This document shows, piece by piece, positions 1 through 64,000 of a stretch of 64,000 nt of DNA. Below the pieces are notes generated by a model. That model was not told where the DNA came from. It saw only the letters and a program-made list of their open reading frames with translations, and searched no databases. Source of the stretch: Winogradskyella pacifica (GTDB lineage Bacteria; Bacteroidota; Bacteroidia; Flavobacteriales; Flavobacteriaceae); the NCBI RefSeq assembly GCF_013403915.1, contig NZ_JABFDI010000002.1:124001-188000 (forward strand), given 5' to 3'. Both the position numbers and the translations under genes were made by a program. Each line of letters begins with the position of its first letter. Positions within the stretch are counted from its first letter, which is position 1.

Positions 1-1563
1 TTAATTTCTCCACCACCACATCACGATATTTATTCGATTGAAGATTTAGCACAATTAATTTACGATTTAAAAAATGCAAATCGCGAAGCTAGAATTAACG
101 TCAAACTTGTTTCAGAGGTTGGCGTAGGTACCATTGCTGCTGGTGTGGCGAAAGCAAAAGCAGATGTTGTGTTAATTGCGGGTTACGACGGAGGTACAGG
201 AGCATCTCCTTTAACGTCATTAAAACATGCGGGTTTACCTTGGGAATTGGGTTTAGCCGAAGCACAACAAACCTTAGTGCTTAACAATTTAAGAAGTCGA
301 ATTGTTGTAGAGTGCGACGGACAGTTAAAAACGGGTAGAGATGTTGCTATTGCGGCATTATTAGGTGCGGAAGAATTTGGATTTGCAACGGCGCCTTTAG
401 TGGCTTCGGGTTGTATTATGATGCGAAAATGTCATTTAAATACCTGTCCAGTTGGAATCGCAACTCAAGACAAAACCTTGCGTAAAAACTTTAAAGGCAC
501 GCCAGAACATGTCATTAATTTCTTCTATTATATCGCTGAAGAATTGAGAGCTATTATGGCCGAATTAGGGTTTAGGTCTATGGCAGAAATGATTGGTCAG
601 ACACATAAAATTAACGCTAACAAGGCAATTACGCATTATAAAGCTAAAGGCTTGGATTTATCTTCAATTTTATACCGACCAGAAGCTTACAGTAAAATGA
701 CAGTGAAGAATACTGAAAAGCAAGATCACAATTTAGATAACGTTTTAGATTTTACGATTCTTAAAGATTCACATCGCGCATTGTATCGTAAGGAACAAAT
801 GACATTATCATATCCAATTAAAAATACAAATCGTACGGTTGGAGCTATTGTGAGTAATGAAATTTCAAAAATATATGGTCATTTAGGTTTGCCAGAAGAT
901 ACCTTAAATATCAATTTTGAAGGCTCAGCCGGACAAAGTTTTGGAGCGTTTGGAGCACACGGATTAACATTCAAATTAGAAGGAAATACCAATGATTATT
1001 TAGGGAAGGGTTTATCTGGAGCTAAGCTAATTGTTAAGAAGCCTACCAAAGCAGATTTCAAAGCAGAAGATAATGTCATTATTGGTAATGTTTGTTTATT
1101 TGGAGCTGTGGAAGGGCAAGCGTATATCAACGGAATTGCCGGTGAACGTTTTGCTGTAAGAAACTCTGGAGCAACAGCCGTTGTAGAAGGTGTTGGTGAT
1201 CATTGTTGTGAATATATGACAGGTGGAAAAGTCATTGTTCTTGGTAAAACAGGACGAAATTTTGCTGCCGGAATGAGTGGAGGTATTGCCTATGTTTATG
1301 ATCCTGAAAATAAATTTATAAACGGCTTATGTAATACCGAAACGATCGAATTTGAAAAGATTTTGAAGAAAGACGCTAATGATTTAAAAGCAATAATTGA
1401 AAAGCATGTGAAATTTACAGATAGTAAAAGAGGTGCTGAATTATTAGCAGATTGGGAAACGAGCTTGAAGAATTTTGTTCGGGTAATGCCAACGGAATAC
1501 AAACGTGCTTTAAAACGTTTAGAGACAGAGGAACAAATGTTTGAAGAATTAGAAACAGTATAA
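1..1563 (+). CDS. gltB: Glutamate synthase large subunit, C-terminal part (5' end outside window)
   Basis: The reading frame is open from base 1, so this is the last 520 or so codons of a protein of about 1500 residues. Glutamate synthase makes two glutamates from glutamine and 2-oxoglutarate; the large subunit carries the amidotransferase and FMN/Fe-S synthase domains. The visible part opens with the synthase-domain stretch [14 protein letters not shown], followed by the glycine-rich FMN-site region [11 protein letters not shown] and the 3Fe-4S cysteines in [16 protein letters not shown] (around bases 424-470). The last third is the GXGXG beta-helix domain ([17 protein letters not shown]). 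A GTG at 145 is internal and not a start. The gene is followed after 91 bp by gltD, and the two surely form one transcript. Identification is certain; the true start is not in the window. Confidence 0.97.
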
Positions 1564-1631
1564 TTCAATAATCAGATTGTCTTAGAAAAAATAAATTTAC
1601 AGTAGAATTAAAATTAGAAAGTTAGGGTGAG

Positions 1632-1651
1632 ATTCCTGCTTTCGCCGGAAT
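1632..1651 (+). repeat. Short hairpin repeat directly before gltD
   Basis: ATTCCTGC and GCCGGAAT pair around a TTTC loop, with one mismatch. The 3' arm ends 3 nt before the gltD start codon and supplies GGAA at a Shine-Dalgarno-like distance. It belongs to the same hairpin family found before argF', argC, ilvA and ilvB in this window. Confidence 0.7.
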
Positions 1652-1654
1652 AAA

Positions 1655-3118
1655 ATGGGAAAAGTAACAGGTTTTAAAGAGTTCGAAAGAAAAGATGAGT
1701 CCTACAAGCCAGTAAAGGATCGTGTGAAGCATTATAATGAATTTACGGTGCCTTTAAAGGATAAAGACATGGCCGAACAAGGGTCGCGTTGTATGGATTG
1801 TGGAATTCCGTTTTGCCATAGTGGTTGTCCGCTTGGTAATTTAATTCCAGATTTTAATCATATGGTACACCAAGGTGAATGGCAAAAAGCATCTTGGATA
1901 TTACACTCAACAAATAACTTCCCAGAGTTTACAGGGCGTTTATGTCCTGCACCTTGCGAACAAGCTTGTGTGTTAGGGATTATTGAAGATCCGGTTTCTA
2001 TAGAAAATATTGAAAAAAATATTGTAGAACGTGCTTTTAAAGAAGGTTGGATTAAACCGCAACCGCCTAAAACGAGAACAGGAAAAACAATTGCCATTGT
2101 CGGTTCTGGTCCTGCAGGTTTAGCAGCTGCGCAACAATTAAATAGAGCAGGACACCTCGTAACCGTGTTTGAACGTGATGATGCTGTTGGTGGGTTGCTA
2201 CGTTACGGTATTCCAAATTTTAAAATGGAAAAAGGCATCATAGATCGTCGTTTGGCCATCTTAGAAGCAGAAGGAATTGTCTTCAAAACTAACGTGAATG
2301 TTGGAGTTAATTACGATGTAAAAGATTTAAAAAAGTTTGACGCTGTAGTACTTTGTGGTGGTGCGACGGAAAGACGAAGTTTACCAACACCTGGAATTGA
2401 AGCAGACGGAGTGGTGCAAGCTATGGATTTTTTAACGCAACAAACTAAAGTCGTTTTTGGTCAGAAAATTGAAGACCAAATATTAGCGACGGGCAAAAAT
2501 GTGATTGTCATCGGTGGTGGAGATACAGGATCGGATTGTATTGGTACATCGAATCGTCAAGGAGCAAAATCGGTTGTTAATTTTGAAATTATGCCGAAAC
2601 CACCAGGGCATCGTTCGCCTGCAACACCTTGGCCGTATTGGCCGTTGCAATTAAAAACGTCATCGTCTCATAAAGAAGGTGTGGAACGTAACTGGTTAAT
2701 CAACACTAAAGAATTTGTTACGAATGCCAAAGGTAAATTAACAGCTTTAAAAACGGTAAATGTGGAGTGGGAAATGGTGCCAGGAGAGCGTCCTAAATTA
2801 GTTGAGGTTGCTGGTACTGAAAAAACTTGGAAATGTGATTTAGCATTATTGGCTTTAGGTTTTACGGGACCTGAATCTACAATCGCAGATAAATTGGGAT
2901 TAGACAGAGATGTACGTTCTAATTATAAAGCGAGCTATGGGCAATATCAAACCAATATTCCTAATGTCTTTACGGCAGGTGATATGCGCAGAGGACAGTC
3001 ATTAATTGTTTGGGCTATCTCTGAAGGTCGTGAAGCGGCTCGCCAAGTTGATATTTACTTAATGGGTAAATCGGATTTGGCAACAAAAAATGAAGAAGGA
3101 GATTTAATAGGATTATAA
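1655..3118 (+). CDS. gltD: Glutamate synthase small subunit
   Basis: NADPH-oxidizing beta subunit of glutamate synthase, which feeds electrons to GltB. The 487-residue length is normal. The N-terminal domain has two cysteine clusters for 4Fe-4S centres (CMDCGIPFCHSGCPLGN near residue 46, then LCPAPCEQACVLGI near residue 95). Two Rossmann motifs follow: GSGPAGLAAAQQL for FAD and GGGDTGSDCIG for NADPH. The C-terminal GDMRRGQSLIVWAISEGREAA is the usual flavin-binding end of this family. The ATG at 1655 sits 3 nt after a hairpin repeat and gives the conserved N-terminus MGKVTGFKEF. It lies 91 bp after gltB, and a clear terminator follows, so gltBD ends here. Confidence 0.97.
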   Translation: MGKVTGFKEFERKDESYKPVKDRVKHYNEFTVPLKDKDMAEQGSRCMDCGIPFCHSGCPLGNLIPDFNHMVHQGEWQKASWILHSTNNFPEFTGRLCPAPCEQACVLGIIEDPVSIENIEKNIVERAFKEGWIKPQPPKTRTGKTIAIVGSGPAGLAAAQQLNRAGHLVTVFERDDAVGGLLRYGIPNFKMEKGIIDRRLAILEAEGIVFKTNVNVGVNYDVKDLKKFDAVVLCGGATERRSLPTPGIEADGVVQAMDFLTQQTKVVFGQKIEDQILATGKNVIVIGGGDTGSDCIGTSNRQGAKSVVNFEIMPKPPGHRSPATPWPYWPLQLKTSSSHKEGVERNWLINTKEFVTNAKGKLTALKTVNVEWEMVPGERPKLVEVAGTEKTWKCDLALLALGFTGPESTIADKLGLDRDVRSNYKASYGQYQTNIPNVFTAGDMRRGQSLIVWAISEGREAARQVDIYLMGKSDLATKNEEGDLIGL

Positions 3119-3180
3119 TTTAATAATACTTCTGCTGCTATAAATTCTAGGGTAGTCTTTTACTAGAGTAGAAACTAAAA

Positions 3181-3206
3181 AGCATCTGTAAAACAGATGC
3201 TATTTT
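3181..3206 (+). terminator. Intrinsic terminator after gltBD
   Basis: A perfect 8-bp stem, AGCATCTG/CAGATGCT, with a TAAAA loop is followed by ATTTTTC. It lies 63 bp after the gltD stop and just before the end of the convergent arg cluster. An A-run before the stem (ACTAAAA) could let it work weakly on the opposite strand too. Confidence 0.85.
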
Positions 3207-3239
3207 TCGTGATAAAGATTCAAAATATTTATTATAAAC

Positions 3240-3318
3240 ACCCCTAAAGTCCCCTCAAGGGGACAATCCTCAAAATAAACTTTAGTACTAGTGTCCTCTT
3301 GAGGGGACTTAGGGAGGG
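3240..3318. repeat. Imperfect inverted repeat with CCCCTCAAGGGG cores
   Basis: The left arm (about 3240-3264) and right arm (about 3293-3318) are reverse complements over some 25 bp with a few mismatches. Each arm holds its own smaller palindrome, CCCCTCAAGGGG on the left and a variant CCTCTTGAGGGG on the right. The element lies between the convergent gltD and argH, 3 bp from the argH stop codon. This sequence type is a common dispersed repeat of flavobacterial genomes (from general knowledge; not searched). Confidence 0.7.
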
Positions 3319-3321
3319 TAT

Positions 3322-4596
3322 TTACTTAGGAAACTTAGCTCGAATATCATCCAAACACAAATTATGAATACTTCCTATGTGAGAGTGTTCTTTACCTAAA
3401 TCCGGTTTGTACGTTCCTGCTTGTACTTGACTCCCAATTTTCTGATATGCTTCTCTAAAGCTCATGCCTTCAACCACTAAATTATTGATGCTATCTACTG
3501 TAAATAAGTATTGGTATTTCTCATCAGTGAGGTCAATATCCTTCACAATGATTTGTTGAATGGAATAATTAAAGATGTCTAAAATATCTTTTACATCTTC
3601 AAAAGCATTGATGATATTTTCTTTCAATAATTGAAAATCTCTGTGGTAACCACTTGGTAAATTATTGGTGATTAATAACATTTCAGAATGTAAGGCTTGA
3701 ATTTTATTACACTTACCTCGAATCAATTCAAACACATCAGGATTCTTTTTGTGTGGCATGATGCTACTTCCTGTGGTTAATTCATCTGGAAACGTCACAA
3801 AGCCAAAATTCTGACTCATATACAAGCAAATATCCATAGCAAAACGTGCCATGGTATTACATAATCCGCCTAAAGCACTGGCGATAGCACGTTCACTTTT
3901 TCCTCGACTTAATTGCGCAGCAACCACATTATATTTTAAGGTTGAAAAGCCTAATTCTTTAGTGGTAATGTCTCTATCAATAGGAAAAGAGCTTCCGTAG
4001 CCAGCAGCTGAACCTAATGGGTTTTGGTCTGCAATTTTTGATACTGCATTTAAGACGTAAACATCATCAATTAATAATTCCGCATAAGCAGAAAACCATA
4101 AACCAAAAGATGATGGCATGGCGACTTGCAAATGTGTGTAACCTGGTAAAAGTTGTTTTTTATGAGTATCGGCTAAACCTAAAAGCGTATCAAAAAATGT
4201 TTTTGTTTTAGAATTTATAATTTCAAGATTCTCTTTATAGTAGAGTTGAAGGGCTACTAAAACTTGGTCGTTTCTAGAACGTGCCGTATGGATTTTCTTT
4301 CCGACATCGCCTAAGGTTTTTGTGAGCTCATGTTCAATTTTAGAATGGACATCTTCAAACGAGTCTTCAATACTAAACGTGCCATCCTCGATAGATTCCG
4401 CTAAAATTTTTAATCCTGATTTCAATTGTTCTAACTCTTCTGAAGTTATTATTCCGATAGATTCTAACATCACAGCATGTGCTCGCGACGCTTCTACATC
4501 ATATTTTGCAATATGCATATCGATTTCTCTATCGTTTCCGACGGTAAATAATTCTATTTTTTTATCTATTGAAAATCCTTTGTCCCACAACTTCAT
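3322..4596 (-). CDS. argH: Argininosuccinate lyase
   Basis: Last step of arginine synthesis: cleaves argininosuccinate to arginine and fumarate in the cytosol. The 424-residue protein is slightly shorter than the usual 450-460, as is common in Bacteroidota. Family marks are SKIEHELTK, the TARSRNDQV segment, GYTHLQVAMPSSFG, and the fumarase/aspartase signature GSSIMPHKKNPD with its catalytic Ser loop. The N-terminus MKLWDKGFSID is the standard start. It is the last gene of the - strand arginine cluster, 131 bp after argE. That spacer holds partial copies of a TCTTGATTCT-type repeat on opposing strands and no gene. Confidence 0.97.
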   Translation of the reverse strand: MKLWDKGFSIDKKIELFTVGNDREIDMHIAKYDVEASRAHAVMLESIGIITSEELEQLKSGLKILAESIEDGTFSIEDSFEDVHSKIEHELTKTLGDVGKKIHTARSRNDQVLVALQLYYKENLEIINSKTKTFFDTLLGLADTHKKQLLPGYTHLQVAMPSSFGLWFSAYAELLIDDVYVLNAVSKIADQNPLGSAAGYGSSFPIDRDITTKELGFSTLKYNVVAAQLSRGKSERAIASALGGLCNTMARFAMDICLYMSQNFGFVTFPDELTTGSSIMPHKKNPDVFELIRGKCNKIQALHSEMLLITNNLPSGYHRDFQLLKENIINAFEDVKDILDIFNYSIQQIIVKDIDLTDEKYQYLFTVDSINNLVVEGMSFREAYQKIGSQVQAGTYKPDLGKEHSHIGSIHNLCLDDIRAKFPK

Positions 4597-4727
4597 ACTT
4601 ATAAATTTTACTTATTAAAATTTAGAGTCAAGATGCAAAACCGCTTCGCTTCTAGAACATAGACTTTTTACTCATAAGAATGCTCTATTGGTCTTGATTC
4701 TTGTCTCTTGATTCTATTATCTTTTTA

Positions 4728-5789
4728 TTACAATACTTTCTCTAATAATTTAATATATAAATCAACACCTTCTTCAATTTCAGCCAAATAAATAAATTCA
4801 TCTGCTGTGTGTGAGCGTGTACTATCACCTGGTCCTAATTTCAGTGAAGGGCAAGTTAAAACTGCTTGATCGGATAGGGTCGGTGAACCATAAGTTTCTC
4901 TACCTAATTCAATTCCTGCCTCAACCAATTCGTGATTAATAGGAATTGAAGACGAATTCAATCGTAAACTCCGCGCTTTAATACTTGTGCATGGTGATTT
5001 TCTGATTAAAATTTCTTCAATTTGTTGATTTGTGTATTTGTCATTCACACGGACATCGATGACTAAATCAACTTCAGCAGGAACCGCGTTGTGTTGTTTC
5101 CCAGCATTAATTTGAGTAACGGTCATTTTTACATCACCTAAAACGGGTGAGTTTCGTGCAAACTGATAATCTTTAAACCATTTTAAAACCTCAATAGTAT
5201 TGTAAATTGAATTATCCTTATTCGGATGTGCGGCATGGCCAGCTGTACCTTTTACTTTGGCATCAAAAACGACCAAACCTTTTTCGGCAATAGCTAAATT
5301 CATTAAAGTAGGTTCGCCAACAATAGCGACATCAATTTTTGGAATGATACTTAGCATGCTATTAAGTCCGTTTGGACCACTGCTTTCTTCTTCAGCTGAA
5401 GCGACAATTACTAAATTGTAGTTGAGGTTTTTCTTGTCATAGAAATAAGTAAATGTCGCAATTAAAGAGACTAAACATCCACCGGCATCATTACTTCCTA
5501 AGCCATATAATTTGCCATCTTCAACAATAGCTTTAAGCGGGTCTTTGGTATAACCGTTATTAGGTTTTACGGTATCGTGATGCGAGTTTAATAGGAGCGT
5601 TGGTTTGCTATCATCAAAGTGTTTATTGGTAGACCAAATGTTATGATGATCTCTTTTAAAAGGAATTTTATGTGACTTAAACCAATCTTCTATAAGCAAC
5701 GCTGTGTTGTCTTCTTCTGACGAAAATGATTCTGTTTCTATAAGTTGCTTTAGTAAAGCAATGGCTTGTGTGGTTAGTTTTTCAATCAT
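4728..5789 (-). CDS. argE: M20 peptidase-family acylornithine deacylase (ArgE type)
   Basis: Zinc-dependent hydrolase of the M20 family, here very likely the deacylase of the arginine pathway acting on acetyl- or succinyl-citrulline/ornithine. Metal-site motifs are visible in order: NSHHDTVKPN, GSNDAGGCL, the catalytic EEESSG, GEPTLMNLAIAEKG, and a late SHTADEF histidine. At 353 residues it is shorter than enterobacterial ArgE (about 380) and of the form found in Bacteroidota arginine clusters. Its ATG overlaps the argB stop by 4 nt (ATGA), which implies translational coupling. Because ArgF' replaces ornithine carbamoyltransferase, the natural substrate is probably an N-acylcitrulline, so the argE symbol is functional shorthand. 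Confidence 0.88.
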   Translation of the reverse strand: MIEKLTTQAIALLKQLIETESFSSEEDNTALLIEDWFKSHKIPFKRDHHNIWSTNKHFDDSKPTLLLNSHHDTVKPNNGYTKDPLKAIVEDGKLYGLGSNDAGGCLVSLIATFTYFYDKKNLNYNLVIVASAEEESSGPNGLNSMLSIIPKIDVAIVGEPTLMNLAIAEKGLVVFDAKVKGTAGHAAHPNKDNSIYNTIEVLKWFKDYQFARNSPVLGDVKMTVTQINAGKQHNAVPAEVDLVIDVRVNDKYTNQQIEEILIRKSPCTSIKARSLRLNSSSIPINHELVEAGIELGRETYGSPTLSDQAVLTCPSLKLGPGDSTRSHTADEFIYLAEIEEGVDLYIKLLEKVL

Positions 5790-6562
5790 TGGGTTATGGT
5801 AGTGTGTCTATTGTTGGTATTGAAAAGCATGTCTGATTTTCCGATACAAACTTTTTGAACGTTTCTATTTATAGCATGAAAGCAATTATCTAATTTAGGT
5901 AACATGCCTTCAAATATGATTTTGTTTTCTTTTAATGTTTTGTAGCTTTCTGTGTTGATGTTTTCAATTACAGAATCGTCATTATTTACATCTTCTAAAA
6001 CGCCATTTTTTTCGAAACAATAATAAAGCTCTGTGTTGTAAATTGAAGCAAAGCCAATGGCTAATTCTGAAGCAATGGTATCTGCATTTGTGTTTAATAA
6101 TTGACCGTTTTTGTCGTGTGTAATAGCGCAAAAGACAGGTGTAATGTTGTTTTTTAAAAGTATTTCTAAGGTTTTAGTGTTCACTTGTTTTACATCGCCA
6201 GCAAATCCATAATCAACGGGTTTTGTTGGTCGTTTCTCTGAAACAATCGTGTTACCGTCTGCACCAGAAAACCCAATAGCATTACAGGTGTTGGCTTGCA
6301 ACTGTGCGACGATATTCTTATTGATTTTCCCTGCATAAACCATGGTGATAATATCTAAAGTATCCGCATCTGTAATACGCCTGCCTTCATTCATTTGCAC
6401 AGGAATATTCATTTGAGTCGCTAATTTAGTAGCTAATTTTCCTCCTCCATGGACTAAGATTTTAGGGCCTTTTAGAGTTGCAAAATCTGTAATGAACGCT
6501 GCTAATGCGTCGTCATTATCGATAATATTTCCTCCTGTTTTTATGACTTTTAGTGTTTCCAT
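5786..6562 (-). CDS. argB: N-acylglutamate kinase (acetylglutamate kinase family)
   Basis: Phosphorylates N-acetyl- or N-succinylglutamate, the second step of arginine synthesis. The 258-residue amino-acid kinase fold shows the N-terminal KTGGNIID, the glycine loop VHGGGKLATKLA, NEGRRITD for the acyl-amino acid, and an ATP-side segment LNTNADTIASELA. The length matches the short arginine-insensitive class; the N-terminal helix typical of arginine-inhibited ArgB is missing, so feedback control at this enzyme looks unlikely (inference). The 3' end overlaps argE by 4 nt. A 61-bp inverted repeat separates it from argF' upstream. Confidence 0.94.
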   Translation of the reverse strand: METLKVIKTGGNIIDNDDALAAFITDFATLKGPKILVHGGGKLATKLATQMNIPVQMNEGRRITDADTLDIITMVYAGKINKNIVAQLQANTCNAIGFSGADGNTIVSEKRPTKPVDYGFAGDVKQVNTKTLEILLKNNITPVFCAITHDKNGQLLNTNADTIASELAIGFASIYNTELYYCFEKNGVLEDVNNDDSVIENINTESYKTLKENKIIFEGMLPKLDNCFHAINRNVQKVCIGKSDMLFNTNNRHTTITQ

Positions 6563-6574
6563 CTTGTTGTTTTT

Positions 6575-6635
6575 GTCATTCTGAGAGAAGCGAAGAATCT
6601 TAAACTAAGAGATTCTTCACTATGTTCAGAATGAC
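6575..6635. repeat. Inverted repeat GTCATTCTGA...TCAGAATGAC
   Basis: The outer arms GTCATTCTGA and TCAGAATGAC and the inner arms AGAATCT and AGATTCT form a nested palindrome of 61 bp. It lies in the mRNA between the argF' stop and the argB start, 12 nt before the argB ATG. This is a widespread Bacteroidota intergenic repeat type (general knowledge). Confidence 0.75.
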
Positions 6636-6647
6636 ATTCGCTTACTT

Positions 6648-7583
6648 TTATAAATCTTCCAAAATCTGCTTCAACACAATTTGTGCCGCATACGTTCTAT
6701 TATTCGCTTGTTTAATCACCACAGATTGTTCGCTATCTAAAACGGCGTCTTCCACCACAACATTTCGTCTTACAGGTAAACAATGCATAAATTTGGCATC
6801 ACCTAATTTGGCTTTCGTCATCATCCAATTTTCATCTTGGTTCAGGACTTTACCGTAGTCTTTATAGCTACTCCAGTTTTTAACGTAAACAAAATCGGCA
6901 TCTTTTAAAGCCTCTTCTTGATTGTGATTTATAGGCGTGTCTTTGGTGATGGCTTCACTTAATTCATAACCTTCAGGATGTGTTATTGTGAAATCAACTT
7001 CTAAATCTTGCATCATTTCTACAAACGAATTCGCAACCGCTTGTGGTAATGCTTTGGGATGTGGAGCCCAAGATAACACGACTTTAGGCTTTGCTTTTTC
7101 GGTCAATTCAGAAATTGTAATGGCATCTGCCAAAGCTTGTAAAGGGTGTGCTGTGGCACTTTCCATATTTACAATCGGAACAGTCGCGTATTTTTTAAAA
7201 TTATTGAGGATATATTCGGATTCATCCTTCGCTTTGTCTTGCAACGTTGGGAATGCTCTCACAGCAATGATATCGGCATATTGCGAAATAACTTGTGCGG
7301 CTTCTTTAATATGTTCAGACGAATTGCCGTTCATCACTGTGCCGTCTTCGAATTCAATATTCCAAGCGTCATTGACGTTTAATATCATAACGTCCATGCC
7401 TAAGTTTTTTGCCGCTTTTTCAGTGCTTAATCGTGTTCTTAAACTGGAATTAAAAAAGAGCATGACTAAAGTTTTATGTTTCCCTAAATCTTGAAATTCA
7501 AAAGGGTTCATCTTTAATAAGATGGCTTCCTTTATGGTTTCTGAAAGATTAGAAATATCTTTTATTTTGGTGTAATTTTTCAT
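6648..7583 (-). CDS. argF': N-acylornithine carbamoyltransferase (probably succinylornithine type)
   Basis: Transfers carbamoyl from carbamoyl phosphate to an N-acylated ornithine, replacing ordinary OTCase. Visible motifs are the carbamoyl-phosphate loop FFNSSLRTRLSTEKAA (residues 44-59), KDAW-like NDAW, VRAFPTL, the ESATAHPLQALAD segment, and the HCLPVRRNV signature near the C-terminus. The 311-residue length fits the Bacteroidota acylornithine group (about 310-320). By alignment to Xanthomonas AOTCase recalled from memory, the position of its specificity residue Glu92 (Pro90 in the Bacteroides fragilis succinyl enzyme) is Ser89 here, in GNSSEHIKEA. Glu at this site was reported for acetylornithine, and Pro or Ser for succinylornithine. 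Family assignment is very sure; the acyl group is inferred. Confidence 0.93.
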   Translation of the reverse strand: MKNYTKIKDISNLSETIKEAILLKMNPFEFQDLGKHKTLVMLFFNSSLRTRLSTEKAAKNLGMDVMILNVNDAWNIEFEDGTVMNGNSSEHIKEAAQVISQYADIIAVRAFPTLQDKAKDESEYILNNFKKYATVPIVNMESATAHPLQALADAITISELTEKAKPKVVLSWAPHPKALPQAVANSFVEMMQDLEVDFTITHPEGYELSEAITKDTPINHNQEEALKDADFVYVKNWSSYKDYGKVLNQDENWMMTKAKLGDAKFMHCLPVRRNVVVEDAVLDSEQSVVIKQANNRTYAAQIVLKQILEDL

Positions 7584-7590
7584 CTCTTAG

Positions 7591-7660
7591 CCCACGAAAG
7601 TGGGTAACTTTTTAATTAAACTTAATTTAAACCTACAAGGTTTTTAAAACCTTGCAGGTT
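7591..7660. repeat. Two hairpin repeats between argD and argF'
   Basis: CCCAC-GAAA-GTGGG (7591-7604) ends 7 nt before the argF' start on the - strand. ACCTACAAGG...CCTTGCAGGT (7631-7660) is a second family of hairpin. The second one overlaps the 3' end of argD: its sequence encodes the last eight argD codons and the stop. Confidence 0.75.
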
Positions 7661-8766
7661 GCTTCAAAAAAGACATCAATATGTTTTTTCTGAATCGTTA
7701 AAGGTGGAAGAATTCTTATCAAATTAGGATTTGTCGCACTTCCAGTAAAAATATGATGATCGAAAATTAGCTTTTTTCTTAATTCTGAAATCGGAAAATC
7801 GAATTCTAATCCTATCATTAAACCACGACCTTTAATTGATTTTAAGTTTGGTAATCCTTTTGCTTTTTCTTGAAAATAATCAGCAATGTCTTTAGCATTT
7901 TGCATTAGCTTTTCGTCTTCTAAAACATCTAAAACAGAAAGCGTTGCAGCGCATGCCAAATGGTTGCCACCAAACGTGGTACCTAATAAACCAAAAGAGG
8001 CTTCAATTGAAGGATGAATTAAAATACCACCTACCGGAAAACCATTGCCCATGCCTTTGGCTATAGAAATAATATCTGGCGTAATATTGTGTTTTTGAAA
8101 TGCGAAAAAGTCACCAGTTCTACCAAATCCCGATTGTACTTCGTCGGCAATTAGTGCGGTGTTGTAGTACTTACAAAGTGTTTCAAGACCTTGGTAGAAT
8201 TCTGTTGTGCTTTGGTCTAAGCCACCAACTCCTTGGATGAATTCTACGATGACTGCACAAGTTTCGTTTTGTTTTAAAATGGTTTCCACAGCATTTAAAT
8301 CTCCCAATTCTACAAAGTCAACCTGTTGTTGTGCATTTATAGGTGCTACAATTTTTGGGTTGTCGGTTGCTGCAACTGCAGCCGAAGTTCTGCCATGAAA
8401 CGAGTTTTTAAAAGCTAAAACTTTCTTTTTGCCATTGTGAAAAGATGCTAGTTTTAAAGCATTTTCATTGGCTTCTGCTCCAGAATTACATAAAAATAAT
8501 TGGTAATCTTTACAGCCAGAAAGCGTTTCTAATTTATCGGCTAATTCAACTTGTAATGGATTTTGAATCGCATTACTGTAAAACCCTAATTTTTCAACTT
8601 GATTTGTAATTGCGGATACATATTTTGGATGCGAATGTCCAATAGAAATCACAGCATGGCCTCCATAAAGATCTAAGTATTCAACATTTTTATCATCATA
8701 AACGTAAACATCTTTGGCGCTTACGGGAGTGATGTCGAATAATGGGTATACATTAAATAAACTCAT
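7633..8766 (-). CDS. argD: Acylornithine aminotransferase
   Basis: PLP-dependent class III aminotransferase that converts acylglutamate semialdehyde and glutamate to acylornithine. Marks are the N-terminal MSLFNVYPLFDITP, NSGAEANENALKLA, FHGRTSAAVAAT, the PLP-aspartate stretch LIADEVQSGFGRTG, and the Schiff-base lysine in ISIAKGMGNGFP. I place the start at 8766 (377 residues). An in-frame ATG at 8796 would add ten residues encoded by a hairpin repeat and is not credible. The C-terminal TCKVLKTL is encoded inside another copy of that repeat family. Upstream, hairpins at 8781-8858 separate it from proC. Confidence 0.95.
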   Translation of the reverse strand: MSLFNVYPLFDITPVSAKDVYVYDDKNVEYLDLYGGHAVISIGHSHPKYVSAITNQVEKLGFYSNAIQNPLQVELADKLETLSGCKDYQLFLCNSGAEANENALKLASFHNGKKKVLAFKNSFHGRTSAAVAATDNPKIVAPINAQQQVDFVELGDLNAVETILKQNETCAVIVEFIQGVGGLDQSTTEFYQGLETLCKYYNTALIADEVQSGFGRTGDFFAFQKHNITPDIISIAKGMGNGFPVGGILIHPSIEASFGLLGTTFGGNHLACAATLSVLDVLEDEKLMQNAKDIADYFQEKAKGLPNLKSIKGRGLMIGLEFDFPISELRKKLIFDHHIFTGSATNPNLIRILPPLTIQKKHIDVFFEATCKVLKTL

Positions 8767-8780
8767 GTTATTTTTTTTTA

Positions 8781-8858
8781 CCCTGCAAGGTTTCAAAAAC
8801 CTTGTAGGTATAGTTTGTTATTTATATACTTACAAGGTCAAAAAAAAGACCTTGCAAG
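8781..8858. repeat. Two CCTTGCAAGG-family hairpins before argD
   Basis: CCTGCAAGGTTT...AAACCTTGTAGG (8782-8808) and CTTACAAGGTC...GACCTTGCAAG (8829-8858) are two nearby copies of one palindromic family in the proC-argD spacer. In the mRNA the one nearer argD ends about 15 nt before its ATG. Confidence 0.75.
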
Positions 8859-8880
8859 ATTTATGATTCAACAGAATGTA

Positions 8881-9681
8881 CTATATCTGCTCTTTTTTAA
8901 TGTTACTAATTTTATTGAATGAGGCTACCATACCTTGAATTAAAGACGAGCTTAAGCCTTTGTGCTCCATTTCATTTAAACCTTCAATAGTACAGCCTTT
9001 TGGTGTGGTAACGCGGTCGATTTCTTCTTCAGGATGATTACCATTTGTTATTAATAAATTGGCAGCTCCTTCACTAGTGTACATGGCTAATTCTTGTGCT
9101 TCTTTAGCATCAAAACCTAATTGAATAGCAGCCTGTGTTGTTGCGCGAATCAATCGCATCCAAAATGCAATACCACTCGCGCAAACCACTGTTGCGGCTT
9201 GCATTTGTGATTCTGGAATTGCCAAGGTGTGACCTAATCTATTGAAAATAGCTTCAGCAATAGGTATGCGTTTTTTGCCGTTTTCATTACTACACATGCA
9301 CGTCATGGATTTACCAACCGCAATGGCTGTATTTGGCATAGCTCTGATGATAAATTGATCTGTGCCGACTATAGCTTCAATTTTTGGAATTAAAAACCCT
9401 GTGATTGTGGAAATTAATACGTGCTTTTCGGTTAAATATGGCTTAATGTCATTTAGAATCGTCTCAAAATGCGCTGGTTGAACGGCGAATATTAAAATAT
9501 CAGATTGTTTAACAGCTTCGATATTATCGGTTGTTAATGTGACATTTTTATAACCATCTAAATCTTGAATACCGCTCAAGTTTCGTTTGGTTAAGTATAG
9601 TGTGGTAATGGCGTTGTTGGTGATTAATCCCTTTGCGATGGACTTTCCTAAATTGCCTGTTCCTATGATTGCTATTTTCAT
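8881..9681 (-). CDS. proC: Pyrroline-5-carboxylate reductase
   Basis: Reduces pyrroline-5-carboxylate to proline with NAD(P)H. The 266-residue protein starts with the Rossmann motif MKIAIIGTGNLGKSIAKGL, has FAVQPAHFE and the conserved RAMPNTAIAVGKSMT, and ends with the signature helices ASGIAFWMRLIRATTQAA and TPKGCTIEGLNEME. It is of normal length. Its place inside the arginine cluster, between argC and argD, links proline synthesis to the arginine transcript. An alternative role with an acylated semialdehyde has no support in the sequence. The 5' leader of about 200 bp contains three palindromic elements. Confidence 0.94.
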   Translation of the reverse strand: MKIAIIGTGNLGKSIAKGLITNNAITTLYLTKRNLSGIQDLDGYKNVTLTTDNIEAVKQSDILIFAVQPAHFETILNDIKPYLTEKHVLISTITGFLIPKIEAIVGTDQFIIRAMPNTAIAVGKSMTCMCSNENGKKRIPIAEAIFNRLGHTLAIPESQMQAATVVCASGIAFWMRLIRATTQAAIQLGFDAKEAQELAMYTSEGAANLLITNGNHPEEEIDRVTTPKGCTIEGLNEMEHKGLSSSLIQGMVASFNKISNIKKEQI

Positions 9682-9749
9682 TTTGCTTTTCTATTCTTTT
9701 TTAATGGTAAAATGTGTTCGCATTAAAAAATGCTCGGTTCATATTTATT

Positions 9750-9882
9750 AACCGCGAAAGCGGTTATCTCTTTAAGTTAAACTTTATTTTAATCGAGACC
9801 TTTCGACTGCGTTCAATGTGACAACTTTTATCGATTTTAAATTTGATTTTAGACCTGTCAGGTTTTTGAAACCTGACAGGTT
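9750..9882. repeat. Palindromic repeats in the argC-proC spacer
   Basis: AACCGC-GAAA-GCGGTT (9750-9765) is a perfect short hairpin of the ATTCCC/GGGAA-like family, here 69 nt upstream of proC. ACCTGTCAGGTT...AACCTGACAGGT (9853-9882) is a perfect 12-bp inverted repeat of the second family. Between them is a degenerate copy of a CTTTCGACTGCGTTCAA element. No gene lies in this spacer. Confidence 0.75.
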
Positions 9883-9892
9883 TGAGTATGTG

Positions 9893-10882
9893 TTAAAAAT
9901 AATTAGCCTTTAATTTTAAGCCTTCAGTTTCCTCATATCCAAACATTAAATTCATGTTTTGAATGGCTTGTCCTGATGCTCCTTTTAATAAGTTATCGAT
10001 GATACTCGTGACTAATAATTTATCGTTGTGTTTATGTAAATGAAGGATGCATTTATTGGTGTTGACCACTTGTTTTAAATGAATGTCGTCATCCGAAACA
10101 AACGTAAATGCAGCGTCTTTATAGAAGTCACTATATAATTGTTTTGCCTCTTCTAAACTGCCTTCATATTTCGTGTAAAGTGTGACAAAAATGCCTCTCG
10201 AAAAATTCCCACGATTCGGCATAAAGTTGATATCGGACTTAAAATCTGATTGTAATTGATTTACAGTTTGATTAATTTCTCCTAAATGCTGATGCGTAAA
10301 AGCTTTATAATGTGAAAAGTTATTATCTCTCCATGTAAAATGTGTGGTTGTCGATAATGAGGTTCCTGCACCTGTGGCGCCTGTTACGGCATTAATATGC
10401 ACGTCATCTTGTAATACTTCAGCGTTAGCTAGTGGTAACAATGCCATTTGAATCGCGGTGGCAAAACATCCAGGATTAGCAATATAATTCGCTTTTTTAA
10501 TGGCTTCTTTATTTAATTCAGGTAAACCATAAATAAAGGTTTTGCCATCTAAAATTGAATCTGCGTCTAGTCTGAAATCATTACTTAAATCAATGATTTT
10601 AGTCGTGTCAGAAAAGCTGTTGTTTTCTAAAAATGCTTTTGAATTGCCATGACCTAAACATAAAAACAGGACATCAACTTCTGCATTTATGACATCTGAA
10701 AACACTAAATCTGTTGACCCCAATAAATCTTGATGGACCTTACTGACTTTGTTTCCAGCGTTAGAGGTGCTGTAAATAAAATCGATTTCTACTTTAGAGT
10801 GATGAATCAATAATCTAATTAATTCTCCTGCTGTATAACCTGCTCCACCGATGATTCCTGCTTTTAATTTTTCCATATCCAT
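9893..10882 (-). CDS. argC: N-acyl-gamma-glutamyl-phosphate reductase
   Basis: NADPH-dependent reductase giving N-acylglutamate semialdehyde, third step of arginine synthesis. It has the Rossmann motif AGIIGGAGYTAGELIRLL, the active-site cysteine in YIANPGCFATAIQ, and the GATGAG and FMPNRGNFSRGI segments. At 329 residues it is of normal length. Two starts are possible, ATG 10882 and ATG 10876. The first directly abuts a hairpin whose 3' arm is TGGGAA, so the second, with GGGAA 6-10 nt before it, is at least as likely. It is the third gene of the arginine transcript, after argG. Confidence 0.95.
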   Translation of the reverse strand: MDMEKLKAGIIGGAGYTAGELIRLLIHHSKVEIDFIYSTSNAGNKVSKVHQDLLGSTDLVFSDVINAEVDVLFLCLGHGNSKAFLENNSFSDTTKIIDLSNDFRLDADSILDGKTFIYGLPELNKEAIKKANYIANPGCFATAIQMALLPLANAEVLQDDVHINAVTGATGAGTSLSTTTHFTWRDNNFSHYKAFTHQHLGEINQTVNQLQSDFKSDINFMPNRGNFSRGIFVTLYTKYEGSLEEAKQLYSDFYKDAAFTFVSDDDIHLKQVVNTNKCILHLHKHNDKLLVTSIIDNLLKGASGQAIQNMNLMFGYEETEGLKLKANYF

Positions 10883-11029
10883 TTCCCACGAAAATGGGAA
10901 TCTTTTTAATTCAACCTGATTTTAAGTTTTATACCTACAAGGTTTTTGAAACCTTGCAGGATAATTTAATTTTTCAGACCTGCTAGGTTTTGACTTCGAC
11001 TGCGCTCAGTCACCGAAACCTGCGAGGTC
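10883..11029. repeat. Cluster of three palindromes between argG and argC
   Basis: TTCCCA-CGAAAA-TGGGAA (10883-10900) abuts the argC start. CCTACAAGGTTT...AAACCTTGCAGG (10934-10960) is the second family. GACCTGCTAGGTTT...AAACCTGCGAGGTC (10977-11029) is a third, larger palindrome with GACTTCGACTGCGCTCAGTC in its loop. The elements fill nearly the whole 151-bp spacer. Confidence 0.75.
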
Positions 11030-11033
11030 TTCT

Positions 11034-12215
11034 TTAGTTGTTTACTTGCTGATAAATCTTATTCTGATTGCCAAATATTTTAATAAATCCTTTGGCCTCA
11101 TCTGCGGTCCAACCTTTATTTTCTTCACCATAACTTCCGAATTTGGCATTCATTAAATCGTGTTTAGATTTGATGCCATCTAATGAAAAATGATAAGGCT
11201 TAAGTGTTACGATAACGTCACCCGAAACTTTATCTTGACTACTTTGCAGAAACGCCTCCATATCTCGCATCACAGGATCTAAATATTGCCCTTCGTGTAA
11301 ATGCATGCCGTAAAAACTAGATAAATAATCTTTATGTTGCAGTTGCCATTTCGTCAACGTATGCTTTTCAAGTAAATGATGCGCTTTGATGATAATTAAA
11401 GCCGCTGCAGCTTCAAAACCAACACGACCTTTAATACCAACAATAGTATCTCCAACATGAATATCTCTGCCAATCGCGTATGCAGATGCTAAATTATTTA
11501 AGACTTCAATATTGACTTCAGGATTGTTTTCAACACCATTTAAAGCGACTAATTCACCTTTAGAAAATGTAAGGACTACTTTTTCAGGATCTGAATGTTT
11601 TAATTGTGAAGGATAAGCCGAATCTGGTAATGGTTTTTCTGACGTTAAAGTTTCTTCTCCTCCAACACTCGTGCCCCAAAGTCCTTTGTTAACTGAGTAT
11701 TTAGCTTTGTTCCAAGACATGTCGATTCCGTTTTCAATAAGGTAATCAATCTCTTGTTGTCTACTTAAACTTCCATCTCGTATAGGTGTAATAATTTCAA
11801 TTTCTGGTGCTATAGTTTGAAAAATCATATCAAAACGTACTTGGTCGTTTCCTGCTCCAGTACTTCCGTGGGCAATATATTTGGCATCTATGCTTTTGGC
11901 ATATTGTACAATTTCAATGGCCTGAATAATACGTTCTGCACTAACAGATAAAGGGTAAGTGTTGTTCTTTAAAACATTTCCAAAGATTAAATACTTAATT
12001 ACTTTATCATAATACGATGCAATAGCATCAATGTTCTTATATGTTGAAACGCCCATTTTATAGGCATTGCTTTCAATGGTCTTAATTTCTTCTTGAGTAA
12101 ATCCACCGGTATTCACACTAACCGCATGAACATCATATCCTGCTTTACTTAAACTTACTGCGCAGTAAGAGGTGTCTAATCCTCCGCTATATGCTATAAC
12201 TAATTTTTTACTCAT
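11034..12215 (-). CDS. argG: Argininosuccinate synthase
   Basis: Joins citrulline and aspartate at the cost of ATP. The 393-residue protein has the N-type ATP pyrophosphatase loop AYSGGLDTSYC, the AHGSTGAGNDQVRFD signature and the NKGLWGTSVGGEE segment. The start ATG at 12215 overlaps the end of the upstream GNAT gene by 8 bp, so the two are translated together. The length and motif set match the Bacteroidota form, slightly shorter than E. coli ArgG (447). It lies between the putative acyltransferase and argC, so this transcript begins with the first and the penultimate steps of the pathway. Confidence 0.96.
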   Translation of the reverse strand: MSKKLVIAYSGGLDTSYCAVSLSKAGYDVHAVSVNTGGFTQEEIKTIESNAYKMGVSTYKNIDAIASYYDKVIKYLIFGNVLKNNTYPLSVSAERIIQAIEIVQYAKSIDAKYIAHGSTGAGNDQVRFDMIFQTIAPEIEIITPIRDGSLSRQQEIDYLIENGIDMSWNKAKYSVNKGLWGTSVGGEETLTSEKPLPDSAYPSQLKHSDPEKVVLTFSKGELVALNGVENNPEVNIEVLNNLASAYAIGRDIHVGDTIVGIKGRVGFEAAAALIIIKAHHLLEKHTLTKWQLQHKDYLSSFYGMHLHEGQYLDPVMRDMEAFLQSSQDKVSGDVIVTLKPYHFSLDGIKSKHDLMNAKFGSYGEENKGWTADEAKGFIKIFGNQNKIYQQVNN

Positions 12216-12837
12216 CTTTTTTGTCTTTTTTTAAAAACATATTCTGTTTTATCAATTTTAATCGTGTCCATACTTTCTTGTCGTAAGGACGTTCTTTGGG
12301 TTTTGATGTTTCAGCTTTTGCAGGATCATATAACATCCCTGTGCACAAGCACATTTTTTGCTCTGTACGTGTTAAAACATCGAAATTTTTACAGGTTTGG
12401 CAGCCTTTCCAGAAGGATTGGTCGTCTGTTAATTCTGAAAATGTAACGGGTTTATAGCCCAATTCGCTATTCATTTTCATAACTGCTAAACCCGTGGTAA
12501 TACTAAAAACCTTAGAATCTGGAAACTTGGTTCTAGAATGTTCAAAAATGACTTTCTTAATTTGTTTCGCGAGTCCTAGATTTCTAAAATCGGGATGAAC
12601 GATTAAACCGGAATTTGCCACAAATTTACCATGACTCCATGCTTCTATATAACAGAACCCAGCAAATTGATCTCCTTCTAAAGCAATAACAGCATTACCA
12701 TTTTCCATTTTGGTAATGATGTATTCTGGTTGCCGTTTTGCAATACCTGTACCTCTAACTTTAGCAGCTTCGGCAATGGTTTCGCAAATAAGTTCTGCGT
12801 AAATGCTATGTGATTTATCAGCAATAACAATTTTCAT
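12208..12837 (-). CDS. GNAT-family N-acyltransferase of the arginine cluster (putative N-acylglutamate synthase)
   Basis: First gene of the arginine cluster, 209 residues, overlapping argG by 8 bp. The N-terminal 150 residues are a GNAT fold: AVIALEGDQFAGFCYIEAW is a beta strand pair and VHPDFRNLGLAKQIKK is the acyl-CoA loop. The C-terminal part carries four cysteines arranged C-x2-C-x13-C-x-C (CQTCKNF... then MCLC), which may bind a metal, and a basic tail. No argA or argJ is seen in the cluster, while all other steps from acylglutamate onward are present, so I infer that this enzyme acylates glutamate with acetyl- or succinyl-CoA. The family is sure; the substrate rests on context only. The Cys motif is not part of classical NAGS. 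Confidence 0.75.
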   Translation of the reverse strand: MKIVIADKSHSIYAELICETIAEAAKVRGTGIAKRQPEYIITKMENGNAVIALEGDQFAGFCYIEAWSHGKFVANSGLIVHPDFRNLGLAKQIKKVIFEHSRTKFPDSKVFSITTGLAVMKMNSELGYKPVTFSELTDDQSFWKGCQTCKNFDVLTRTEQKMCLCTGMLYDPAKAETSKPKERPYDKKVWTRLKLIKQNMFLKKDKKDE

Positions 12838-13269
12838 TGTGATTGTTTTTTATAGATTATAAAATGTTTGATTTTCTTTTGAATGAAGAACTGGACACAC
12901 CTAAGTTCCTAATATAAATTGTACCCTTACGGGCGACGACTTAAAATATGGCGTACAGAAACCAGCTTAGTAGTTGGGGCTGCTATAGTTGAAAAAAGAA
13001 ATAAATGTGATGAATTGTTCAATGTAAAAAAAAATTAAAATTGATTAACTAAATGGTTTAAAGTAGATTCCATTAGCGACGTCGCTTGTTTAATAACAAG
13101 CGTGTGGGTCTTTCAATTCTATTTCTTTGACTTAACATAATGTAAATTTAGAATTAATATTTAAATATTGACTCAATATGTGGGCTTTTATGAAATTTTT
13201 ATCAAATTCATAATTCTTTTAAAAAATACTTTAAATAATTCAAATTGAGTGGCTTCAAACCACCTTTCA
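12838..13269. other. 432-bp leader and spacer between gapN and the arginine operon
   Basis: On the - strand this region holds the presumed promoter and leader of the arginine operon. It contains the palindrome GCGACGTCGC (13076-13085), next to the inverted repeat GCTTGT...AACAAGC (13084-13101), and a 31-codon open frame ending in Arg-rich codons (12927-13022). I found no convincing TAnnTTTG promoter; TAAATTTA near 13150 is one base off. No intrinsic terminator with a U-run is visible in it. Confidence 0.5.
12927..13022 (-). CDS. Candidate arginine-operon leader peptide
   Basis: A 31-codon frame starts at TTG 13022 and ends in VRHILSRRP, then TAA at 12929-12927, 89 nt before the acyltransferase start. 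The last eight codons include three Arg codons of the CGC/CGT type (CGC, CGT, CGC), rare in this AT-rich sequence. Immediately after, CCC-GTAA-GGG can form a small hairpin overlapping the stop codon, and GGAACT...AGTTC can form another. There is no ATG in frame before an upstream stop, so start choice is weak, and no U-tract terminator follows. It could sense arginyl-tRNA supply by ribosome stalling, or be chance. Confidence 0.4.
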   Translation of the reverse strand: MNNSSHLFLFSTIAAPTTKLVSVRHILSRRP

Positions 13270-14862
13270 CTAAAGTATATAATCTGTACTCACAAAGTTT
13301 GACGCTCTAGAATCTAATAAATCTTTTAAAATAGCATTGTTATAATCGTTGTCTTTAGAGGCTACAAATGTTCTAATTGAAAATGAACGCAAAGCATCAT
13401 GGACACTCAGTGTGGCAACTGCCGAATCTTTACGACCTGTAAACGGGTACACATCTGGTCCACGTTGACATGAACTATTTAAATTCACACGACAAACTAA
13501 ATTTACAAGGGTATCAATTAATGGCGCTAATGTCTTTACATCGTTTCCAAACAAACTGACTTGTTGCCCGTAATTAGATTCTGCCATATCATCTAAGGGC
13601 TCTTCAATATCTGAAAACGGAACGATAGGAATAACAGGTCCAAATTGTTCTTCTTGAAAGACGCGCATATCTTTTGTAACAGGATATAAAACCGCTGGAA
13701 AAATGTAATTTTCAGTAGTGTCTCCTCCTTTTTCGTTAATAACTTTGGCCCCTTTTTCTGTAGCGTCGTCAATTAGATCTTGAATGTAATCTGGTTTATC
13801 TGGTTCTGGTAATGGAGTTAATTTAGCTCCATCTTCCCATGGGTTTCCAAATTTTAAAGCATCGACTTTAGCTGAAAACCGTTTGTTGAATTCTTCAACA
13901 ATGTCTTCATGTACATATAAGACTTTTAAAGCTGTACAACGTTGACCATTAAAAGAAGTGGTTCCTGCAATACATTCATCTATGGCTAAATCTAAATCGG
14001 CATCTGGTAACACAATCGCCGGATTTTTAGCTTCAAGACCTAAAACTAAACGCAGTCTGTTACTTTTTGGATGCTGATTTTGTAAAGCATTTGCTGATTT
14101 ACTATTTCCGATTAAAGCCAAAACATCAACTTTACCAGATTGCATAATTGGTGCAGCAACTGTTCTTCCACGACCATAAATGATATTCACAACCCCTTTA
14201 GGAAAACTATCTCTAAAAGCTTCCAATAAAGGTGTAATTAGTAACACACCATGTTTTGCGGGTTTAAAAATCGCTGTATTTCCCATGATTAATGCCGGAA
14301 TTAATAAAGCAAAAGTTTCATTTAAAGGGTAGTTATAAGGACCTAGACACAAAACAACACCTAAAGGTCCTCTTCTAATGTGTGCGTTAACGCCAGAACT
14401 TTTTACAAATTTAGCGCTATCGCGATCCATTTGTTTGTAGTCTTCAATGGTGTCGTAAATGTATTCAACCGTTCTATCAAATTCCTTTTCAGAATCTGGT
14501 AAGTTTTTACCAATTTCCCACATTAATAATTTTACAACCTCCTCGCGTTTGGTTTTCATTTGCTCTACAAACTTTTCCATGCAAGCAATACGATCTACAA
14601 CTTTCATTGTTGGCCACAACCCTTGTCCTTTATTGTATGCAGAAACAGCAGCATCTAATGCTTTTATAGCTTCTTTTTTTCCTAAGGTCGGAATAGTTCC
14701 AAGTAGTGTAGGTTTATAATCTTCAGTGGAAGAAATTGTAGAATAGACTTTAGAAGTTTCTCCGCGCCAAGGTATCAGTGCTCCGTCTACTAAATAGGTG
14801 TTCTGGTCGACTAAATTTTTAATTTGAAACTGTTCTGGAATATTCACAAATGTTGAAGTCAT
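13270..14862 (-). CDS. gapN: NADP-dependent non-phosphorylating glyceraldehyde-3-phosphate dehydrogenase (GapN-like ALDH)
   Basis: Aldehyde dehydrogenase superfamily enzyme, 530 residues, oxidizing glyceraldehyde-3-phosphate directly to 3-phosphoglycerate and giving NADPH. The catalytic cysteine is Cys309 in [10 protein letters not shown], the general base glutamate lies in [12 protein letters not shown], and [12 protein letters not shown] is the substrate-side Asn loop. The late motif [18 protein letters not shown] is typical of GapN rather than of other ALDHs. It is longer than streptococcal GapN (about 475) by an N-terminal extension and small inserts. It stands alone between the arginine and ilv operons on the same strand. 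The family is sure; the exact aldehyde is inferred from the CQRGPD motif. Confidence 0.85.
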
Positions 14863-14942
14863 AATAACTTGTTTTGAACTATTAATGGTAAGTAATAAAG
14901 ATACTTAATTGTATCCTTTATGAGGGTTAAGTATATGTTAAG

Positions 14943-16211
14943 CTATACTAAAAACTGGAATAAATCGGGTTTGTCATTTAGGTAATCTCCATAGAAATTA
15001 TGAAGTTTCATTTTAGTAATTAATGGCTCTAAATCATCAGGTGATTTTAATTGTAAACCAACGACTGCGACATCATTTTCGCGATTGACTTTTTTAGTGT
15101 ATTCAAAATGCGTAATATCATCTGTAGGTCCTAAAATATCAACTACAAAATCACGTAAAGCACCTGCGCGTTGCGGAAACTTAATAATAAAGTAATGCTT
15201 AAGATTGGCGTAGAGAAGTGCACGTTCTTTAATTTCTGCCATTCGTGTGATATCATTATTGCTGCCACTAATAACACAAACCACGTTTTTACCTTTAATT
15301 TCTTCAGAAAATTGGTCTAATGCACAAAGACTTAAAGCTCCTGCTGGTTCAACAACAATAGCATCTTTATTATATAGGTCTAAAATCGTCTGACAAATTT
15401 TACCTTCGTCCACCGTAACTACACGATGTAGTGTCTCTTTACAAATAGCAAAACTTAAATCACCAACACGTTTAACCGCAGCTCCATCTACAAAACTATC
15501 GATGGTGTCTAACTCCGTATTTTTATTAGCCCTAATAGAGGTTAACATAGCCGGAGCACCTTTGGGTTCTACGCTAATGATTTTTGTTTGAGGTGATAAG
15601 ATTTTAAAAACAGAGGACAATCCTGCTGCGAGTCCACCACCACCAACTGGTACAAATACATAATGAATGGGATGCGTTTCTGCTTGGTCAATAATTTCTA
15701 AACCAACGGTTGCTTGTCCTTCAATAACTTTTTCATCATTAAAAGGATGGACAAACGTTTTGTTAAGTTCCTCACTTTGTTGCATGGCTGCATGGTAAGC
15801 GTCGTCAAACGTATCTCCAACTAAAACAACGTCAACAAAATCTTCTCCGAACATTTTTACCTGCTCAATCTTTTGATTTGGAGTAGGGGAAGGCATAAAA
15901 ATAGTGCCTTTTATTTTTAAAAGCTTACATGAAATCGCCACACCTTGCGCATGGTTTCCTGCACTGGCGCACACAATTTCATTTTCAATTTGAGAAGGAC
16001 TCAAAGAGGCTATTTTATTATAAGCACCACGGATTTTGTAAGAACGCACAACTTGTAGATCTTCTCTTTTGAAATAAATGTTGGCATCAAAATCTTTAGA
16101 ATATCTGGCGTTTTTAATTAAAGGTGTTACTGACGCAATTCCTATTAATTTTTCTGCTGCAGCTTCAATAGCTTTTAATGTTGGTCTGTATGTAGTTTTG
16201 GTTTCTTCCAT
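14943..16211 (-). CDS. ilvA: Threonine dehydratase (biosynthetic)
   Basis: PLP enzyme that deaminates threonine to 2-oxobutyrate, the committed step to isoleucine. The PLP-lysine motif is VRSYKIRGAYNK; CASAGNHAQGVA and the phosphate-binding PVGGGGLAAGLSS follow. The C-terminal 90 residues (from LKHYFIIKFPQRAGALRDF) form a single ACT-like regulatory domain, the short form seen in Bacillus IlvA, so isoleucine inhibition is likely. I start at ATG 16211 (422 residues). An in-frame ATG at 16289 would translate two repeat elements and is rejected. The hairpin TTCCC...GGGAA ends 6 nt before the chosen start. Last gene of the ilv operon. Confidence 0.95.
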   Translation of the reverse strand: MEETKTTYRPTLKAIEAAAEKLIGIASVTPLIKNARYSKDFDANIYFKREDLQVVRSYKIRGAYNKIASLSPSQIENEIVCASAGNHAQGVAISCKLLKIKGTIFMPSPTPNQKIEQVKMFGEDFVDVVLVGDTFDDAYHAAMQQSEELNKTFVHPFNDEKVIEGQATVGLEIIDQAETHPIHYVFVPVGGGGLAAGLSSVFKILSPQTKIISVEPKGAPAMLTSIRANKNTELDTIDSFVDGAAVKRVGDLSFAICKETLHRVVTVDEGKICQTILDLYNKDAIVVEPAGALSLCALDQFSEEIKGKNVVCVISGSNNDITRMAEIKERALLYANLKHYFIIKFPQRAGALRDFVVDILGPTDDITHFEYTKKVNRENDVAVVGLQLKSPDDLEPLITKMKLHNFYGDYLNDKPDLFQFLV

Positions 16212-16217
16212 GCTCAC

Positions 16218-16305
16218 TTCCCTTGAAAAAGGGAATCTCTTATTTATTAGACCTATCAGGTTTTGACTTCGACTACACTTAGCCATCATAAAACCTGATA
16301 GGATA
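16218..16305. repeat. Two palindromes between ilvC and ilvA
   Basis: TTCCC-TTGAAAAA-GGGAA (16218-16235) sits 6 nt before the ilvA ATG in the mRNA, presenting GGGAAG as a possible ribosome-binding site in its 3' arm. GACCTATCAGGTTTT...AAAACCTGATAGGAT (16250-16304) is a larger palindrome with the CTTCGACTACACTTAG element in its loop. Together they fill the spacer to the ilvC stop. Confidence 0.75.
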
Positions 16306-16314
16306 ATTTTTTTC

Positions 16315-17814
16315 TTACGCTAAAACAGATGCTTTTACATCATCAGTTTTAATTACTTTCATTGCAGTCATTGCCGCACGCAAACGTTGACCAACAGCTT
16401 CAATAGGATGATTTCTAATCGCGTCATTAACAGCGATTAATTCAATATTATCAACCCCTGTTGTTTTAGAAAATGATTGACCAATAATAGATGTATCCAC
16501 CGTTTTCATGAAATCCGTTAATAACGGTTTGCAAGCATGATCAAATAAATAACAACCATATTCTGCCGTATCAGAAATGACCCGGTTCATTTCAAATAAT
16601 TTTTTTCTTGCGATAGTATTGGCGATAAGTGGTAGCTCATGTAAAGATTCGTAATAAGCAGAATCTTCAATAATGCCTGCGCTTACCATCGTTTCGAAAG
16701 CGAGTTCAACACCAGATTTTACAAAAGCAATTAGTAATACACCATGATCAAAATACTCTTGTTCTGTAATGTGATCTGAAGTTAATTCTGTTTTTTCAAA
16801 GGCAGTTTCTTCAGTTGCAGCTCTCCAAGTTAATAAGTTGATATCGTCATTTGCCCAATCTTCCATCATAGTTTGAGAGAAGTGACCAGAAATAATATCA
16901 TCCATATGCTTTTCAAAAAGCGGACGCATAATACCTTTTAATTCTTCAGATAATTCGAATGCTTTTAGTTTAGCAGGATTAGATAAACGATCCATCATGT
17001 TGGTAATTCCACCATGCTTCAATGCTTCGGTAATCGTTTCCCAACCAAACTGAATTAATTTAGCAGCGTAACCAGGTTCTATACCTTCTTCAACCATTTT
17101 ATCAAAAGATAAAATGGCTCCGGTTTGTAATAAACCACAAAGAATAGTCTGTTCTCCCATTAAATCACTTTTCACTTCTGCAATAAAAGACGATTCTAAT
17201 ACACCTGCACGATGACCACCAGTTGCAGCAGCATAAGCTTTAGCCTGAGCCCAACCTTTTCCTTCAGGATCATTTTCAGGATGTACTGCAGTTAATGTCG
17301 GAACTCCAAAACCTCTTTTGTATTCTTCTCTTACTTCAGTTCCAGGACATTTTGGTGCCACCATAATTACGGTTAAATCCTCACGGATTTTTGTGCCTTC
17401 TTCAACAATATTGAAACCATGAGAATAGCTTAATGTTGCCCCTTTTTTCATTAAAGGCATTATCGCTTTTACAACATTGGTATGTTGCTTGTCTGGTGTT
17501 AAGTTTAACACTAAATCTGCCGTTGGTATTAATTCTTCATACGTACCAACAGTAAATCCGTTAGAGGTTGCGTTTTTGTAAGAATCACGTTTTTCATCAA
17601 TAGCTTGCTGACGCAACGTATAAGAAATGTCTAATCCGGAATCGCGCATATTTAATCCTTGATTTAGACCTTGAGCACCACAACCAACAATAACGATTTT
17701 CTTTCCTTTTAATGCGTTTACGCCATCTTCAAATTCTGAAGCGTCCATAAAACGACATTTTCCTAACTGATCTAATTGTTCTCTTAATGGTAATGTGTTG
17801 AAATAATTTGACAT
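16315..17814 (-). CDS. ilvC: Ketol-acid reductoisomerase (class II)
   Basis: Converts acetolactate and acetohydroxybutyrate to dihydroxy acids with NADPH and Mg. The 499-residue length and the duplicated helical C-terminal domain make it the long class II form of E. coli type. The Rossmann motif is [32 protein letters not shown] and [21 protein letters not shown] carry cofactor and active-site residues, and [11 protein letters not shown] the metal ligands. The start is set at ATG 17814 ([14 protein letters not shown]); the in-frame ATG at 17880 adds a low-complexity hydrophobic stretch and is not supported. It follows ilvN by 112 bp containing an inverted repeat. Confidence 0.96.
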
Positions 17815-17830
17815 TGTTTTTTTGTTTTTG

Positions 17831-17897
17831 AGAAAATAGAAGAAGGATAAAAGAGTAAAGACACTGTAATTGTATGTCATTAAATCTTCTATTTTCT
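17831..17897. repeat. Inverted repeat AGAAAATAGAAGA in the ilvN-ilvC spacer
   Basis: Perfect 13-bp arms at 17831-17843 and 17885-17897 are separated by 41 bp. A related pair lies in the next spacer upstream (18479-18564), so this is a repeat family rather than a one-off. It could fold as a long mRNA stem between the two cistrons. Confidence 0.65.
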
Positions 17898-17926
17898 TTA
17901 TTCTATTCTCTTATTTCTTTTTTAAT

Positions 17927-18457
17927 TTAATGTTGCAACGCTTTAAGCATTGTTGATATTTTCATTTCGTCTTTAGTTACAGCAATGCGTCCTGAACGTG
18001 TAAATTGCATGATTCCGAAAACGGTTAATTCTCTGTGTAATAAATCTATTTCTTCTTTTCTGCCTGATTTTTCTATAACGAAGAAATCACGATTTACAGT
18101 GACAATTCTAGCGTTGCTTTCCTTAATTATATTTTGAATTTGACGTTCATCAAACAACAAGTTAGATCTCATTTTGAAGATGCAAGATTCTTGGTAAATG
18201 ATTTCTTCCTCCGTATGATAATAGGCTTTGATAACTTCGACTTGCTTTTCAATCTGACCTTGAATCTTTTTCATTTGAGATTCGGTAATATTGACGACAA
18301 TGGTAAATCTTGAAACACCGTCGATTTCTGATGGTGATGTGTTTAAACTTTCAATATTCATGTGTCTTCTTTGGAATATTGCAGAAATTCTATTCAACAA
18401 TCCAATGTTGTTTTCCGTATAAATTGAAACGGTATATTGTTTGTTTTCTGTACTCAT
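17927..18457 (-). CDS. ilvN: Acetolactate synthase small (regulatory) subunit
   Basis: Regulatory partner of IlvB, giving valine feedback control and full activity. The 176-residue length is standard for the short class. An N-terminal ACT domain is visible (YTVSIYTENNIGLLNRISAIFQRRHMNIESL, quoted in part: NNIGLLNRISAIFQRR), and the C-terminal half, from about residue 80, is the second ACT-like domain ending in FTRSGRIAVTKDEMK. It lies directly downstream of ilvB in the same transcript, with 112 bp between, filled by a repeat. The identification is firm from both sequence and position. Confidence 0.94.
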   Translation of the reverse strand: MSTENKQYTVSIYTENNIGLLNRISAIFQRRHMNIESLNTSPSEIDGVSRFTIVVNITESQMKKIQGQIEKQVEVIKAYYHTEEEIIYQESCIFKMRSNLLFDERQIQNIIKESNARIVTVNRDFFVIEKSGRKEEIDLLHRELTVFGIMQFTRSGRIAVTKDEMKISTMLKALQH

Positions 18458-18478
18458 TTTTTTGAGATTATAGATAAA

Positions 18479-18564
18479 AGAAAATAGAAAACAGACTCAT
18501 ATTTAGTTCTATTTTACTTTTTTCTCTCATTCGACTTTGTTCTTTTCTCTGTATTCTATTTTCT
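18479..18564. repeat. Inverted repeat AGAAAATAGAA in the ilvB-ilvN spacer
   Basis: Arms of 16 bases at about 18479-18494 and 18549-18564 pair with one mismatch (AGAAAATAGAAAACAG with CTGTATTCTATTTTCT). Same core as the repeat between ilvN and ilvC. The spacer is otherwise T-rich and non-coding. Confidence 0.6.
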
Positions 18565-18569
18565 TCGTT

Positions 18570-20306
18570 TTACTCTAATCTTATGTCTGAAACACTTGCT
18601 CCGGTTGGAATCATTGGGAATACATTACCTTCCTTTTCCACCCTAACTTCTAAGAAGTAAGGACCTTCACAGTCAATCATTTCTTTTACAGCAGCTTTTA
18701 AGTCTTTACGTTCGGTTACTTTTTGTGCTTCAATAGAATAGCCTTTTGCAATGGCTACAAAATCTGGGTTGACCATTTCGGTAGAAGCATAGCGTTTATC
18801 GAAAAATAACTGTTGCCATTGACGTACCATACCAAGGAATTCGTTATTTAATACCACAATTTTTACAGGGACTTTCTGTTGAAAAATAGTCCCTAATTCT
18901 TGAATGGTCATTTGATAACCTCCATCACCAGCAATCATTACAACTTCTCTATCTGGTGCTGCCATTTTTGCACCAATAGCTGCTGGTAAAGCAAATCCCA
19001 TAGTTCCCAATCCGCCAGAGGTAATATTACTTTTGGTTTTGTTGAATTCGGCATAACGACAAGCAGTCATTTGGTGCTGACCAACATCACTTACAATGGC
19101 AGCATCTCCTTTGGTTTGAATGTTGATTTCTTTCAACACTTCAGCCATAGTTAAGCCTTCTTTTGTAGGATGTAAATCGTCTTTAATGACTTTTTCGTAT
19201 TCTATTTTATATAAATCTTTAAATTTTTGATGCCAATCATTATGAGAATTTTCATTCAATAAGGGTAATAAGCTTTTTAGACTGGCTTTTGAATCCCCTA
19301 AAACGGCAACATCGGTTTTTACGTTTTTATCTATTTCGGCTGGATCAATATCAAAATGAATGATTTTTGCCTGTTTTGCATACGTTTCTAAATTGCCTGT
19401 GACACGATCATCGAAACGCATTCCGATAGCAATTAAAACATCACAATCGTTAGTTAAAACATTTGGAGCATAATTACCGTGCATACCAACCATCCCAACA
19501 TTTAATGGGTGCGAAGTAGGAATTGCTGAAGCTCCTAAAATGGTCCAAGCTGAAGGAATTCCAGCCTTTTCAATAACAGCTTTAAATTCTTCTTCTGCCT
19601 TTCCTAAAATGACTCCTTGTCCCCAAACTACTAATGGTTTCTTGGCGTTATTAATAAGTTCTGCTGCAGCTTTTAGAGAATTTTCATCTGTATCAGGAAC
19701 TGGTTTATAACTTCTAATACCTTTACATTTTTCGTATTTAAAATCGAATTCTTCAAACTGAGCATCTTTTGTAATGTCTATTAAAACCGGTCCCGGTCTT
19801 CCGCTTCGTGCAATGTAAAATGCTTTTGCGAAAGCCTCAGGGATTTGAGATGCTTTAGTAACCTGGCAATTCCATTTGGTGACTGGTGTAGAGATTCCGA
19901 CAATATCAGTTTCTTGAAACGCATCGCTTCCTAATAAATGCGAACCTACCTGACCAGTGATACAAACCATTGGTGTAGAATCGATTTGAGCATCAGCAAT
20001 ACCTGTGATTAAATTGGTGGCTCCAGGTCCAGATGTTGCCATGCAGACACCAACTTTACCTGAAATACGAGCATAACCTTGTGCAGAATGTGTGGCGCCT
20101 TGCTCATGACGTGTTAGCACATGATGAATTTTATCTTGATACTTATATAATTCGTCATAAACTGGCATAATGGCTCCACCAGGATATCCATATAGTATAT
20201 CAACACCTTCGGCTAATAAACATTTTATAACTGCTTCACTACCTGAAATACGTTCTGTAGTTTCTGCAGTTTTAACTTGATTTTGCATAGTTTGAGTTTC
20301 TTTCAT
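18570..20306 (-). CDS. ilvB: Acetolactate synthase large subunit
   Basis: ThDP- and FAD-dependent enzyme condensing pyruvate with pyruvate or 2-oxobutyrate, the first common step of the branched-chain pathway. Of 578 residues. Visible are the ThDP glutamate in VLTRHEQGATHSAQGYAR, GYPGGAIMPVYDE, the FAD region GMRFDDRVTG, and the ThDP/Mg motif MIAGDGGYQMTIQEL...VLNNE. Start at ATG 20306 (MKETQTMQ), with a second in-frame ATG at 20288. The hairpin TTCCC...GGGAA ends 8 nt before the first start, which favours it. It is the second gene of the ilv operon after ilvD. Confidence 0.96.
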   Translation of the reverse strand: MKETQTMQNQVKTAETTERISGSEAVIKCLLAEGVDILYGYPGGAIMPVYDELYKYQDKIHHVLTRHEQGATHSAQGYARISGKVGVCMATSGPGATNLITGIADAQIDSTPMVCITGQVGSHLLGSDAFQETDIVGISTPVTKWNCQVTKASQIPEAFAKAFYIARSGRPGPVLIDITKDAQFEEFDFKYEKCKGIRSYKPVPDTDENSLKAAAELINNAKKPLVVWGQGVILGKAEEEFKAVIEKAGIPSAWTILGASAIPTSHPLNVGMVGMHGNYAPNVLTNDCDVLIAIGMRFDDRVTGNLETYAKQAKIIHFDIDPAEIDKNVKTDVAVLGDSKASLKSLLPLLNENSHNDWHQKFKDLYKIEYEKVIKDDLHPTKEGLTMAEVLKEINIQTKGDAAIVSDVGQHQMTACRYAEFNKTKSNITSGGLGTMGFALPAAIGAKMAAPDREVVMIAGDGGYQMTIQELGTIFQQKVPVKIVVLNNEFLGMVRQWQQLFFDKRYASTEMVNPDFVAIAKGYSIEAQKVTERKDLKAAVKEMIDCEGPYFLEVRVEKEGNVFPMIPTGASVSDIRLE

Positions 20307-20314
20307 GTTTTTAC

Positions 20315-20332
20315 TTCCCGTTAAATTGGGAA
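20315..20332. repeat. Hairpin repeat directly before ilvB
   Basis: TTCCC-GTTAAATT-GGGAA, with the 3' arm in the mRNA reading CGGGAAGT 8 nt before the ilvB ATG. Same family and placement as the hairpins before gltD, argF', argC and ilvA. Confidence 0.7.
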
Positions 20333-20458
20333 TCTCATTTTAAAATCTGTCATCTCTTAGGACGTTAGATTGGTTATTCAATTCTTATGTTTTAATTCTC
20401 TTATAATCGAAAGGCTTTCTGCTTTATCGACTAGAAAATTCTTTTTTTTAATGCTATT

Positions 20459-22138
20459 TTAGAATTCGTCAGTGACACATCCTTTAGATGCTGATGATAC
20501 TGTTTTAGCGTATTTATAAAGGACTCCTCGTTCAAATTTTAATTCTGGCGCTTTCCAATTTTGACGTCTTTTCTGAAGTTCTGCTTCAGAGACTTCTAAT
20601 GATATTGAATTGGTTTCTGCATCTATCGTAATAATATCTCCATCTTTTACGACGGCGATTGTGCCTCCTTCTTGTGCTTCGGGTGTAATATGACCAACAA
20701 CAAAACCATGTGTTCCACCAGAGAAACGACCATCTGTAATTAAAGCCACATCTTTACCTAAACCTGCTCCCATAATTGCAGCCGTTGGTTTTAACATTTC
20801 TGGCATTCCTGGTCCACCTTTTGGGCCTTCATATCTAATGACGACCACATCTCCTTTTTCAACTTTACCATCTCTAATACCATCGTTTGCGGCATATTCT
20901 CCTTCAAAAACCTTGGCTTTTCCTCTAAAGCATAAGCCTTCTTTTCCTGTAATTTTAGCCACACTGCCTTCGGTAGCTAAATTTCCGTAGAGCATTCTTA
21001 AGTGTCCTGAAATCTTAATAGGTTCTTCAATTGGTTTTATAACGTCTTGTCCTTCTTTAAGATCTGGTACATCTAATAAGTTTTCTGCAATTGTTTTTCC
21101 TGTGACAGTTAAACAATCTCCGTGAATCATACCTTTCTTTAAAAGATATTTTAATACTGCAGGAATTCCTCCGACGGCATGAACATCTTCCATTAAATAT
21201 TTTCCGCTAGGTTTTAAATCTGCTAAAAATGGCGTGTTATCACTGATAGCTTGAAAATCTTTTAGGGTAAAATCTATTTGCGCGGCTCTGGCAATGGCTA
21301 AAAAGTGTAATACGGCATTTGTAGAACCTCCTAAAATAGTCACTAGTCTTACTGCATTTTCTAAAGATTTTCTAGTAATAATATCTGAAGGCTTTATATC
21401 TTTTTCTAATAATAAACGTAAAGCTTCACCGGCTCTTACGGATTCTTTTTTCTTAGCATCGCTTAACGCGGGATTTGAAGAATTAAAAGGTAAAGTCATT
21501 CCTAAAGCTTCAATAGCAGAAGCCATAGTATTTGCCGTGTACATACCTCCGCAGGCTCCAGCTCCAGGACATGCTTTTTCAACGATACTTTGATATTCAG
21601 TTTCGTCCATAGTTCCAGCAACTTTACTTCCCCACGCTTCAAAAGCAGAAACAACATCTAACTTTTTTCCTTCGTGGCAGCCAGAATCGATTGTACCTCC
21701 ATAAACTAGGATACTTGGTCTATCTAAACGAATCATGGCCATTAATGCTCCAGGCATATTTTTATCACATCCTACGACTGTGATTAGCCCATCATAACTC
21801 ATGGCTTGGACTACGGTTTCCATTGAATCCGCAATAATATCTCGAGAAGGCAATGAGTAACGCATTCCTGGTGTTCCCATAGATATACCGTCGCTCACAC
21901 CAATGGTGTTAAAAATTAACCCAATCACATCTTCGTTTTTTGTACCTTCTTTAACCAGTTTGGCTAAGTCATTAAGATGCATATTACAAGGATTACCTTC
22001 GTAACCTGTACTTGCAATACCGACGATTGGTTTAAAGAAGTCTTCTTTGGTTAATCCGATAGCATGCAGCATGGCTTGAGCCGCTGGTTGCGTTGGATCT
22101 TGTGTAACTGTTTTACTGTATTTGTTTAATTCGCTCAT
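20459..22138 (-). CDS. ilvD: Dihydroxy-acid dehydratase
   Basis: Iron-sulfur dehydratase forming the 2-oxo acids of valine and isoleucine. The 559-residue length is standard. The cluster cysteines lie in [22 protein letters not shown] and [35 protein letters not shown] is the conserved C-terminal signature. First structural gene of the ilv operon. Its ATG lies 231 nt beyond the stop of the isoleucine-rich leader and about 178 nt after the attenuator hairpin, so all five ilv genes should be controlled by that element. The protein itself is ordinary; the interest is the leader. Confidence 0.96.
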
Positions 22139-22315
22139 AATAAATAGGTGTGCAACATCGATTTGCTAAATCTAAATTACTTGATATACTATGTTTAGTT
22201 ATTAATATTCTATTTCTTAATCTAAATTCAATACTACAAACATCAATTTAACCTTCTGTTAATCAATATTTTAAGTCTTGTTTATTATGATGTTCAAGTA
22301 TGTGAATTTTTTATA

Positions 22316-22348
22316 TAAAAAAAGCCTTCCGGAAAAGGAAGGCTTTAA
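22316..22348 (-). terminator. Attenuator terminator of the ilv operon
   Basis: Read on the - strand, AAAGCCTTCC-TTTTCC-GGAAGGCTTT is a perfect 10-bp stem followed by a run of T residues and TATAT. It lies between the leader peptide stop (22370) and ilvD (22138). A strong intrinsic terminator inside the 5' leader of a biosynthetic operon, straight after an isoleucine-rich peptide, is the hallmark of transcription attenuation. The A-run on the other strand side makes it look bidirectional, but no + strand gene ends nearby. Confidence 0.88.
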
Positions 22349-22369
22349 ATAAATCTATATTTTAATTTA

Positions 22370-22444
22370 TCATAACATTCCTTGGCTTCGCGAAATAATC
22401 ACGATGCTAATAATAGAAATGATATTGATAATTTGGTTTTTCAT
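22370..22444 (-). CDS. Isoleucine-rich leader peptide of the ilv operon
   Basis: A 24-codon ORF with an ATG start, beginning MKNQIINIIS and ending SRSQGML, then TGA. Nine of 24 codons are Ile and one is Val, most in a block from residue 5 to 17. The stop lies 21 nt before the terminator stem at 22316-22348, the usual geometry for ribosome-controlled attenuation. A stalled ribosome on the Ile block would leave the SRSQGML region free to pair with downstream RNA. The antiterminator pairing was not worked out. It is far too short to be found by length-based gene calling. The name ilvL would be apt functionally; no homology to enterobacterial ilvL is claimed. Confidence 0.85.
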   Translation of the reverse strand: MKNQIINIISIISIVIISRSQGML

Positions 22445-22481
22445 ATACTGAATCAAATATTGTACATTTTATTTTAGAATC

Positions 22482-22489
22482 CAAATTTA
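22482..22489 (-). promoter_or_regulatory. Candidate -7 element of the ilv operon promoter
   Basis: On the - strand the sequence reads TAAATTTG, an exact match to the Bacteroidota -7 consensus TAnnTTTG. It lies 38 nt upstream of the leader peptide ATG, giving a leader RNA that would start near 22475. The -33 region shows only TTT where TTG is expected, so the match is partial. Confidence 0.45.
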
Positions 22490-22625
22490 AAAACGCGAAG
22501 TACACCTAAAAGTATGTGTTATAGGGATTTAATTTTTTGTTAAAGTTATACTAAACTCGAGCTTGGAAAAATCCATAAGCCTGAAATACCGTATATATAG
22601 TATAACCAATAAATAAAATTTAATT

Positions 22626-23267
22626 ATGAAATTAAAAATGAATAGAATATTAGGAACCGTAACATGTATGTTATTTTTAGTCTTAACAGCATGTAACGAT
22701 GGAAAAAAAGAAGCAGAAAAGATGAAAATGGATGCTGAAAAGGTTGAAATGGAGGCTACGCAGAAGAAAGACATGGAGATGAAAAAGATGGAGGAAGAAA
22801 AGAGAGTAATGGCCATGGAAACCAGTATTGCAGGTAAAGCAATGTCTAATGATGATTTGTCTACTTTAGTAGCGGCATTAAAAGCTGCAGATTTAGCAAC
22901 AATGTTATCAGAACCTGGAAATTATACTGTTTTTGCGCCATCTAATCAGGCCTTTTCTAAATTGCCAGAAGGTACGGTAGATAACTTGCTGAAGCCTGAG
23001 AATAAAGAAGGTCTTCAAAATGTTTTAAAATACCATGTAGTATCTGGGAAAATAACTTCGGATAAACTCATGGAAGCTATTAAAGGAGGAAAAGGTAAAT
23101 ATACTTTTAAAACTGTAGGTGGTGAGGAATTAACGGCTATGATGGATGGTGATCAATTTATGATACAAGATTCTAGAGGTAAAAAATCTCAAGTCGTTCA
23201 AGGAAATGTTGATGCATCAAATGGAATAGTATACATTATCAATGATGTATTGATGGCTAAGAAATAA
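22626..23267 (+). CDS. Fasciclin-domain lipoprotein
   Basis: A 213-residue lipoprotein: basic N-terminus, hydrophobic stretch, and lipobox LTAC with Cys near residue 23. A charged, methionine- and lysine-rich helix follows (about residues 25-70, repeats of KMEE/MEKK type) and probably acts as a spacer or coiled coil. Residues from about 75 to the end are one fasciclin (FAS1/beta-Ig-H3) domain, with LSTLVAALKAADLATML, the H1 motif NYTVFAPSNQAFSKLP, and the YHVVSGK H2 motif. FAS1 domains mediate adhesion or ligand binding. It stands alone between the ilv leader and the PUL regulator and has its own terminator. An alternative ATG at 22638 would shorten the signal slightly. Exact role unknown. 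Confidence 0.9.
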   Translation: MKLKMNRILGTVTCMLFLVLTACNDGKKEAEKMKMDAEKVEMEATQKKDMEMKKMEEEKRVMAMETSIAGKAMSNDDLSTLVAALKAADLATMLSEPGNYTVFAPSNQAFSKLPEGTVDNLLKPENKEGLQNVLKYHVVSGKITSDKLMEAIKGGKGKYTFKTVGGEELTAMMDGDQFMIQDSRGKKSQVVQGNVDASNGIVYIINDVLMAKK

Positions 23268-23291
23268 TAACATTTAATGACTAATAGTTTA

Positions 23292-23320
23292 AAGACTCAA
23301 CTTCGGTTGGGTCTTTTTTT
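23292..23320 (+). terminator. Intrinsic terminator after the fasciclin gene
   Basis: AAGACTCAAC-TTCG-GTTGGGTCTT, a 10-bp stem with one G-T pair and a stable TTCG tetraloop, followed by eight or more T. It lies 24 bp after the stop codon. Confidence 0.9.
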
Positions 23321-23410
23321 TATATCACGAATTATGTATCTAAGTGCAGTCACGTTGAATGAAATTCTTATTTTTAAAGCGTTTTCATAAAATTTGTATA
23401 TTGTTGTTAC

Positions 23411-26218
23411 ATGAAAAAAATATTATTTTTTTTACTTTTCTTAATCGTTTTTTCTTCAGAGTGTTATAGTCAATTCTCTCCAAACATCCATAATTTTACG
23501 TTGGCTGAGTATAAAGCAGGTAATCAAAACTGGGGTATTTCTAGAGCTGATAATGGTAAAGTCTATGTTGCTAACAATAGTGGATTGTTAGAATATGACG
23601 GTTTGGTTTGGAAATTCCATCAATTACCGAATAAGACTATCGTGAGATCTGTTTTGGCAGTTGATGATATTGTCTATACAGGATCTTATGAAGAATTCGG
23701 GTATTGGAAAAAAGATGAATTCGGATATCTTAAATATTATTCTTTAAGTGATAGTGTACTTGACTTAATCTCTCCGAACGAAGAAATATGGGAAGTTGTA
23801 AGCTTTAACGGTAAAATCATCTTTAGATCATTTCTGAATATTTATATCTATGATTTTGAGAACGTCATTCAATTAAGTCCTGGTTCGGTTATAATTTCTT
23901 GTAGCGTCGTTGAAGACAACTTATATATAAGCACCTTAAATCAAGGTATATTTAAATTGAAAGAAAAGGCACTAGAACCTTTTTATTCTAATGAGTTATT
24001 ATTAGATACTAAAATTGTTTCTGTCAATACATACAAGGATAAACTTTTATTAATGACGTCACTAAAAGGAAGTTTTTTCTTGGATAATGGTCGGCTAATT
24101 CCAACGAATTTTGAAATTGATGAACAGATACGTCTGCATCAACTCAATGCATTTTCCATTTTAGGTAATGGAGATATGGTTTTTGGAACCATAAAAGACG
24201 GGGTCTTCTTAACGGATAATAATGGGAACTCTAAGTTTCATATAAGTAAAGAGAATGGCTTACTTAATAATACGGTTTTAGGTCAATCTATAGATAAAAC
24301 AGATAATCTTTGGCTGGGTTTAGATAATGGTATCGCTAATATTGAACTTAATAACAGTAACTATTTTTTTAATGATGTTTCTGGTAAGTTAGGCGCCGTT
24401 TATGATGTAGTTAAATATAAAGGTGTCATTTATATTGGTACCAATACAGGGCTTTTTAGGTTGGATAAAGACGATAAATTAAAATTTATTGAAGGTTCAC
24501 AAGGTCAGGTGTGGGATTTGGAGATTATTGAAGATGAACTGTTTTGCGGTCATAATGAAGGTACATTTATTGTGGACGAGGATAAAATGATTCCTATCTC
24601 TACTTATACGGGTGGTTGGACCATTAAAAAAGTACCAGAACGAGAGCATACGTATATACAAGGTACATATTCTGGTTTAGTGCGGTTTGAAAAGGTATCT
24701 GGCCAATGGCAGGTGAAACACCTTGGTAAAACCTCAGTTCCTTCACGTTTTTTAGTGTTTGAAAATCCAAATACTGCCTGGGTGGCTCATGCAACCAAAG
24801 GTGTGTCTAAAATTAGTTTTGATGATAATTATGATGAGATCACTGAAGTCAAGGAATACCATGACAAAGGCTTAAGTTCTAACTATAATGTGCGCGTTTA
24901 TAATATTAGGAACAATATTAGTTTTAAGTCTAATGAAGGCTGGCAAAAATACGAACCGATTTTAGATTCTATAGTCCCTTATGAGTTACTCAATGATTTG
25001 TTAGGTAAGAATAGTTACATTATTTCAGAAGACAATACGGATGTTTTTGCCTTAAAAAATAAAGGTGGTTTTATAGAATTTAAATCATTTGATACTACTC
25101 GGGACGATTTTTATTTAAACGATATTTTTTTAAAGAACAGGTATATTGTAGGTTACGAAAACGTCTCTAAGATTAAAGACTCTATTTATGCTTTAAATCT
25201 CGATAATGGTTTTATGATGATAAATAATACGTCTATTGCAGGCGTTAATTTATATAAGCCAAACATAGAGACTATTTCAATAAGTGGAGTTCCTCTTAGT
25301 GTTTCTGCTATTGAAGATGAATTGGTAGGTTTTAAATTTAAAGAAAGTGTTGCTGTAGAATTATCGTCTTCAAAATCTCTAAATCATTTTTTTGAGTATC
25401 GTATTTCAGAAGCAAATGTTGATGAAGGGAATGATATATGGTATACAATTGATGGTAATAAAGTAGAGTTTTCAAACCTTATAGATGGTGATTATACTAT
25501 TGCTTTTAGAACTAGTGATAACGCGGGTAATGTGTCATCGATTAAATCTTTGCGAGTAGATGTGTATCCTCCTTGGTATAGAGATACGTTAGGATATTTA
25601 CTGTATTTGCTTTTAGCAGGCTTAATCATATTTGTGTTTTACACACTTCACCATAAAAAAATAGCGAAGGAACAGCGGATCATTAAGATTAAATATCAAA
25701 AAGAGCAGCAAAAGTTATTGCGAGAAAAAACTTTAGAAAATGAAAAGCGCATCGTTCAGCTTAAAAATGAATCATTACAGAACGAAATAAAGCTTAAAAG
25801 CAAGCAGCTAGCTAATAATGCTATGGCCTTGGTTAAGAAGAATGAAACCTTACAAGACATTAAGAAGGATTTAATGATTAATAAGGATGGCTTCAATAAT
25901 TATTACTCATATAAAAAACTGGTAAAGAAGTTAGATAATTCAATTGTTCTAAAGGACGAATGGGAAGTCTTTGAGAATAATTTTAGTCAAGTACACGATG
26001 AATTTTTTGAAGCTTTAAAGGCAACACATTCTAAACTTACGCCGAAGGATTTAAAAATTTGTGCATACATCAAAATGAATTTATCTTCAAAAGAAATTGC
26101 ACCACTTATGAATATCTCAGTTAGAGGTGTTGAAACTCATCGATATCGATTAAAAAAGAAATTAAACTTAGAAAATGATATTTCTTTGATGGATTATTTG
26201 TTAAATATTAAAAATTAG
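23411..26218 (+). CDS. Membrane-anchored beta-propeller/Y_Y_Y regulator with LuxR-type HTH
   Basis: A 935-residue one-component sensor. Residues 1-21 are a signal peptide ending CYSQ. Residues from about 30 to 620 are a two-component-regulator-type propeller (repeats such as NKTIVRSVLAVDDIVYTG and DNLWLGLDNGIANIE). A Y_Y_Y domain follows (FFEYRISE...DYTIAFRTSDNAGN), then one membrane helix near residues 727-748, a coiled coil rich in K and E to about 850, and a LuxR/GerE-like helix-turn-helix from about 872 (LTPKDLKICAYIKMN... SVRGVETHRYRLKKKL). There is no histidine kinase, so it is not a classical HTCS; it probably reads an oligosaccharide outside and binds DNA from the membrane. It precedes susC by 252 bp and likely controls this PUL. 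Confidence 0.88.
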   Translation: MKKILFFLLFLIVFSSECYSQFSPNIHNFTLAEYKAGNQNWGISRADNGKVYVANNSGLLEYDGLVWKFHQLPNKTIVRSVLAVDDIVYTGSYEEFGYWKKDEFGYLKYYSLSDSVLDLISPNEEIWEVVSFNGKIIFRSFLNIYIYDFENVIQLSPGSVIISCSVVEDNLYISTLNQGIFKLKEKALEPFYSNELLLDTKIVSVNTYKDKLLLMTSLKGSFFLDNGRLIPTNFEIDEQIRLHQLNAFSILGNGDMVFGTIKDGVFLTDNNGNSKFHISKENGLLNNTVLGQSIDKTDNLWLGLDNGIANIELNNSNYFFNDVSGKLGAVYDVVKYKGVIYIGTNTGLFRLDKDDKLKFIEGSQGQVWDLEIIEDELFCGHNEGTFIVDEDKMIPISTYTGGWTIKKVPEREHTYIQGTYSGLVRFEKVSGQWQVKHLGKTSVPSRFLVFENPNTAWVAHATKGVSKISFDDNYDEITEVKEYHDKGLSSNYNVRVYNIRNNISFKSNEGWQKYEPILDSIVPYELLNDLLGKNSYIISEDNTDVFALKNKGGFIEFKSFDTTRDDFYLNDIFLKNRYIVGYENVSKIKDSIYALNLDNGFMMINNTSIAGVNLYKPNIETISISGVPLSVSAIEDELVGFKFKESVAVELSSSKSLNHFFEYRISEANVDEGNDIWYTIDGNKVEFSNLIDGDYTIAFRTSDNAGNVSSIKSLRVDVYPPWYRDTLGYLLYLLLAGLIIFVFYTLHHKKIAKEQRIIKIKYQKEQQKLLREKTLENEKRIVQLKNESLQNEIKLKSKQLANNAMALVKKNETLQDIKKDLMINKDGFNNYYSYKKLVKKLDNSIVLKDEWEVFENNFSQVHDEFFEALKATHSKLTPKDLKICAYIKMNLSSKEIAPLMNISVRGVETHRYRLKKKLNLENDISLMDYLLNIKN

Positions 26219-26250
26219 GTGTGTTTTCTTACTTTATCGCTGTTCTTCAA

Positions 26251-26323
26251 TACGTCATTACTACGTCACATTGCTAATTCTCTTTCTACTACAACGTTTT
26301 TTTTATAGCTTTAGAGTACGTCA
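26251..26323 (+). promoter_or_regulatory. Three phased TACGTCA boxes upstream of susC
   Basis: Direct copies of TACGTCA lie at 26251-26257, 26262-26268 and 26317-26323. Start-to-start spacings are 11 and 55 bp, near whole helical turns, so all three would face the same side of DNA. They lie 148-220 bp upstream of the susC ATG. I noticed no further copy when reading the other spacers. They are a candidate operator for the LuxR-type regulator encoded just upstream; this is inferred from position and spacing only. Confidence 0.45.
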
Positions 26324-26470
26324 AATGGGGTTTTATTTACAGTTAACACGCTTCTTCATAATATGTGGTGTATTTAAAATGTAAATAGATGTTATCAGAG
26401 TTTAACTTTTCATTATAATTTAGACTTTTAAATAAACTAACTCTAATTTATTAAATATTAATCAATCTAT

Positions 26471-29400
26471 ATGAAAACAAAAATTAGTCTATTGTTGATG
26501 TTGTTTATTTCAGTCTGTTCTTTTGCTCAGCAGATTGAAATTAATGGAATTGTAACAAGTGAAAGTGACGGGATGCCTTTGCCAGGTGCTAGTGTCATAA
26601 TTAAAGGAACGAGCAGAGGAACTACAACTGATTTTGATGGTAGATACATAATTAAGGCAGATGCTGGAGAACAAATTGAATTCAGTTATATCGGTTTTGT
26701 TCCACAGCTCATTACTGTAGGTGGTCAAACACAAATAAATATTACGCTACAAGATGATGTGGCATCTCTAAACGAGGTTGTTGTTGTCGGTTATGGTACT
26801 CAGAAAAAAGCGGATTTAACAGGTGCTATTTCTACTGTAAAATCGGAAGATATTGCTAAAACACCTAGTGGTAATATTATGCAGTCCATACAAGGAAAAG
26901 TGGCAGGTGTGCAGGTTGTAAGTAGTGGTTCGCCTGGTGGTTCACCAACGGTTAGAATTAGAGGTGTGAACTCTTACAAAGGGGGAGCAACTCCTTTATA
27001 TGTCGTTGATGGTATGTTTTATGATACTATTGATTTCTTAGATAGTAATCAAATTGAAACAATTTCGGTTTTAAAAGATGCCTCTTCAATTTCTATTTTT
27101 GGTCAAGCCGGTGTTAATGGTGTAATCATCATAGAAACAAAGAACGGAAGAACGGAGCAAAAGCCAGTTTTTACTTATAATGGATACTCTGGTTACCAAA
27201 ATGCTCAGAATGTTGTTAAAATGGCAAACGCAGAGCAATTTGTAACTATGGCTTATGAGTCAAATTCTCAACCAGATATTGATTTTGTTAATAACGCAAT
27301 ACAACGTTTTGGACGTAGCAGAGTGAATCCTAATATTCCAGATGTTAATACTGATTGGTATAAAGAGATTTTGCGCGTTGCGCCAATTTCAAGTCATGGT
27401 ATTGGTGTTACTGGTGGTTCCGAAAAAACATCTTATAGTGTTAATGCTAACTATTTTTCTCAAGAAGGTATTTTAGATATGGAAAACGAATATGAGCGTT
27501 TCAACATTCAATCTAACCTTACGATAGAGTTATCTGACCGTTTAAAAATTGGAACTAATGCTATTTTTAGTAATGCAACGCAATATAATCCTGAAAATGG
27601 AGCATGGTTTCAAGCGTATTCTGCAGTGCCAATTTTACCGATTTATGATTACGCAAATACACAAGCAACTTCTACGCCGTATTCAGATGCAAGTCTATTA
27701 GGTTACCGTGGAACACAAAACCCGTTTCCTACTATGGAGTATAATAACAATCAGCTTAAGATTAGAAAAGTCTTAACAAGTATGTTTTTAGAGTATGAGT
27801 TGGTTCCAGAGAAATTAAAGTTTAAAACATCTTATAGCCATGACTATTCTACCATTTCAGAGAGAAATGTAAGATTACCTTATTTTATATCGTCACAATC
27901 ACAAAGGGCACAATCTTCTATTAGACGAGCAGAATTAAACTATTCTAAGCAAATATGGGATAATACATTAACTTACAATGATACTTTTGGAGATCATAGT
28001 TTAACGCTTCTTGCTGGTTCTTCATATAGAGATTATCAAGATAATTCTTTTGAAGCTACAGGGAATGAAATACAAGGAATTGACTTAGAAAGCTCATGGT
28101 ACTTAAACTTTGCAAATCCAACGACATTTAATGATCAAGTTAAAGAGTCCGGTGATCGCGAGTATTCAATAGCCTTTTTTAGTCGGTTAGAGTATAGTTT
28201 CAAGGATAGGTATTTGCTTAATGCAACTATAAGACGTGAAGGTGATGGAAGATTTCCTAGAGAAATTTGGGTGACTACACCAGCTGTAGGTTTAGGATGG
28301 GTAGTTTCAGAAGAGAACTTCATGAAAGATAATAATACAATTAATTTTTTCAAGTTACGTGCAGGTTGGGGACAATTGGCTAATGGATTCTTAGGCGGAA
28401 GTGCAGGTACAAGAACCGTATCTACAACAACAGCAGATATAGGTGATACTCAAACGAATGGTATATTGACTACAAATACTTTTCAAAATTTAAAACGTGA
28501 GATTTTAGAAGAAACAAATTTCGGTATTAGTTCGCGTTTTTTTAACGATAAATTAAGTTTAGAGATCGATTATTACATCCGTGATACTAAAGATTTAGTG
28601 CTTCCAAAGGATATACCAATTACCGCTGAAGTTGTGGATACTAATATTGGCGAAATGCGAAATCAAGGTTTAGAAATTGCAGCCAACTGGAACCAACGTA
28701 TTAATGATGACTGGAGTTTCTCTGTTGGTGGAAATATAGCAACGCTTAAAAATGAAATAACTAGAATTGATAGTGAACAAGGTTATTTTGATACAGGTGA
28801 AGCTGAGTTTCGTCAGAGACTTATTGTTGGAGAGCCAGTAAATGCTTTCTATGGTTGGGAGGTAGCAGGTGTTTATCAAAATGCTGATCAAGTAGCAGCA
28901 GATCCAACGGCTCAGAATGAAGCTTCAGCAAACAGTAACCAACTTATACCAGGTGATTTTATTTATAAAGATCAAAATAATGATGGTATTATTGATGACA
29001 AAGATAGAGTGGTTTTAGGGTCGTATTTGCCGACATTTACTTATGGTGGAAATCTAAATGTCTCATATAAGAATTTCGATTTATCAGTAGCCGTCTCAGG
29101 ACAAACAGGAAATAAAATATTGAACCGTAAAAGAGGTGAAGTTATTTTTACTAATGACACAAATATAGATGCTGACTTTGCTATAAATAGATGGCATGGT
29201 GAAGGAACTACGAATTCATACCCTTCTTCTGAAGGAAGAAGAAAAGCATGGAACCAGAAAATGAGTAGCTTTTTTGTTGAAGATGGAGCGTATTTTAGAG
29301 TTCAAAATATTCAGTTGGCATACACTATACCTGCTAAAACTCTTGGTGAGAATATGCCAGAGATAAGATTTACATGTACAGCAGAGCGCCCTATAACTGT

Positions 29401-29503
29401 ATTTAATTATAATGGGTTTAACCCAGAAGTTAGTGATGGTATTGATCGCGAAACTTATGCAGTGCCTGCAGTGTATACATTTGGTGTAAATATTAAAATT
29501 TAA
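26471..29503 (+). CDS. SusC/RagA-family TonB-linked outer membrane transporter
   Basis: A 1010-residue outer membrane porin that imports oligosaccharides with energy from TonB, working with the SusD lipoprotein lid. Residues 1-19 are a signal peptide ending CSFAQ. A carboxypeptidase-D regulatory-like domain follows (GIVTSESDGMPLPGASV, about 22-105), then a TonB-box-like stretch (EVVVVGYGTQKKADLTGA, about 109-126) and the plug domain (VRIRGVNSYKGGATPLYVVD). The rest is the 22-strand barrel, ending with aromatic-rich strands. No STN signal-transduction domain is present, so it is not a FecA-type anti-sigma sensor. SusD begins 11 bp after the stop. First gene of the PUL operon. Confidence 0.96.
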   Translation: MKTKISLLLMLFISVCSFAQQIEINGIVTSESDGMPLPGASVIIKGTSRGTTTDFDGRYIIKADAGEQIEFSYIGFVPQLITVGGQTQINITLQDDVASLNEVVVVGYGTQKKADLTGAISTVKSEDIAKTPSGNIMQSIQGKVAGVQVVSSGSPGGSPTVRIRGVNSYKGGATPLYVVDGMFYDTIDFLDSNQIETISVLKDASSISIFGQAGVNGVIIIETKNGRTEQKPVFTYNGYSGYQNAQNVVKMANAEQFVTMAYESNSQPDIDFVNNAIQRFGRSRVNPNIPDVNTDWYKEILRVAPISSHGIGVTGGSEKTSYSVNANYFSQEGILDMENEYERFNIQSNLTIELSDRLKIGTNAIFSNATQYNPENGAWFQAYSAVPILPIYDYANTQATSTPYSDASLLGYRGTQNPFPTMEYNNNQLKIRKVLTSMFLEYELVPEKLKFKTSYSHDYSTISERNVRLPYFISSQSQRAQSSIRRAELNYSKQIWDNTLTYNDTFGDHSLTLLAGSSYRDYQDNSFEATGNEIQGIDLESSWYLNFANPTTFNDQVKESGDREYSIAFFSRLEYSFKDRYLLNATIRREGDGRFPREIWVTTPAVGLGWVVSEENFMKDNNTINFFKLRAGWGQLANGFLGGSAGTRTVSTTTADIGDTQTNGILTTNTFQNLKREILEETNFGISSRFFNDKLSLEIDYYIRDTKDLVLPKDIPITAEVVDTNIGEMRNQGLEIAANWNQRINDDWSFSVGGNIATLKNEITRIDSEQGYFDTGEAEFRQRLIVGEPVNAFYGWEVAGVYQNADQVAADPTAQNEASANSNQLIPGDFIYKDQNNDGIIDDKDRVVLGSYLPTFTYGGNLNVSYKNFDLSVAVSGQTGNKILNRKRGEVIFTNDTNIDADFAINRWHGEGTTNSYPSSEGRRKAWNQKMSSFFVEDGAYFRVQNIQLAYTIPAKTLGENMPEIRFTCTAERPITVFNYNGFNPEVSDGIDRETYAVPAVYTFGVNIKI

Positions 29504-29514
29504 AAAAAGCTATT

Positions 29515-31053
29515 ATGAAAAATATAAGTCAAATAATAAAACAGCTAACACTGATGTTGGCAATTTGTGCGGTGGTTTTCTCTTGTACAGATAAATTAGA
29601 AGAGAATGATGGTCAGCTCGCTGCAGATGATCTCGATTTTACCAATTCTGATGATATGATTTTACCGCTTATCGGTTCGTATTCAGCAGTATATTCTAGA
29701 GGTTGGGAAGATCCTTTACTTATTGGTGTTAGGGGAGATGATGTTAATGCAGGTGGCTTAGGAGATCAACCTCAGTTTGCAGATACAGATCTTTTTATCT
29801 ACGATAATGGGTTTTGGATGTACAACCAAATCTGGGAGAATTTTTATGGTGATATCGTAAAAATTGTAAGTTCTCGCGAAACCATTCAATCATATAAAGA
29901 TTTTGCAATAGAAGATGAAGATTTAGATAAAGCAGATCAATACATGGCAGAATGTAAAGTGTTAAGTGGTTTTACACATTTTCAGATGTCAAGACTTTGG
30001 GGAGATATTTTTATAATAGGAACTTCAGATATTACAGCTGAGCTAGATAAGGGTGTTAAAACAAAAGCTGAAGTTATGCAATACATCTCAGATTTAATGG
30101 ATGAAGCTATTCCGTTTTTGCCAGATGCTAGACCTAATGAAAGACAAGATGTTTCTGGAGGTGTTACTAAATATACAGCTTTGGCTATAAAAGCCTTAGC
30201 GAATTTAGAATTAGAGAATTATCAAGCAGTAGCGGATGTTACGGGTGAAATAATTAATTCTAGTAAATTTAATCTTTATCCAGATTTTTATGATCTGTTT
30301 AAGAAAGAAGGAGAGCGCAGTAATGAAAATTTATTTGAGTTGCAATTTTCAGATTACGGTACCGAATCTGGTGCAGAAAATTCTCATGAATATGGCCCGT
30401 TTGGTCCTTCTAATTGGACTCCAGTTGTAGCGGGTGCATCTGAAGGCTGGGGTTTTTACGAGCCAAGTTTAAAGTTTATTAAATTTATGCTAGACAGAGG
30501 TGAAACGACGAGATTAATTACAAGTGTTAATTTTACACCTCGTGGTATAGCTGAAATTACATCAGATCCTGCTTATGCTACCTTACCGAGTTTTGTTTCT
30601 AACGTTACACCAGATGGTGATATTTTTAATGACTATTCTAGAGCTAAGTTTGCAAGTGGTAAACATTACTTACCTTCTATTGATTTAACTCCAGGAAGAA
30701 CAAGATATGGTTCTGGAAAAAACCTCATTGTTATCAGATATGCAGAAATATTACTTATGTATGCTGAAGCTTTAACTCAAGGTGCAAGCGGATCTGCTGG
30801 TTCTGCGGATCAAGCTGTTAATGTAGTAAGAGCAAGAGTTGGATTGCCTGCACTTTCAGGTGTAACAACAGATGACGTTATGGATGAAAAATTTGCAGAG
30901 CTTGCTATGGAATGGGGAGTACGCTATTTTGATATGATTCGATTGAATAAATATGAAGAGTTAAGCTACGAAGGACGGACATTTACAGCTGAAGACGAGC
31001 TTTTACCATATCCGCAAGCGCAATTGGATTTATTACCACTTGATAACAACTAA
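29515..31053 (+). CDS. SusD/RagB-family glycan-binding lipoprotein
   Basis: A 512-residue outer membrane lipoprotein that closes the SusC barrel and binds the glycan. The lipobox is VVFSC with CTDKLEEND after it, acidic residues consistent with surface export. TPR-like helices characteristic of SusD are visible, including DKADQYMAECKVLSGFTHFQ, TKYTALAIKALANLEL, and the C-terminal signature KNLIVIRYAEILLMYAEAL followed by NVVRARVGLPAL and the RYFDMIRLN segment. It lies 11 bp after susC and 11 bp before the LamG lipoprotein, so the three form one tight cassette. Ligand is not readable from sequence; context suggests a beta-glucan. Confidence 0.95.
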   Translation: MKNISQIIKQLTLMLAICAVVFSCTDKLEENDGQLAADDLDFTNSDDMILPLIGSYSAVYSRGWEDPLLIGVRGDDVNAGGLGDQPQFADTDLFIYDNGFWMYNQIWENFYGDIVKIVSSRETIQSYKDFAIEDEDLDKADQYMAECKVLSGFTHFQMSRLWGDIFIIGTSDITAELDKGVKTKAEVMQYISDLMDEAIPFLPDARPNERQDVSGGVTKYTALAIKALANLELENYQAVADVTGEIINSSKFNLYPDFYDLFKKEGERSNENLFELQFSDYGTESGAENSHEYGPFGPSNWTPVVAGASEGWGFYEPSLKFIKFMLDRGETTRLITSVNFTPRGIAEITSDPAYATLPSFVSNVTPDGDIFNDYSRAKFASGKHYLPSIDLTPGRTRYGSGKNLIVIRYAEILLMYAEALTQGASGSAGSADQAVNVVRARVGLPALSGVTTDDVMDEKFAELAMEWGVRYFDMIRLNKYEELSYEGRTFTAEDELLPYPQAQLDLLPLDNN

Positions 31054-31064
31054 AAAATTAGAAA

Positions 31065-32777
31065 ATGAAGAATATTAATAAATATATAGTAGCAATTACT
31101 GCATTGCTGATGATGGTGTCTTGTTATGACGGCATAGATCCAATCACAGAAGTAGATTCAGGGCCAGACGCAGGTGCTCCTGTTGTAACAATTAATTATC
31201 CTACAGAAGGTGCTGTAATTACTGGTTTAGAACTGATTGTGCCAATTAATATTAAATTCAAAGTTGAAGATGATATTGAGGTTAGTTCAATTGTTGTCAA
31301 TTTGGATGGAGTAGAAATAGCAACTTTCGATACGTTTTTAGATTATAGAATTGTTAATGAAGAATACATTTACGATAGCCTATCTAGTGGAGAGCATGTT
31401 TTAACAGTTACAGGTACGGATTTAGCAGGAAATACAACTACTGCTACAGTAAATTTTTCGAAAGCTCCTCCATACGAAGCTATGTTTTCTGGAGAGGTGT
31501 TTTACATGCCGTTTGATAACACTTATACCGAATTGTTATCTATAACAGATGCGACTGAAGTTGGCACACCTGAATTTGCTGATAGTGCGTTTGCAGGCAC
31601 TAATGCCTACATAGCAAGTAATGAATCTTACTTAACATTTCCAATAGAAGGTATGTTTGAGAGTAATATGAGTGGTGCGTTTTGGTATAAAGTTAATGGA
31701 GATCCAGATAGATCAGGTATTTTAACTGTTGGAAATGATATTCCAGAAAATAGAAACCAAGGTTTTAGATTACTAAGAGAAGGTACTGCTACAGAACAAC
31801 GTATTAAGTTAAATATAGGAACTGGTGATGCAGATAATTGGAATGATGGTGGAGTTATTGATGTAACTGCTCAAGAGTGGGTTCACATTGCTTTTACAAT
31901 TTCGCCAACAGAAACAGTAATTTACCTTGATGGTTTGCCTGTAAATACAGTAACACCAAATGGTCCTATAGATTGGACAGGGACTACCGACATTACAATC
32001 GGTGCAGGTGGAGAAACGTTTAGTTATTGGGGACATGAATCTGATGATAGTATTATGGATGAACTTCGTTTATTCAATACAACGTTATCTCAAGATGAAA
32101 TTCAAAATATGATTAACGTAACTAATCCATACGAGCCAACTTACGATGGTGAAACATTTTATATGCCTTTCAACGGATTTAATACTGAATTTGTAAGCTT
32201 AAATGAGCCTACAATGGTAGGAGCAACTGAGTTTTTAGGTGAAGGTTATGAAGGAGGAAATGCTTTTAAAGGCGCTACAGATTCATACCTAACATTCCCT
32301 ATAGACGGATTGTTTGGTGATGATGCTTTTAGTGCTGCATTTTGGTACAAAGTTGATGGAACACCAGATCGTTCGGGGATATTAGTTGTCGGAAATGACA
32401 CACCAGAAAATAGAAACCAAGGCTTCAGGTTATTTAGAGAAGGTAATGCAACGGAACAACGTATTAAAGTAAACGTTGGTGTTGGTGATGGAGAAAGCTG
32501 GAACGATGGAGGTGTAATAGATGTAACAGCTGGAGAATGGGTACATGTTGCATTAACAGTTTCTGCTACTGAAAGCAAAATCTATTTTAATGGAGTTGAA
32601 CAATTGTCTTCCGCTTTAAGTTCTAGTATCGATTGGACTGGTTGTTCAGAAATAACAATTGGTGCAGGAGGAGAAACATTTAGTTACTGGGATCACTTAT
32701 CAGATTTGAGTGCTATCGATGAATTAAGGTTGTTTAATAAGGCTTTAACACAAGCTGAGATAGAGGGTATGCAGTAA
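31065..32777 (+). CDS. Tandem-LamG surface lipoprotein (putative surface glycan-binding protein)
   Basis: A 570-residue lipoprotein (lipobox MVSC, Cys at about residue 20) in the third position of a SusCD cassette, where surface glycan-binding proteins usually lie. Residues about 45-130 form an Ig-like domain (SSGEHVLTVTGTDLAGNTTT). Two LamG/concanavalin-A-like jelly rolls follow, about 140-345 and 355-570. They are close copies: both contain RSGIL, VGND, PENRNQGFRL, ATEQRIK, WNDGGVIDVTA and ITIGAGGETFSYW. This points to a recent internal duplication that doubles the binding site. No catalytic residues of GH16 type (EXDXXE) are seen, so binding rather than cleavage is inferred. Confidence 0.85.
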   Translation: MKNINKYIVAITALLMMVSCYDGIDPITEVDSGPDAGAPVVTINYPTEGAVITGLELIVPINIKFKVEDDIEVSSIVVNLDGVEIATFDTFLDYRIVNEEYIYDSLSSGEHVLTVTGTDLAGNTTTATVNFSKAPPYEAMFSGEVFYMPFDNTYTELLSITDATEVGTPEFADSAFAGTNAYIASNESYLTFPIEGMFESNMSGAFWYKVNGDPDRSGILTVGNDIPENRNQGFRLLREGTATEQRIKLNIGTGDADNWNDGGVIDVTAQEWVHIAFTISPTETVIYLDGLPVNTVTPNGPIDWTGTTDITIGAGGETFSYWGHESDDSIMDELRLFNTTLSQDEIQNMINVTNPYEPTYDGETFYMPFNGFNTEFVSLNEPTMVGATEFLGEGYEGGNAFKGATDSYLTFPIDGLFGDDAFSAAFWYKVDGTPDRSGILVVGNDTPENRNQGFRLFREGNATEQRIKVNVGVGDGESWNDGGVIDVTAGEWVHVALTVSATESKIYFNGVEQLSSALSSSIDWTGCSEITIGAGGETFSYWDHLSDLSAIDELRLFNKALTQAEIEGMQ

Positions 32778-32885
32778 AAAGGATAATTCAATTGAGTTAG
32801 TCTAATAATTTTTTAATTATCACTTATTTATTTTTAGCGGCATTTTATTTTCTAAGATGCCGCTATATTCTTACTTAATTTTTAA

Positions 32886-34286
32886 ATGATGAACTTATAT
32901 AAAACACTTGTCACTGGTTGTTTATTGTGTCTTGTTGTTGGGTGTAAATCCAATGATAAAAAGAACGATGTAAGTAACATGGAAGTGAACCAAAATGAGA
33001 CTAGCCTAATAGTGGATTTACGTAATAATGGTCTTCTAGATACCATCCAAAAACAAACCATCAATTACTTTTGGGAAGGTGCAGAACCAAATTCTGGTTT
33101 AGCTAGAGAGCGTTTGCATATGGACGATGTTTATTCGGGTTCTCCGAAAAACACAGTAACTACAGGAGGAAGTGGATTTGGTGTAATGGCGATTTTAGTT
33201 GGGATAGAAAGAGGGTACATTAATAAAGATGAAGCCTTAGATAGATTTCTCAAAAATGTTGATTTTCTAGAGAAAGCAGACCGTTTTCATGGCGCTTGGC
33301 CGCACTGGTTAAATGGAGAGACAGGTGAAGTACTTGCTTTTAGTAAAAAAGATGATGGAGGAGATTTAGTAGAAACCGCATTTTTAATTCAAGGGTTATT
33401 AACCGTTGCAGAATATTTTGATGGTAACACAGAAAAAGAAAAGCAACTGGTTTCTAAGATCGATGAATTGTGGAGAAGTGTAGAATGGGATTGGTATACT
33501 AAAGGAGGTGAAGACGTTTTGTACTGGCATTGGTCACCAAAGCATGGCTGGGACATGAATTTCCCAGTAGGTGGTTATAACGAATGTTTAATAATGTATG
33601 TATTGGCTGCAGCCTCACCAACACATGCTATTACTAAATCGGTTTATGAAAAAGGTTGGGCTAAAAATGGTGCTATTGTTTCGGATAAAACCTTCTACGA
33701 TGAAGAGGTGATCTTAAACTATTATGAACACAATGATTATTTAACCGGACCATTATTTTGGGCACATTATTCCTATTTAGGTTTAAATCCAAAAGGCTTG
33801 TCTGATCAGTATGCCGATTATTGGAAATTAACTCAAAATCATGCTAAAATCCATTATAAATACGCTGTAGATAATCCAAAGAATTTTAAAGGTTATGGAG
33901 ATAGTCTTTGGGGATTTACATCGAGTTATTCGGTTAAAGGCTATTTTGGCCATAGTCCAGAAAATGATATTGGAGTGGTGTCGCCAACAGCAGCATTGTC
34001 ATCATTTCCATATACTCCACAAGAGAGTATGAATGTATTAGAAAATATTTATAAAAACCATGATAGTCTTGTTGGTAAATACGGCCCGTATGATGCTTTT
34101 AGTTTTGAGCATAAGTGGTCTACACCACGATATTTAGCTATCGACCAAGGCCCTATTCCTGTAATGATAGAGAATTATAGAACAGGTTTATTATGGAACT
34201 TATTTATGAAAAATAGAGATGTACAATCAGGTTTGGATAAACTTGGTTTTAATTATAAAAAGATTGATAAAGATGAGAATTTTTAG
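32886..34286 (+). CDS. GH144-like (glucoamylase-domain) lipoprotein, putative beta-1,2-glucanase
   Basis: A 466-residue lipoprotein (lipobox VVGC, then KSNDKKND). The whole mature part is the (alpha/alpha)6-barrel domain PF10091, called glucoamylase in older annotation, which contains CAZy family GH144. Conserved segments are FWEGAEPNSGLARERLH, TTGGSGFGVMAILVGIERGY, ADRFHGAWPHW, GGDLVETAFL, GPLFWAHYSYLGLNP, SPENDIGVVSPTAALSSFPYTP and QGPIPVMIENYRTGLLW. Known GH144 members are endo-beta-1,2-glucanases and a sophorose-releasing exo-enzyme, both from Bacteroidota. The second copy overlaps this gene's end by 14 bp. Family assignment is from motif memory; linkage is inferred from family and the neighbouring GH3 genes. 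Confidence 0.82.
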   Translation: MMNLYKTLVTGCLLCLVVGCKSNDKKNDVSNMEVNQNETSLIVDLRNNGLLDTIQKQTINYFWEGAEPNSGLARERLHMDDVYSGSPKNTVTTGGSGFGVMAILVGIERGYINKDEALDRFLKNVDFLEKADRFHGAWPHWLNGETGEVLAFSKKDDGGDLVETAFLIQGLLTVAEYFDGNTEKEKQLVSKIDELWRSVEWDWYTKGGEDVLYWHWSPKHGWDMNFPVGGYNECLIMYVLAAASPTHAITKSVYEKGWAKNGAIVSDKTFYDEEVILNYYEHNDYLTGPLFWAHYSYLGLNPKGLSDQYADYWKLTQNHAKIHYKYAVDNPKNFKGYGDSLWGFTSSYSVKGYFGHSPENDIGVVSPTAALSSFPYTPQESMNVLENIYKNHDSLVGKYGPYDAFSFEHKWSTPRYLAIDQGPIPVMIENYRTGLLWNLFMKNRDVQSGLDKLGFNYKKIDKDENF

Positions 34287-35631
34287 TTTAGTATTAATCG
34301 GCTTAATGTGTTTTAGTTGTGGTTCGGATGATGGGCCTGGTTACCAAGAGCCTTATAATCCAAATGATGATGATCCGGTTGTTGAAACCTTGACGGATGA
34401 AGAATTAATGGATTTAACACAAGAAACAACCTTCAAATATTTTTGGGATTATGCTGATGCTAACTCTGGTGCGGCAAGAGAACGCTACCATCCTAATGAT
34501 CCTACAAATAGTGAAAATATAGTAACCACTGGTGGCAGCGGATTTGGGTTAATGGCCATTTTGGTAGGCATAGAACGTGGATATATTTCAAGAGCTGAAG
34601 GCTTTAATAGATTAAATCAAATTGTAGACTTTTTTGAAGGTGCAGATCGTTTTCATGGAGCTTGGTCACATTGGATAAATGGAACTAACGGAAGCGCAAT
34701 TGCATTTAGTACAGAAGATAATGGTGGAGATTTAGTTGAAACTGCTTTGTTAGCTCAAGGTCTCATTTGTGTTAAAGAATATTTTAAAAATGGCTCTGCT
34801 GATGAAGCGGCTTTAGCAACTCAGGCAGATGAATTATGGAAAGGTATAGAATGGAATTGGTACACGCAAAATCAAAATGCCTTGTATTGGCATTGGAGTC
34901 CTAATAATGGCTTTTCAATAAACTTAGAACTCAAAGGTTATAATGAAACGCTAATAGCGTTTATTTTAGGTGCAGCTTCGCCGGACTTCCCTATTCCGGC
35001 AGAAGTGTACCATCAAGGTTGGGCAAATAATGGAAGCATAGTGTCTTCTTCAAGCCAATATGGTATTCCGTTAATACTAGATCACGCAGGTTCGGGTACT
35101 GGTCCATTGTTTTGGGCACACTATTCGTTCTTAGGCTTAAACCCTACAAACCTTTCAGATCAGTATGCTAATTATTGGGATCTAAATGTAAACCATACAA
35201 ATATCAATTATCAACACAGTGTTATCAATCCAAATAATTTCGTAGGTTATGGTGAAGATTGTTGGGGTTTAACAGCAAGTTATAGTCGAAATTCAGATGG
35301 TTCCACAGGGTATTCAGCACATAGTCCCGAAAATGATTTAGGTGTTATTTCACCAACAGCTGCAATCAGTTCTATTCCATATACTCCAGAGAAATCATTA
35401 GCAGCAATGCATTATTTCTATAGTAAAAAGGACATTTTAATGGGGCCTGCAGGATTTTATGATGCCTTTAGTCCACATTATAACGATTGGGTAACCGAAC
35501 GTTATTTAGCAATAGACCAAGGACCAGAAATTATTATGATCGAAAATTATAGATCTGGTTTACTGTGGAATCTTTTTATGCAGAATGAAGATATTCACAA
35601 CGGCTTGGATGCTTTAGGCTTTAACTATTAA
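34273..35631 (+). CDS. Second GH144-like lipoprotein, putative beta-1,2-glucan hydrolase
   Basis: Paralog of the preceding gene, 452 residues with start at ATG 34273, which lies inside the 3' end of its neighbour (14-bp overlap). An upstream in-frame ATG at 34219 would place residues before the signal peptide and is rejected. MRIFSLVLIGLMCFSC is a lipoprotein signal and is followed by GSDDG, the acidic motif that sends flavobacterial lipoproteins to the surface. The domain shares TTGGSGFGLMAILVGIERGY, ADRFHGAWSHW, GGDLVETALL, GPLFWAHYSFLGLNP and SPTAAISSIPYTP with the first copy. The pair may divide endo and exo roles; sequence alone does not tell which. Confidence 0.82.
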   Translation: MRIFSLVLIGLMCFSCGSDDGPGYQEPYNPNDDDPVVETLTDEELMDLTQETTFKYFWDYADANSGAARERYHPNDPTNSENIVTTGGSGFGLMAILVGIERGYISRAEGFNRLNQIVDFFEGADRFHGAWSHWINGTNGSAIAFSTEDNGGDLVETALLAQGLICVKEYFKNGSADEAALATQADELWKGIEWNWYTQNQNALYWHWSPNNGFSINLELKGYNETLIAFILGAASPDFPIPAEVYHQGWANNGSIVSSSSQYGIPLILDHAGSGTGPLFWAHYSFLGLNPTNLSDQYANYWDLNVNHTNINYQHSVINPNNFVGYGEDCWGLTASYSRNSDGSTGYSAHSPENDLGVISPTAAISSIPYTPEKSLAAMHYFYSKKDILMGPAGFYDAFSPHYNDWVTERYLAIDQGPEIIMIENYRSGLLWNLFMQNEDIHNGLDALGFNY

Positions 35632-35650
35632 ATAATAAAAATAACTGAAT

Positions 35651-36451
35651 ATGAAATATCAATTATTAACCTTAATATTTAGTGTTATGGTCTTTAGTTC
35701 AGGTGCTGTAAATGCGCAGCAAAATGAATCTTCAAAAGAATTATTTTCATATGAAAATCATATTGTAGATGGAGACACGCTTAATTACAGAATGCTTTTA
35801 CCTAAGGATTTTGATGAATCTAAAACGTATCCATTAGTACTAATGCTTCATGGAGCAGGTGAACGTGGAAATGATAATAAAAAGCAACTCGCTCATGGTA
35901 GCAAGTTATTTTTAAATGAAACGATACGAGATTCGTTTCCTGCAATTGTGATTTTTCCTCAATGTCCCCGAAATGATTATTGGTCTAAATTAGAAGCAGA
36001 TCGTTCAACAAAACCAATCACATTCAAGTATAAATATAATGAGGCACCAACTACTGCAATGGCGTTAGTGATGGATTTAATGGACGAGATGGTTGCAAAA
36101 TCTTACATAAAAACAGATCAGATATATGCTATGGGATTATCTATGGGCGGCATGGGAACTTTTGAAATTATCTACCGCAAATCTGAAATGTTTGCTGCAG
36201 CTATCCCAATTTGTGGAGGTGGAGATCCAACTTCAGTAACGGAATATGCTAAAACAATCCCTTTATGGATATTACACGGAGCAAAAGATGATGTGGTGGA
36301 TCCTAAACTATCTTTAAACATGACTTCTGCAATAATAAGTGCAGGAGGCTTTCCTAAATTGACTTTATACGATTTTGCAAACCACAACAGCTGGGATCCA
36401 GCTTTTGCAGAACCTGAATTATTAACATGGCTTTTTTCAAAAATAAAATAA
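35651..36451 (+). CDS. Secreted alpha/beta hydrolase (esterase/PHB-depolymerase-like)
   Basis: A 266-residue protein with a signal peptide (cleavage likely after NAQ, residue 24). The alpha/beta hydrolase core shows MLHGAGERGNDNKKQL for the oxyanion region, the nucleophile elbow GLSMGGMGT with Ser164, an acid in GAKDDVVDP, and a histidine in the NHNSWDP segment. Family members are esterases often called phospholipase/carboxylesterase or CE1-like and occur widely in PULs. It lies 19 bp after the second GH144 gene and 4 bp before GH3, so it is co-transcribed. It probably removes an acyl group from the glycan; which one is not known. Confidence 0.82.
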   Translation: MKYQLLTLIFSVMVFSSGAVNAQQNESSKELFSYENHIVDGDTLNYRMLLPKDFDESKTYPLVLMLHGAGERGNDNKKQLAHGSKLFLNETIRDSFPAIVIFPQCPRNDYWSKLEADRSTKPITFKYKYNEAPTTAMALVMDLMDEMVAKSYIKTDQIYAMGLSMGGMGTFEIIYRKSEMFAAAIPICGGGDPTSVTEYAKTIPLWILHGAKDDVVDPKLSLNMTSAIISAGGFPKLTLYDFANHNSWDPAFAEPELLTWLFSKIK

Positions 36452-36455
36452 CACA

Positions 36456-38795
36456 ATGACAAAACAAATTTTCCTTAAACTAACAGCATTTTCTATAATA
36501 GCATTCACGTTAACGAGTTGCGATTCAAATTCGACGGCAACTAAAACAGCTTCTACAAATAACAATCCATTTGAAGCTCAAGTCGATTCTATTTTAGGTC
36601 TTATGACTTTAGATGAAAAAATAGGACAACTTAATCTTCCTGTTTCTGGTGATATTACAACAGGTCTTGGTACGAGCTCTGATGTAGGTAAAAAAATCCA
36701 AGATGGTTTAGTAGGTGGTATGTTCAATATCAAATCAGTTGAAAAAATTAGAGCAGTTCAAAAGATTGCTGTTGAAGAAAGTCGCTTAAAGATTCCATTA
36801 CTTTTCGGTATGGATGTTATTCACGGTTACGAAACAACCTTCCCAATTCCTTTAGGTCTATCATCGACTTGGGATATGGAACTTATAGAAAAAACAGCAC
36901 GTATGGCGGCGACCGAAGCGAGTGCAGATGGGATTAACTGGACGTTCTCTCCTATGGTAGATATTTCTCGCGATCCACGATGGGGACGCGTTTCTGAAGG
37001 AAATGGAGAAGATCCATATTTAGGAAGCCGTATTGCAGAAGCGATGGTGAGAGGGTATCAACAAGATGACTTAAGTGAGAATAATACGTTGATGGCATGT
37101 GTAAAACATTTTGCATTGTATGGAGCTTCAGAAGCTGGTCGTGATTATAACACGGTCGATATGAGTAAGATCAGAATGTATAATGAATATTTAGAGCCTT
37201 ACAAAGCGGCTATTGATGCAGGTGTAGGTTCTGTAATGGCTTCGTTTAATGAAATTGATGGTGTACCAGCAACAGGAAACAAATGGTTGCTTACAGATTT
37301 ATTAAGAGATGATTGGGGTTTTGATGGTTTTGTAGTTACCGATTATACCGGAATCTATGAAATGATGGCACACGGAATGGGTAATGAAGAAGAAGTGGTG
37401 GCTCAATCTTTAAATGCAGGAATTGATATGGATATGGCAGGTGATTCGCCAATTGCAACAGCTGCATTTGTAAAATCTTTAAAAGGAGCTTTAGATAAAG
37501 GTATGGTTACAATTGAAGCTATTGATACTGCTGTAAAACGTATGTTAACTGCGAAATATCAGTTAGGTTTATTTGATGATCCTTACAGATATCTGGATAG
37601 CGATAGAGCAAAAAACGAAGTGTTTACAGACGAAAACAGAGCTTTTGCTAGAAAAGTGGGAGCTGAGTCAACTGTTTTGCTTAAAAATGAAAACAATCTA
37701 TTGCCATTAAAAAAAGAAGGTACTATTGCTTTAATCGGGCCATTAGGAAATAATGCCGTAAATATGGCTGGTACTTGGAGTGTGGCGACAAACCAAGAAA
37801 AATCAAATCCGTTTTTAGCAGGTTTAAAAACGGTTGTTGGCGATAAGGCTAATGTTTTATATGCTAAAGGAAGTAATCTAGATTACGATTTAGAATTAGA
37901 ACAAAAAGCAACCATGTTCGGTAAAACCATTCCAAGAGATGGTAGAACAGACAAACAATTATTAGATGAAGCCTTAAGTATCGCTAATAAAGCAGACGTT
38001 ATTGTTGCTGCTATTGGTGAGTCTGCTGAATTTAGTGGAGAAAGTAGTAGTAGAACAGAAATAGGAATTCCTCAAGTTCAAAAAGATTTATTAAATGCCT
38101 TACTTAAAACAGGAAAACCTGTCGTTTTAGTATTGTTTACAGGACGACCTTTAGAGTTGGTTGAAGAACATGAAAATGTACCTGCGATCCTTAATGTTTG
38201 GTTCCCTGGAAGTGAAGCAGGTTTAGCTATTTCAGACGTGTTATTTGGCGATGTAAATCCTTCAGGAAAATTAACGGCAACCTTCCCAAGGAGTGTTGGT
38301 CAAATTCCAATTTTTTACAATCATAAAAACACAGGAAGACCTTTAATGAATGAAGAAGGTAAATTTGAAAAATTCAGAAGTAATTACATCGATGAACGCA
38401 ACGAGCCATTATATGCTTTTGGTTATGGCTTAAGTTATACGACATTCGATTATTCAAACTTAAATCTTAATACAACAGCAATCGGAATGGATGGTACTGT
38501 TGAGGTTTCTGTTGATGTGACTAATTCTGGTAATTACGACGGTAAAGAAGTGGTGCAACTCTACATTAGAGATGTTGTAGGTTCTGTAACGAGACCTTTA
38601 AAAGAATTAAAAGGTTTTCAGAAAGTTGAAATTAAAAAAGGAGACACAAAAACAGTAAGCTTCAAAATAACAGTTGAAGACTTAAAGTTCTATAATTCAG
38701 ATTTAGATTTTGTAGCAGAACCAGGAAAATTCCATGTGTTTATGGGTACAGACTCTAATACTAAAATGATGAAAGAATTTGAACTAACAAAGTAA
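36456..38795 (+). CDS. GH3 beta-glucosidase (lipoprotein)
   Basis: A 779-residue GH3 exo-enzyme of BglX type that releases glucose from the non-reducing end of beta-glucans. The signal has lipobox LTSC and the following DSNSTATK lacks a strong acidic export tag, so a periplasmic location is likely. Motifs are WTFSPMVDISRDPRWGRVSEG, KHFALYGASEAGRDYN, and the nucleophile Asp296 in GFVVTDYTGIYEM (Thr replaces the more usual Ser before Asp). The second GH3 domain has GESAEFSGESSSRT with the likely acid/base glutamate, and a fibronectin-III-like domain closes the protein (GTVEVSVDVTNSGNYDGKEVVQLY). It lies 4 bp after the hydrolase gene and 7 bp before a second GH3. Confidence 0.93.
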   Translation: MTKQIFLKLTAFSIIAFTLTSCDSNSTATKTASTNNNPFEAQVDSILGLMTLDEKIGQLNLPVSGDITTGLGTSSDVGKKIQDGLVGGMFNIKSVEKIRAVQKIAVEESRLKIPLLFGMDVIHGYETTFPIPLGLSSTWDMELIEKTARMAATEASADGINWTFSPMVDISRDPRWGRVSEGNGEDPYLGSRIAEAMVRGYQQDDLSENNTLMACVKHFALYGASEAGRDYNTVDMSKIRMYNEYLEPYKAAIDAGVGSVMASFNEIDGVPATGNKWLLTDLLRDDWGFDGFVVTDYTGIYEMMAHGMGNEEEVVAQSLNAGIDMDMAGDSPIATAAFVKSLKGALDKGMVTIEAIDTAVKRMLTAKYQLGLFDDPYRYLDSDRAKNEVFTDENRAFARKVGAESTVLLKNENNLLPLKKEGTIALIGPLGNNAVNMAGTWSVATNQEKSNPFLAGLKTVVGDKANVLYAKGSNLDYDLELEQKATMFGKTIPRDGRTDKQLLDEALSIANKADVIVAAIGESAEFSGESSSRTEIGIPQVQKDLLNALLKTGKPVVLVLFTGRPLELVEEHENVPAILNVWFPGSEAGLAISDVLFGDVNPSGKLTATFPRSVGQIPIFYNHKNTGRPLMNEEGKFEKFRSNYIDERNEPLYAFGYGLSYTTFDYSNLNLNTTAIGMDGTVEVSVDVTNSGNYDGKEVVQLYIRDVVGSVTRPLKELKGFQKVEIKKGDTKTVSFKITVEDLKFYNSDLDFVAEPGKFHVFMGTDSNTKMMKEFELTK

Positions 38796-38802
38796 ATCGA
38801 GC

Positions 38803-41019
38803 ATGAGATTAAGATTCCTATACATCGCACTTATTTGCCTTTTTAATCAAAGTTTTTCTCAAAACTATGAAGTTAAAGTAGATTCGTTAATGCAATTAAT
38901 GACACTTCAAGAAAAGATTGGGCAAACCGTTATGTATGGTGGTCATTGGGATCAAACAGGGCCGTTTGTTGGTGCTGATAATGGTAAATATATTCGTGAA
39001 GGTAATATGGGAGCCATGCTTAATGCGATGTCTGCAAAAGGCACGCGCGACTTACAAAAAATCGCAGTAGAGGAAACCCGCTTGGGAATTCCGTTGTTGT
39101 TTGGCTATGATGTGATTCATGGGCATCGCACTATTTTCCCAATTAATTTAGGCTTATCGGCAAGCTGGGATCTTAAAATGGTAGAAGAAAGTTCAAGAAT
39201 TGCGGCAGAAGAAGCTTCAGCAGAAGGCATTCATTGGACGTTTGCTCCTATGATTGATGTGTCTAGAGAGCCACGTTGGGGACGCATTTCTGAAGGTGCG
39301 GGTGAAGACGTCTATCTTAATAGTGTTATCGGTCAGGCTTATGTTCGTGGATTTCAAGGAGACGATTTATCGCAGCCAAATACCATTTTAGCTTGTGCTA
39401 AACATTATGTGGCTTATGGAGCTGCTCAAGCCGGAAGAGATTATCATACCACTAATATGGGTGAGGGAGAACTTAGAAATGTGTATTTACCACCTTTTAA
39501 AGCTGCTGTGGATGCAGGTGTAGAAACCTTTATGTCGGCTTTTAATGAATTGAATGGTGTGCCAACATCTGGAAACAAGTTCACCTTACGAGATATTCTT
39601 CGTGATGAATGGAAATATGATGGCTTCGTCGTTTCAGATTATACATCTATTAACGAAATGATTCAGCATGGTTTTGCTAAAGATAGTATCGATGCTGCTA
39701 GAATAGGTATGAATGCTGGTGTAGAAATGGATATGATGGGCCATGTTTACCGTTTACATCTTCAAAAATTAGTAGAGGAAAACAAAGTCCCTGAAGCGTA
39801 TATAAATGAGGCTTGTAAACGAATTTTATTAGCTAAATATAAGTTGGGCTTGTTTGATGATCCTTATCATTATATTGATGAAGAGCGTGAAGCGACTACA
39901 GCATACAAGCCAGAATTTTTAACCAAAGCGAGAGAAATTGCCGCAGCATCATCGGTGTTACTGCAAAATAAGAATAATGCTTTACCACTTTCAAAACATA
40001 CAAAAAAGATAGCGTTTATAGGGCCTTTAGTAAAAGATGAATCTGATATCATTGGCAATTGGGCGGCACAAGGTGATCGTGGAGGAAAAGCAGTTAGTGT
40101 GTTCGAAGGTATTTCAGAATATCTAAATTCTAATCAGATTTTATACGCCAAAGGTTGTGACATTTTAAAAGATGACGACTCTGGTTTTAAAGAAGCGATT
40201 TCAATATCTAAACAAGCCGACGAAATTGTTTTAGTCATGGGTGAAGATCATCACATGAGTGGAGAAGCAGCATCACGAACCGATTTAAAAATCCCAGGGA
40301 TTCAACCAAAATTGATTAAAAAAATAAGAGAAGCGAATCCGAATAAAAAAATCACATTGGTTTTAATGAATGGTCGTCCTCTGAATCTTTCTGATGAGGT
40401 AAACTTGGTAGATGCCATCTTAGAAGTTTGGTTTCCAGGAACCATGGGTGGATCTGCAACTGCAGATTTATTGTTCGGAACGGTTAATCCTTCAGGGAAA
40501 TTAACGGTTACATTTCCAAGAAATGTGGGACAGGTACCAATTTATTACAACATGAAAAATACAGGACGTCCGATTCCTGAAAGCAATCCTAAAGAGGATT
40601 ATAAAAGTAATTATATCGATGTGCCAAATACACCGTTGTTTGTCTTTGGTCATGGTTTAAGTTATACGGAATTTGAATATTCGGATTTTAAATTGTCTTC
40701 AGAAAACTTAACATTTTCAAAAACCATTGAAGCGAGTATTACGATTACAAACACAGGGAATTCTGATGGGCATGAAATCGCACAACTTTACATTCACGAT
40801 AAAGTAGGAAGTGTCACACGACCAGTAAAAGAGTTGAAAGGCTTTCAAAAGATTTTTCTGAAAAAAGGAGAAAAGAAAACGGTCACATTTACGATTTCAG
40901 TAGAAGACCTAAAGTTTTATAATAGTGAAATGATTTATGGAGTAGAGACTGGTGAATTTGAGATCGCTATTGCGCCAAGTTCTGATTTTAAATTTAAATA
41001 CAGTTTTCAATTACAATAA
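38803..41019 (+). CDS. GH3 beta-glucosidase (secreted)
   Basis: A second GH3 enzyme, 738 residues, with a cleavable signal (NQSFSQ) rather than a lipobox, so it is probably soluble in the periplasm. It carries WTFAPMIDVSREPRWGRISEG, KHYVAYGAAQAGRDYH, the nucleophile Asp279 in GFVVSDYTSINEM, the acid/base region GEDHHMSGEAASRTD, and a C-terminal FnIII-like domain. It resembles its neighbour in domain order but not closely enough in sequence to be a recent duplicate. Two GH3 enzymes in tandem could act on different oligosaccharide lengths or linkages. Confidence 0.93.
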   Translation: MRLRFLYIALICLFNQSFSQNYEVKVDSLMQLMTLQEKIGQTVMYGGHWDQTGPFVGADNGKYIREGNMGAMLNAMSAKGTRDLQKIAVEETRLGIPLLFGYDVIHGHRTIFPINLGLSASWDLKMVEESSRIAAEEASAEGIHWTFAPMIDVSREPRWGRISEGAGEDVYLNSVIGQAYVRGFQGDDLSQPNTILACAKHYVAYGAAQAGRDYHTTNMGEGELRNVYLPPFKAAVDAGVETFMSAFNELNGVPTSGNKFTLRDILRDEWKYDGFVVSDYTSINEMIQHGFAKDSIDAARIGMNAGVEMDMMGHVYRLHLQKLVEENKVPEAYINEACKRILLAKYKLGLFDDPYHYIDEEREATTAYKPEFLTKAREIAAASSVLLQNKNNALPLSKHTKKIAFIGPLVKDESDIIGNWAAQGDRGGKAVSVFEGISEYLNSNQILYAKGCDILKDDDSGFKEAISISKQADEIVLVMGEDHHMSGEAASRTDLKIPGIQPKLIKKIREANPNKKITLVLMNGRPLNLSDEVNLVDAILEVWFPGTMGGSATADLLFGTVNPSGKLTVTFPRNVGQVPIYYNMKNTGRPIPESNPKEDYKSNYIDVPNTPLFVFGHGLSYTEFEYSDFKLSSENLTFSKTIEASITITNTGNSDGHEIAQLYIHDKVGSVTRPVKELKGFQKIFLKKGEKKTVTFTISVEDLKFYNSEMIYGVETGEFEIAIAPSSDFKFKYSFQLQ

Positions 41020-41157
41020 GCTAAATAAATAATTACAGTATTTTTAAGGTGCTATTTAAGGATTTGAAGACTTTATTTTAATAGATTAACAATTACTCTA
41101 AATTCAACTGAAGGTGAAACTGTAATACGTGGAATTTTAATTGAGAAAATAAACTAA

Positions 41158-42042
41158 ATGAAAATTATATTAATCACACTCGTAACACTAATTACGTTTA
41201 GTCTTTCCGCTCAAACAAAGGAGACTTATATCTATTCTATTAAAGGAAATGATACCTTAAGTATGGATGTGTTTACGCCGAAAAACATTAAAAAAACAGA
41301 TTCACTTCCTGTACTACTTTGGATGCATGGTGGTGGGTTTTCAGGTAGTCATCGTGCGTATCCAGATGATACTAATTTGGTAAAATATGCAGCTGAAAAA
41401 CAAAATTATATAGGTGTTTCTATCGATTACCGTTTGCTTAGAAAAAATAAAACTACTGGCTTTGGATGCGATTGCACTAAAGATGAGAAAATGGAAACCT
41501 TTAAACAAGCTGCAATCGATTATTTAGATGCCGCAAAATTTTTGGTTGAACGCGCTCAGATGCTTCAAATTGATCCTACTAAAATTATAGCAGGCGGCAG
41601 TAGTGCAGGGGCAGAGGGCATACTAAATGCCGTGTATATGAAGGATTATTTTGTAACGGACAAAAACGCTTATAATAGTGTATCATTTGCAGGAGTGTTT
41701 TCTTGTGCAGGTGCTGTGGTTGATGCGAGATATATTACAAAAGAAAATGCCGTTCCAACAGTATTATATCACGGAACAGAAGATCGATTAGTGCCGTTTG
41801 CTAATGCATCACATCATTATTGCGATCCAAAGAAAGCCGGTTATATGATGTTAGATGGTTCTGAAGTTATAGCGAATCAACTCGAAGAATTTGATACCGC
41901 ATATTCCTTTAATATCGTTAAAGGTGGTGGTCATGAGATTGCCCGAATTCCTTTTGAAGATTTGGAGAGAGTGTTTCACTTTTTTAAGCAAACGATGCTA
42001 AATAAAGAAGTTATTCAAACAAAAATTATAAGAACTAAATAA
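41158..42042 (+). CDS. Secreted alpha/beta hydrolase (carboxylesterase type)
   Basis: A 294-residue protein with a signal peptide (TFSLSAQ). It has the HGGG oxyanion motif in LWMHGGGFSGSHRAY, the nucleophile elbow GGSSAGAEG with Ser149, a DRLVPF acid segment and a GGGHEIARIPFE histidine region, all in BD-FAE/lipase order. A CDCTKDEK stretch (FGCDCT) adds a cysteine pair in a surface loop. It begins 138 bp after the second GH3 and ends 3 bp before the GH43-like gene, so it is probably coupled to that gene. A deacylase for a substituted glycan is likely; the acyl group is unknown. Confidence 0.82.
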   Translation: MKIILITLVTLITFSLSAQTKETYIYSIKGNDTLSMDVFTPKNIKKTDSLPVLLWMHGGGFSGSHRAYPDDTNLVKYAAEKQNYIGVSIDYRLLRKNKTTGFGCDCTKDEKMETFKQAAIDYLDAAKFLVERAQMLQIDPTKIIAGGSSAGAEGILNAVYMKDYFVTDKNAYNSVSFAGVFSCAGAVVDARYITKENAVPTVLYHGTEDRLVPFANASHHYCDPKKAGYMMLDGSEVIANQLEEFDTAYSFNIVKGGGHEIARIPFEDLERVFHFFKQTMLNKEVIQTKIIRTK

Positions 42043-42044
42043 TC

Positions 42045-43892
42045 ATGAAAAACATACTTTTTCTATTCACTATAGCATTTCTTTTTTCGTGTAATAACGA
42101 CAAGAGTCAGCGTTCAGAAGAACTTTCTAATACCAAGGAGAAATCAGAATTAATAAAAGGTCTTGACACCTATATCAACCCATTAGATATAGATTATACC
42201 TATATGGTTTATAATTCTAGCCAAAATAAATCGTACCGTTCAGGAGCCGATCCTGCTGTTATAGAATTCAAAGGCGAATACTACATGTTTGTAACACGTT
42301 CTTTTGGGTATTGGCATTCTACCGATTTGATTAATTGGAATTTTATAAAGCCACAACAATGGTTTTTTGAAGGTAGTAATGCACCAACAGCTTTTAATTA
42401 CAAAGATTCATTAGTGTACTTTGCTGGGAATCCTGCAGGTTACGGAAGTATTCTTTATACCGACGATCCAAAAAGTGGAAAATGGGAACCAACCGCGTCT
42501 ATATCGACTAATATTCAAGATTCTGAATTGTTCATTGATGATGATGGACAGACCTATTTATATTGGGGCTCTTCTAACGTGAATCCGCTTCGTGTAAAAA
42601 TGTTAGATAAAGACGATCGTTTTTTAGAAACAGGAGTTCAGAAAGAGTTATTCAATCTTGTTGAGGAAGAACATGGGTGGGAACGTTTTGGAGAAAATAA
42701 TTTCCACCCGACCTTAAAAGAAGGCTATATGGAAGGAGCTTCCATGACCAAACACAACGGAAAATACTATTTACAATACGCAGCACCTGGTACACAATTT
42801 AATGTGTATGCCGATGGAGTTTATGTTGGTGATACACCACTTGGGCCTTTTACATATATGAAAAATAACCCGATGAGTTTTAAGCCTGGTGGATTTACCA
42901 ATGGTGCTGGTCATGGCATAACGGTTAAACAAACCAATGGGCAATATTGGCATTTTGGAACAATGGCATTGGCGTCTAATGCGCAATGGGAGCGCCGTTT
43001 GTGTATGTTTCCGACTTACTTTGATGCCGATGGTTTAATGTATACCAATACTGCTTATGGGGATTATCCGCGTTTTGGTTCTAGTCATCCTACAAAAGCA
43101 GGACACCACAATGGTTGGATGTTGCTTTCTTATAAAGGAGATGTTACGGTGTCATCCTCGTTAATGCAGATTATGAAATTTACGTCGAATGATGATGAAG
43201 TAAAAGTCACCGAATTACCACTCGAGAAAAATACGGATGGTGAAATAACGTCTAAAATATTAACCGATGAAAACCCTAAAACATTTTGGGTTGCAGACGC
43301 TAATGACGATAAACAATGGATAACAATTGAAATGCAGAAGCCTGGCAATATCAATGCTTTTCAATTAAATTTTCATGATCATGATTCTGGGATTTATACA
43401 CGTGTCGAAGGATTAAAACATCAATTTACTATTGAGGTTTCAGAAGATGGTACTAAATGGCAAACTGTAGTAGATCGAAGTAATAGTGAAAAGGATACAC
43501 CCAATGCTTATATCGTATTAGATGAAGCTGTAAAGGCAAAGTACGTCCGTTATAACAATATAAAAGTACCTGGTGCAAACTTTGCAATGTCAGAGTTTAG
43601 GGTGTTTGGTTTAGGGCTAGATGCTAAGCCAGCTAATGTTTCCGGATTCGAGGTAAAAAGAGAAGAAGATCGCAGAGATGTATCATTTTCTTGGAATCCT
43701 ATAGAAGGATCTCAAGGGTATAATATTCGTTGGGGAATTGCAAAAGATAAACTCTATCAGTCTTGGCAAGTCTATGATACTAACGAACATTTTATGCGTT
43801 CTTTAGATCGTGATACACCGTATTATTTTACGATAGAAGCGTTTAGCGAAAACGGAATTTCTGAAAAGAGTAAAGTCATATTTGTAGAATAA
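42045..43892 (+). CDS. GH43-like lipoprotein with discoidin and FN3 domains
   Basis: A 615-residue lipoprotein (lipobox FLFSC, then NNDKSQ). Residues about 45-355 are a five-bladed GH43-type propeller: GADPAVIEFKGEYYMF carries the base Asp, DSELFIDDDGQTYLYWG the second Asp, and YMEGASMTKHNGKYYL the acid Glu. Residues about 375-525 form a discoidin/F5-8 type C domain (KTFWVADANDDKQWITIEM, VRYNNIKVPGANFAMSEFRVFG), and the C-terminus is an FN3 domain (VSGFEVKREEDRRDVSFSWNP). GH43 enzymes usually remove arabinose, xylose or galactose, so its presence in a beta-glucan PUL is unexpected. Subfamily is not assignable by eye. Confidence 0.82.
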   Translation: MKNILFLFTIAFLFSCNNDKSQRSEELSNTKEKSELIKGLDTYINPLDIDYTYMVYNSSQNKSYRSGADPAVIEFKGEYYMFVTRSFGYWHSTDLINWNFIKPQQWFFEGSNAPTAFNYKDSLVYFAGNPAGYGSILYTDDPKSGKWEPTASISTNIQDSELFIDDDGQTYLYWGSSNVNPLRVKMLDKDDRFLETGVQKELFNLVEEEHGWERFGENNFHPTLKEGYMEGASMTKHNGKYYLQYAAPGTQFNVYADGVYVGDTPLGPFTYMKNNPMSFKPGGFTNGAGHGITVKQTNGQYWHFGTMALASNAQWERRLCMFPTYFDADGLMYTNTAYGDYPRFGSSHPTKAGHHNGWMLLSYKGDVTVSSSLMQIMKFTSNDDEVKVTELPLEKNTDGEITSKILTDENPKTFWVADANDDKQWITIEMQKPGNINAFQLNFHDHDSGIYTRVEGLKHQFTIEVSEDGTKWQTVVDRSNSEKDTPNAYIVLDEAVKAKYVRYNNIKVPGANFAMSEFRVFGLGLDAKPANVSGFEVKREEDRRDVSFSWNPIEGSQGYNIRWGIAKDKLYQSWQVYDTNEHFMRSLDRDTPYYFTIEAFSENGISEKSKVIFVE

Positions 43893-44019
43893 TTTTTTAA
43901 TATGAACTGTTAATTGATACATGTAGTATCTCTCAAGCCATTTGCAAATTTTAATTACATTGCAGCTATAAAAACTTAGATAAACTAAAACTCTAACTAA
44001 TATTAAATAAATTTATAAA

Positions 44020-45396
44020 ATGAAAAAAAGTGTTTTTTTATTATTAATCGCAGCGGTTTCCGCCTTAGGGGGTTTGCTCTTTGGTTATGATACAGGTGTT
44101 ATTAATGGAGCGCAATTTTATCTTACTGAGTATTTTGACTTAAGCGACGCATTAAAAGGCTGGGTTGTTGGTAGTGCACTTTTGGGGTGTTTCGTAGGAG
44201 CTATTATTGCAGGGCCTTTGAGTATTAAAATCGGAAGGAAAAAATCTCTAATAATTTCGGCAATATTCTTTACCGTTTCAGCTTATGGATCGGGTTTACC
44301 AGAACTATTTCCTCAAACCGTTAGTATGTTAGTGGTTTTTAGAATTATCGGTGGTTTAGGTATTGGTGTGGCATCAATGAATGCACCTATGTATATCGCA
44401 GAAATTGCTCCTTCAAATATTAGAGGTCGTATGGTTACCTATTATCAATTGGCGATTGTAATTGGCTTTTTTGTGGTATTCTTAGCGACGTATTTTATTG
44501 GTAACGATTTAACCGTGGCAGAGAATATAGAATTCGGTTGGCGTCGTATGTTTTGGTCAGAGTTAATTCCGAGTCTTTTGTTTTTAATACTATTGTTTAT
44601 AGTACCTAAAAGTCCGCGTTGGTTGGCTTTAAAAGGAAAAGAAAAAGAAGCTTTAGCTGTTTTGCAGAAAATAAATGGTGATGACTTAGCCGCCGAAGAA
44701 ATGGTTAATATTAAGAAATCTTTAGACGAAACTAATGATGGTATTAAAGTGAGTTATTTCTCTAAAGGCATATTAGCTATTATTGCGATTGGTACGGTGC
44801 TTTCGGTATTGCAACAGTTTACAGGGATCAATGCGGTATTATATTATGGTGCAGATATTTTTGAAAAAGCACTTGGCTTTGGAAAAGAAGATGTTCTTGC
44901 TCAACAAATATTATTGGCCTTTGTAAACTTAGTATTCACTTTCGTGGCGATGTTTACTGTAGATAAATTTGGAAGAAAACCATTGCTCTATATTGGCTCT
45001 ATCGGAATGATTATTGGATTTTTACTTTTAGGAGTTACACTACAGCAAGAAAATGTAGGAGTGTTATCTCTAATTGGAGTGTTAATTTTTATTGCATCGT
45101 TTGCATTATCAATGGGACCAGTAGTATGGGTTTTATTGTCAGAAATGTTTCCAAATAAAATAAGAAGTGTTGCTATGTCTGTTGCTGTTGCGGCACAATG
45201 GGCTGCTAATTATGTAGTGTCACAATCGTTCCCTGTTGTAATGGGAAGTGACGTAAACAATAGTGCGCCTTGGAATGGCTCTTTACCTTATTATATATTT
45301 ATAGCATTTATATTAATCATAGTCTTTGTAACCTATAAGTTTATACCAGAAACCAAAGGAAAATCTTTAGAAGAGATTGAAGGCTTTTGGAAGTAA
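44020..45396 (+). CDS. MFS sugar porter (proton symporter or facilitator)
   Basis: A 458-residue inner membrane protein with twelve predicted helices and all sugar-porter signatures: GYDTGVINGA at helix 1, GRKKSL in loop 2-3, RIIGGLGIGVASMNAPMYIAEIAP in helix 4, PKSPRWLALKG after helix 6, QQFTGINAVLYYG in helix 7, DKFGRKPL in loop 8-9, and PETKGKSLEEI at the end. This family brings in glucose, xylose, galactose or arabinose. Located 127 bp after the GH43-like gene and followed by a strong terminator, it closes the PUL and would import the monosaccharide released in the periplasm. Confidence 0.93.
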   Translation: MKKSVFLLLIAAVSALGGLLFGYDTGVINGAQFYLTEYFDLSDALKGWVVGSALLGCFVGAIIAGPLSIKIGRKKSLIISAIFFTVSAYGSGLPELFPQTVSMLVVFRIIGGLGIGVASMNAPMYIAEIAPSNIRGRMVTYYQLAIVIGFFVVFLATYFIGNDLTVAENIEFGWRRMFWSELIPSLLFLILLFIVPKSPRWLALKGKEKEALAVLQKINGDDLAAEEMVNIKKSLDETNDGIKVSYFSKGILAIIAIGTVLSVLQQFTGINAVLYYGADIFEKALGFGKEDVLAQQILLAFVNLVFTFVAMFTVDKFGRKPLLYIGSIGMIIGFLLLGVTLQQENVGVLSLIGVLIFIASFALSMGPVVWVLLSEMFPNKIRSVAMSVAVAAQWAANYVVSQSFPVVMGSDVNNSAPWNGSLPYYIFIAFILIIVFVTYKFIPETKGKSLEEIEGFWK

Positions 45397-45424
45397 GTAA
45401 ATTATATAATTTTAAAATATAAAG

Positions 45425-45452
45425 AAACCCGATTCATATGAATCGGGTTTTT
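45425..45452. terminator. Bidirectional terminator closing the glucan PUL
   Basis: AAACCCGATTC-ATAT-GAATCGGGTTT is a perfect 11-bp stem followed by TTTT, with an A-rich stretch on the other side. It separates the + strand PUL from the convergent - strand universal stress protein gene and can end both. Confidence 0.9.
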
Positions 45453-45501
45453 TATGTTAAAGCCAAAAAACTAAAGACCTAACTATTATAAGGAATAGGG
45501 T

Positions 45502-46338
45502 TTATTCAAATTCAGGGATCACCAAAAATGGAATTATAGTATGAAATCCAATTTTCTGAATTACAGGTTCATTTAGAAAACTTTCAATAAAACTATGCTT
45601 GTAATTTATCATTGTAAGAATATTAATATCAAATTCGTCAATAAAATCGATAATCGCTTGCTCTTTACTTCCAAAATTAGGCTTCCAATTAATAGAACTT
45701 GGATGATCTTCAAGATATGCTTTTAACATTGCTAAATTATAACTTTGCTTTTCAGTTAGGCCGTCTTTTACATTGACATGGACAACTTGTATTTTGGAAT
45801 TATATAATTTAGTTAATTCTAATAATGGATTCAACTCATCTCCATAAAATCTATTAAAGTCCGTAGGAAAAGCAATTTGCTTTGGTACAACAAAATCATA
45901 AGCATCTGGCACAATTAGAACAGGACAAAGTCTTATTTTGTTAATTATATTTACCGTGTTGCTACCAAAAAGAAACTCTTTAGCACCAGTGGCACCTTTG
46001 GTCCCCATAATAACTAAGGTTATTTTAAATTCTTTTATGGTGTTTTTAATCGTGTTTAGTAACGGTTCTGTACTATATATAATTTTAAACTTATGATCAG
46101 AATTTGTGCTTTCTGTCTTTGCTTTAGCTTTTAAGTTTATTAAATCTTGTTTCGTTTCTTCCTTGTTTAGGTCTATAAAACTTGAAGTGATATATGTTCT
46201 AGATGTTGGGTTTTTAAAAGACCAGGTATGTAATAAATAAAAGGTACAAGGCTCGTTAGCGTATAATTTTAAGGCATAAAGTATGGCACTCCATGAGTTA
46301 TCTGAAAAATCGGTTGGAAGTAATATGTGATGTCTCAT
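45502..46338 (-). CDS. Universal stress protein, two-domain
   Basis: A 278-residue cytosolic protein with two UspA domains in tandem. The first starts MRHHILLPTDFSDNSW and carries the nucleotide-binding motif G-x2-G-x9-G-S (GTKGATGAKEFLFGSNTVN). The second starts near KQIAFPTDFNRFYGDELNPL and lacks a full G-x2-G-x9-G motif, so only the first domain is likely to bind ATP. It lies 57 bp downstream of a close paralog on the same strand. Such proteins are induced by starvation, low oxygen or oxidative stress in other bacteria. Function here is not known. Confidence 0.9.
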   Translation of the reverse strand: MRHHILLPTDFSDNSWSAILYALKLYANEPCTFYLLHTWSFKNPTSRTYITSSFIDLNKEETKQDLINLKAKAKTESTNSDHKFKIIYSTEPLLNTIKNTIKEFKITLVIMGTKGATGAKEFLFGSNTVNIINKIRLCPVLIVPDAYDFVVPKQIAFPTDFNRFYGDELNPLLELTKLYNSKIQVVHVNVKDGLTEKQSYNLAMLKAYLEDHPSSINWKPNFGSKEQAIIDFIDEFDINILTMINYKHSFIESFLNEPVIQKIGFHTIIPFLVIPEFE

Positions 46339-46395
46339 AATCTATTTTATATAGTTAACATTAAAGTATGATTTCTTTAATGAAAAGGATTAATA

Positions 46396-47226
46396 TCAGT
46401 TTTGAGGTATGACTAAAAAAGGAACAGTAGGGTGAAAGCTTATATTGGTTATTATAGGTTCTTTTATTATATTTTCGATAAAGCTATGTTTATAATTTAC
46501 CATTACTAAAATGTTGATTTTGAAGTCTTCAATGAAATCTTGAATCGCTTTGGCTTTTCTATCATAATTAGGCATCCAATTAAAACCATAATCATAATGC
46601 TCTAAGCTCATTTCTAATAAAGCTAAATTTTGTTTTTGGCTTTCTGAGATGTCATCTTCATTATTGATATGAACAATTCTAATTTTAGAACTATTGAGAT
46701 CAGCTAATTGTTTGAGTGGTAATAATTCATCTCCGTAGATGCGGTTAAAATCCGTTGGAAAGGCTATTTGCTCAGGTTTTACAAAATCATATTTATTTGG
46801 AATGACCAAAATAGGACAGTTTTTTACCTGTTTAATAATATTTACAGTGTTACTTCCAAAAAGTATTTCTTTGGCTTTAGTTTCCCCTTTAGTCCCTATA
46901 ACAATAAGATCTATGTTTTCCTTTTCTACGACTACTTCAATTAAACTATGTAAGTCATTAGTGCTTAGTATAACTTCAAAAGTGTGCTTCTCATTAGCAT
47001 AGTCTCTTTCTATTTTAGCTTTTAAATCTTCTAATTCCTTTCGTGCTTTTTCTGCTAAAACGCGTGCTAATTTATTAGACATACTAGACATAGAAGATGT
47101 ATGTAATTTTGAAGAATGTAAAAAGTGAAACGTACATTGTTCTTCTTTGTATAGTTTTAAAGTGTATATAGCAGCACTTAAGGCGTTATCTGAAAAATCG
47201 GTAGGTAAAAGAATATGTTTTGGCAT
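46396..47226 (-). CDS. Universal stress protein, two-domain (paralog)
   Basis: A 276-residue paralog of the downstream gene, with the same two-domain build: MPKHILLPTDFSDNAL, the ATP motif GTKGETKAKEILFGSNTVN in domain 1, and a degenerate domain 2 starting EQIAFPTDFNRIYGDELLPL. The identical FPTDFNR.YGDEL motif in both copies shows a tandem gene duplication. It is probably the first gene of a two-gene unit; its promoter should lie within the 475-bp spacer shared with the mannan locus. Confidence 0.9.
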   Translation of the reverse strand: MPKHILLPTDFSDNALSAAIYTLKLYKEEQCTFHFLHSSKLHTSSMSSMSNKLARVLAEKARKELEDLKAKIERDYANEKHTFEVILSTNDLHSLIEVVVEKENIDLIVIGTKGETKAKEILFGSNTVNIIKQVKNCPILVIPNKYDFVKPEQIAFPTDFNRIYGDELLPLKQLADLNSSKIRIVHINNEDDISESQKQNLALLEMSLEHYDYGFNWMPNYDRKAKAIQDFIEDFKINILVMVNYKHSFIENIIKEPIITNISFHPTVPFLVIPQN

Positions 47227-47701
47227 GATTACGTTTTTATATTAAGGTTAGGATACTATGTTTAATGTTCTGTGTTGTATAAAAAAAAGCTTAAGAGTTT
47301 GATTAGTATGGTTTTATGTTTTAATCTGTGATGTAAAATTATATCTTAAATATATTTTAAACTATGATAAATGTCAGTTGATAAGTTGGCGCTAGTAATT
47401 ATGGTTTATAGCAAGATTATCAAAATTGTTGATATATAGATTGTTCTCATTAATGAAGCTGGGCTAATTCCGTTTGCTATTGAATTTTGTAGGATATTGG
47501 ATGCCAATTCTACTTTATCGATTGTGTATATAAAGTAGTGTTATCAAAATGAGATGATTAATAAAGTAACTTTTTTCGTCAATCAAAACTCAATAACCTA
47601 TACTATATTACCATTTATGTTTACTATTTTATCATTTAACACTTAATGTTTTATATTTAGATTTTTATCTGATAAATTTAAGAAAGCTATAAATCACTAA
47701 A
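47227..47701. other. 475-bp divergent spacer between usp genes and the mannan locus
   Basis: AT-rich, with no ORF, RNA gene or terminator that I can support. It must hold the promoters for the - strand usp pair and the + strand GH5 gene. TAAATTTA about 25 bp before the GH5 start is a near match to the Bacteroidota -7 element but has no clear -33 partner, so I do not call it. Confidence 0.5.
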
Positions 47702-48724
47702 ATGATGAGTTTGATAAAAACAAAATTAAGTATTACCGTATTTTTATTAATGTCAGTCTTATCATATGGTTTTCAGGTGAGTAGTTTAGATAGACTTATT
47801 GTTGCAGGAAATAGTTTTGTAAATTCTGAAGGAACAACTTTTGTGTTTAGAGGGCTAAACGCCAGTGATCCGAATAAATTAGAACCTCAAGGACATTGGA
47901 ATAAAGCCTATTTCGAAGAAATAAAAAATTGGGGAGCTAATATTGTGAGGCTACCTGTGCATCCAACCGATTGGACCGAAAGGGGAAAGGAATCTTATTT
48001 AAAACTTTTAGATGATGGTATACAATGGGCAACAGAATTGGGTTTGTATATTATTATCGACTGGCATAGTATAGGTAATTTGAAAACCGAAATGTATCAA
48101 TCAGACAGATATGATACAACTTTAAAGCAAACCTATGATTTTTGGAGAACAATAGCCTCTAAATATGGTGATAATACAACTGTTGCTTTTTACGAAATTT
48201 TTAATGAACCAACCACCTACAAAGGGACTTTAGGGACCGTTACTTGGACGGAATGGAAAACCATAAATAAAGAAGTTATTGGTATTATTAGAGCTAATGG
48301 AGGTGAAGGAATTCCTTTGGTTGCTGGTTTTAATTGGGCCTATGATTTAACACCTGTTTTAGACGACCCTTTAGATGTTGAAGGTATTGGGTATGTCAGT
48401 CATCCGTATCCACAAAAAAGAGAGAAGCCTTGGGAAGATCAATGGACCAAAGATTGGGGATTTGTTAAAGAAAAATACCCTTTAATTCTTACTGAAATTG
48501 GTTTTTGTGGACCAGAAGATCCAGGTGCGCATTCACCCGTAATTAGTGATGAATCTTATGGTGATGCCATTACAGCGTATTGTGATGAAAAAGATATTTC
48601 ATATGTTATTTGGGTATTTGATGCCGAATGGGCTCCACGATTATTCGAAGATTGGAATACTTATAAGCCGTCTAGGCATGGTAAATATTTCAAGAAGAAA
48701 TTACAAAGTTATACTTATGATTAA
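47702..48724 (+). CDS. GH5 endo-glycanase (secreted)
   Basis: A 340-residue GH5 enzyme with a cleavable signal (VLSYGF). The catalytic glutamates are Glu169 in YEIFNEPTT (acid/base) and Glu265 in LILTEIGF (nucleophile); other clan A marks are FRGLNASDP, NIVRLPVHP, IIIDWHS and GYVSHPYP. The sequence looks like the cellulase side of GH5 rather than GH5_7 mannanase, so endo-beta-1,4-glucanase or glucomannanase action is likely. Length is that of a bare catalytic domain. It opens the + strand arm of the mannan locus and is followed 17 bp later by an AraC regulator. Confidence 0.88.
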   Translation: MMSLIKTKLSITVFLLMSVLSYGFQVSSLDRLIVAGNSFVNSEGTTFVFRGLNASDPNKLEPQGHWNKAYFEEIKNWGANIVRLPVHPTDWTERGKESYLKLLDDGIQWATELGLYIIIDWHSIGNLKTEMYQSDRYDTTLKQTYDFWRTIASKYGDNTTVAFYEIFNEPTTYKGTLGTVTWTEWKTINKEVIGIIRANGGEGIPLVAGFNWAYDLTPVLDDPLDVEGIGYVSHPYPQKREKPWEDQWTKDWGFVKEKYPLILTEIGFCGPEDPGAHSPVISDESYGDAITAYCDEKDISYVIWVFDAEWAPRLFEDWNTYKPSRHGKYFKKKLQSYTYD

Positions 48725-48741
48725 TTAAAACTACAGGTAAA

Positions 48742-49623
48742 ATGAGCGAAAATATTAATCGAGAAATAACCCAATTAAAATCAGATGATGTTTTTTTAAT
48801 CATCGATAGGGTGAAGCAAAAGTTTGATTTTCCTATTCACTTTCATCCAGAATATGAACTGAATTTTATTCTAAACGGAAAAGGTATACGTCGTGTAGTA
48901 GGGACTTCGATGGAAGAAATTGATGATATAGAATTAGTTTTAATGGGTCCCAATTTAGAACATGGCTGGGAAACGCATAACTGCAAAAGCAAAAGTATTT
49001 ATGAAATAACAATTCAATTTCATGAAGATTTGTTCAATAGTAAATTACTCTCTTTAAAAAATTTCAAACCTATACAAGACTTGTTTACAAAGTCTAAACA
49101 TGGTGTGCTTTTCGATGGTAACACAGCGATGAAGTTAATGCCAAGAATAAAAGAATTATCAGCTACAGATGGAGTCACAGATTTTATTAAACTCTTAAAG
49201 TTACTCGAAGAACTTGCAGATTCTAAAAGCCAAAGGTTGTTGTCATCTAATGTGGTACGAGATAGTGAGTATGACAATAGTGATCGGATTAAAAAAGTTC
49301 AAGAATTTATAAGACAAAATTATTCGCGTAAAATTTCACTGAAAGAAATATCTACTTTGGTGAATATGAGTCAGAGTTCGTTTAATAGATTTATTAAAAA
49401 ACGTACAGGAAAAACGTTTATTGAATATATGAACGACAAAAGAATTAGTCATGCCATAAAATTACTGATTGAAACCGATATGTCTGTTGGAGAAATCGCT
49501 TATAAATGTGGATTTAATAGTATCGCTAATTTTAATAGATTTTTTAAAAAATCTAAAAGTGTAACTCCAAGTAAGTTTAAATCAGAATTTAAATCTGTTC
49601 AGCGGTTTTGCAAAATTTCTTAG
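48742..49623 (+). CDS. AraC-family transcriptional regulator
   Basis: A 293-residue regulator. The N-terminal part is a cupin sensor (PIHFHPEYELNFILNGKG, with two His and a Glu as in sugar- or metal-binding cupins). Residues about 185-285 hold two helix-turn-helix motifs, KISLKEISTLVNMSQSSFNRFI and MSVGEIAYKCGFNSIANFNRFF (quoted here in overlapping short form), the second ending in the family signature SKSVTPSKFK. There is no transmembrane segment, so it senses a cytosolic sugar, plausibly mannobiose, mannosylglucose or a product. It sits inside the + arm between GH5 and CE2 and likely controls both arms. Confidence 0.9.
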   Translation: MSENINREITQLKSDDVFLIIDRVKQKFDFPIHFHPEYELNFILNGKGIRRVVGTSMEEIDDIELVLMGPNLEHGWETHNCKSKSIYEITIQFHEDLFNSKLLSLKNFKPIQDLFTKSKHGVLFDGNTAMKLMPRIKELSATDGVTDFIKLLKLLEELADSKSQRLLSSNVVRDSEYDNSDRIKKVQEFIRQNYSRKISLKEISTLVNMSQSSFNRFIKKRTGKTFIEYMNDKRISHAIKLLIETDMSVGEIAYKCGFNSIANFNRFFKKSKSVTPSKFKSEFKSVQRFCKIS

Positions 49624-49731
49624 TGTTATTTCCTGCTTCTTAATAGTAAATAGTATTAGAATTTGAAAATTTACGCTTAGAAAAAAAAGTATGTTTACTT
49701 TATTTTTACATGTATCTATAAATGTATTCTA

Positions 49732-50829
49732 GTGCTGAAATTCGGTTTATTTTCTGTTATTTTAATTGTGCTTTTTTCTTGTAAAGAAGCAAAAACACAA
49801 ATGCTTAAATATCAGCTTTCAAATGAATTGATTAAACATTCAGGTCGAAGTGAAGTGTTGGCAGATCAATCAATAGCCTTAATTGGTTCGGCAGCTTCTG
49901 TTGAGTTTAATGTAAAAGGAGATTCCGTAAATATATATCTTCAAACAGAATCTTCAAACCGTAATTATTATGTTGTTTCTGTAAATGATACGTATAAAAA
50001 ACGTTATAAAATTGAAGGTGATTCTATTCAAAAAATAGCTTTAAAATTACCTAACCTTGAGCAAAATACAATCGGAATTTATAAAGCTACAGAAGCTTTT
50101 AATGATAAGATTATATTTCATGGTGTAGATGCAGTAGCGTTATTACCAATTGAAGAAAAACAGTTTAAGATTGAATTTATAGGCGACTCCATAACCTGCG
50201 GAGCACTTTCTGATGATTCTGATATGCCATGCAACGAAGGTGAATATCAAGATCAACACAATGCCTATTTGGCTTATGGGCCACAAGTAGCAAAACAACT
50301 AAATGCGGATTTTATGGTGAGTTCTGTTTCTGGAATAGGGATGTACCGCAATTGGAATGATGAAAATATTGATGAAGCTATAATGCCTGAGGTTTATGAT
50401 AATTTGTATTTAAATAAAGACAATTCAAAGCCTTTCAATTTAGAATTTAAGCCAGATGTAGTAAGCATTTGTTTAGGTACAAATGATATGTCTGATGGCG
50501 ATGGTGTTAAAGATCGGCTGCCATTCAATAATGAAAAATTCACGAATAACTATATCAAATTTATAGAAAGCATTTATAAGCGCTATCCCAAAACACAAGT
50601 TGCTTTATTAAGTAGTCCTATGCTCAACGGTGAGAAACAGCAATTATTAGTGTCATGCTTAAAGGACGTGCAGGAGCATTTTAAAATAAAAAGCGATAAG
50701 GATATAGCATTATTTCAGTTTGAAGAGATATATCCAAACGGTTGTAATGCGCATCCAAGTATAGAAGAGCATAAAACTATAGCTAATGTGTTAGAACCAT
50801 TTTTTAAATCAGTATTAGTTAAGGAATAG
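49732..50829 (+). CDS. CE2-like SGNH/GDSL acetyl esterase (lipoprotein)
   Basis: A 365-residue lipoprotein (lipobox LFSC then KEAKTQ). The start is GTG 49732; the nearby ATG at 49722 is out of frame. Residues about 20-140 form the N-terminal jelly roll of carbohydrate esterase family 2, and residues about 145-360 an SGNH hydrolase: GDSIT with Ser153, the GIGMYRNW loop, LGTNDMSDGD and a late NAHPSIEEH histidine. CE2 enzymes remove acetyl from mannan and xylan, which fits a locus for acetylated glucomannan. It precedes a pseudogene by 1 bp and GH3 beyond it. Confidence 0.87.
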   Translation: MLKFGLFSVILIVLFSCKEAKTQMLKYQLSNELIKHSGRSEVLADQSIALIGSAASVEFNVKGDSVNIYLQTESSNRNYYVVSVNDTYKKRYKIEGDSIQKIALKLPNLEQNTIGIYKATEAFNDKIIFHGVDAVALLPIEEKQFKIEFIGDSITCGALSDDSDMPCNEGEYQDQHNAYLAYGPQVAKQLNADFMVSSVSGIGMYRNWNDENIDEAIMPEVYDNLYLNKDNSKPFNLEFKPDVVSICLGTNDMSDGDGVKDRLPFNNEKFTNNYIKFIESIYKRYPKTQVALLSSPMLNGEKQQLLVSCLKDVQEHFKIKSDKDIALFQFEEIYPNGCNAHPSIEEHKTIANVLEPFFKSVLVKE

Positions 50830-50830
50830 T

Positions 50831-51261
50831 ATGTATTCAGCTTCAGTAAATAGATATGAGGATATATCTCCTACAAATGATATTCAACCAAAAAATAAAA
50901 AATCAGTAGGACAAAGATTAGCAAATATAGCTTTGAAGAAACAGTATCAAGCCATAGATAGTCTTGTTGAACATCCGGAGTTAGAACACAACACATTGTT
51001 TATAATAAAGAAAATGTAGTTATTCATTTTAAAAATGCAGATGGTCTTTTTATAAAAGGAACAGCCTCTTTGTTCGAGATAGCAGGAGAAGATAATGTGT
51101 TTTATCCTGCAAAAACCAAATTAAAAGGGAGTACGATAATAGTATATTCTAACCAAGTGAAACAGCCTCAAAAAGTGAGGTTTGCATGGGGAAACGCCTT
51201 GCAGTCTAATGTATTTAATGAGGCAGGATTGCCAGCATCTAGTTTTGCTACTGAAAAATAA
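50831..51261 (+). pseudogene. Frameshifted C-terminal remnant of a sialate O-acetylesterase-type (SGNH, DUF303) gene
   Basis: Two adjoining open stretches in different frames together spell the C-terminal 140 or so residues of this esterase family. Frame 2 gives NDIQPKNKKSVGQRLANIAL, the catalytic-His block, and then runs to a stop at 51019. From about 50995 frame 1 continues with IVYNKENVVIHFKNADGLF, GEDNVFYPAKTKLKG and VRFAWGNALQSNVFNE to the stop at 51261. A single-base shift near 50985-50995 explains this. The N-terminal 350-500 residues, including the GDS nucleophile, are missing; the remnant begins straight after the CE2 stop. It cannot make an active enzyme. Sequencing error would explain the shift but not the missing front. 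Confidence 0.85.
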
Positions 51262-51271
51262 ATTTTAAACC

Positions 51272-53557
51272 ATGAACACGACTAAACACACGATAATTTT
51301 TGCTTTAACGCTATTTGTATTCGCAAATTGTAAGGCCCAAAATAATATGAAGATGACAAAAAATACAACTATAGAAAACAAAATAGATTCACTATTAAAA
51401 ATCATGACTATCGAAGAAAAGGTAGGTCAGATGAATCAATATAATGGTTTTTGGGATGTTACAGGTCCTGCTCCAGAAGGAGGTAGCGCCGAACAAAAAT
51501 ATGAACATTTACGAAAAGGTTGGGTCGGATCTATGTTGTCTGTAAGAGGCGTGAAAGAGGTGAGAGCTGTTCAAAAAATAGCAGTAGAGGAAACCCGATT
51601 AGGAATTCCTTTAATTATTGGTTTTGATGTTATTCATGGCTATAAAACCTTAAGTCCAATTCCTTTAGCAGAAGCGGCGAGTTGGGATATGGAAGCGATT
51701 AAAAAATCGGCAAGTGTAGCGGCTGCAGAAGCGGCAGCATCTGGCATTAACTGGACATTTGGACCAATGGTAGATGTCGGAAGAGATGCACGTTGGGGAC
51801 GCGTTATGGAAGGAGCAGGTGAAGATCCGTTTTTAGGAAGTAAAATTGCTGTGGCTAGAGTGCATGGGTTTCAGGGAGATGATTTGTCTGCAACGAATAC
51901 TATTGCCGCTTGTGCTAAGCATTTTGCAGCTTACGGATTTGCAGAAGCGGGTAAAGAATATAATACGGTAGATATAGGAACATCAACGTTGCACAATATG
52001 GTTTTTCCACCTTTTAAAGCTGCTGTAGATGCTGGTGTACGTACTTTGATGAATTCATTTAACGAAATAAATGGAGTGCCAGTAACTGGAAGTTCGTATT
52101 TGCAACGCGATATTTTAAAAGGTAAATGGGGTTTTGATGGTTATGTTATTTCAGATTGGGCTTCAATTTTTGAAATGATAAGTTGGGGACATGCTAAAGA
52201 CAAGCGAGAAGCGGCTAAAATTGCAGCAATTGCTGGTTCTGATATGGATATGGAAGGTAATGTTTATGTACAGGAATTAGCACAGCTTGTTAAAGATGGT
52301 GTCGTTAAAGAATCTATAGTAGACGATGCTGTAAGACGTATTTTACGTGTGAAATTTGAATTAGGTTTATTTGAAGATCCTTACAGATATTGCGATGAAA
52401 CAAGAGAGAAAGAAACTATAGGAAATCCGGCACATCATGAAGCTGTTTTGGATATGGCGAAAAAGTCGATTGTTTTATTAAAGAATGAAAATCAACTGTT
52501 ACCATTAAAAAAAGAAGGTCAAAAAATCGCTTTAATGGGCGATTTAGCTAATGATAAATCGAGTCCTTTGGGAAGTTGGAGAATCGCTTCAGACGATGAA
52601 ACCGGAGTGTCTGTATTAGAAGGAATGGAAAAGTATACCGGTAATACCTTAACTTATGTTAGAGGTGCTGAGGTGGCTACTGAAAAAACGACATTCCTTA
52701 AAGAAATTCAATTCAATACAACAGATACGAGTGGTTTTGCTGAAGCTATAGCGGTCGCAAAAACCGTAGATGTTGTGGTTATGGTTTTAGGTGAATATGG
52801 ATTTCAAAGTGGGGAAGGGCGAAGTCGTACTGATTTGCAATTACCCGGAGTTCAGCAAGAATTATTAGAAGCTGTTTATGAGGTAAACCCAAACATCGTT
52901 TTGGTTTTAAATAATGGACGTCCCTTGGCCATTTCTTGGGCAGACGAACATATTCCAACAATTGTTGAAGCATGGCAATTAGGAACACAAACCGGAAACG
53001 CTGTCGCACAAGTTTTATATGGCGACTATAATCCTAGCGGAAAATTACCAATGACTTTTCCTCGTAACGTTGGTCAGGTGCCAATTTATTACAACCATAA
53101 AAACACAGGTCGTCCAGTAGATAAGGATGATAACGTATTTTGGTCACACTATTCTGATGTTGAAAAAACTCCACTATATCCTTTCGGACATGGATTAAGT
53201 TATACGAGTTTCAGCTATTCGGATTTAGAACTTAACGGTAATACTTTTGCTTTAGAAGATGACGTAAGGGTGAGTGTTAATGTGACTAATACGGGGGAGT
53301 TAGATGGAAAAGAAGTGGTTCAATTATACATTAGAGATTTAGTAGGTAGTGTAACACGTCCTGTTAAAGAACTCAAAGGATTTGAATTGGTTGAAATTAA
53401 AGCTGGAGAAACCAAAACGATTAGCTTCACTTTGAATAAAGAAACGCTTGGATTCTATAACAATAATGGTGATTTTATTATTGAACCAGGAGATTTTAAA
53501 GTCTTTGTAGGAGGAAGTTCTGAAACGGTATTAGAAACCGATTTTGTACTTGAATAA
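51272..53557 (+). CDS. GH3 beta-glucosidase of the mannan/glucomannan arm
   Basis: A 761-residue GH3 enzyme with a signal and a possible lipobox (FANC, Cys about residue 20). Motifs are WTFGPMVDVGRDARWGRVMEG, KHFAAYGFAEAGKEYN, the nucleophile Asp295 in GYVISDWASIFEM, acid/base region GEYGFQSGEGRSRTD and a C-terminal FnIII-like domain. It is the third GH3 in the window and differs from the two in the glucan PUL by the SDW motif. It would trim glucose from glucomannan or cello-oligosaccharides. Its stop lies one base from the stop of the convergent GH9 gene. Confidence 0.93.
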   Translation: MNTTKHTIIFALTLFVFANCKAQNNMKMTKNTTIENKIDSLLKIMTIEEKVGQMNQYNGFWDVTGPAPEGGSAEQKYEHLRKGWVGSMLSVRGVKEVRAVQKIAVEETRLGIPLIIGFDVIHGYKTLSPIPLAEAASWDMEAIKKSASVAAAEAAASGINWTFGPMVDVGRDARWGRVMEGAGEDPFLGSKIAVARVHGFQGDDLSATNTIAACAKHFAAYGFAEAGKEYNTVDIGTSTLHNMVFPPFKAAVDAGVRTLMNSFNEINGVPVTGSSYLQRDILKGKWGFDGYVISDWASIFEMISWGHAKDKREAAKIAAIAGSDMDMEGNVYVQELAQLVKDGVVKESIVDDAVRRILRVKFELGLFEDPYRYCDETREKETIGNPAHHEAVLDMAKKSIVLLKNENQLLPLKKEGQKIALMGDLANDKSSPLGSWRIASDDETGVSVLEGMEKYTGNTLTYVRGAEVATEKTTFLKEIQFNTTDTSGFAEAIAVAKTVDVVVMVLGEYGFQSGEGRSRTDLQLPGVQQELLEAVYEVNPNIVLVLNNGRPLAISWADEHIPTIVEAWQLGTQTGNAVAQVLYGDYNPSGKLPMTFPRNVGQVPIYYNHKNTGRPVDKDDNVFWSHYSDVEKTPLYPFGHGLSYTSFSYSDLELNGNTFALEDDVRVSVNVTNTGELDGKEVVQLYIRDLVGSVTRPVKELKGFELVEIKAGETKTISFTLNKETLGFYNNNGDFIIEPGDFKVFVGGSSETVLETDFVLE

Positions 53558-53558
53558 A

Positions 53559-55688
53559 TTAATTTTTAATCAGTTTAAATGTTTTGCTAGAATTCGTCAA
53601 ACTTACTTTTACAAAGTAAATACCCGAAGTCTTAATGTTTTTTCCAATAGCACAAGAGTTTGAAAAACGACCATTAGAAATAGAGCGTCCTGCTAAGTCA
53701 TAAATATGATAAGTAGCTGGTTCTTCTGTGGTAATCGTAAATTCATTTTTAAAAGGATTGGGATGTAAGGATATGTTTGAATTATCAGCGACTTCGTTAA
53801 TAGAAAGCGGTTCTTGTACCCCAACAAACTTAGATAGCAAACGAATATAAGCCACCTGATAATTATTACTGTTTTCAGTGACTTCCCAAGAATTCATTGG
53901 CCAAGTTGTATTAAAATCATCATAAGCTTTTTGCTTGGGTTGACCATTGATTCTAGCAACTTGATTAGGATCACAAGTTTGACTGCCGCAACCAGAAGGG
54001 CAGCAACCATCCCAATCATAAAATGGATTCGGACCACCTACAACATAACCAGGAGCTGGTCCGTATAGATCATTTTGAACATTATCCCAATCGGTTCCAT
54101 CACTAAACCAAGTATGGTAAAACTCATTAACACCATGGTCTGCTCCGTAATCATACATGTTAGATAAGTAGCAGAAATTTAATGGGTTTACACCATGAAT
54201 ATAATGAATGTAACGTTCTGCGGCTTTAAAAGCATCCACATTATTAGCGCTATTAATGTCGTAATTAATGTAATCCATAAACATTAGACCTTTTCGAGAT
54301 TTTGTGCCATTACTTCCCCAAACGTAATCTGTAAGATGAGCGAGATAAGGATCTGTTTCATTGGTTAGCGCACCAAAATTAGCTGCAGTGTTCATTGCAT
54401 TTTCATACGTGGTTTTAATTGCCGATACAATTGTTGGGTTTGCCGAGGGAATTTTAGTGTAATACAATAATGTTTCTTGACTTTCTTGTTCAAAAGGATA
54501 AGCGTAATTCCATAATATTAAATGCATGTTTTGGTAATTGTTATCAATAAATGTTTTGTAGTCGGTGTTTAGCGTTGCTTCATATAAATGTATGGCAGCT
54601 CTCATTTTATAAGCAAAACGACCATCGTCATCCGTTTCTTGTTGTCCTGCTCCAATATCCAATGAGTTATAAGCAGAACTATTGTTTTCCCAAATGACAT
54701 TCGGATTCGCTTCTGCCCAATTCCAAGCATTAATAGCACTTTGTTCTAATGTAGAAGCGTATGTTGTGTTACCTAAATCATTAAAAACTTTAGAGCCAAG
54801 CGCAAATGCCACGGCAGAAGCCAAAGTACATGATGTATTTACGGCTCCATATAAGCTTTGTCCGGTTGCTGAAGATGGTGGTGAAGCATGCGATAAATCA
54901 ACAATACTTATCATTGAGCCATTCGTTTCTTGAAGACGTAATAAATGATCCATTCCCCATTTTATCTCATCAATAATATCTGGTGTACCGTTTCCAGAAT
55001 GGGGTAGGTTATAATCATCTGTCCAAGCATCGGGTTTTTCTTGATAGGCTTTTAATAAATCAACAATGTAATTGGCCGTCCAAGTGGTGTATTTGTTATA
55101 ATCACCGGCATCATACCAGCCTCCACTTAAATCTCTTTCAGTTGAAGCATCATTGGGTGAATCCCAGCGTCTTGCTTGGGTATCTTGCAAAGGCCCTAAA
55201 TGACTTGCTCCATCTGCCCAATTGCTTCCTGCATAAATTGCGTCTTTGGCGTAACCTGCTCTTTGGTAATAAAATGTGCGAACGGCATGTTTTAGAATGT
55301 CGGTATAAATGTCTTCAGCTATAACAAAGTCGTATGATTTTAAATTTTTATTGATATCTAGAACATAATATGTCCCTGGAGTTTCAAATGCCGAAAAATC
55401 GAACCACCACACACGGTCTCCGGAAGAAGGGTCTTCGATACCTGATTTGTAAGGAACCGTATTTCCGAAAAAAACTTGCGTGTTTGTTGTGGCGTCAACA
55501 ATAGCATAAGAAAAACTTGGAGCAAAAGATTCTGCTGCATCAAAACCTGAAATAGGATCTCTTAGTATGGCTATTTTTTCTGATGTTGGTCTGTAACCAA
55601 ATTGATCCACTACAATATATTTAGACTGCGTTTGCGAGCTGATAAAAAAAGGAATGCAAAACATGATGGTGAAAATAGTGACTTTCAT
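53559..55688 (-). CDS. GH9 endoglucanase/glucomannanase with type IX secretion domain
   Basis: A 709-residue secreted enzyme. A signal peptide (residues 1-19) leads into an Ig-like CelD_N domain (residues about 20-115, DQFGYRPTSEKIAILRDP). The GH9 (alpha/alpha)6 barrel follows, with the catalytic base in GGWYDAGDYNKYT and the acid region SWEVTENSNNYQVAYI near residue 600. Residues about 635-709 are a type A T9SS sorting domain (SLHPNPFKNEFTI, YDLAGR, GIYFVKV, KLIKN), so it leaves the cell through the type IX system or is fixed to its surface. It is the only T9SS cargo I see in the window. It acts on beta-1,4-glucosyl bonds, in line with glucomannan as the target. Last gene of the - arm. Confidence 0.92.
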   Translation of the reverse strand: MKVTIFTIMFCIPFFISSQTQSKYIVVDQFGYRPTSEKIAILRDPISGFDAAESFAPSFSYAIVDATTNTQVFFGNTVPYKSGIEDPSSGDRVWWFDFSAFETPGTYYVLDINKNLKSYDFVIAEDIYTDILKHAVRTFYYQRAGYAKDAIYAGSNWADGASHLGPLQDTQARRWDSPNDASTERDLSGGWYDAGDYNKYTTWTANYIVDLLKAYQEKPDAWTDDYNLPHSGNGTPDIIDEIKWGMDHLLRLQETNGSMISIVDLSHASPPSSATGQSLYGAVNTSCTLASAVAFALGSKVFNDLGNTTYASTLEQSAINAWNWAEANPNVIWENNSSAYNSLDIGAGQQETDDDGRFAYKMRAAIHLYEATLNTDYKTFIDNNYQNMHLILWNYAYPFEQESQETLLYYTKIPSANPTIVSAIKTTYENAMNTAANFGALTNETDPYLAHLTDYVWGSNGTKSRKGLMFMDYINYDINSANNVDAFKAAERYIHYIHGVNPLNFCYLSNMYDYGADHGVNEFYHTWFSDGTDWDNVQNDLYGPAPGYVVGGPNPFYDWDGCCPSGCGSQTCDPNQVARINGQPKQKAYDDFNTTWPMNSWEVTENSNNYQVAYIRLLSKFVGVQEPLSINEVADNSNISLHPNPFKNEFTITTEEPATYHIYDLAGRSISNGRFSNSCAIGKNIKTSGIYFVKVSLTNSSKTFKLIKN

Positions 55689-55711
55689 AAGCGAATCTTT
55701 TTGTTGAACTT

Positions 55712-57043
55712 TTAACGTGTTGGATATTTAGTTAATAGTAAATTGAATGTCTTAATTAATTCTAATGTTGAAATATCCGATGCAAAAACAGAATTTAGAC
55801 CTTGTGGTTCTTGTGGTGGGTCTGCAGTAAAATCATCGCCATGTTTCCATTTTCCGTTATTTGGATCTGTAATCGCATAGCCAGCAAATCCCCAAAAATT
55901 TAAACCAGCAATAGGACTTAGATTTGTTTTACTTTTTTGAACCTCTTCAAAAATAGCTTTGTAAAATGTATTTCTGTTTTCTATGGACGTTTCAGGTGAT
56001 AGACTTTCTTTTTCTCTAGGAAATCCAAATTCAGACATCACAATAGGTTTGTTTAGTTTGCTCGCAATTACGACATGTTCATTCATGTATTTTTTAGCAT
56101 TTATTATAGAAACTTGGGTCGATTCTTCTTCGTTATTAATATCGTACCAACCCCAGTTTTTTGGCCACATGTGCATGGTTAAATAATCGATATTCTCATT
56201 TTTATGTAGTCTTTGGTACATGTCTATGTCTTGTAAAAAACCATGTTTTCCTTCGGTTCCTGTAGAAATTAATTGATTCGGAGCTAATTCTTTAATAATC
56301 CGTACGGTTTCATTTAACCAACCTGCAAAAGCGTCTTCATGGTCTGGAGTCATTAAAACTCTAGGCTCATTTGCCACTTGCCACGACATAATAGAAGGAT
56401 CATCTACATACTTAATATTTGTATAAGAATTTGTACGACTAATAATGAACTTTATATGTTTGTAAAAGGCGTCTTTACAGGGCTCACAACTATGAAATTG
56501 TTTGGTGTAGTTCATGTATTCATCCCAAGAGTAGGCTTCTAAGAAAGGGTTTGGAACGTCTCCATAGCCATTCCATTTTAAATATTCAGACATGCCGCCA
56601 GACCAGATCCAATTGTTATTTAAGTATAGCACAGCATACATATTTCGCTGTCTCATTTCGGCTAATAAAAAATCTAAACCATCAAGTAAATCTTCATTGT
56701 AAACCCCTTGTTCTGGCTGTAAAGCAGGATAGACTCTAGAATCACCACCATCTCCTTCTCCGCCGACTAAAATGCGTAGATTGTCAATACCAACAGATTT
56801 CATTAAGTCTAATTCTTTGATAAGGCGTTCGCGATCTCCACTTTTTTTAGCTCCTAATAATGTGCCGTACCAATAATTAGCTCCAATAAAATAATAGGGT
56901 TGATCTCCTTTTTGAAATTGAGTGCCTTTTACAGTTATAAAATCTGATTTCTCTGGAGTTTCATCAAACACATATTTTTTACTTTTACAAGAAAAAAGAA
57001 CTGTGATGCAAAGGCTTGTTATTATGAGCTTGAAGTTTTTCAT
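55712..57043 (-). CDS. GH5 beta-mannanase (subfamily 7 type), lipoprotein
   Basis: A 443-residue lipoprotein (lipobox LFSC followed by KSKKYV). The GH5 barrel shows YYFIGANYWYGTLLG, NLRILVGGEGDG, the acid/base Glu226 in WQVANEPRV, HMWPKNWGWYD, and the nucleophile Glu338 in MSEFGFPRE. The AN-E-P-R and long N-terminal loop agree with GH5_7 mannan endo-1,4-beta-mannosidase. The tail after the lipobox is basic, so export to the outer surface is not predicted. It follows GH26 by 7 bp in the same transcript and precedes GH9 by 23 bp. Confidence 0.88.
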   Translation of the reverse strand: MKNFKLIITSLCITVLFSCKSKKYVFDETPEKSDFITVKGTQFQKGDQPYYFIGANYWYGTLLGAKKSGDRERLIKELDLMKSVGIDNLRILVGGEGDGGDSRVYPALQPEQGVYNEDLLDGLDFLLAEMRQRNMYAVLYLNNNWIWSGGMSEYLKWNGYGDVPNPFLEAYSWDEYMNYTKQFHSCEPCKDAFYKHIKFIISRTNSYTNIKYVDDPSIMSWQVANEPRVLMTPDHEDAFAGWLNETVRIIKELAPNQLISTGTEGKHGFLQDIDMYQRLHKNENIDYLTMHMWPKNWGWYDINNEEESTQVSIINAKKYMNEHVVIASKLNKPIVMSEFGFPREKESLSPETSIENRNTFYKAIFEEVQKSKTNLSPIAGLNFWGFAGYAITDPNNGKWKHGDDFTADPPQEPQGLNSVFASDISTLELIKTFNLLLTKYPTR

Positions 57044-57050
57044 TGTAAAT

Positions 57051-58586
57051 TTATTGAGGTAATTCGTATATATTAGGCAGTTCGTTTTGTAATACAGATC
57101 TCGGTTTGTTTACAAATTCTAAAAAGTCAGAAGTGCTAGATTGTCCTGGTGTTGGAGTGCAATAGGTGTCTGTTGTGTTTGTCCAAAACATCATATAGCC
57201 TATTTCTACATTATTATCTGATAAGGCATTATAAAGATGGTCAGCGTAAAAGCCTGAAATCGGATTGTTTAGTCCCGGAGTTACAAAAAAGCAAGATTCT
57301 GTTAGTGCAGCAATCTTAACGCGATCCTTGGCAAGATCCGTAAGAATTTGAAGTTTTTCATTGGCGCTATCTAATGCCATTTGACCTTGATTATTAAAAT
57401 CGGTATAATTATCCATACCAAGAATATCAACATATGCATCACCAGGATATCTACTAAGGTATTCGCCGGTTGAGAAAAAACGGCTATCTGGTGAAAAGGC
57501 AAAAAGAATATTGTTCACTTGTAATACATCTCTTAAATATGTGACAGTAAATTGCCAAAGTGTTATAAATTCTTGTGGTGTGCAATAGTCTTTTCCCCAC
57601 CAAAACCAATCTCCATCAAACTCATGGAAAGGTCTAAAAATAAAAGGAACTAAACTTCCATCATTACCAACCATACTATTGGCAACATCTGCTATTTTCT
57701 GAAGTTTTTGTTTGTAGTAATCGTGATTTGCTCCATCGGGTAAAATACTAGCAAGTGCATTGTCTTTCTGAAATTGAGTCATTTCGCTTGTGTAAAAATA
57801 ATCTCCTTCATAGGGTTCTCTCATGTGCCAACAAAAGGTGTTGATCATACCTTTATTGTAGGCTTCTATTGCGTCTGATTTTATAATTTCCTCCTGTTGG
57901 TGATACCAGTTAGACGATGTGCCGTCATTATTATCATCAGTAATAAACATAAAATCGGAACCTAATAAACCGGGGTCACTTCCTGTTGTTTTCATAATGT
58001 CTGATGGACCTACATTATCATTATAAAAACTATTGAAAGCATCGTGCTGTCCGACGACAAATTTCGTTTTAGAAAGTACTTTTAAATTATAAAATAACGC
58101 AATTGTTTCTGGTGTCGCATTCGGATTTACCATGTATAAATACGTCTCATCAGGTGATAGCACAAACGCTTCTGGGAGTTCAGAAAGCGTTACCGTAGCA
58201 ACATTCGAACTGCCTATGATAACATCGTTATTAGTTGTGTTTAAAGTTATAGTTACTGTTTCGTCACCTTCTGTTATGCTATCATCAATAACAGTCACCG
58301 TTATTGATTTGCTCAATGTATTTGCTGGAATGCTTAAGGAATTAGCAATGGTTTGATAATCGGTGCCATTTGTAGCAGTTCCACTAATTGTATAATTAAT
58401 GGTGGTCGCTGTACTCACTGCGTTTGTTAATGTAAATGTGAATTCTCCGTTAGATGATGGCTCTGAAGCAAAACCAATCGTTGCAGCGATATTTACTAGA
58501 ATGTCATTTTCGATTTCAGGATCATCTTTAGAACAACTGAGGACGAATAGTCCAAAAAAGAAACTCATTAGTAGTAGTTTTTTCAT
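57051..58586 (-). CDS. GH26 beta-mannanase with Calx-beta domain, surface lipoprotein
   Basis: A 511-residue lipoprotein with lipobox LSC and SKDDPEIEND after it, an acidic tag that predicts surface exposure. Residues about 30-130 are a Calx-beta domain (NGTDYQTIANSLSIPANT, SITEGDETVTITL). The GH26 barrel follows with FVVGQHDAFN, FCWHMREPYEGDYFY, the acid/base Glu322 in FIFRPFHEFDGDWFWWG, and the nucleophile Glu430 in ALTESCF. It cleaves beta-1,4-mannan, and the Calx-beta domain probably spaces or binds. ATG 58586 overlaps the epimerase stop by 4 bp. Surface placement contrasts with the other GH26 of this locus. Confidence 0.92.
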   Translation of the reverse strand: MKKLLLMSFFFGLFVLSCSKDDPEIENDILVNIAATIGFASEPSSNGEFTFTLTNAVSTATTINYTISGTATNGTDYQTIANSLSIPANTLSKSITVTVIDDSITEGDETVTITLNTTNNDVIIGSSNVATVTLSELPEAFVLSPDETYLYMVNPNATPETIALFYNLKVLSKTKFVVGQHDAFNSFYNDNVGPSDIMKTTGSDPGLLGSDFMFITDDNNDGTSSNWYHQQEEIIKSDAIEAYNKGMINTFCWHMREPYEGDYFYTSEMTQFQKDNALASILPDGANHDYYKQKLQKIADVANSMVGNDGSLVPFIFRPFHEFDGDWFWWGKDYCTPQEFITLWQFTVTYLRDVLQVNNILFAFSPDSRFFSTGEYLSRYPGDAYVDILGMDNYTDFNNQGQMALDSANEKLQILTDLAKDRVKIAALTESCFFVTPGLNNPISGFYADHLYNALSDNNVEIGYMMFWTNTTDTYCTPTPGQSSTSDFLEFVNKPRSVLQNELPNIYELPQ

Positions 58587-59770
58587 GTACAGTTGTTGCT
58601 TAAAATAATTAATGCTCTAGAGGTATGGTATGGAGCTTTCCACATGCTTACTTTGTCTTCTTCTGTATACGGTTTTCCGTTTTTATCAACTCTAAAATGC
58701 CATTCTCCGTTTTTGTGATCGATAATATGCTTTTTAGTAAACTCCCATATTTTTAAGGAGCTATCTATGTATTTTTCGTCTTTTTTGATGTCGTTAGCAT
58801 ATTTTAAACCCACTAAGGCTTCAACCTGTGGCCACCAATGTCTATCTGTGTCTGTGTGATTTGTGCTGAGGTTTTTTTCATTTATAACAGCGCCTTCACT
58901 ATCAATGGCTTCTTCTAAAAAGGTGTTAGCAACTTGTATTGCTGTCGCTTTGACGTCTTCTAATAATGCATCATCATTTAAAACTTTTGCGGCTTCGATA
59001 ACTAACCAAGCGGTTTCAATATCATGTCCGTAGGAAACCGTATTGCTTAGTAAATTCCAGTTTTTATCAAAAAACAAGTCGTAGTGATTGTTGCTATTTA
59101 GAAATTTATTTTGGAAGAGGTTTACTAATGTTTTTAAGGAATCCTTTAAATTGTCATCATCATATATTTTAAGCAACGATGTGTAAGCTTCTAAAATATG
59201 TAGATGCGTATTCATTGTTTTTTCGGCATTCATATCTTTATCACTTAATCGCATATCTTCAATAGGACTCCAATCTTCATTAAAGGCTTCTAAATATCCT
59301 GATTGTTCATCTTTAGCATGTTTTTCTATAAGGTCGAACAGTTCAATAGCCCAATCCTTAGCGGCTTCATTTTTTGAAAGAATATAGTATTCTGACAAGG
59401 CATAAATAGAGAAAGCTTGCGCATAGACTTGCTTGCGTTTGTTAATAGGGTTTCCTAAATAATCCAATTCCCAGAACACACCTTTTGAAGAGGTATCGTT
59501 AAAATGAGTTTTTAGATAATTGTAAGCTCTATCACAAATGTCGTTATACGTTTCCGTTTGAAAATGATTGGATACTGCTGAAAAACTCCAAAGAATTCTC
59601 GTGTTTAGTATGATGCCTTTTGAGGCCTCAGGAATAACAATATTGAAATGATTAATCTGACCAAAAAATCCACCATTCTTTTCGTCCAATGTGTTTTTAG
59701 ACCAATACTCTAGAATATTGCCGAGCTCAGTTTTACATTCGTTTTGAAGCTGTTGGTAGGGTTTAGACAT
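58583..59770 (-). CDS. Cellobiose/mannobiose 2-epimerase (AGE family)
   Basis: A 395-residue cytosolic (alpha/alpha)6-barrel enzyme of the N-acylglucosamine 2-epimerase superfamily. Conserved parts are NGGFFGQINHFN, ILWSFSAVSNHF, AYAQAF-type VYAQAFSIYALSEYY, NTHLHILEAYTSL, His249 in YGHDIETAWLV, HWWPQVEALVGL and GEWHFRVDKNGKP. In Bacteroides fragilis the homologous gene next to a GH130 phosphorylase epimerizes mannobiose to mannosylglucose, and the same neighbourhood here supports that role. Its ATG shares one base with the stop of GH130 (TAATG) and its stop overlaps the GH26 start by 4 bp, so translation is coupled through three genes. Confidence 0.92.
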   Translation of the reverse strand: MSKPYQQLQNECKTELGNILEYWSKNTLDEKNGGFFGQINHFNIVIPEASKGIILNTRILWSFSAVSNHFQTETYNDICDRAYNYLKTHFNDTSSKGVFWELDYLGNPINKRKQVYAQAFSIYALSEYYILSKNEAAKDWAIELFDLIEKHAKDEQSGYLEAFNEDWSPIEDMRLSDKDMNAEKTMNTHLHILEAYTSLLKIYDDDNLKDSLKTLVNLFQNKFLNSNNHYDLFFDKNWNLLSNTVSYGHDIETAWLVIEAAKVLNDDALLEDVKATAIQVANTFLEEAIDSEGAVINEKNLSTNHTDTDRHWWPQVEALVGLKYANDIKKDEKYIDSSLKIWEFTKKHIIDHKNGEWHFRVDKNGKPYTEEDKVSMWKAPYHTSRALIILSNNCT

Positions 59771-60936
59771 TAATACAATCCTTTATTGTTATCAATTAAA
59801 TTTACGATGGTGTCTACAGAACTTGCTGAGGTGTAGCCGTCTTTTGGTGAGTTTGTTACATAATCAACCAACAAATCGACAGACGATACAGCGACATGCA
59901 TTCTTGTGTCAGAAGAGGCGTAGTATATATAAACAGTGCCATCGTTATCTTCTATCCATCCATTAGAAAACAACACGTTAGATACATCACCCAAACGTTC
60001 TTTATTAAGAGGCGCCATAAAATGACCTGCGGGTTGGTGTATCACTTTTGATATATCGTTAAGGTCGGTCATAAACATGTATAAGGTGTAGCGTAAACCG
60101 GCAGCTGTATTTCTAACTCCATGAGCCAAATGCAACCATCCTTTTTCTGTTTTTATTGGAGCAGGACCCAAGCCGTTTTTGAGCTCAAATACAGTGTGAT
60201 AGATTTTATTATTTATTATTTTTTCATTCTGAACTTCAGGATTCATCATATCATCGATAAATCCTAGACCTATTCCTCCTCCATTTCCGACACTAATAAA
60301 TCCATCTTGCGGTCGTGTATATATCGCATATTTTCTATTGATAAATTCTGGATGCAATACCACATTACGTTGTTGTCCTGTAGTTGAAATTAAATCAGGA
60401 AGCCGTTCCCAATTAATTAAGTCTTTAGTTCTTACGATTCCGGCATTAGCAATTGCAGAACTTGTATCTTCTGAAGGAGCATTTGGGTCTTTACGTTCTG
60501 TACAAAAGATGCCGTAAATCCAACCATCTTCATGTTGAATCAATCTCATGTCATACACGTTCGTATCTGGTATTTCGGTTTGAGGAATGACACAAGGTTT
60601 GTCCCAGAACTCGAAACCATCTATACCATTATCGCTTTGGGCAATGGCAAAAAATGATTTTCTATCGTTGCCTTCTACACGGACGCAAATAATATATTTT
60701 TCATTCCATTTTAGAGCTCCTGCATTAAATGTAGCGTTAAAGCCTATGCGTTCTATGCCATTAGGATTAGTTTCAGAATTCAAATCATATCGCCAATGAA
60801 TTGGGATATGGCTTGCGGTGACTATTGGATATTTATATCTGGTATAAATGCCATTAGATAGTTTAGCTGGTTTGTTTTTTCTACGCACTGTTTTAGCGTA
60901 ATGCTTTTTTGCCTTATCGATAGTGTTGATGCTCAT
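59770..60936 (-). CDS. GH130 4-O-beta-D-mannosyl-D-glucose phosphorylase
   Basis: A 388-residue cytosolic five-bladed propeller enzyme that splits beta-1,4-mannosylglucose with phosphate to mannose-1-phosphate and glucose. The catalytic acid is Asp129 in TNVYDMRLIQ; phosphate-site residues lie in VRVEGNDRKSFFAIA, the YAIYTRPQDGF segment and LHLAHGVRNTAAGLRY. There is no signal peptide. The length and motif set match the GH130_1 mannosylglucose phosphorylase of B. fragilis. With the downstream epimerase and the upstream symporter it forms the intracellular half of the mannan pathway. Confidence 0.94.
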   Translation of the reverse strand: MSINTIDKAKKHYAKTVRRKNKPAKLSNGIYTRYKYPIVTASHIPIHWRYDLNSETNPNGIERIGFNATFNAGALKWNEKYIICVRVEGNDRKSFFAIAQSDNGIDGFEFWDKPCVIPQTEIPDTNVYDMRLIQHEDGWIYGIFCTERKDPNAPSEDTSSAIANAGIVRTKDLINWERLPDLISTTGQQRNVVLHPEFINRKYAIYTRPQDGFISVGNGGGIGLGFIDDMMNPEVQNEKIINNKIYHTVFELKNGLGPAPIKTEKGWLHLAHGVRNTAAGLRYTLYMFMTDLNDISKVIHQPAGHFMAPLNKERLGDVSNVLFSNGWIEDNDGTVYIYYASSDTRMHVAVSSVDLLVDYVTNSPKDGYTSASSVDTIVNLIDNNKGLY

Positions 60937-60960
60937 AACTATAGTTTGGTTTTTATAAGG

Positions 60961-62796
60961 TTAATCGAGTTTTTGATTTAAATTGTTCCACCAGAATTTC
61001 TTCAGTAGAATGATACATACTATTAATACCGCTATAGAAATATAGACCGGAGTTTCTTGTCTGAAAATAAGATACATTGGTAAAATTACTAATGCCGTTT
61101 GGGCAACTATACCTATAGCGACATTGAACATGTCTCTTCCGAAATCAGTATTCTTTTTGAAGTTTGGATTTTCAGCTGCTAGTTGATCGTGCACCGGTTT
61201 CCAAAATCCCCAAGGACGTACATTTTTATAAAATTCTTTTAATACTTCAGCTTCAGTTGGAGGAGCAGAGAAGGTTCCGATTATACTTCCAATTAAAGAA
61301 ACAATTAGTAATACAGGAAATAAGTATAAGGCATTTACATCTGGAAATAGTTGCGGTACTATTGCAGCAGCGAGTAATCCTGCGACCATGCCCCAGAAAA
61401 AGCCTTCACCGTTAAATCTCCACCAATGCCATTTTAAAATATTGGCGCCAACATAACTTCCGTATAAAACGGATACAATAATGTTTAATATGGCATTTAC
61501 ATTTTCTGCGAAAAAACCAAGAACAATACTGATAATAACCACAATGATACCTGTGATATAGTTCATGTTTTTTATTTGATTTTGAGACGCATCAGGTTTT
61601 GTGTATTTTAAATAAATATCATTAACCAAATAAGCTTGAGCAGCGTTTAATGTGCCAGCAAAAGTGGACATAAATGCCGCAATTAATCCTGCTAATAATA
61701 AGCCTAATAAGCCAACAGGTACAAATTCTTTAATAGCTGTTGGTAGAATGAGTTCAAAATCGATATGCCCAGCGGCATTTAATAAATCTAGCTTGTCATA
61801 ATAGATTAAAGCTAAGGCTGCAAAACCAGCAATCATTAAATAGCGAATTGGCATTAAAATTACGGATACAAACCCACTCATTTTTGAAGCTTCAACGGGA
61901 TTTTTAGTCGATAGAATTTTCTGCATATCGTATGTTGGAGCAGGGCCAGCGACACTTACAAGCACTCCTTTAAATAACATCATAAATAAGAAGTAAGTGA
62001 AGATGCCGTAACCATCACTTTTTATTTTATCTGTGACTTCAGGGATGATATTACTCCAGTCTAAATCTAACCCTCCAACAAACGGGTTCATCCAGTCTTT
62101 TGGCACGTCAACTCCAAATTCTCCCACAGCTTGCCACCCTAAATAGCCTATAACTAAGGCTGAAATTGTCATAATTCCGAATTGAACAACATCTGCCCAA
62201 ACAATTCCGGACATGCCTCCCAATAAAGAATAAAACACAGCAAACAACGTGAATATGGTGCCATAAAAATGCGGGACATATTCTAGTGGAATAGAAAAAG
62301 GAACATAATTACTTACTAATTCCCATGGTACAAAGATTTCAACAAATTTCCCTAAACCAATAAAACCATAAGCTAAATAGCCCAAGCACACTACTAATGC
62401 AAAAACGACGACAATAATGTGAGATAATTTTGCTCCTTTTCCGAAACCGAAACGTGTACCTATCCATTCAGCACCTGTTGTAGCATTAGATCTACGTAGC
62501 CATTTAGATAAATAAACCATTAAAAATATTTGGTTAAATACGGGCCATAACCATGGAACCCAAGCGCTTTTTATCCCATAAACAAACATTAGTGTCACCA
62601 GCCAAATTGTTCCTGATATGTCAAACATACCAGAGGCGTTAGAGAGCCCTAATAAATACCAAGGAATAGATTTTCCGCCCAATAAATAATCATCCTTACT
62701 TTGTTGTGCTTTTTTACGGAGTACCAAGCCAATGATAATAATTGTGACTAAGTATAAAGCGATAATTAGGATGTCAATTGTGTGTAGTAATTGCAT
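60961..62796 (-). CDS. Sodium:solute symporter (SSS family), putative mannobiose importer
   Basis: A 611-residue inner membrane protein with about 13-14 helices and the SSF fold. Visible features are the N-terminal IDILIIALYLVTIIIIGLVL (helix 1), KKAQQSKDDYLLGGKSIPWYLLGLSNASG, the AAFMSTFAGTLNAAQAYLVNDIYLKY sodium-site region (quoted in parts), and extra helices with a soluble segment near the C-terminus (PPTEAEVLKEFYKNVRPWGF). Its position directly ahead of GH130 and the epimerase, and behind a GH26, matches the symporter of the B. fragilis mannan operon. Substrate is inferred to be mannobiose or short mannosides; sequence alone does not say. Confidence 0.9.
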   Translation of the reverse strand: MQLLHTIDILIIALYLVTIIIIGLVLRKKAQQSKDDYLLGGKSIPWYLLGLSNASGMFDISGTIWLVTLMFVYGIKSAWVPWLWPVFNQIFLMVYLSKWLRRSNATTGAEWIGTRFGFGKGAKLSHIIVVVFALVVCLGYLAYGFIGLGKFVEIFVPWELVSNYVPFSIPLEYVPHFYGTIFTLFAVFYSLLGGMSGIVWADVVQFGIMTISALVIGYLGWQAVGEFGVDVPKDWMNPFVGGLDLDWSNIIPEVTDKIKSDGYGIFTYFLFMMLFKGVLVSVAGPAPTYDMQKILSTKNPVEASKMSGFVSVILMPIRYLMIAGFAALALIYYDKLDLLNAAGHIDFELILPTAIKEFVPVGLLGLLLAGLIAAFMSTFAGTLNAAQAYLVNDIYLKYTKPDASQNQIKNMNYITGIIVVIISIVLGFFAENVNAILNIIVSVLYGSYVGANILKWHWWRFNGEGFFWGMVAGLLAAAIVPQLFPDVNALYLFPVLLIVSLIGSIIGTFSAPPTEAEVLKEFYKNVRPWGFWKPVHDQLAAENPNFKKNTDFGRDMFNVAIGIVAQTALVILPMYLIFRQETPVYISIAVLIVCIILLKKFWWNNLNQKLD

Positions 62797-62801
62797 GTGA
62801 A

Positions 62802-63917
62802 TTATGGGTTTATAAGATTTATGTCTTTTAAAAACAATGTTTTAGGTAGTGCCTTAAATTTCTTAAAATCGAGTTCGTTAACGTGTCCTTTGTAAGGCAT
62901 GTAATGGTGTTTTTCGTCATGATTTCTCCAAAATAAAATCCAACTAATTCCAGAATCTTTAATACTTGGGTACAAAACCTCAGTAAACCAATTACTAGTT
63001 GGAACCTTTTCTAGTCCAGTTTCTGTAAACGCAAACAATTTATCTTTTTGAGTTGCATAAGATTTAACAATGGCCAAATCATTAACAACTGAATTTACGT
63101 ACTCTTCAGTATTGTTGAAATCGTAAATATCGGATCCTAAAATATCAACATAATCATCGCCAGGGTAATAGGTCATATAATTATCCTCTGGGTTTAGTTT
63201 ATTGGGTGAGTAGGTATATAATAGGTTGTGAACTTGGTGTTTGTCTCTTAAGAGTTGGACTGTTTGATGCCATAATTTTTTATATTCTGTAGTTGTGCAA
63301 TGGCCTTTTCCCCACCAAAACCAAGAGCCGTTCATTTCATGAAAAGGTCTAAATATTATTGGGATTTTTGTGTCATTATATTTTAAAGATTTAAAGAAGC
63401 TGGCTAATCTTCCGATCCAAAGTTCATATTTCTCTCTATGGGTTCCTCCTTCTAAAATTTGTGCTACTGCAGGTGTTTGGTCCCAAGAATCTCCACCAGA
63501 TACAGGGTTGTCGGAGTGCCAACTAATTGTAATAATGCCTCCTTTTTTATGGGCATCTATAATTAGGTTTCTCATTAAATTAAATGGGACGCTATCTAAG
63601 TTTACGTCCGATCCTTTTTCTATCCAACCAATGTCAAAACCGTATACAGAGGGTTGGTCTTCGATCATATCAAAAACATCACTTTTTTCAACATCGAGAT
63701 AATCCGCTTTTTTCCATCCCATGCCATAAGATGTACAATCTTGATGTCCTATAGCAAACCCTTTTTGTGAAATAAGGAATAGTTTTTTTCTTAATAACTG
63801 TGAGCTTTCTGATATTTTATCATCAACTAAAGTCGGTTTTTTATAATCGCTCGTATAAATTGACTTGCAGGAAAACATTGTAAACACTAATACTATCGGA
63901 ATAATTTTTTTAAACAT
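62802..63917 (-). CDS. GH26 beta-mannanase (lipoprotein)
   Basis: A 371-residue lipoprotein (lipobox MFSC then KSIYTSDYKK, no acidic export tag, so probably on the periplasmic side). The GH26 barrel has FAIGHQDCTSYGMGW, ISWHSDNPVSGGDSWD, the acid/base Glu194 in FRPFHEMNGSWFWWGKGHC, YYPGDDYVDILGSDIYDF and the nucleophile Glu299 in AFTETGLEK. It resembles B. fragilis ManA, which releases mannobiose from mannan ends or chains. It ends 6 bp before the symporter start and begins 84 bp before the window end; the upstream 83 bp hold no other gene on this strand and may contain the operon promoter. Confidence 0.92.
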   Translation of the reverse strand: MFKKIIPIVLVFTMFSCKSIYTSDYKKPTLVDDKISESSQLLRKKLFLISQKGFAIGHQDCTSYGMGWKKADYLDVEKSDVFDMIEDQPSVYGFDIGWIEKGSDVNLDSVPFNLMRNLIIDAHKKGGIITISWHSDNPVSGGDSWDQTPAVAQILEGGTHREKYELWIGRLASFFKSLKYNDTKIPIIFRPFHEMNGSWFWWGKGHCTTTEYKKLWHQTVQLLRDKHQVHNLLYTYSPNKLNPEDNYMTYYPGDDYVDILGSDIYDFNNTEEYVNSVVNDLAIVKSYATQKDKLFAFTETGLEKVPTSNWFTEVLYPSIKDSGISWILFWRNHDEKHHYMPYKGHVNELDFKKFKALPKTLFLKDINLINP

Positions 63918-64000
63918 AATAATTTAACGTTTGTAGCATTCTTAAAAAAGAACAATTATATTTTATATTAATTAATATTTTTACATCTTTAATTGTGGAA

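Follow-up and report, generated by a model that had tools for sequence, protein, structure and literature searches.

The ilv operon and its leader

The window analyzed here, a stretch of 64,000 nucleotides from Winogradskyella pacifica, contains an operon of genes for isoleucine and valine in the order ilvD-ilvB-ilvN-ilvC-ilvA, all on the minus strand, and a short leader region lies ahead of ilvD (Table 1). The IlvD protein shares 98% identity with its counterpart in Winogradskyella psychrotolerans. The upstream neighbor of ilvD is a divergent, plus-strand ORF (22626-23267), and therefore the hairpin that precedes ilvD is not the end of an upstream minus-strand gene, unless the 95-codon minus-strand ORF opposite this neighbor (22529-22816), which has no NCBIfam match, is real.

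Table 1. Positions of the leader features and ilv genes in the window
Feature	Position (strand)	Basis
Candidate -7 promoter element (P1), TAAATTTG	22482..22489 (-)	Read from sequence
Leader peptide ORF, stop codon included, MKNQIINIISIISIVIISRSQGML	22370..22444 (-)	Sequence; relatives alike
Element 1, predicted protector strand within the Ile codons	22415..22431 (-)	Minimum-energy fold; predicted partner 22382-22367
Element 2, antiterminator strand within the ORF, where it codes for the tail QGML, CAAGGAATGTTA	22373..22384 (-)	Duplex and partner tests
Element 3, terminator 5' arm and loop start, alternative partner of element 2, AAGCCTTCCTTT	22334..22345 (-)	Duplex
Intrinsic terminator hairpin, elements 3:4, 10 bp	22321..22346 (-)	Sequence, terminator scan
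Conserved motif between terminator and ilvD, TTGAACATCATA	22286..22297 (-)	Recurrence in relatives
TAAAAT of candidate promoter P2, 18 nt beyond TTGAAC	22273-22268 (-)	Consensus-like match
ilvD, first gene of the operon (start 22138)	20459..22138 (-)	
ilvB	18570-20306 (-)	
ilvN	17927-18457 (-)	
ilvC	16315-17880 (-)	
ilvA (block from ilvB to ilvA, 14943..20306)	14943-16289 (-)	

A first-pass annotation of this DNA had described a promoter box, an isoleucine-rich ORF, and a terminator, all upstream of ilvD, and this arrangement is indeed present, with ilvB, ilvN, ilvC, and ilvA following ilvD on the same strand. The TAAATTTG box is found where it had been placed, upstream of the leader ATG, although the distance between the two is 37 nt rather than 38 nt. 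Direct reading confirms that the leader ORF has 24 codons, 9 of which encode Ile (6 ATT and 3 ATC, with no ATA) and 1 of which encodes Val. The hairpin does follow the leader stop codon, at a distance of 23 nt rather than 21 nt, and it is a perfect 10-bp stem, AAAGCCTTCC-TTTTCC-GGAAGGCTTT, followed by a T run of seven bases (22323-22317). The description of this stem as GC-rich was generous, since only 5 of the 10 pairs are G-C. A terminator scan of positions 22100-22640 found 1 terminator where 0.1 was expected, and the leader is predicted to fold more stably than its own shuffled versions (z = -3.73).

Bacteroidota promoters have the consensus TAnnTTTG. Of 86 distinct upstream stretches, 16 have this pattern 15 to 75 nt ahead of their first leader ATG, compared with a mean of 6.0 in shuffled sequences, and this recurrence in relatives gives modest support to the assignment of P1 as the leader promoter. 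There is no Shine-Dalgarno-like run between P1 and the leader ATG in the window.

Leader ORFs and terminators upstream of ilv genes in relatives

We gathered 193 ilvD loci in three sets that overlap by a few identical loci: a family draw in which each genus is represented by a single genome (84 loci, from rounds of 30 and 54; 87 genomes matched, with G016 and G065 omitted because of a contig edge and G062 because it was split), a genus draw (29 loci, or 30 including that of the window, out of 38 matching genomes), and 80 named contigs, which are the closest 80 of at least 596. For loci in which ilvE precedes ilvD with a gap of less than 150 nt, we took the sequence ahead of ilvE instead. In three loci this sequence was too short, and their removal left 190 regions; one more (L020) is at a contig edge and has no true upstream region, which leaves 189 that are usable. 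ilvE is upstream of ilvD on the same strand in 32 loci (e.g., L012, L016, L026, L135, L138, and L139), and the attenuator is found before ilvE in L016, L026, L138, L139, and others.

Each region was searched for an ATG-initiated ORF of 12 to 38 codons with at least 6 Ile or Val residues per twelve residues, having shortly after its stop codon a hairpin with at least 4 G-C pairs and a T tract. Such a combination was found in 92 of the 189 usable regions (the named-contig part being the closest 80 of at least 596). The same search of 190 regions gave 1 positive on the opposite strand and 0, 0, 0, 0, and 0 in five rounds of dinucleotide shuffling, and therefore chance does not account for the leader-plus-terminator combination. 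When the residue requirement was changed, the 190 regions gave 1 positive for Leu, 1 for Phe/Tyr, 1 for Ser/Thr, and 0 each for Lys/Asn, Asp/Glu, and Ala/Gly. By set, the positives are 43 of 83 usable loci in the family draw (43 of 84 in all), 13 of 30 in the genus, and 37 of 80 among the named contigs (again the closest of at least 596). The named positives include Winogradskyella, Gaetbulibacter, Aquimarina, Dokdonia, Lutibacter, Zobellia, and Flavobacterium, as well as Saprospiraceae, Chitinophagaceae, and Cytophagales records. Thus, in the comparison with relatives that had been recommended, leader ORFs rich in Ile/Val are seen repeatedly ahead of terminators upstream of ilvD or ilvE, and the absence of such ORFs in relatives, which would have spoken against an attenuator, is not what these 92 regions show.

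The finder was negative in 97 of the 189 usable regions, including 17 of the 30 same-genus loci. The other 13 genus loci retain ORF and terminator together, and in the window all parts are intact. In one of the negative genus loci (L115), the leader MNIKVINIISKIRFVIISRSQGML is present and it was the terminator rule that missed the locus; another (L119) has a terminator without a leader ORF and is a possible intermediate in attenuator loss. Because of these two loci, true losses in the genus are somewhat fewer than 17 of 30.

The 102 distinct leaders (2,001 residues) contain 31% Ile, 13.8% Val, 5.9% Leu, and 1.8% Phe. It had been proposed that the leader senses mainly isoleucine and that there is no Leu block. 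This describes the window well, while "Ile plus Val" fits the composition of the family better, and based on codon content the ilv leaders seem to sense Ile and Val, with that of the window sensing chiefly Ile.

Pairing of the antiterminator with the terminator

In order for the terminator to act as a switch, element 3 would have to have an alternative partner, and element 2, near the end of the leader ORF, is the candidate. Terminator stems vary among lineages (GCCTTCC, GCCTGTATC, GCCATTC, TCCCTTT, and others), and element 2 (e.g., GGAATGGTAT) varies in step with them. In the 102 distinct attenuators, element 2 pairs with its own element 3 at a mean of -11.9 kcal/mol, compared with a mean of -8.31 kcal/mol (standard deviation, 0.25) and a lowest value of -9.14 kcal/mol in 2,000 re-pairings of elements 2 and 3 among attenuators. 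The result is the same for the 25 attenuators that have neither of the stems A and B described below: their own pairs average -11.9 kcal/mol versus -8.34 kcal/mol when re-paired, and none of the 2,000 re-pairings is as low. Tested singly against shuffled sequences, the 2:3 duplex reaches p ≤ 0.05 in 76 of the 102 attenuators. The remaining 26 include the window, in which the duplex is -8.0 kcal/mol (p = 0.08). The matching of partners across relatives supports the presence of a competing antiterminator. This is the mutually exclusive fold that the first-pass annotation had suggested seeking; the competing 2:3 pairing tracks the terminator stem across lineages.

The position of element 2, taken from the best duplex, is at or after the leader stop codon in 50 attenuators, spanning the stop in 28, and within the ORF in 24. 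In the window and its genus, element 2 ends inside the ORF, and in this genus and four Flavobacterium loci (L092, L097, L101, and L102), the motif translates as Gly-Met-Leu or Gly-Met-Val. Element 2-like DNA is thus kept as coding sequence in some lineages and as non-coding sequence in others, and since it is kept whether or not it is translated, the conserved peptide tail is best explained as nucleic acid. This bears out the earlier suggestion that the Ile-free tail is conserved because it overlaps the antiterminator strand. The predicted protector helix, in which element 1 pairs with element 2, is less certain, with a mean z of -1.8 in type A attenuators, -0.5 in type B, and -1.7 in the rest; the value for the window is -1.1, which is weak compared with shuffled sequences.

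Modeled effect of ribosome position

We modeled the chance that element 3, while element 4 has yet to be made, pairs with element 2 upstream of it, with the ribosome assumed to mask the leader through the twelfth base past the first base of the A-site codon. In the window, a ribosome stalled at any of codons 2 to 16 (counted from zero), which include all nine Ile codons, gives a predicted antiterminator probability of 0.69. Stalls in the tail give 0.57 at the first Ser, 0.20 at Arg, and ≤0.04 from the next Ser onward to the stop codon, where the value is 0.02. Without a ribosome, the modeled probability is still 0.61, which suggests that the protector arm does little in the window. Once element 4 has been made, the terminator is predicted at ≥0.89 for any ribosome position; since it is dominant as soon as element 4 exists, antitermination would have to be kinetic.

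For 106 attenuators (102 distinct), the mean modeled probabilities are 0.74 for the best Ile/Val stall, 0.46 without a ribosome, and 0.11 with the ribosome at the stop codon. The best Ile/Val stall is above both other states in 91 of the 106, and 15 are off this pattern. In the 102 distinct attenuators, the permissive zone has 1,649 codons, of which 877 are for Ile or Val, and the masking zone has 250, of which 17 are; this low number is due in part to the position of element 2 near the stop codon. The last permissive codon is 1 to 3 codons beyond the last Ile/Val codon in 80 of the 102, while the last Ile/Val codon is beyond the permissive zone in 12.

Tandem attenuators in relatives

Two attenuators are present in series in 14 loci, ten of which are in the family draw. 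In 12 of the 14 (L008, L009, L013, L016, L026, L035, L060, L142, L143, L156, L165, and L175), an attenuator with stem A (CCTTCC) is followed by one with stem B (CTGTATC-like), and the reverse order does not occur; the other two (L043 and L062) have other stems. Element 2 of A pairs with its own element 3 at -10.9 kcal/mol and with the B elements at -7.2 kcal/mol, and element 2 of B pairs with its own element 3 at -14.3 kcal/mol and with the A elements at -5.4 kcal/mol. By these predicted energies, the pairing strands of A and B do not cross.

On a quick ilvD tree of 108 proteins (L001 to L110 without the duplicates L034 and L065), single-A and single-B loci are scattered among AB loci, 28 presence/absence changes are needed, and the AB label must change three or more times, given the starred branches. 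Three loci (L062, L068, and L098) are named after other phyla, perhaps as a result of misbinning. This distribution fits, without proving, an old A-B pair with repeated loss. We regard it as an evenly balanced question whether the ancestral ilv operon of the Flavobacteriaceae had such non-crossing A-then-B gates for Ile/Val, with read-through probabilities that multiply, from which stages were later lost so that the window keeps A. If it did, close coupling of the ribosome and RNA polymerase would be needed in Bacteroidota.

A second candidate promoter downstream of the terminator

The motif TTGAACATCATA lies between the terminator and ilvD. When up to one mismatch is allowed, 59 of the 189 distinct regions contain it (the 189 include the coding stretch of L020, which does not affect the hits). 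The reversed motif gives 0 hits, the other strand gives 0, and shuffled regions give 1, 0, 0, 0, and 4. The motif occurs in 31 of 89 regions with an attenuator and in 28 of 100 without one, and 28 of 32 genus loci contain TTGAACATCAT, again allowing up to one mismatch. We do not claim a TTGAACATCATA regulon: the genome of the window contains 2 exact copies, and allowing up to one mismatch gives 48 versus 32 for the reversed pattern, and the other exact copy (L195) appears by eye to be in the coding end of a long gene.

The TTGAACATCATA motif and the TAAA block that follows it are perhaps a second ilv promoter or operator. P2 is downstream of the attenuator and, if active, would bypass it. It could be, then, that the attenuator is real but minor or decaying in this genus and that most ilv transcription starts at P2, which is compatible with the attenuator reading and which we consider a serious possibility, though one that falls short of an even chance. 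The attenuator is missing from 17 of the 30 genus loci while TTGAACATCAT is nearly always present, the leader ORF is gone from L119 although the terminator is kept, and TTGAAC-N18-TAAAAT matches a sigma-70-type site at 9 of 12 positions. However, this match is only consensus-like, as a scan found 8 such sites versus 5.0 in shuffled sequences, and the parts of the window attenuator are all intact, as are ORF and terminator in 13 of the 30 genus loci.

Leaders of other amino acid operons

We scanned other operons for any ORF of 8 to 40 codons before a terminator. Upstream of hisG, this combination is present in 30 of the 30 loci examined (36 genomes have hisG), including the genome of the window, and the leader peptides have at least 3 His residues in 29 of the 30; the peptide from the genome of the window (L304) is MTLIQLHHHFHIIAQAR. 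The hisG leaders (L285 to L314) have His runs, many end in QAR, QAS, or QAK, and many of the terminator stems contain CCCGTTTGAG. Upstream of leuA, no ORF-plus-terminator was found in any of 30 loci (L224 to L253), nor in the stretch from the genome of the window, although leuA may not be the first gene elsewhere. If it is first, the leu genes seem to be controlled in some other way.

Interpretation

We conclude with high confidence that transcription of the ilvDBNCA operon is subject to ribosome-mediated attenuation in the region upstream of ilvD. The leader ORF, the terminator, the 2:3 complementarity with its cross-lineage matching, and the positions of the Ile/Val codons are all evident at the level of sequence, while translation of the ORF, coupling of the ribosome to RNA polymerase, and a response to starvation are what these features would imply. 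RNA polymerase starting at P1 would make the leader ORF first. With ample charged isoleucyl-tRNA (and, in relatives, valyl-tRNA as well), the ribosome would pass the Ile block and enter the tail, where it would hide element 2, so that elements 3 and 4 could form the terminator. When charged isoleucyl-tRNA is scarce, the ribosome would stall in the Ile block, so that element 2 would be free and could pair with element 3 ahead of the synthesis of element 4, and polymerase would continue into ilvD. Most likely, then, an isoleucine-rich leader and a terminator together switch on Ile/Val biosynthesis genes under shortage. The earlier proposal that the classical attenuation logic works in this Bacteroidota lineage is supported by the checks of recurrence, antiterminator, and tail overlap.

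Two other explanations are very improbable. A T-box or metabolite riboswitch could govern the terminator, with the ORF incidental, as a terminator with a competing fold is also common to riboswitches. However, an Rfam scan of positions 20000-24000 found no family at its gathering score, and the seven weak matches up to an E value of 5 include no T-box or riboswitch; the T-box covariance model has no match there up to the same E value, and the best of the Rfam amino acid leader families, Phe_leader, scores 29.3 bits versus a gathering threshold of 55. The leaders of relatives have Ile/Val codons, element 2, and the terminator as their recurring parts, with no aptamer-like core recognizable by eye. 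The idea that the product of the ORF is a small hydrophobic peptide, of a membrane or toxin-like kind, whose transcript is merely ended by the terminator has in its favor a hydrophobic, 24-residue, Ile-rich peptide with a terminator close behind, but hydrophobicity alone would not demand leaders that are rich in Ile and Val and poor in Leu and Phe, this idea leaves the matching of antiterminator to terminator unexplained, and it does not fit the conservation of element 2 DNA in both coding and non-coding form.

Comparison with known systems

Classical leader-peptide attenuators are those of the enterobacterial amino acid operons trp, his, ilvGMEDA, and ilvBN, and the phyla best known for this form of attenuation are Proteobacteria and Actinobacteria. 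The element in the window would be of the same classical type, with a known mechanism, and it is the tandem form in relatives that appears to be new. Like the enterobacterial attenuators, it has codons for the end product in a short ORF, a terminator before the first gene, and a mutually exclusive antiterminator. Unlike them, it belongs to another phylum, the leader in the window has no Shine-Dalgarno-like run, the Ile (and Val) codons are not accompanied by a Leu block, element 2 is translated as the peptide's own tail, and the protector arm is weak.

Leader-peptide attenuation is textbook material, yet it has been little described in Bacteroidota. The anatomy of an attenuator is found before ilv in 43 of 83 family-draw loci and before hisG in 30 of 30, and if these leaders work as they look, leader translation and RNA polymerase movement would be closely coupled in this phylum. 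In Flavobacterium psychrophilum, a member of the same family as the window, "strong clues" have been described for leader-peptide attenuation upstream of amino acid biosynthesis operons, along with structured 5' elements before hisG and pheA that are common to other genera; the main text of that study does not contain the word ilv, and its supplementary list of elements may include an ilv leader (PMC9723704). The transcriptome of Bacteroides thetaiotaomicron is reported to contain long 5' untranslated regions, and the small ORFs in these are called "reminiscent of leader peptides" (PMC7366714). The ilvD RNA motif is placed in Veillonella only (PMC8632094). The Corynebacterium ilvBNC attenuator likewise has an upstream ORF that regulates a branched-chain operon, although in another phylum and operon, and we liken it by its description (PMC10272879, PMC11857589). 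Among the titles and opening lines of abstracts that we found, there is no recognizable account of a Flavobacteriaceae ilv leader or of a same-signal tandem, and a 2010 survey by Lopatovskaya may cover some of this ground.

The tandem form, which would read the same residues twice through pairing strands that stay separate, would make a natural RNA gate with two stages. The closest comparison is with the tandem attenuators of Salmonella mgtCBR, described as "a singular example" of ones answering different signals (PMC3641672). As in mgtCBR, the tandem ilv leaders have two short ORFs in series on one leader mRNA, but whereas the mgtCBR signals are ATP and proline (PMC3641672), both of the tandem ilv ORFs carry Ile/Val codons.
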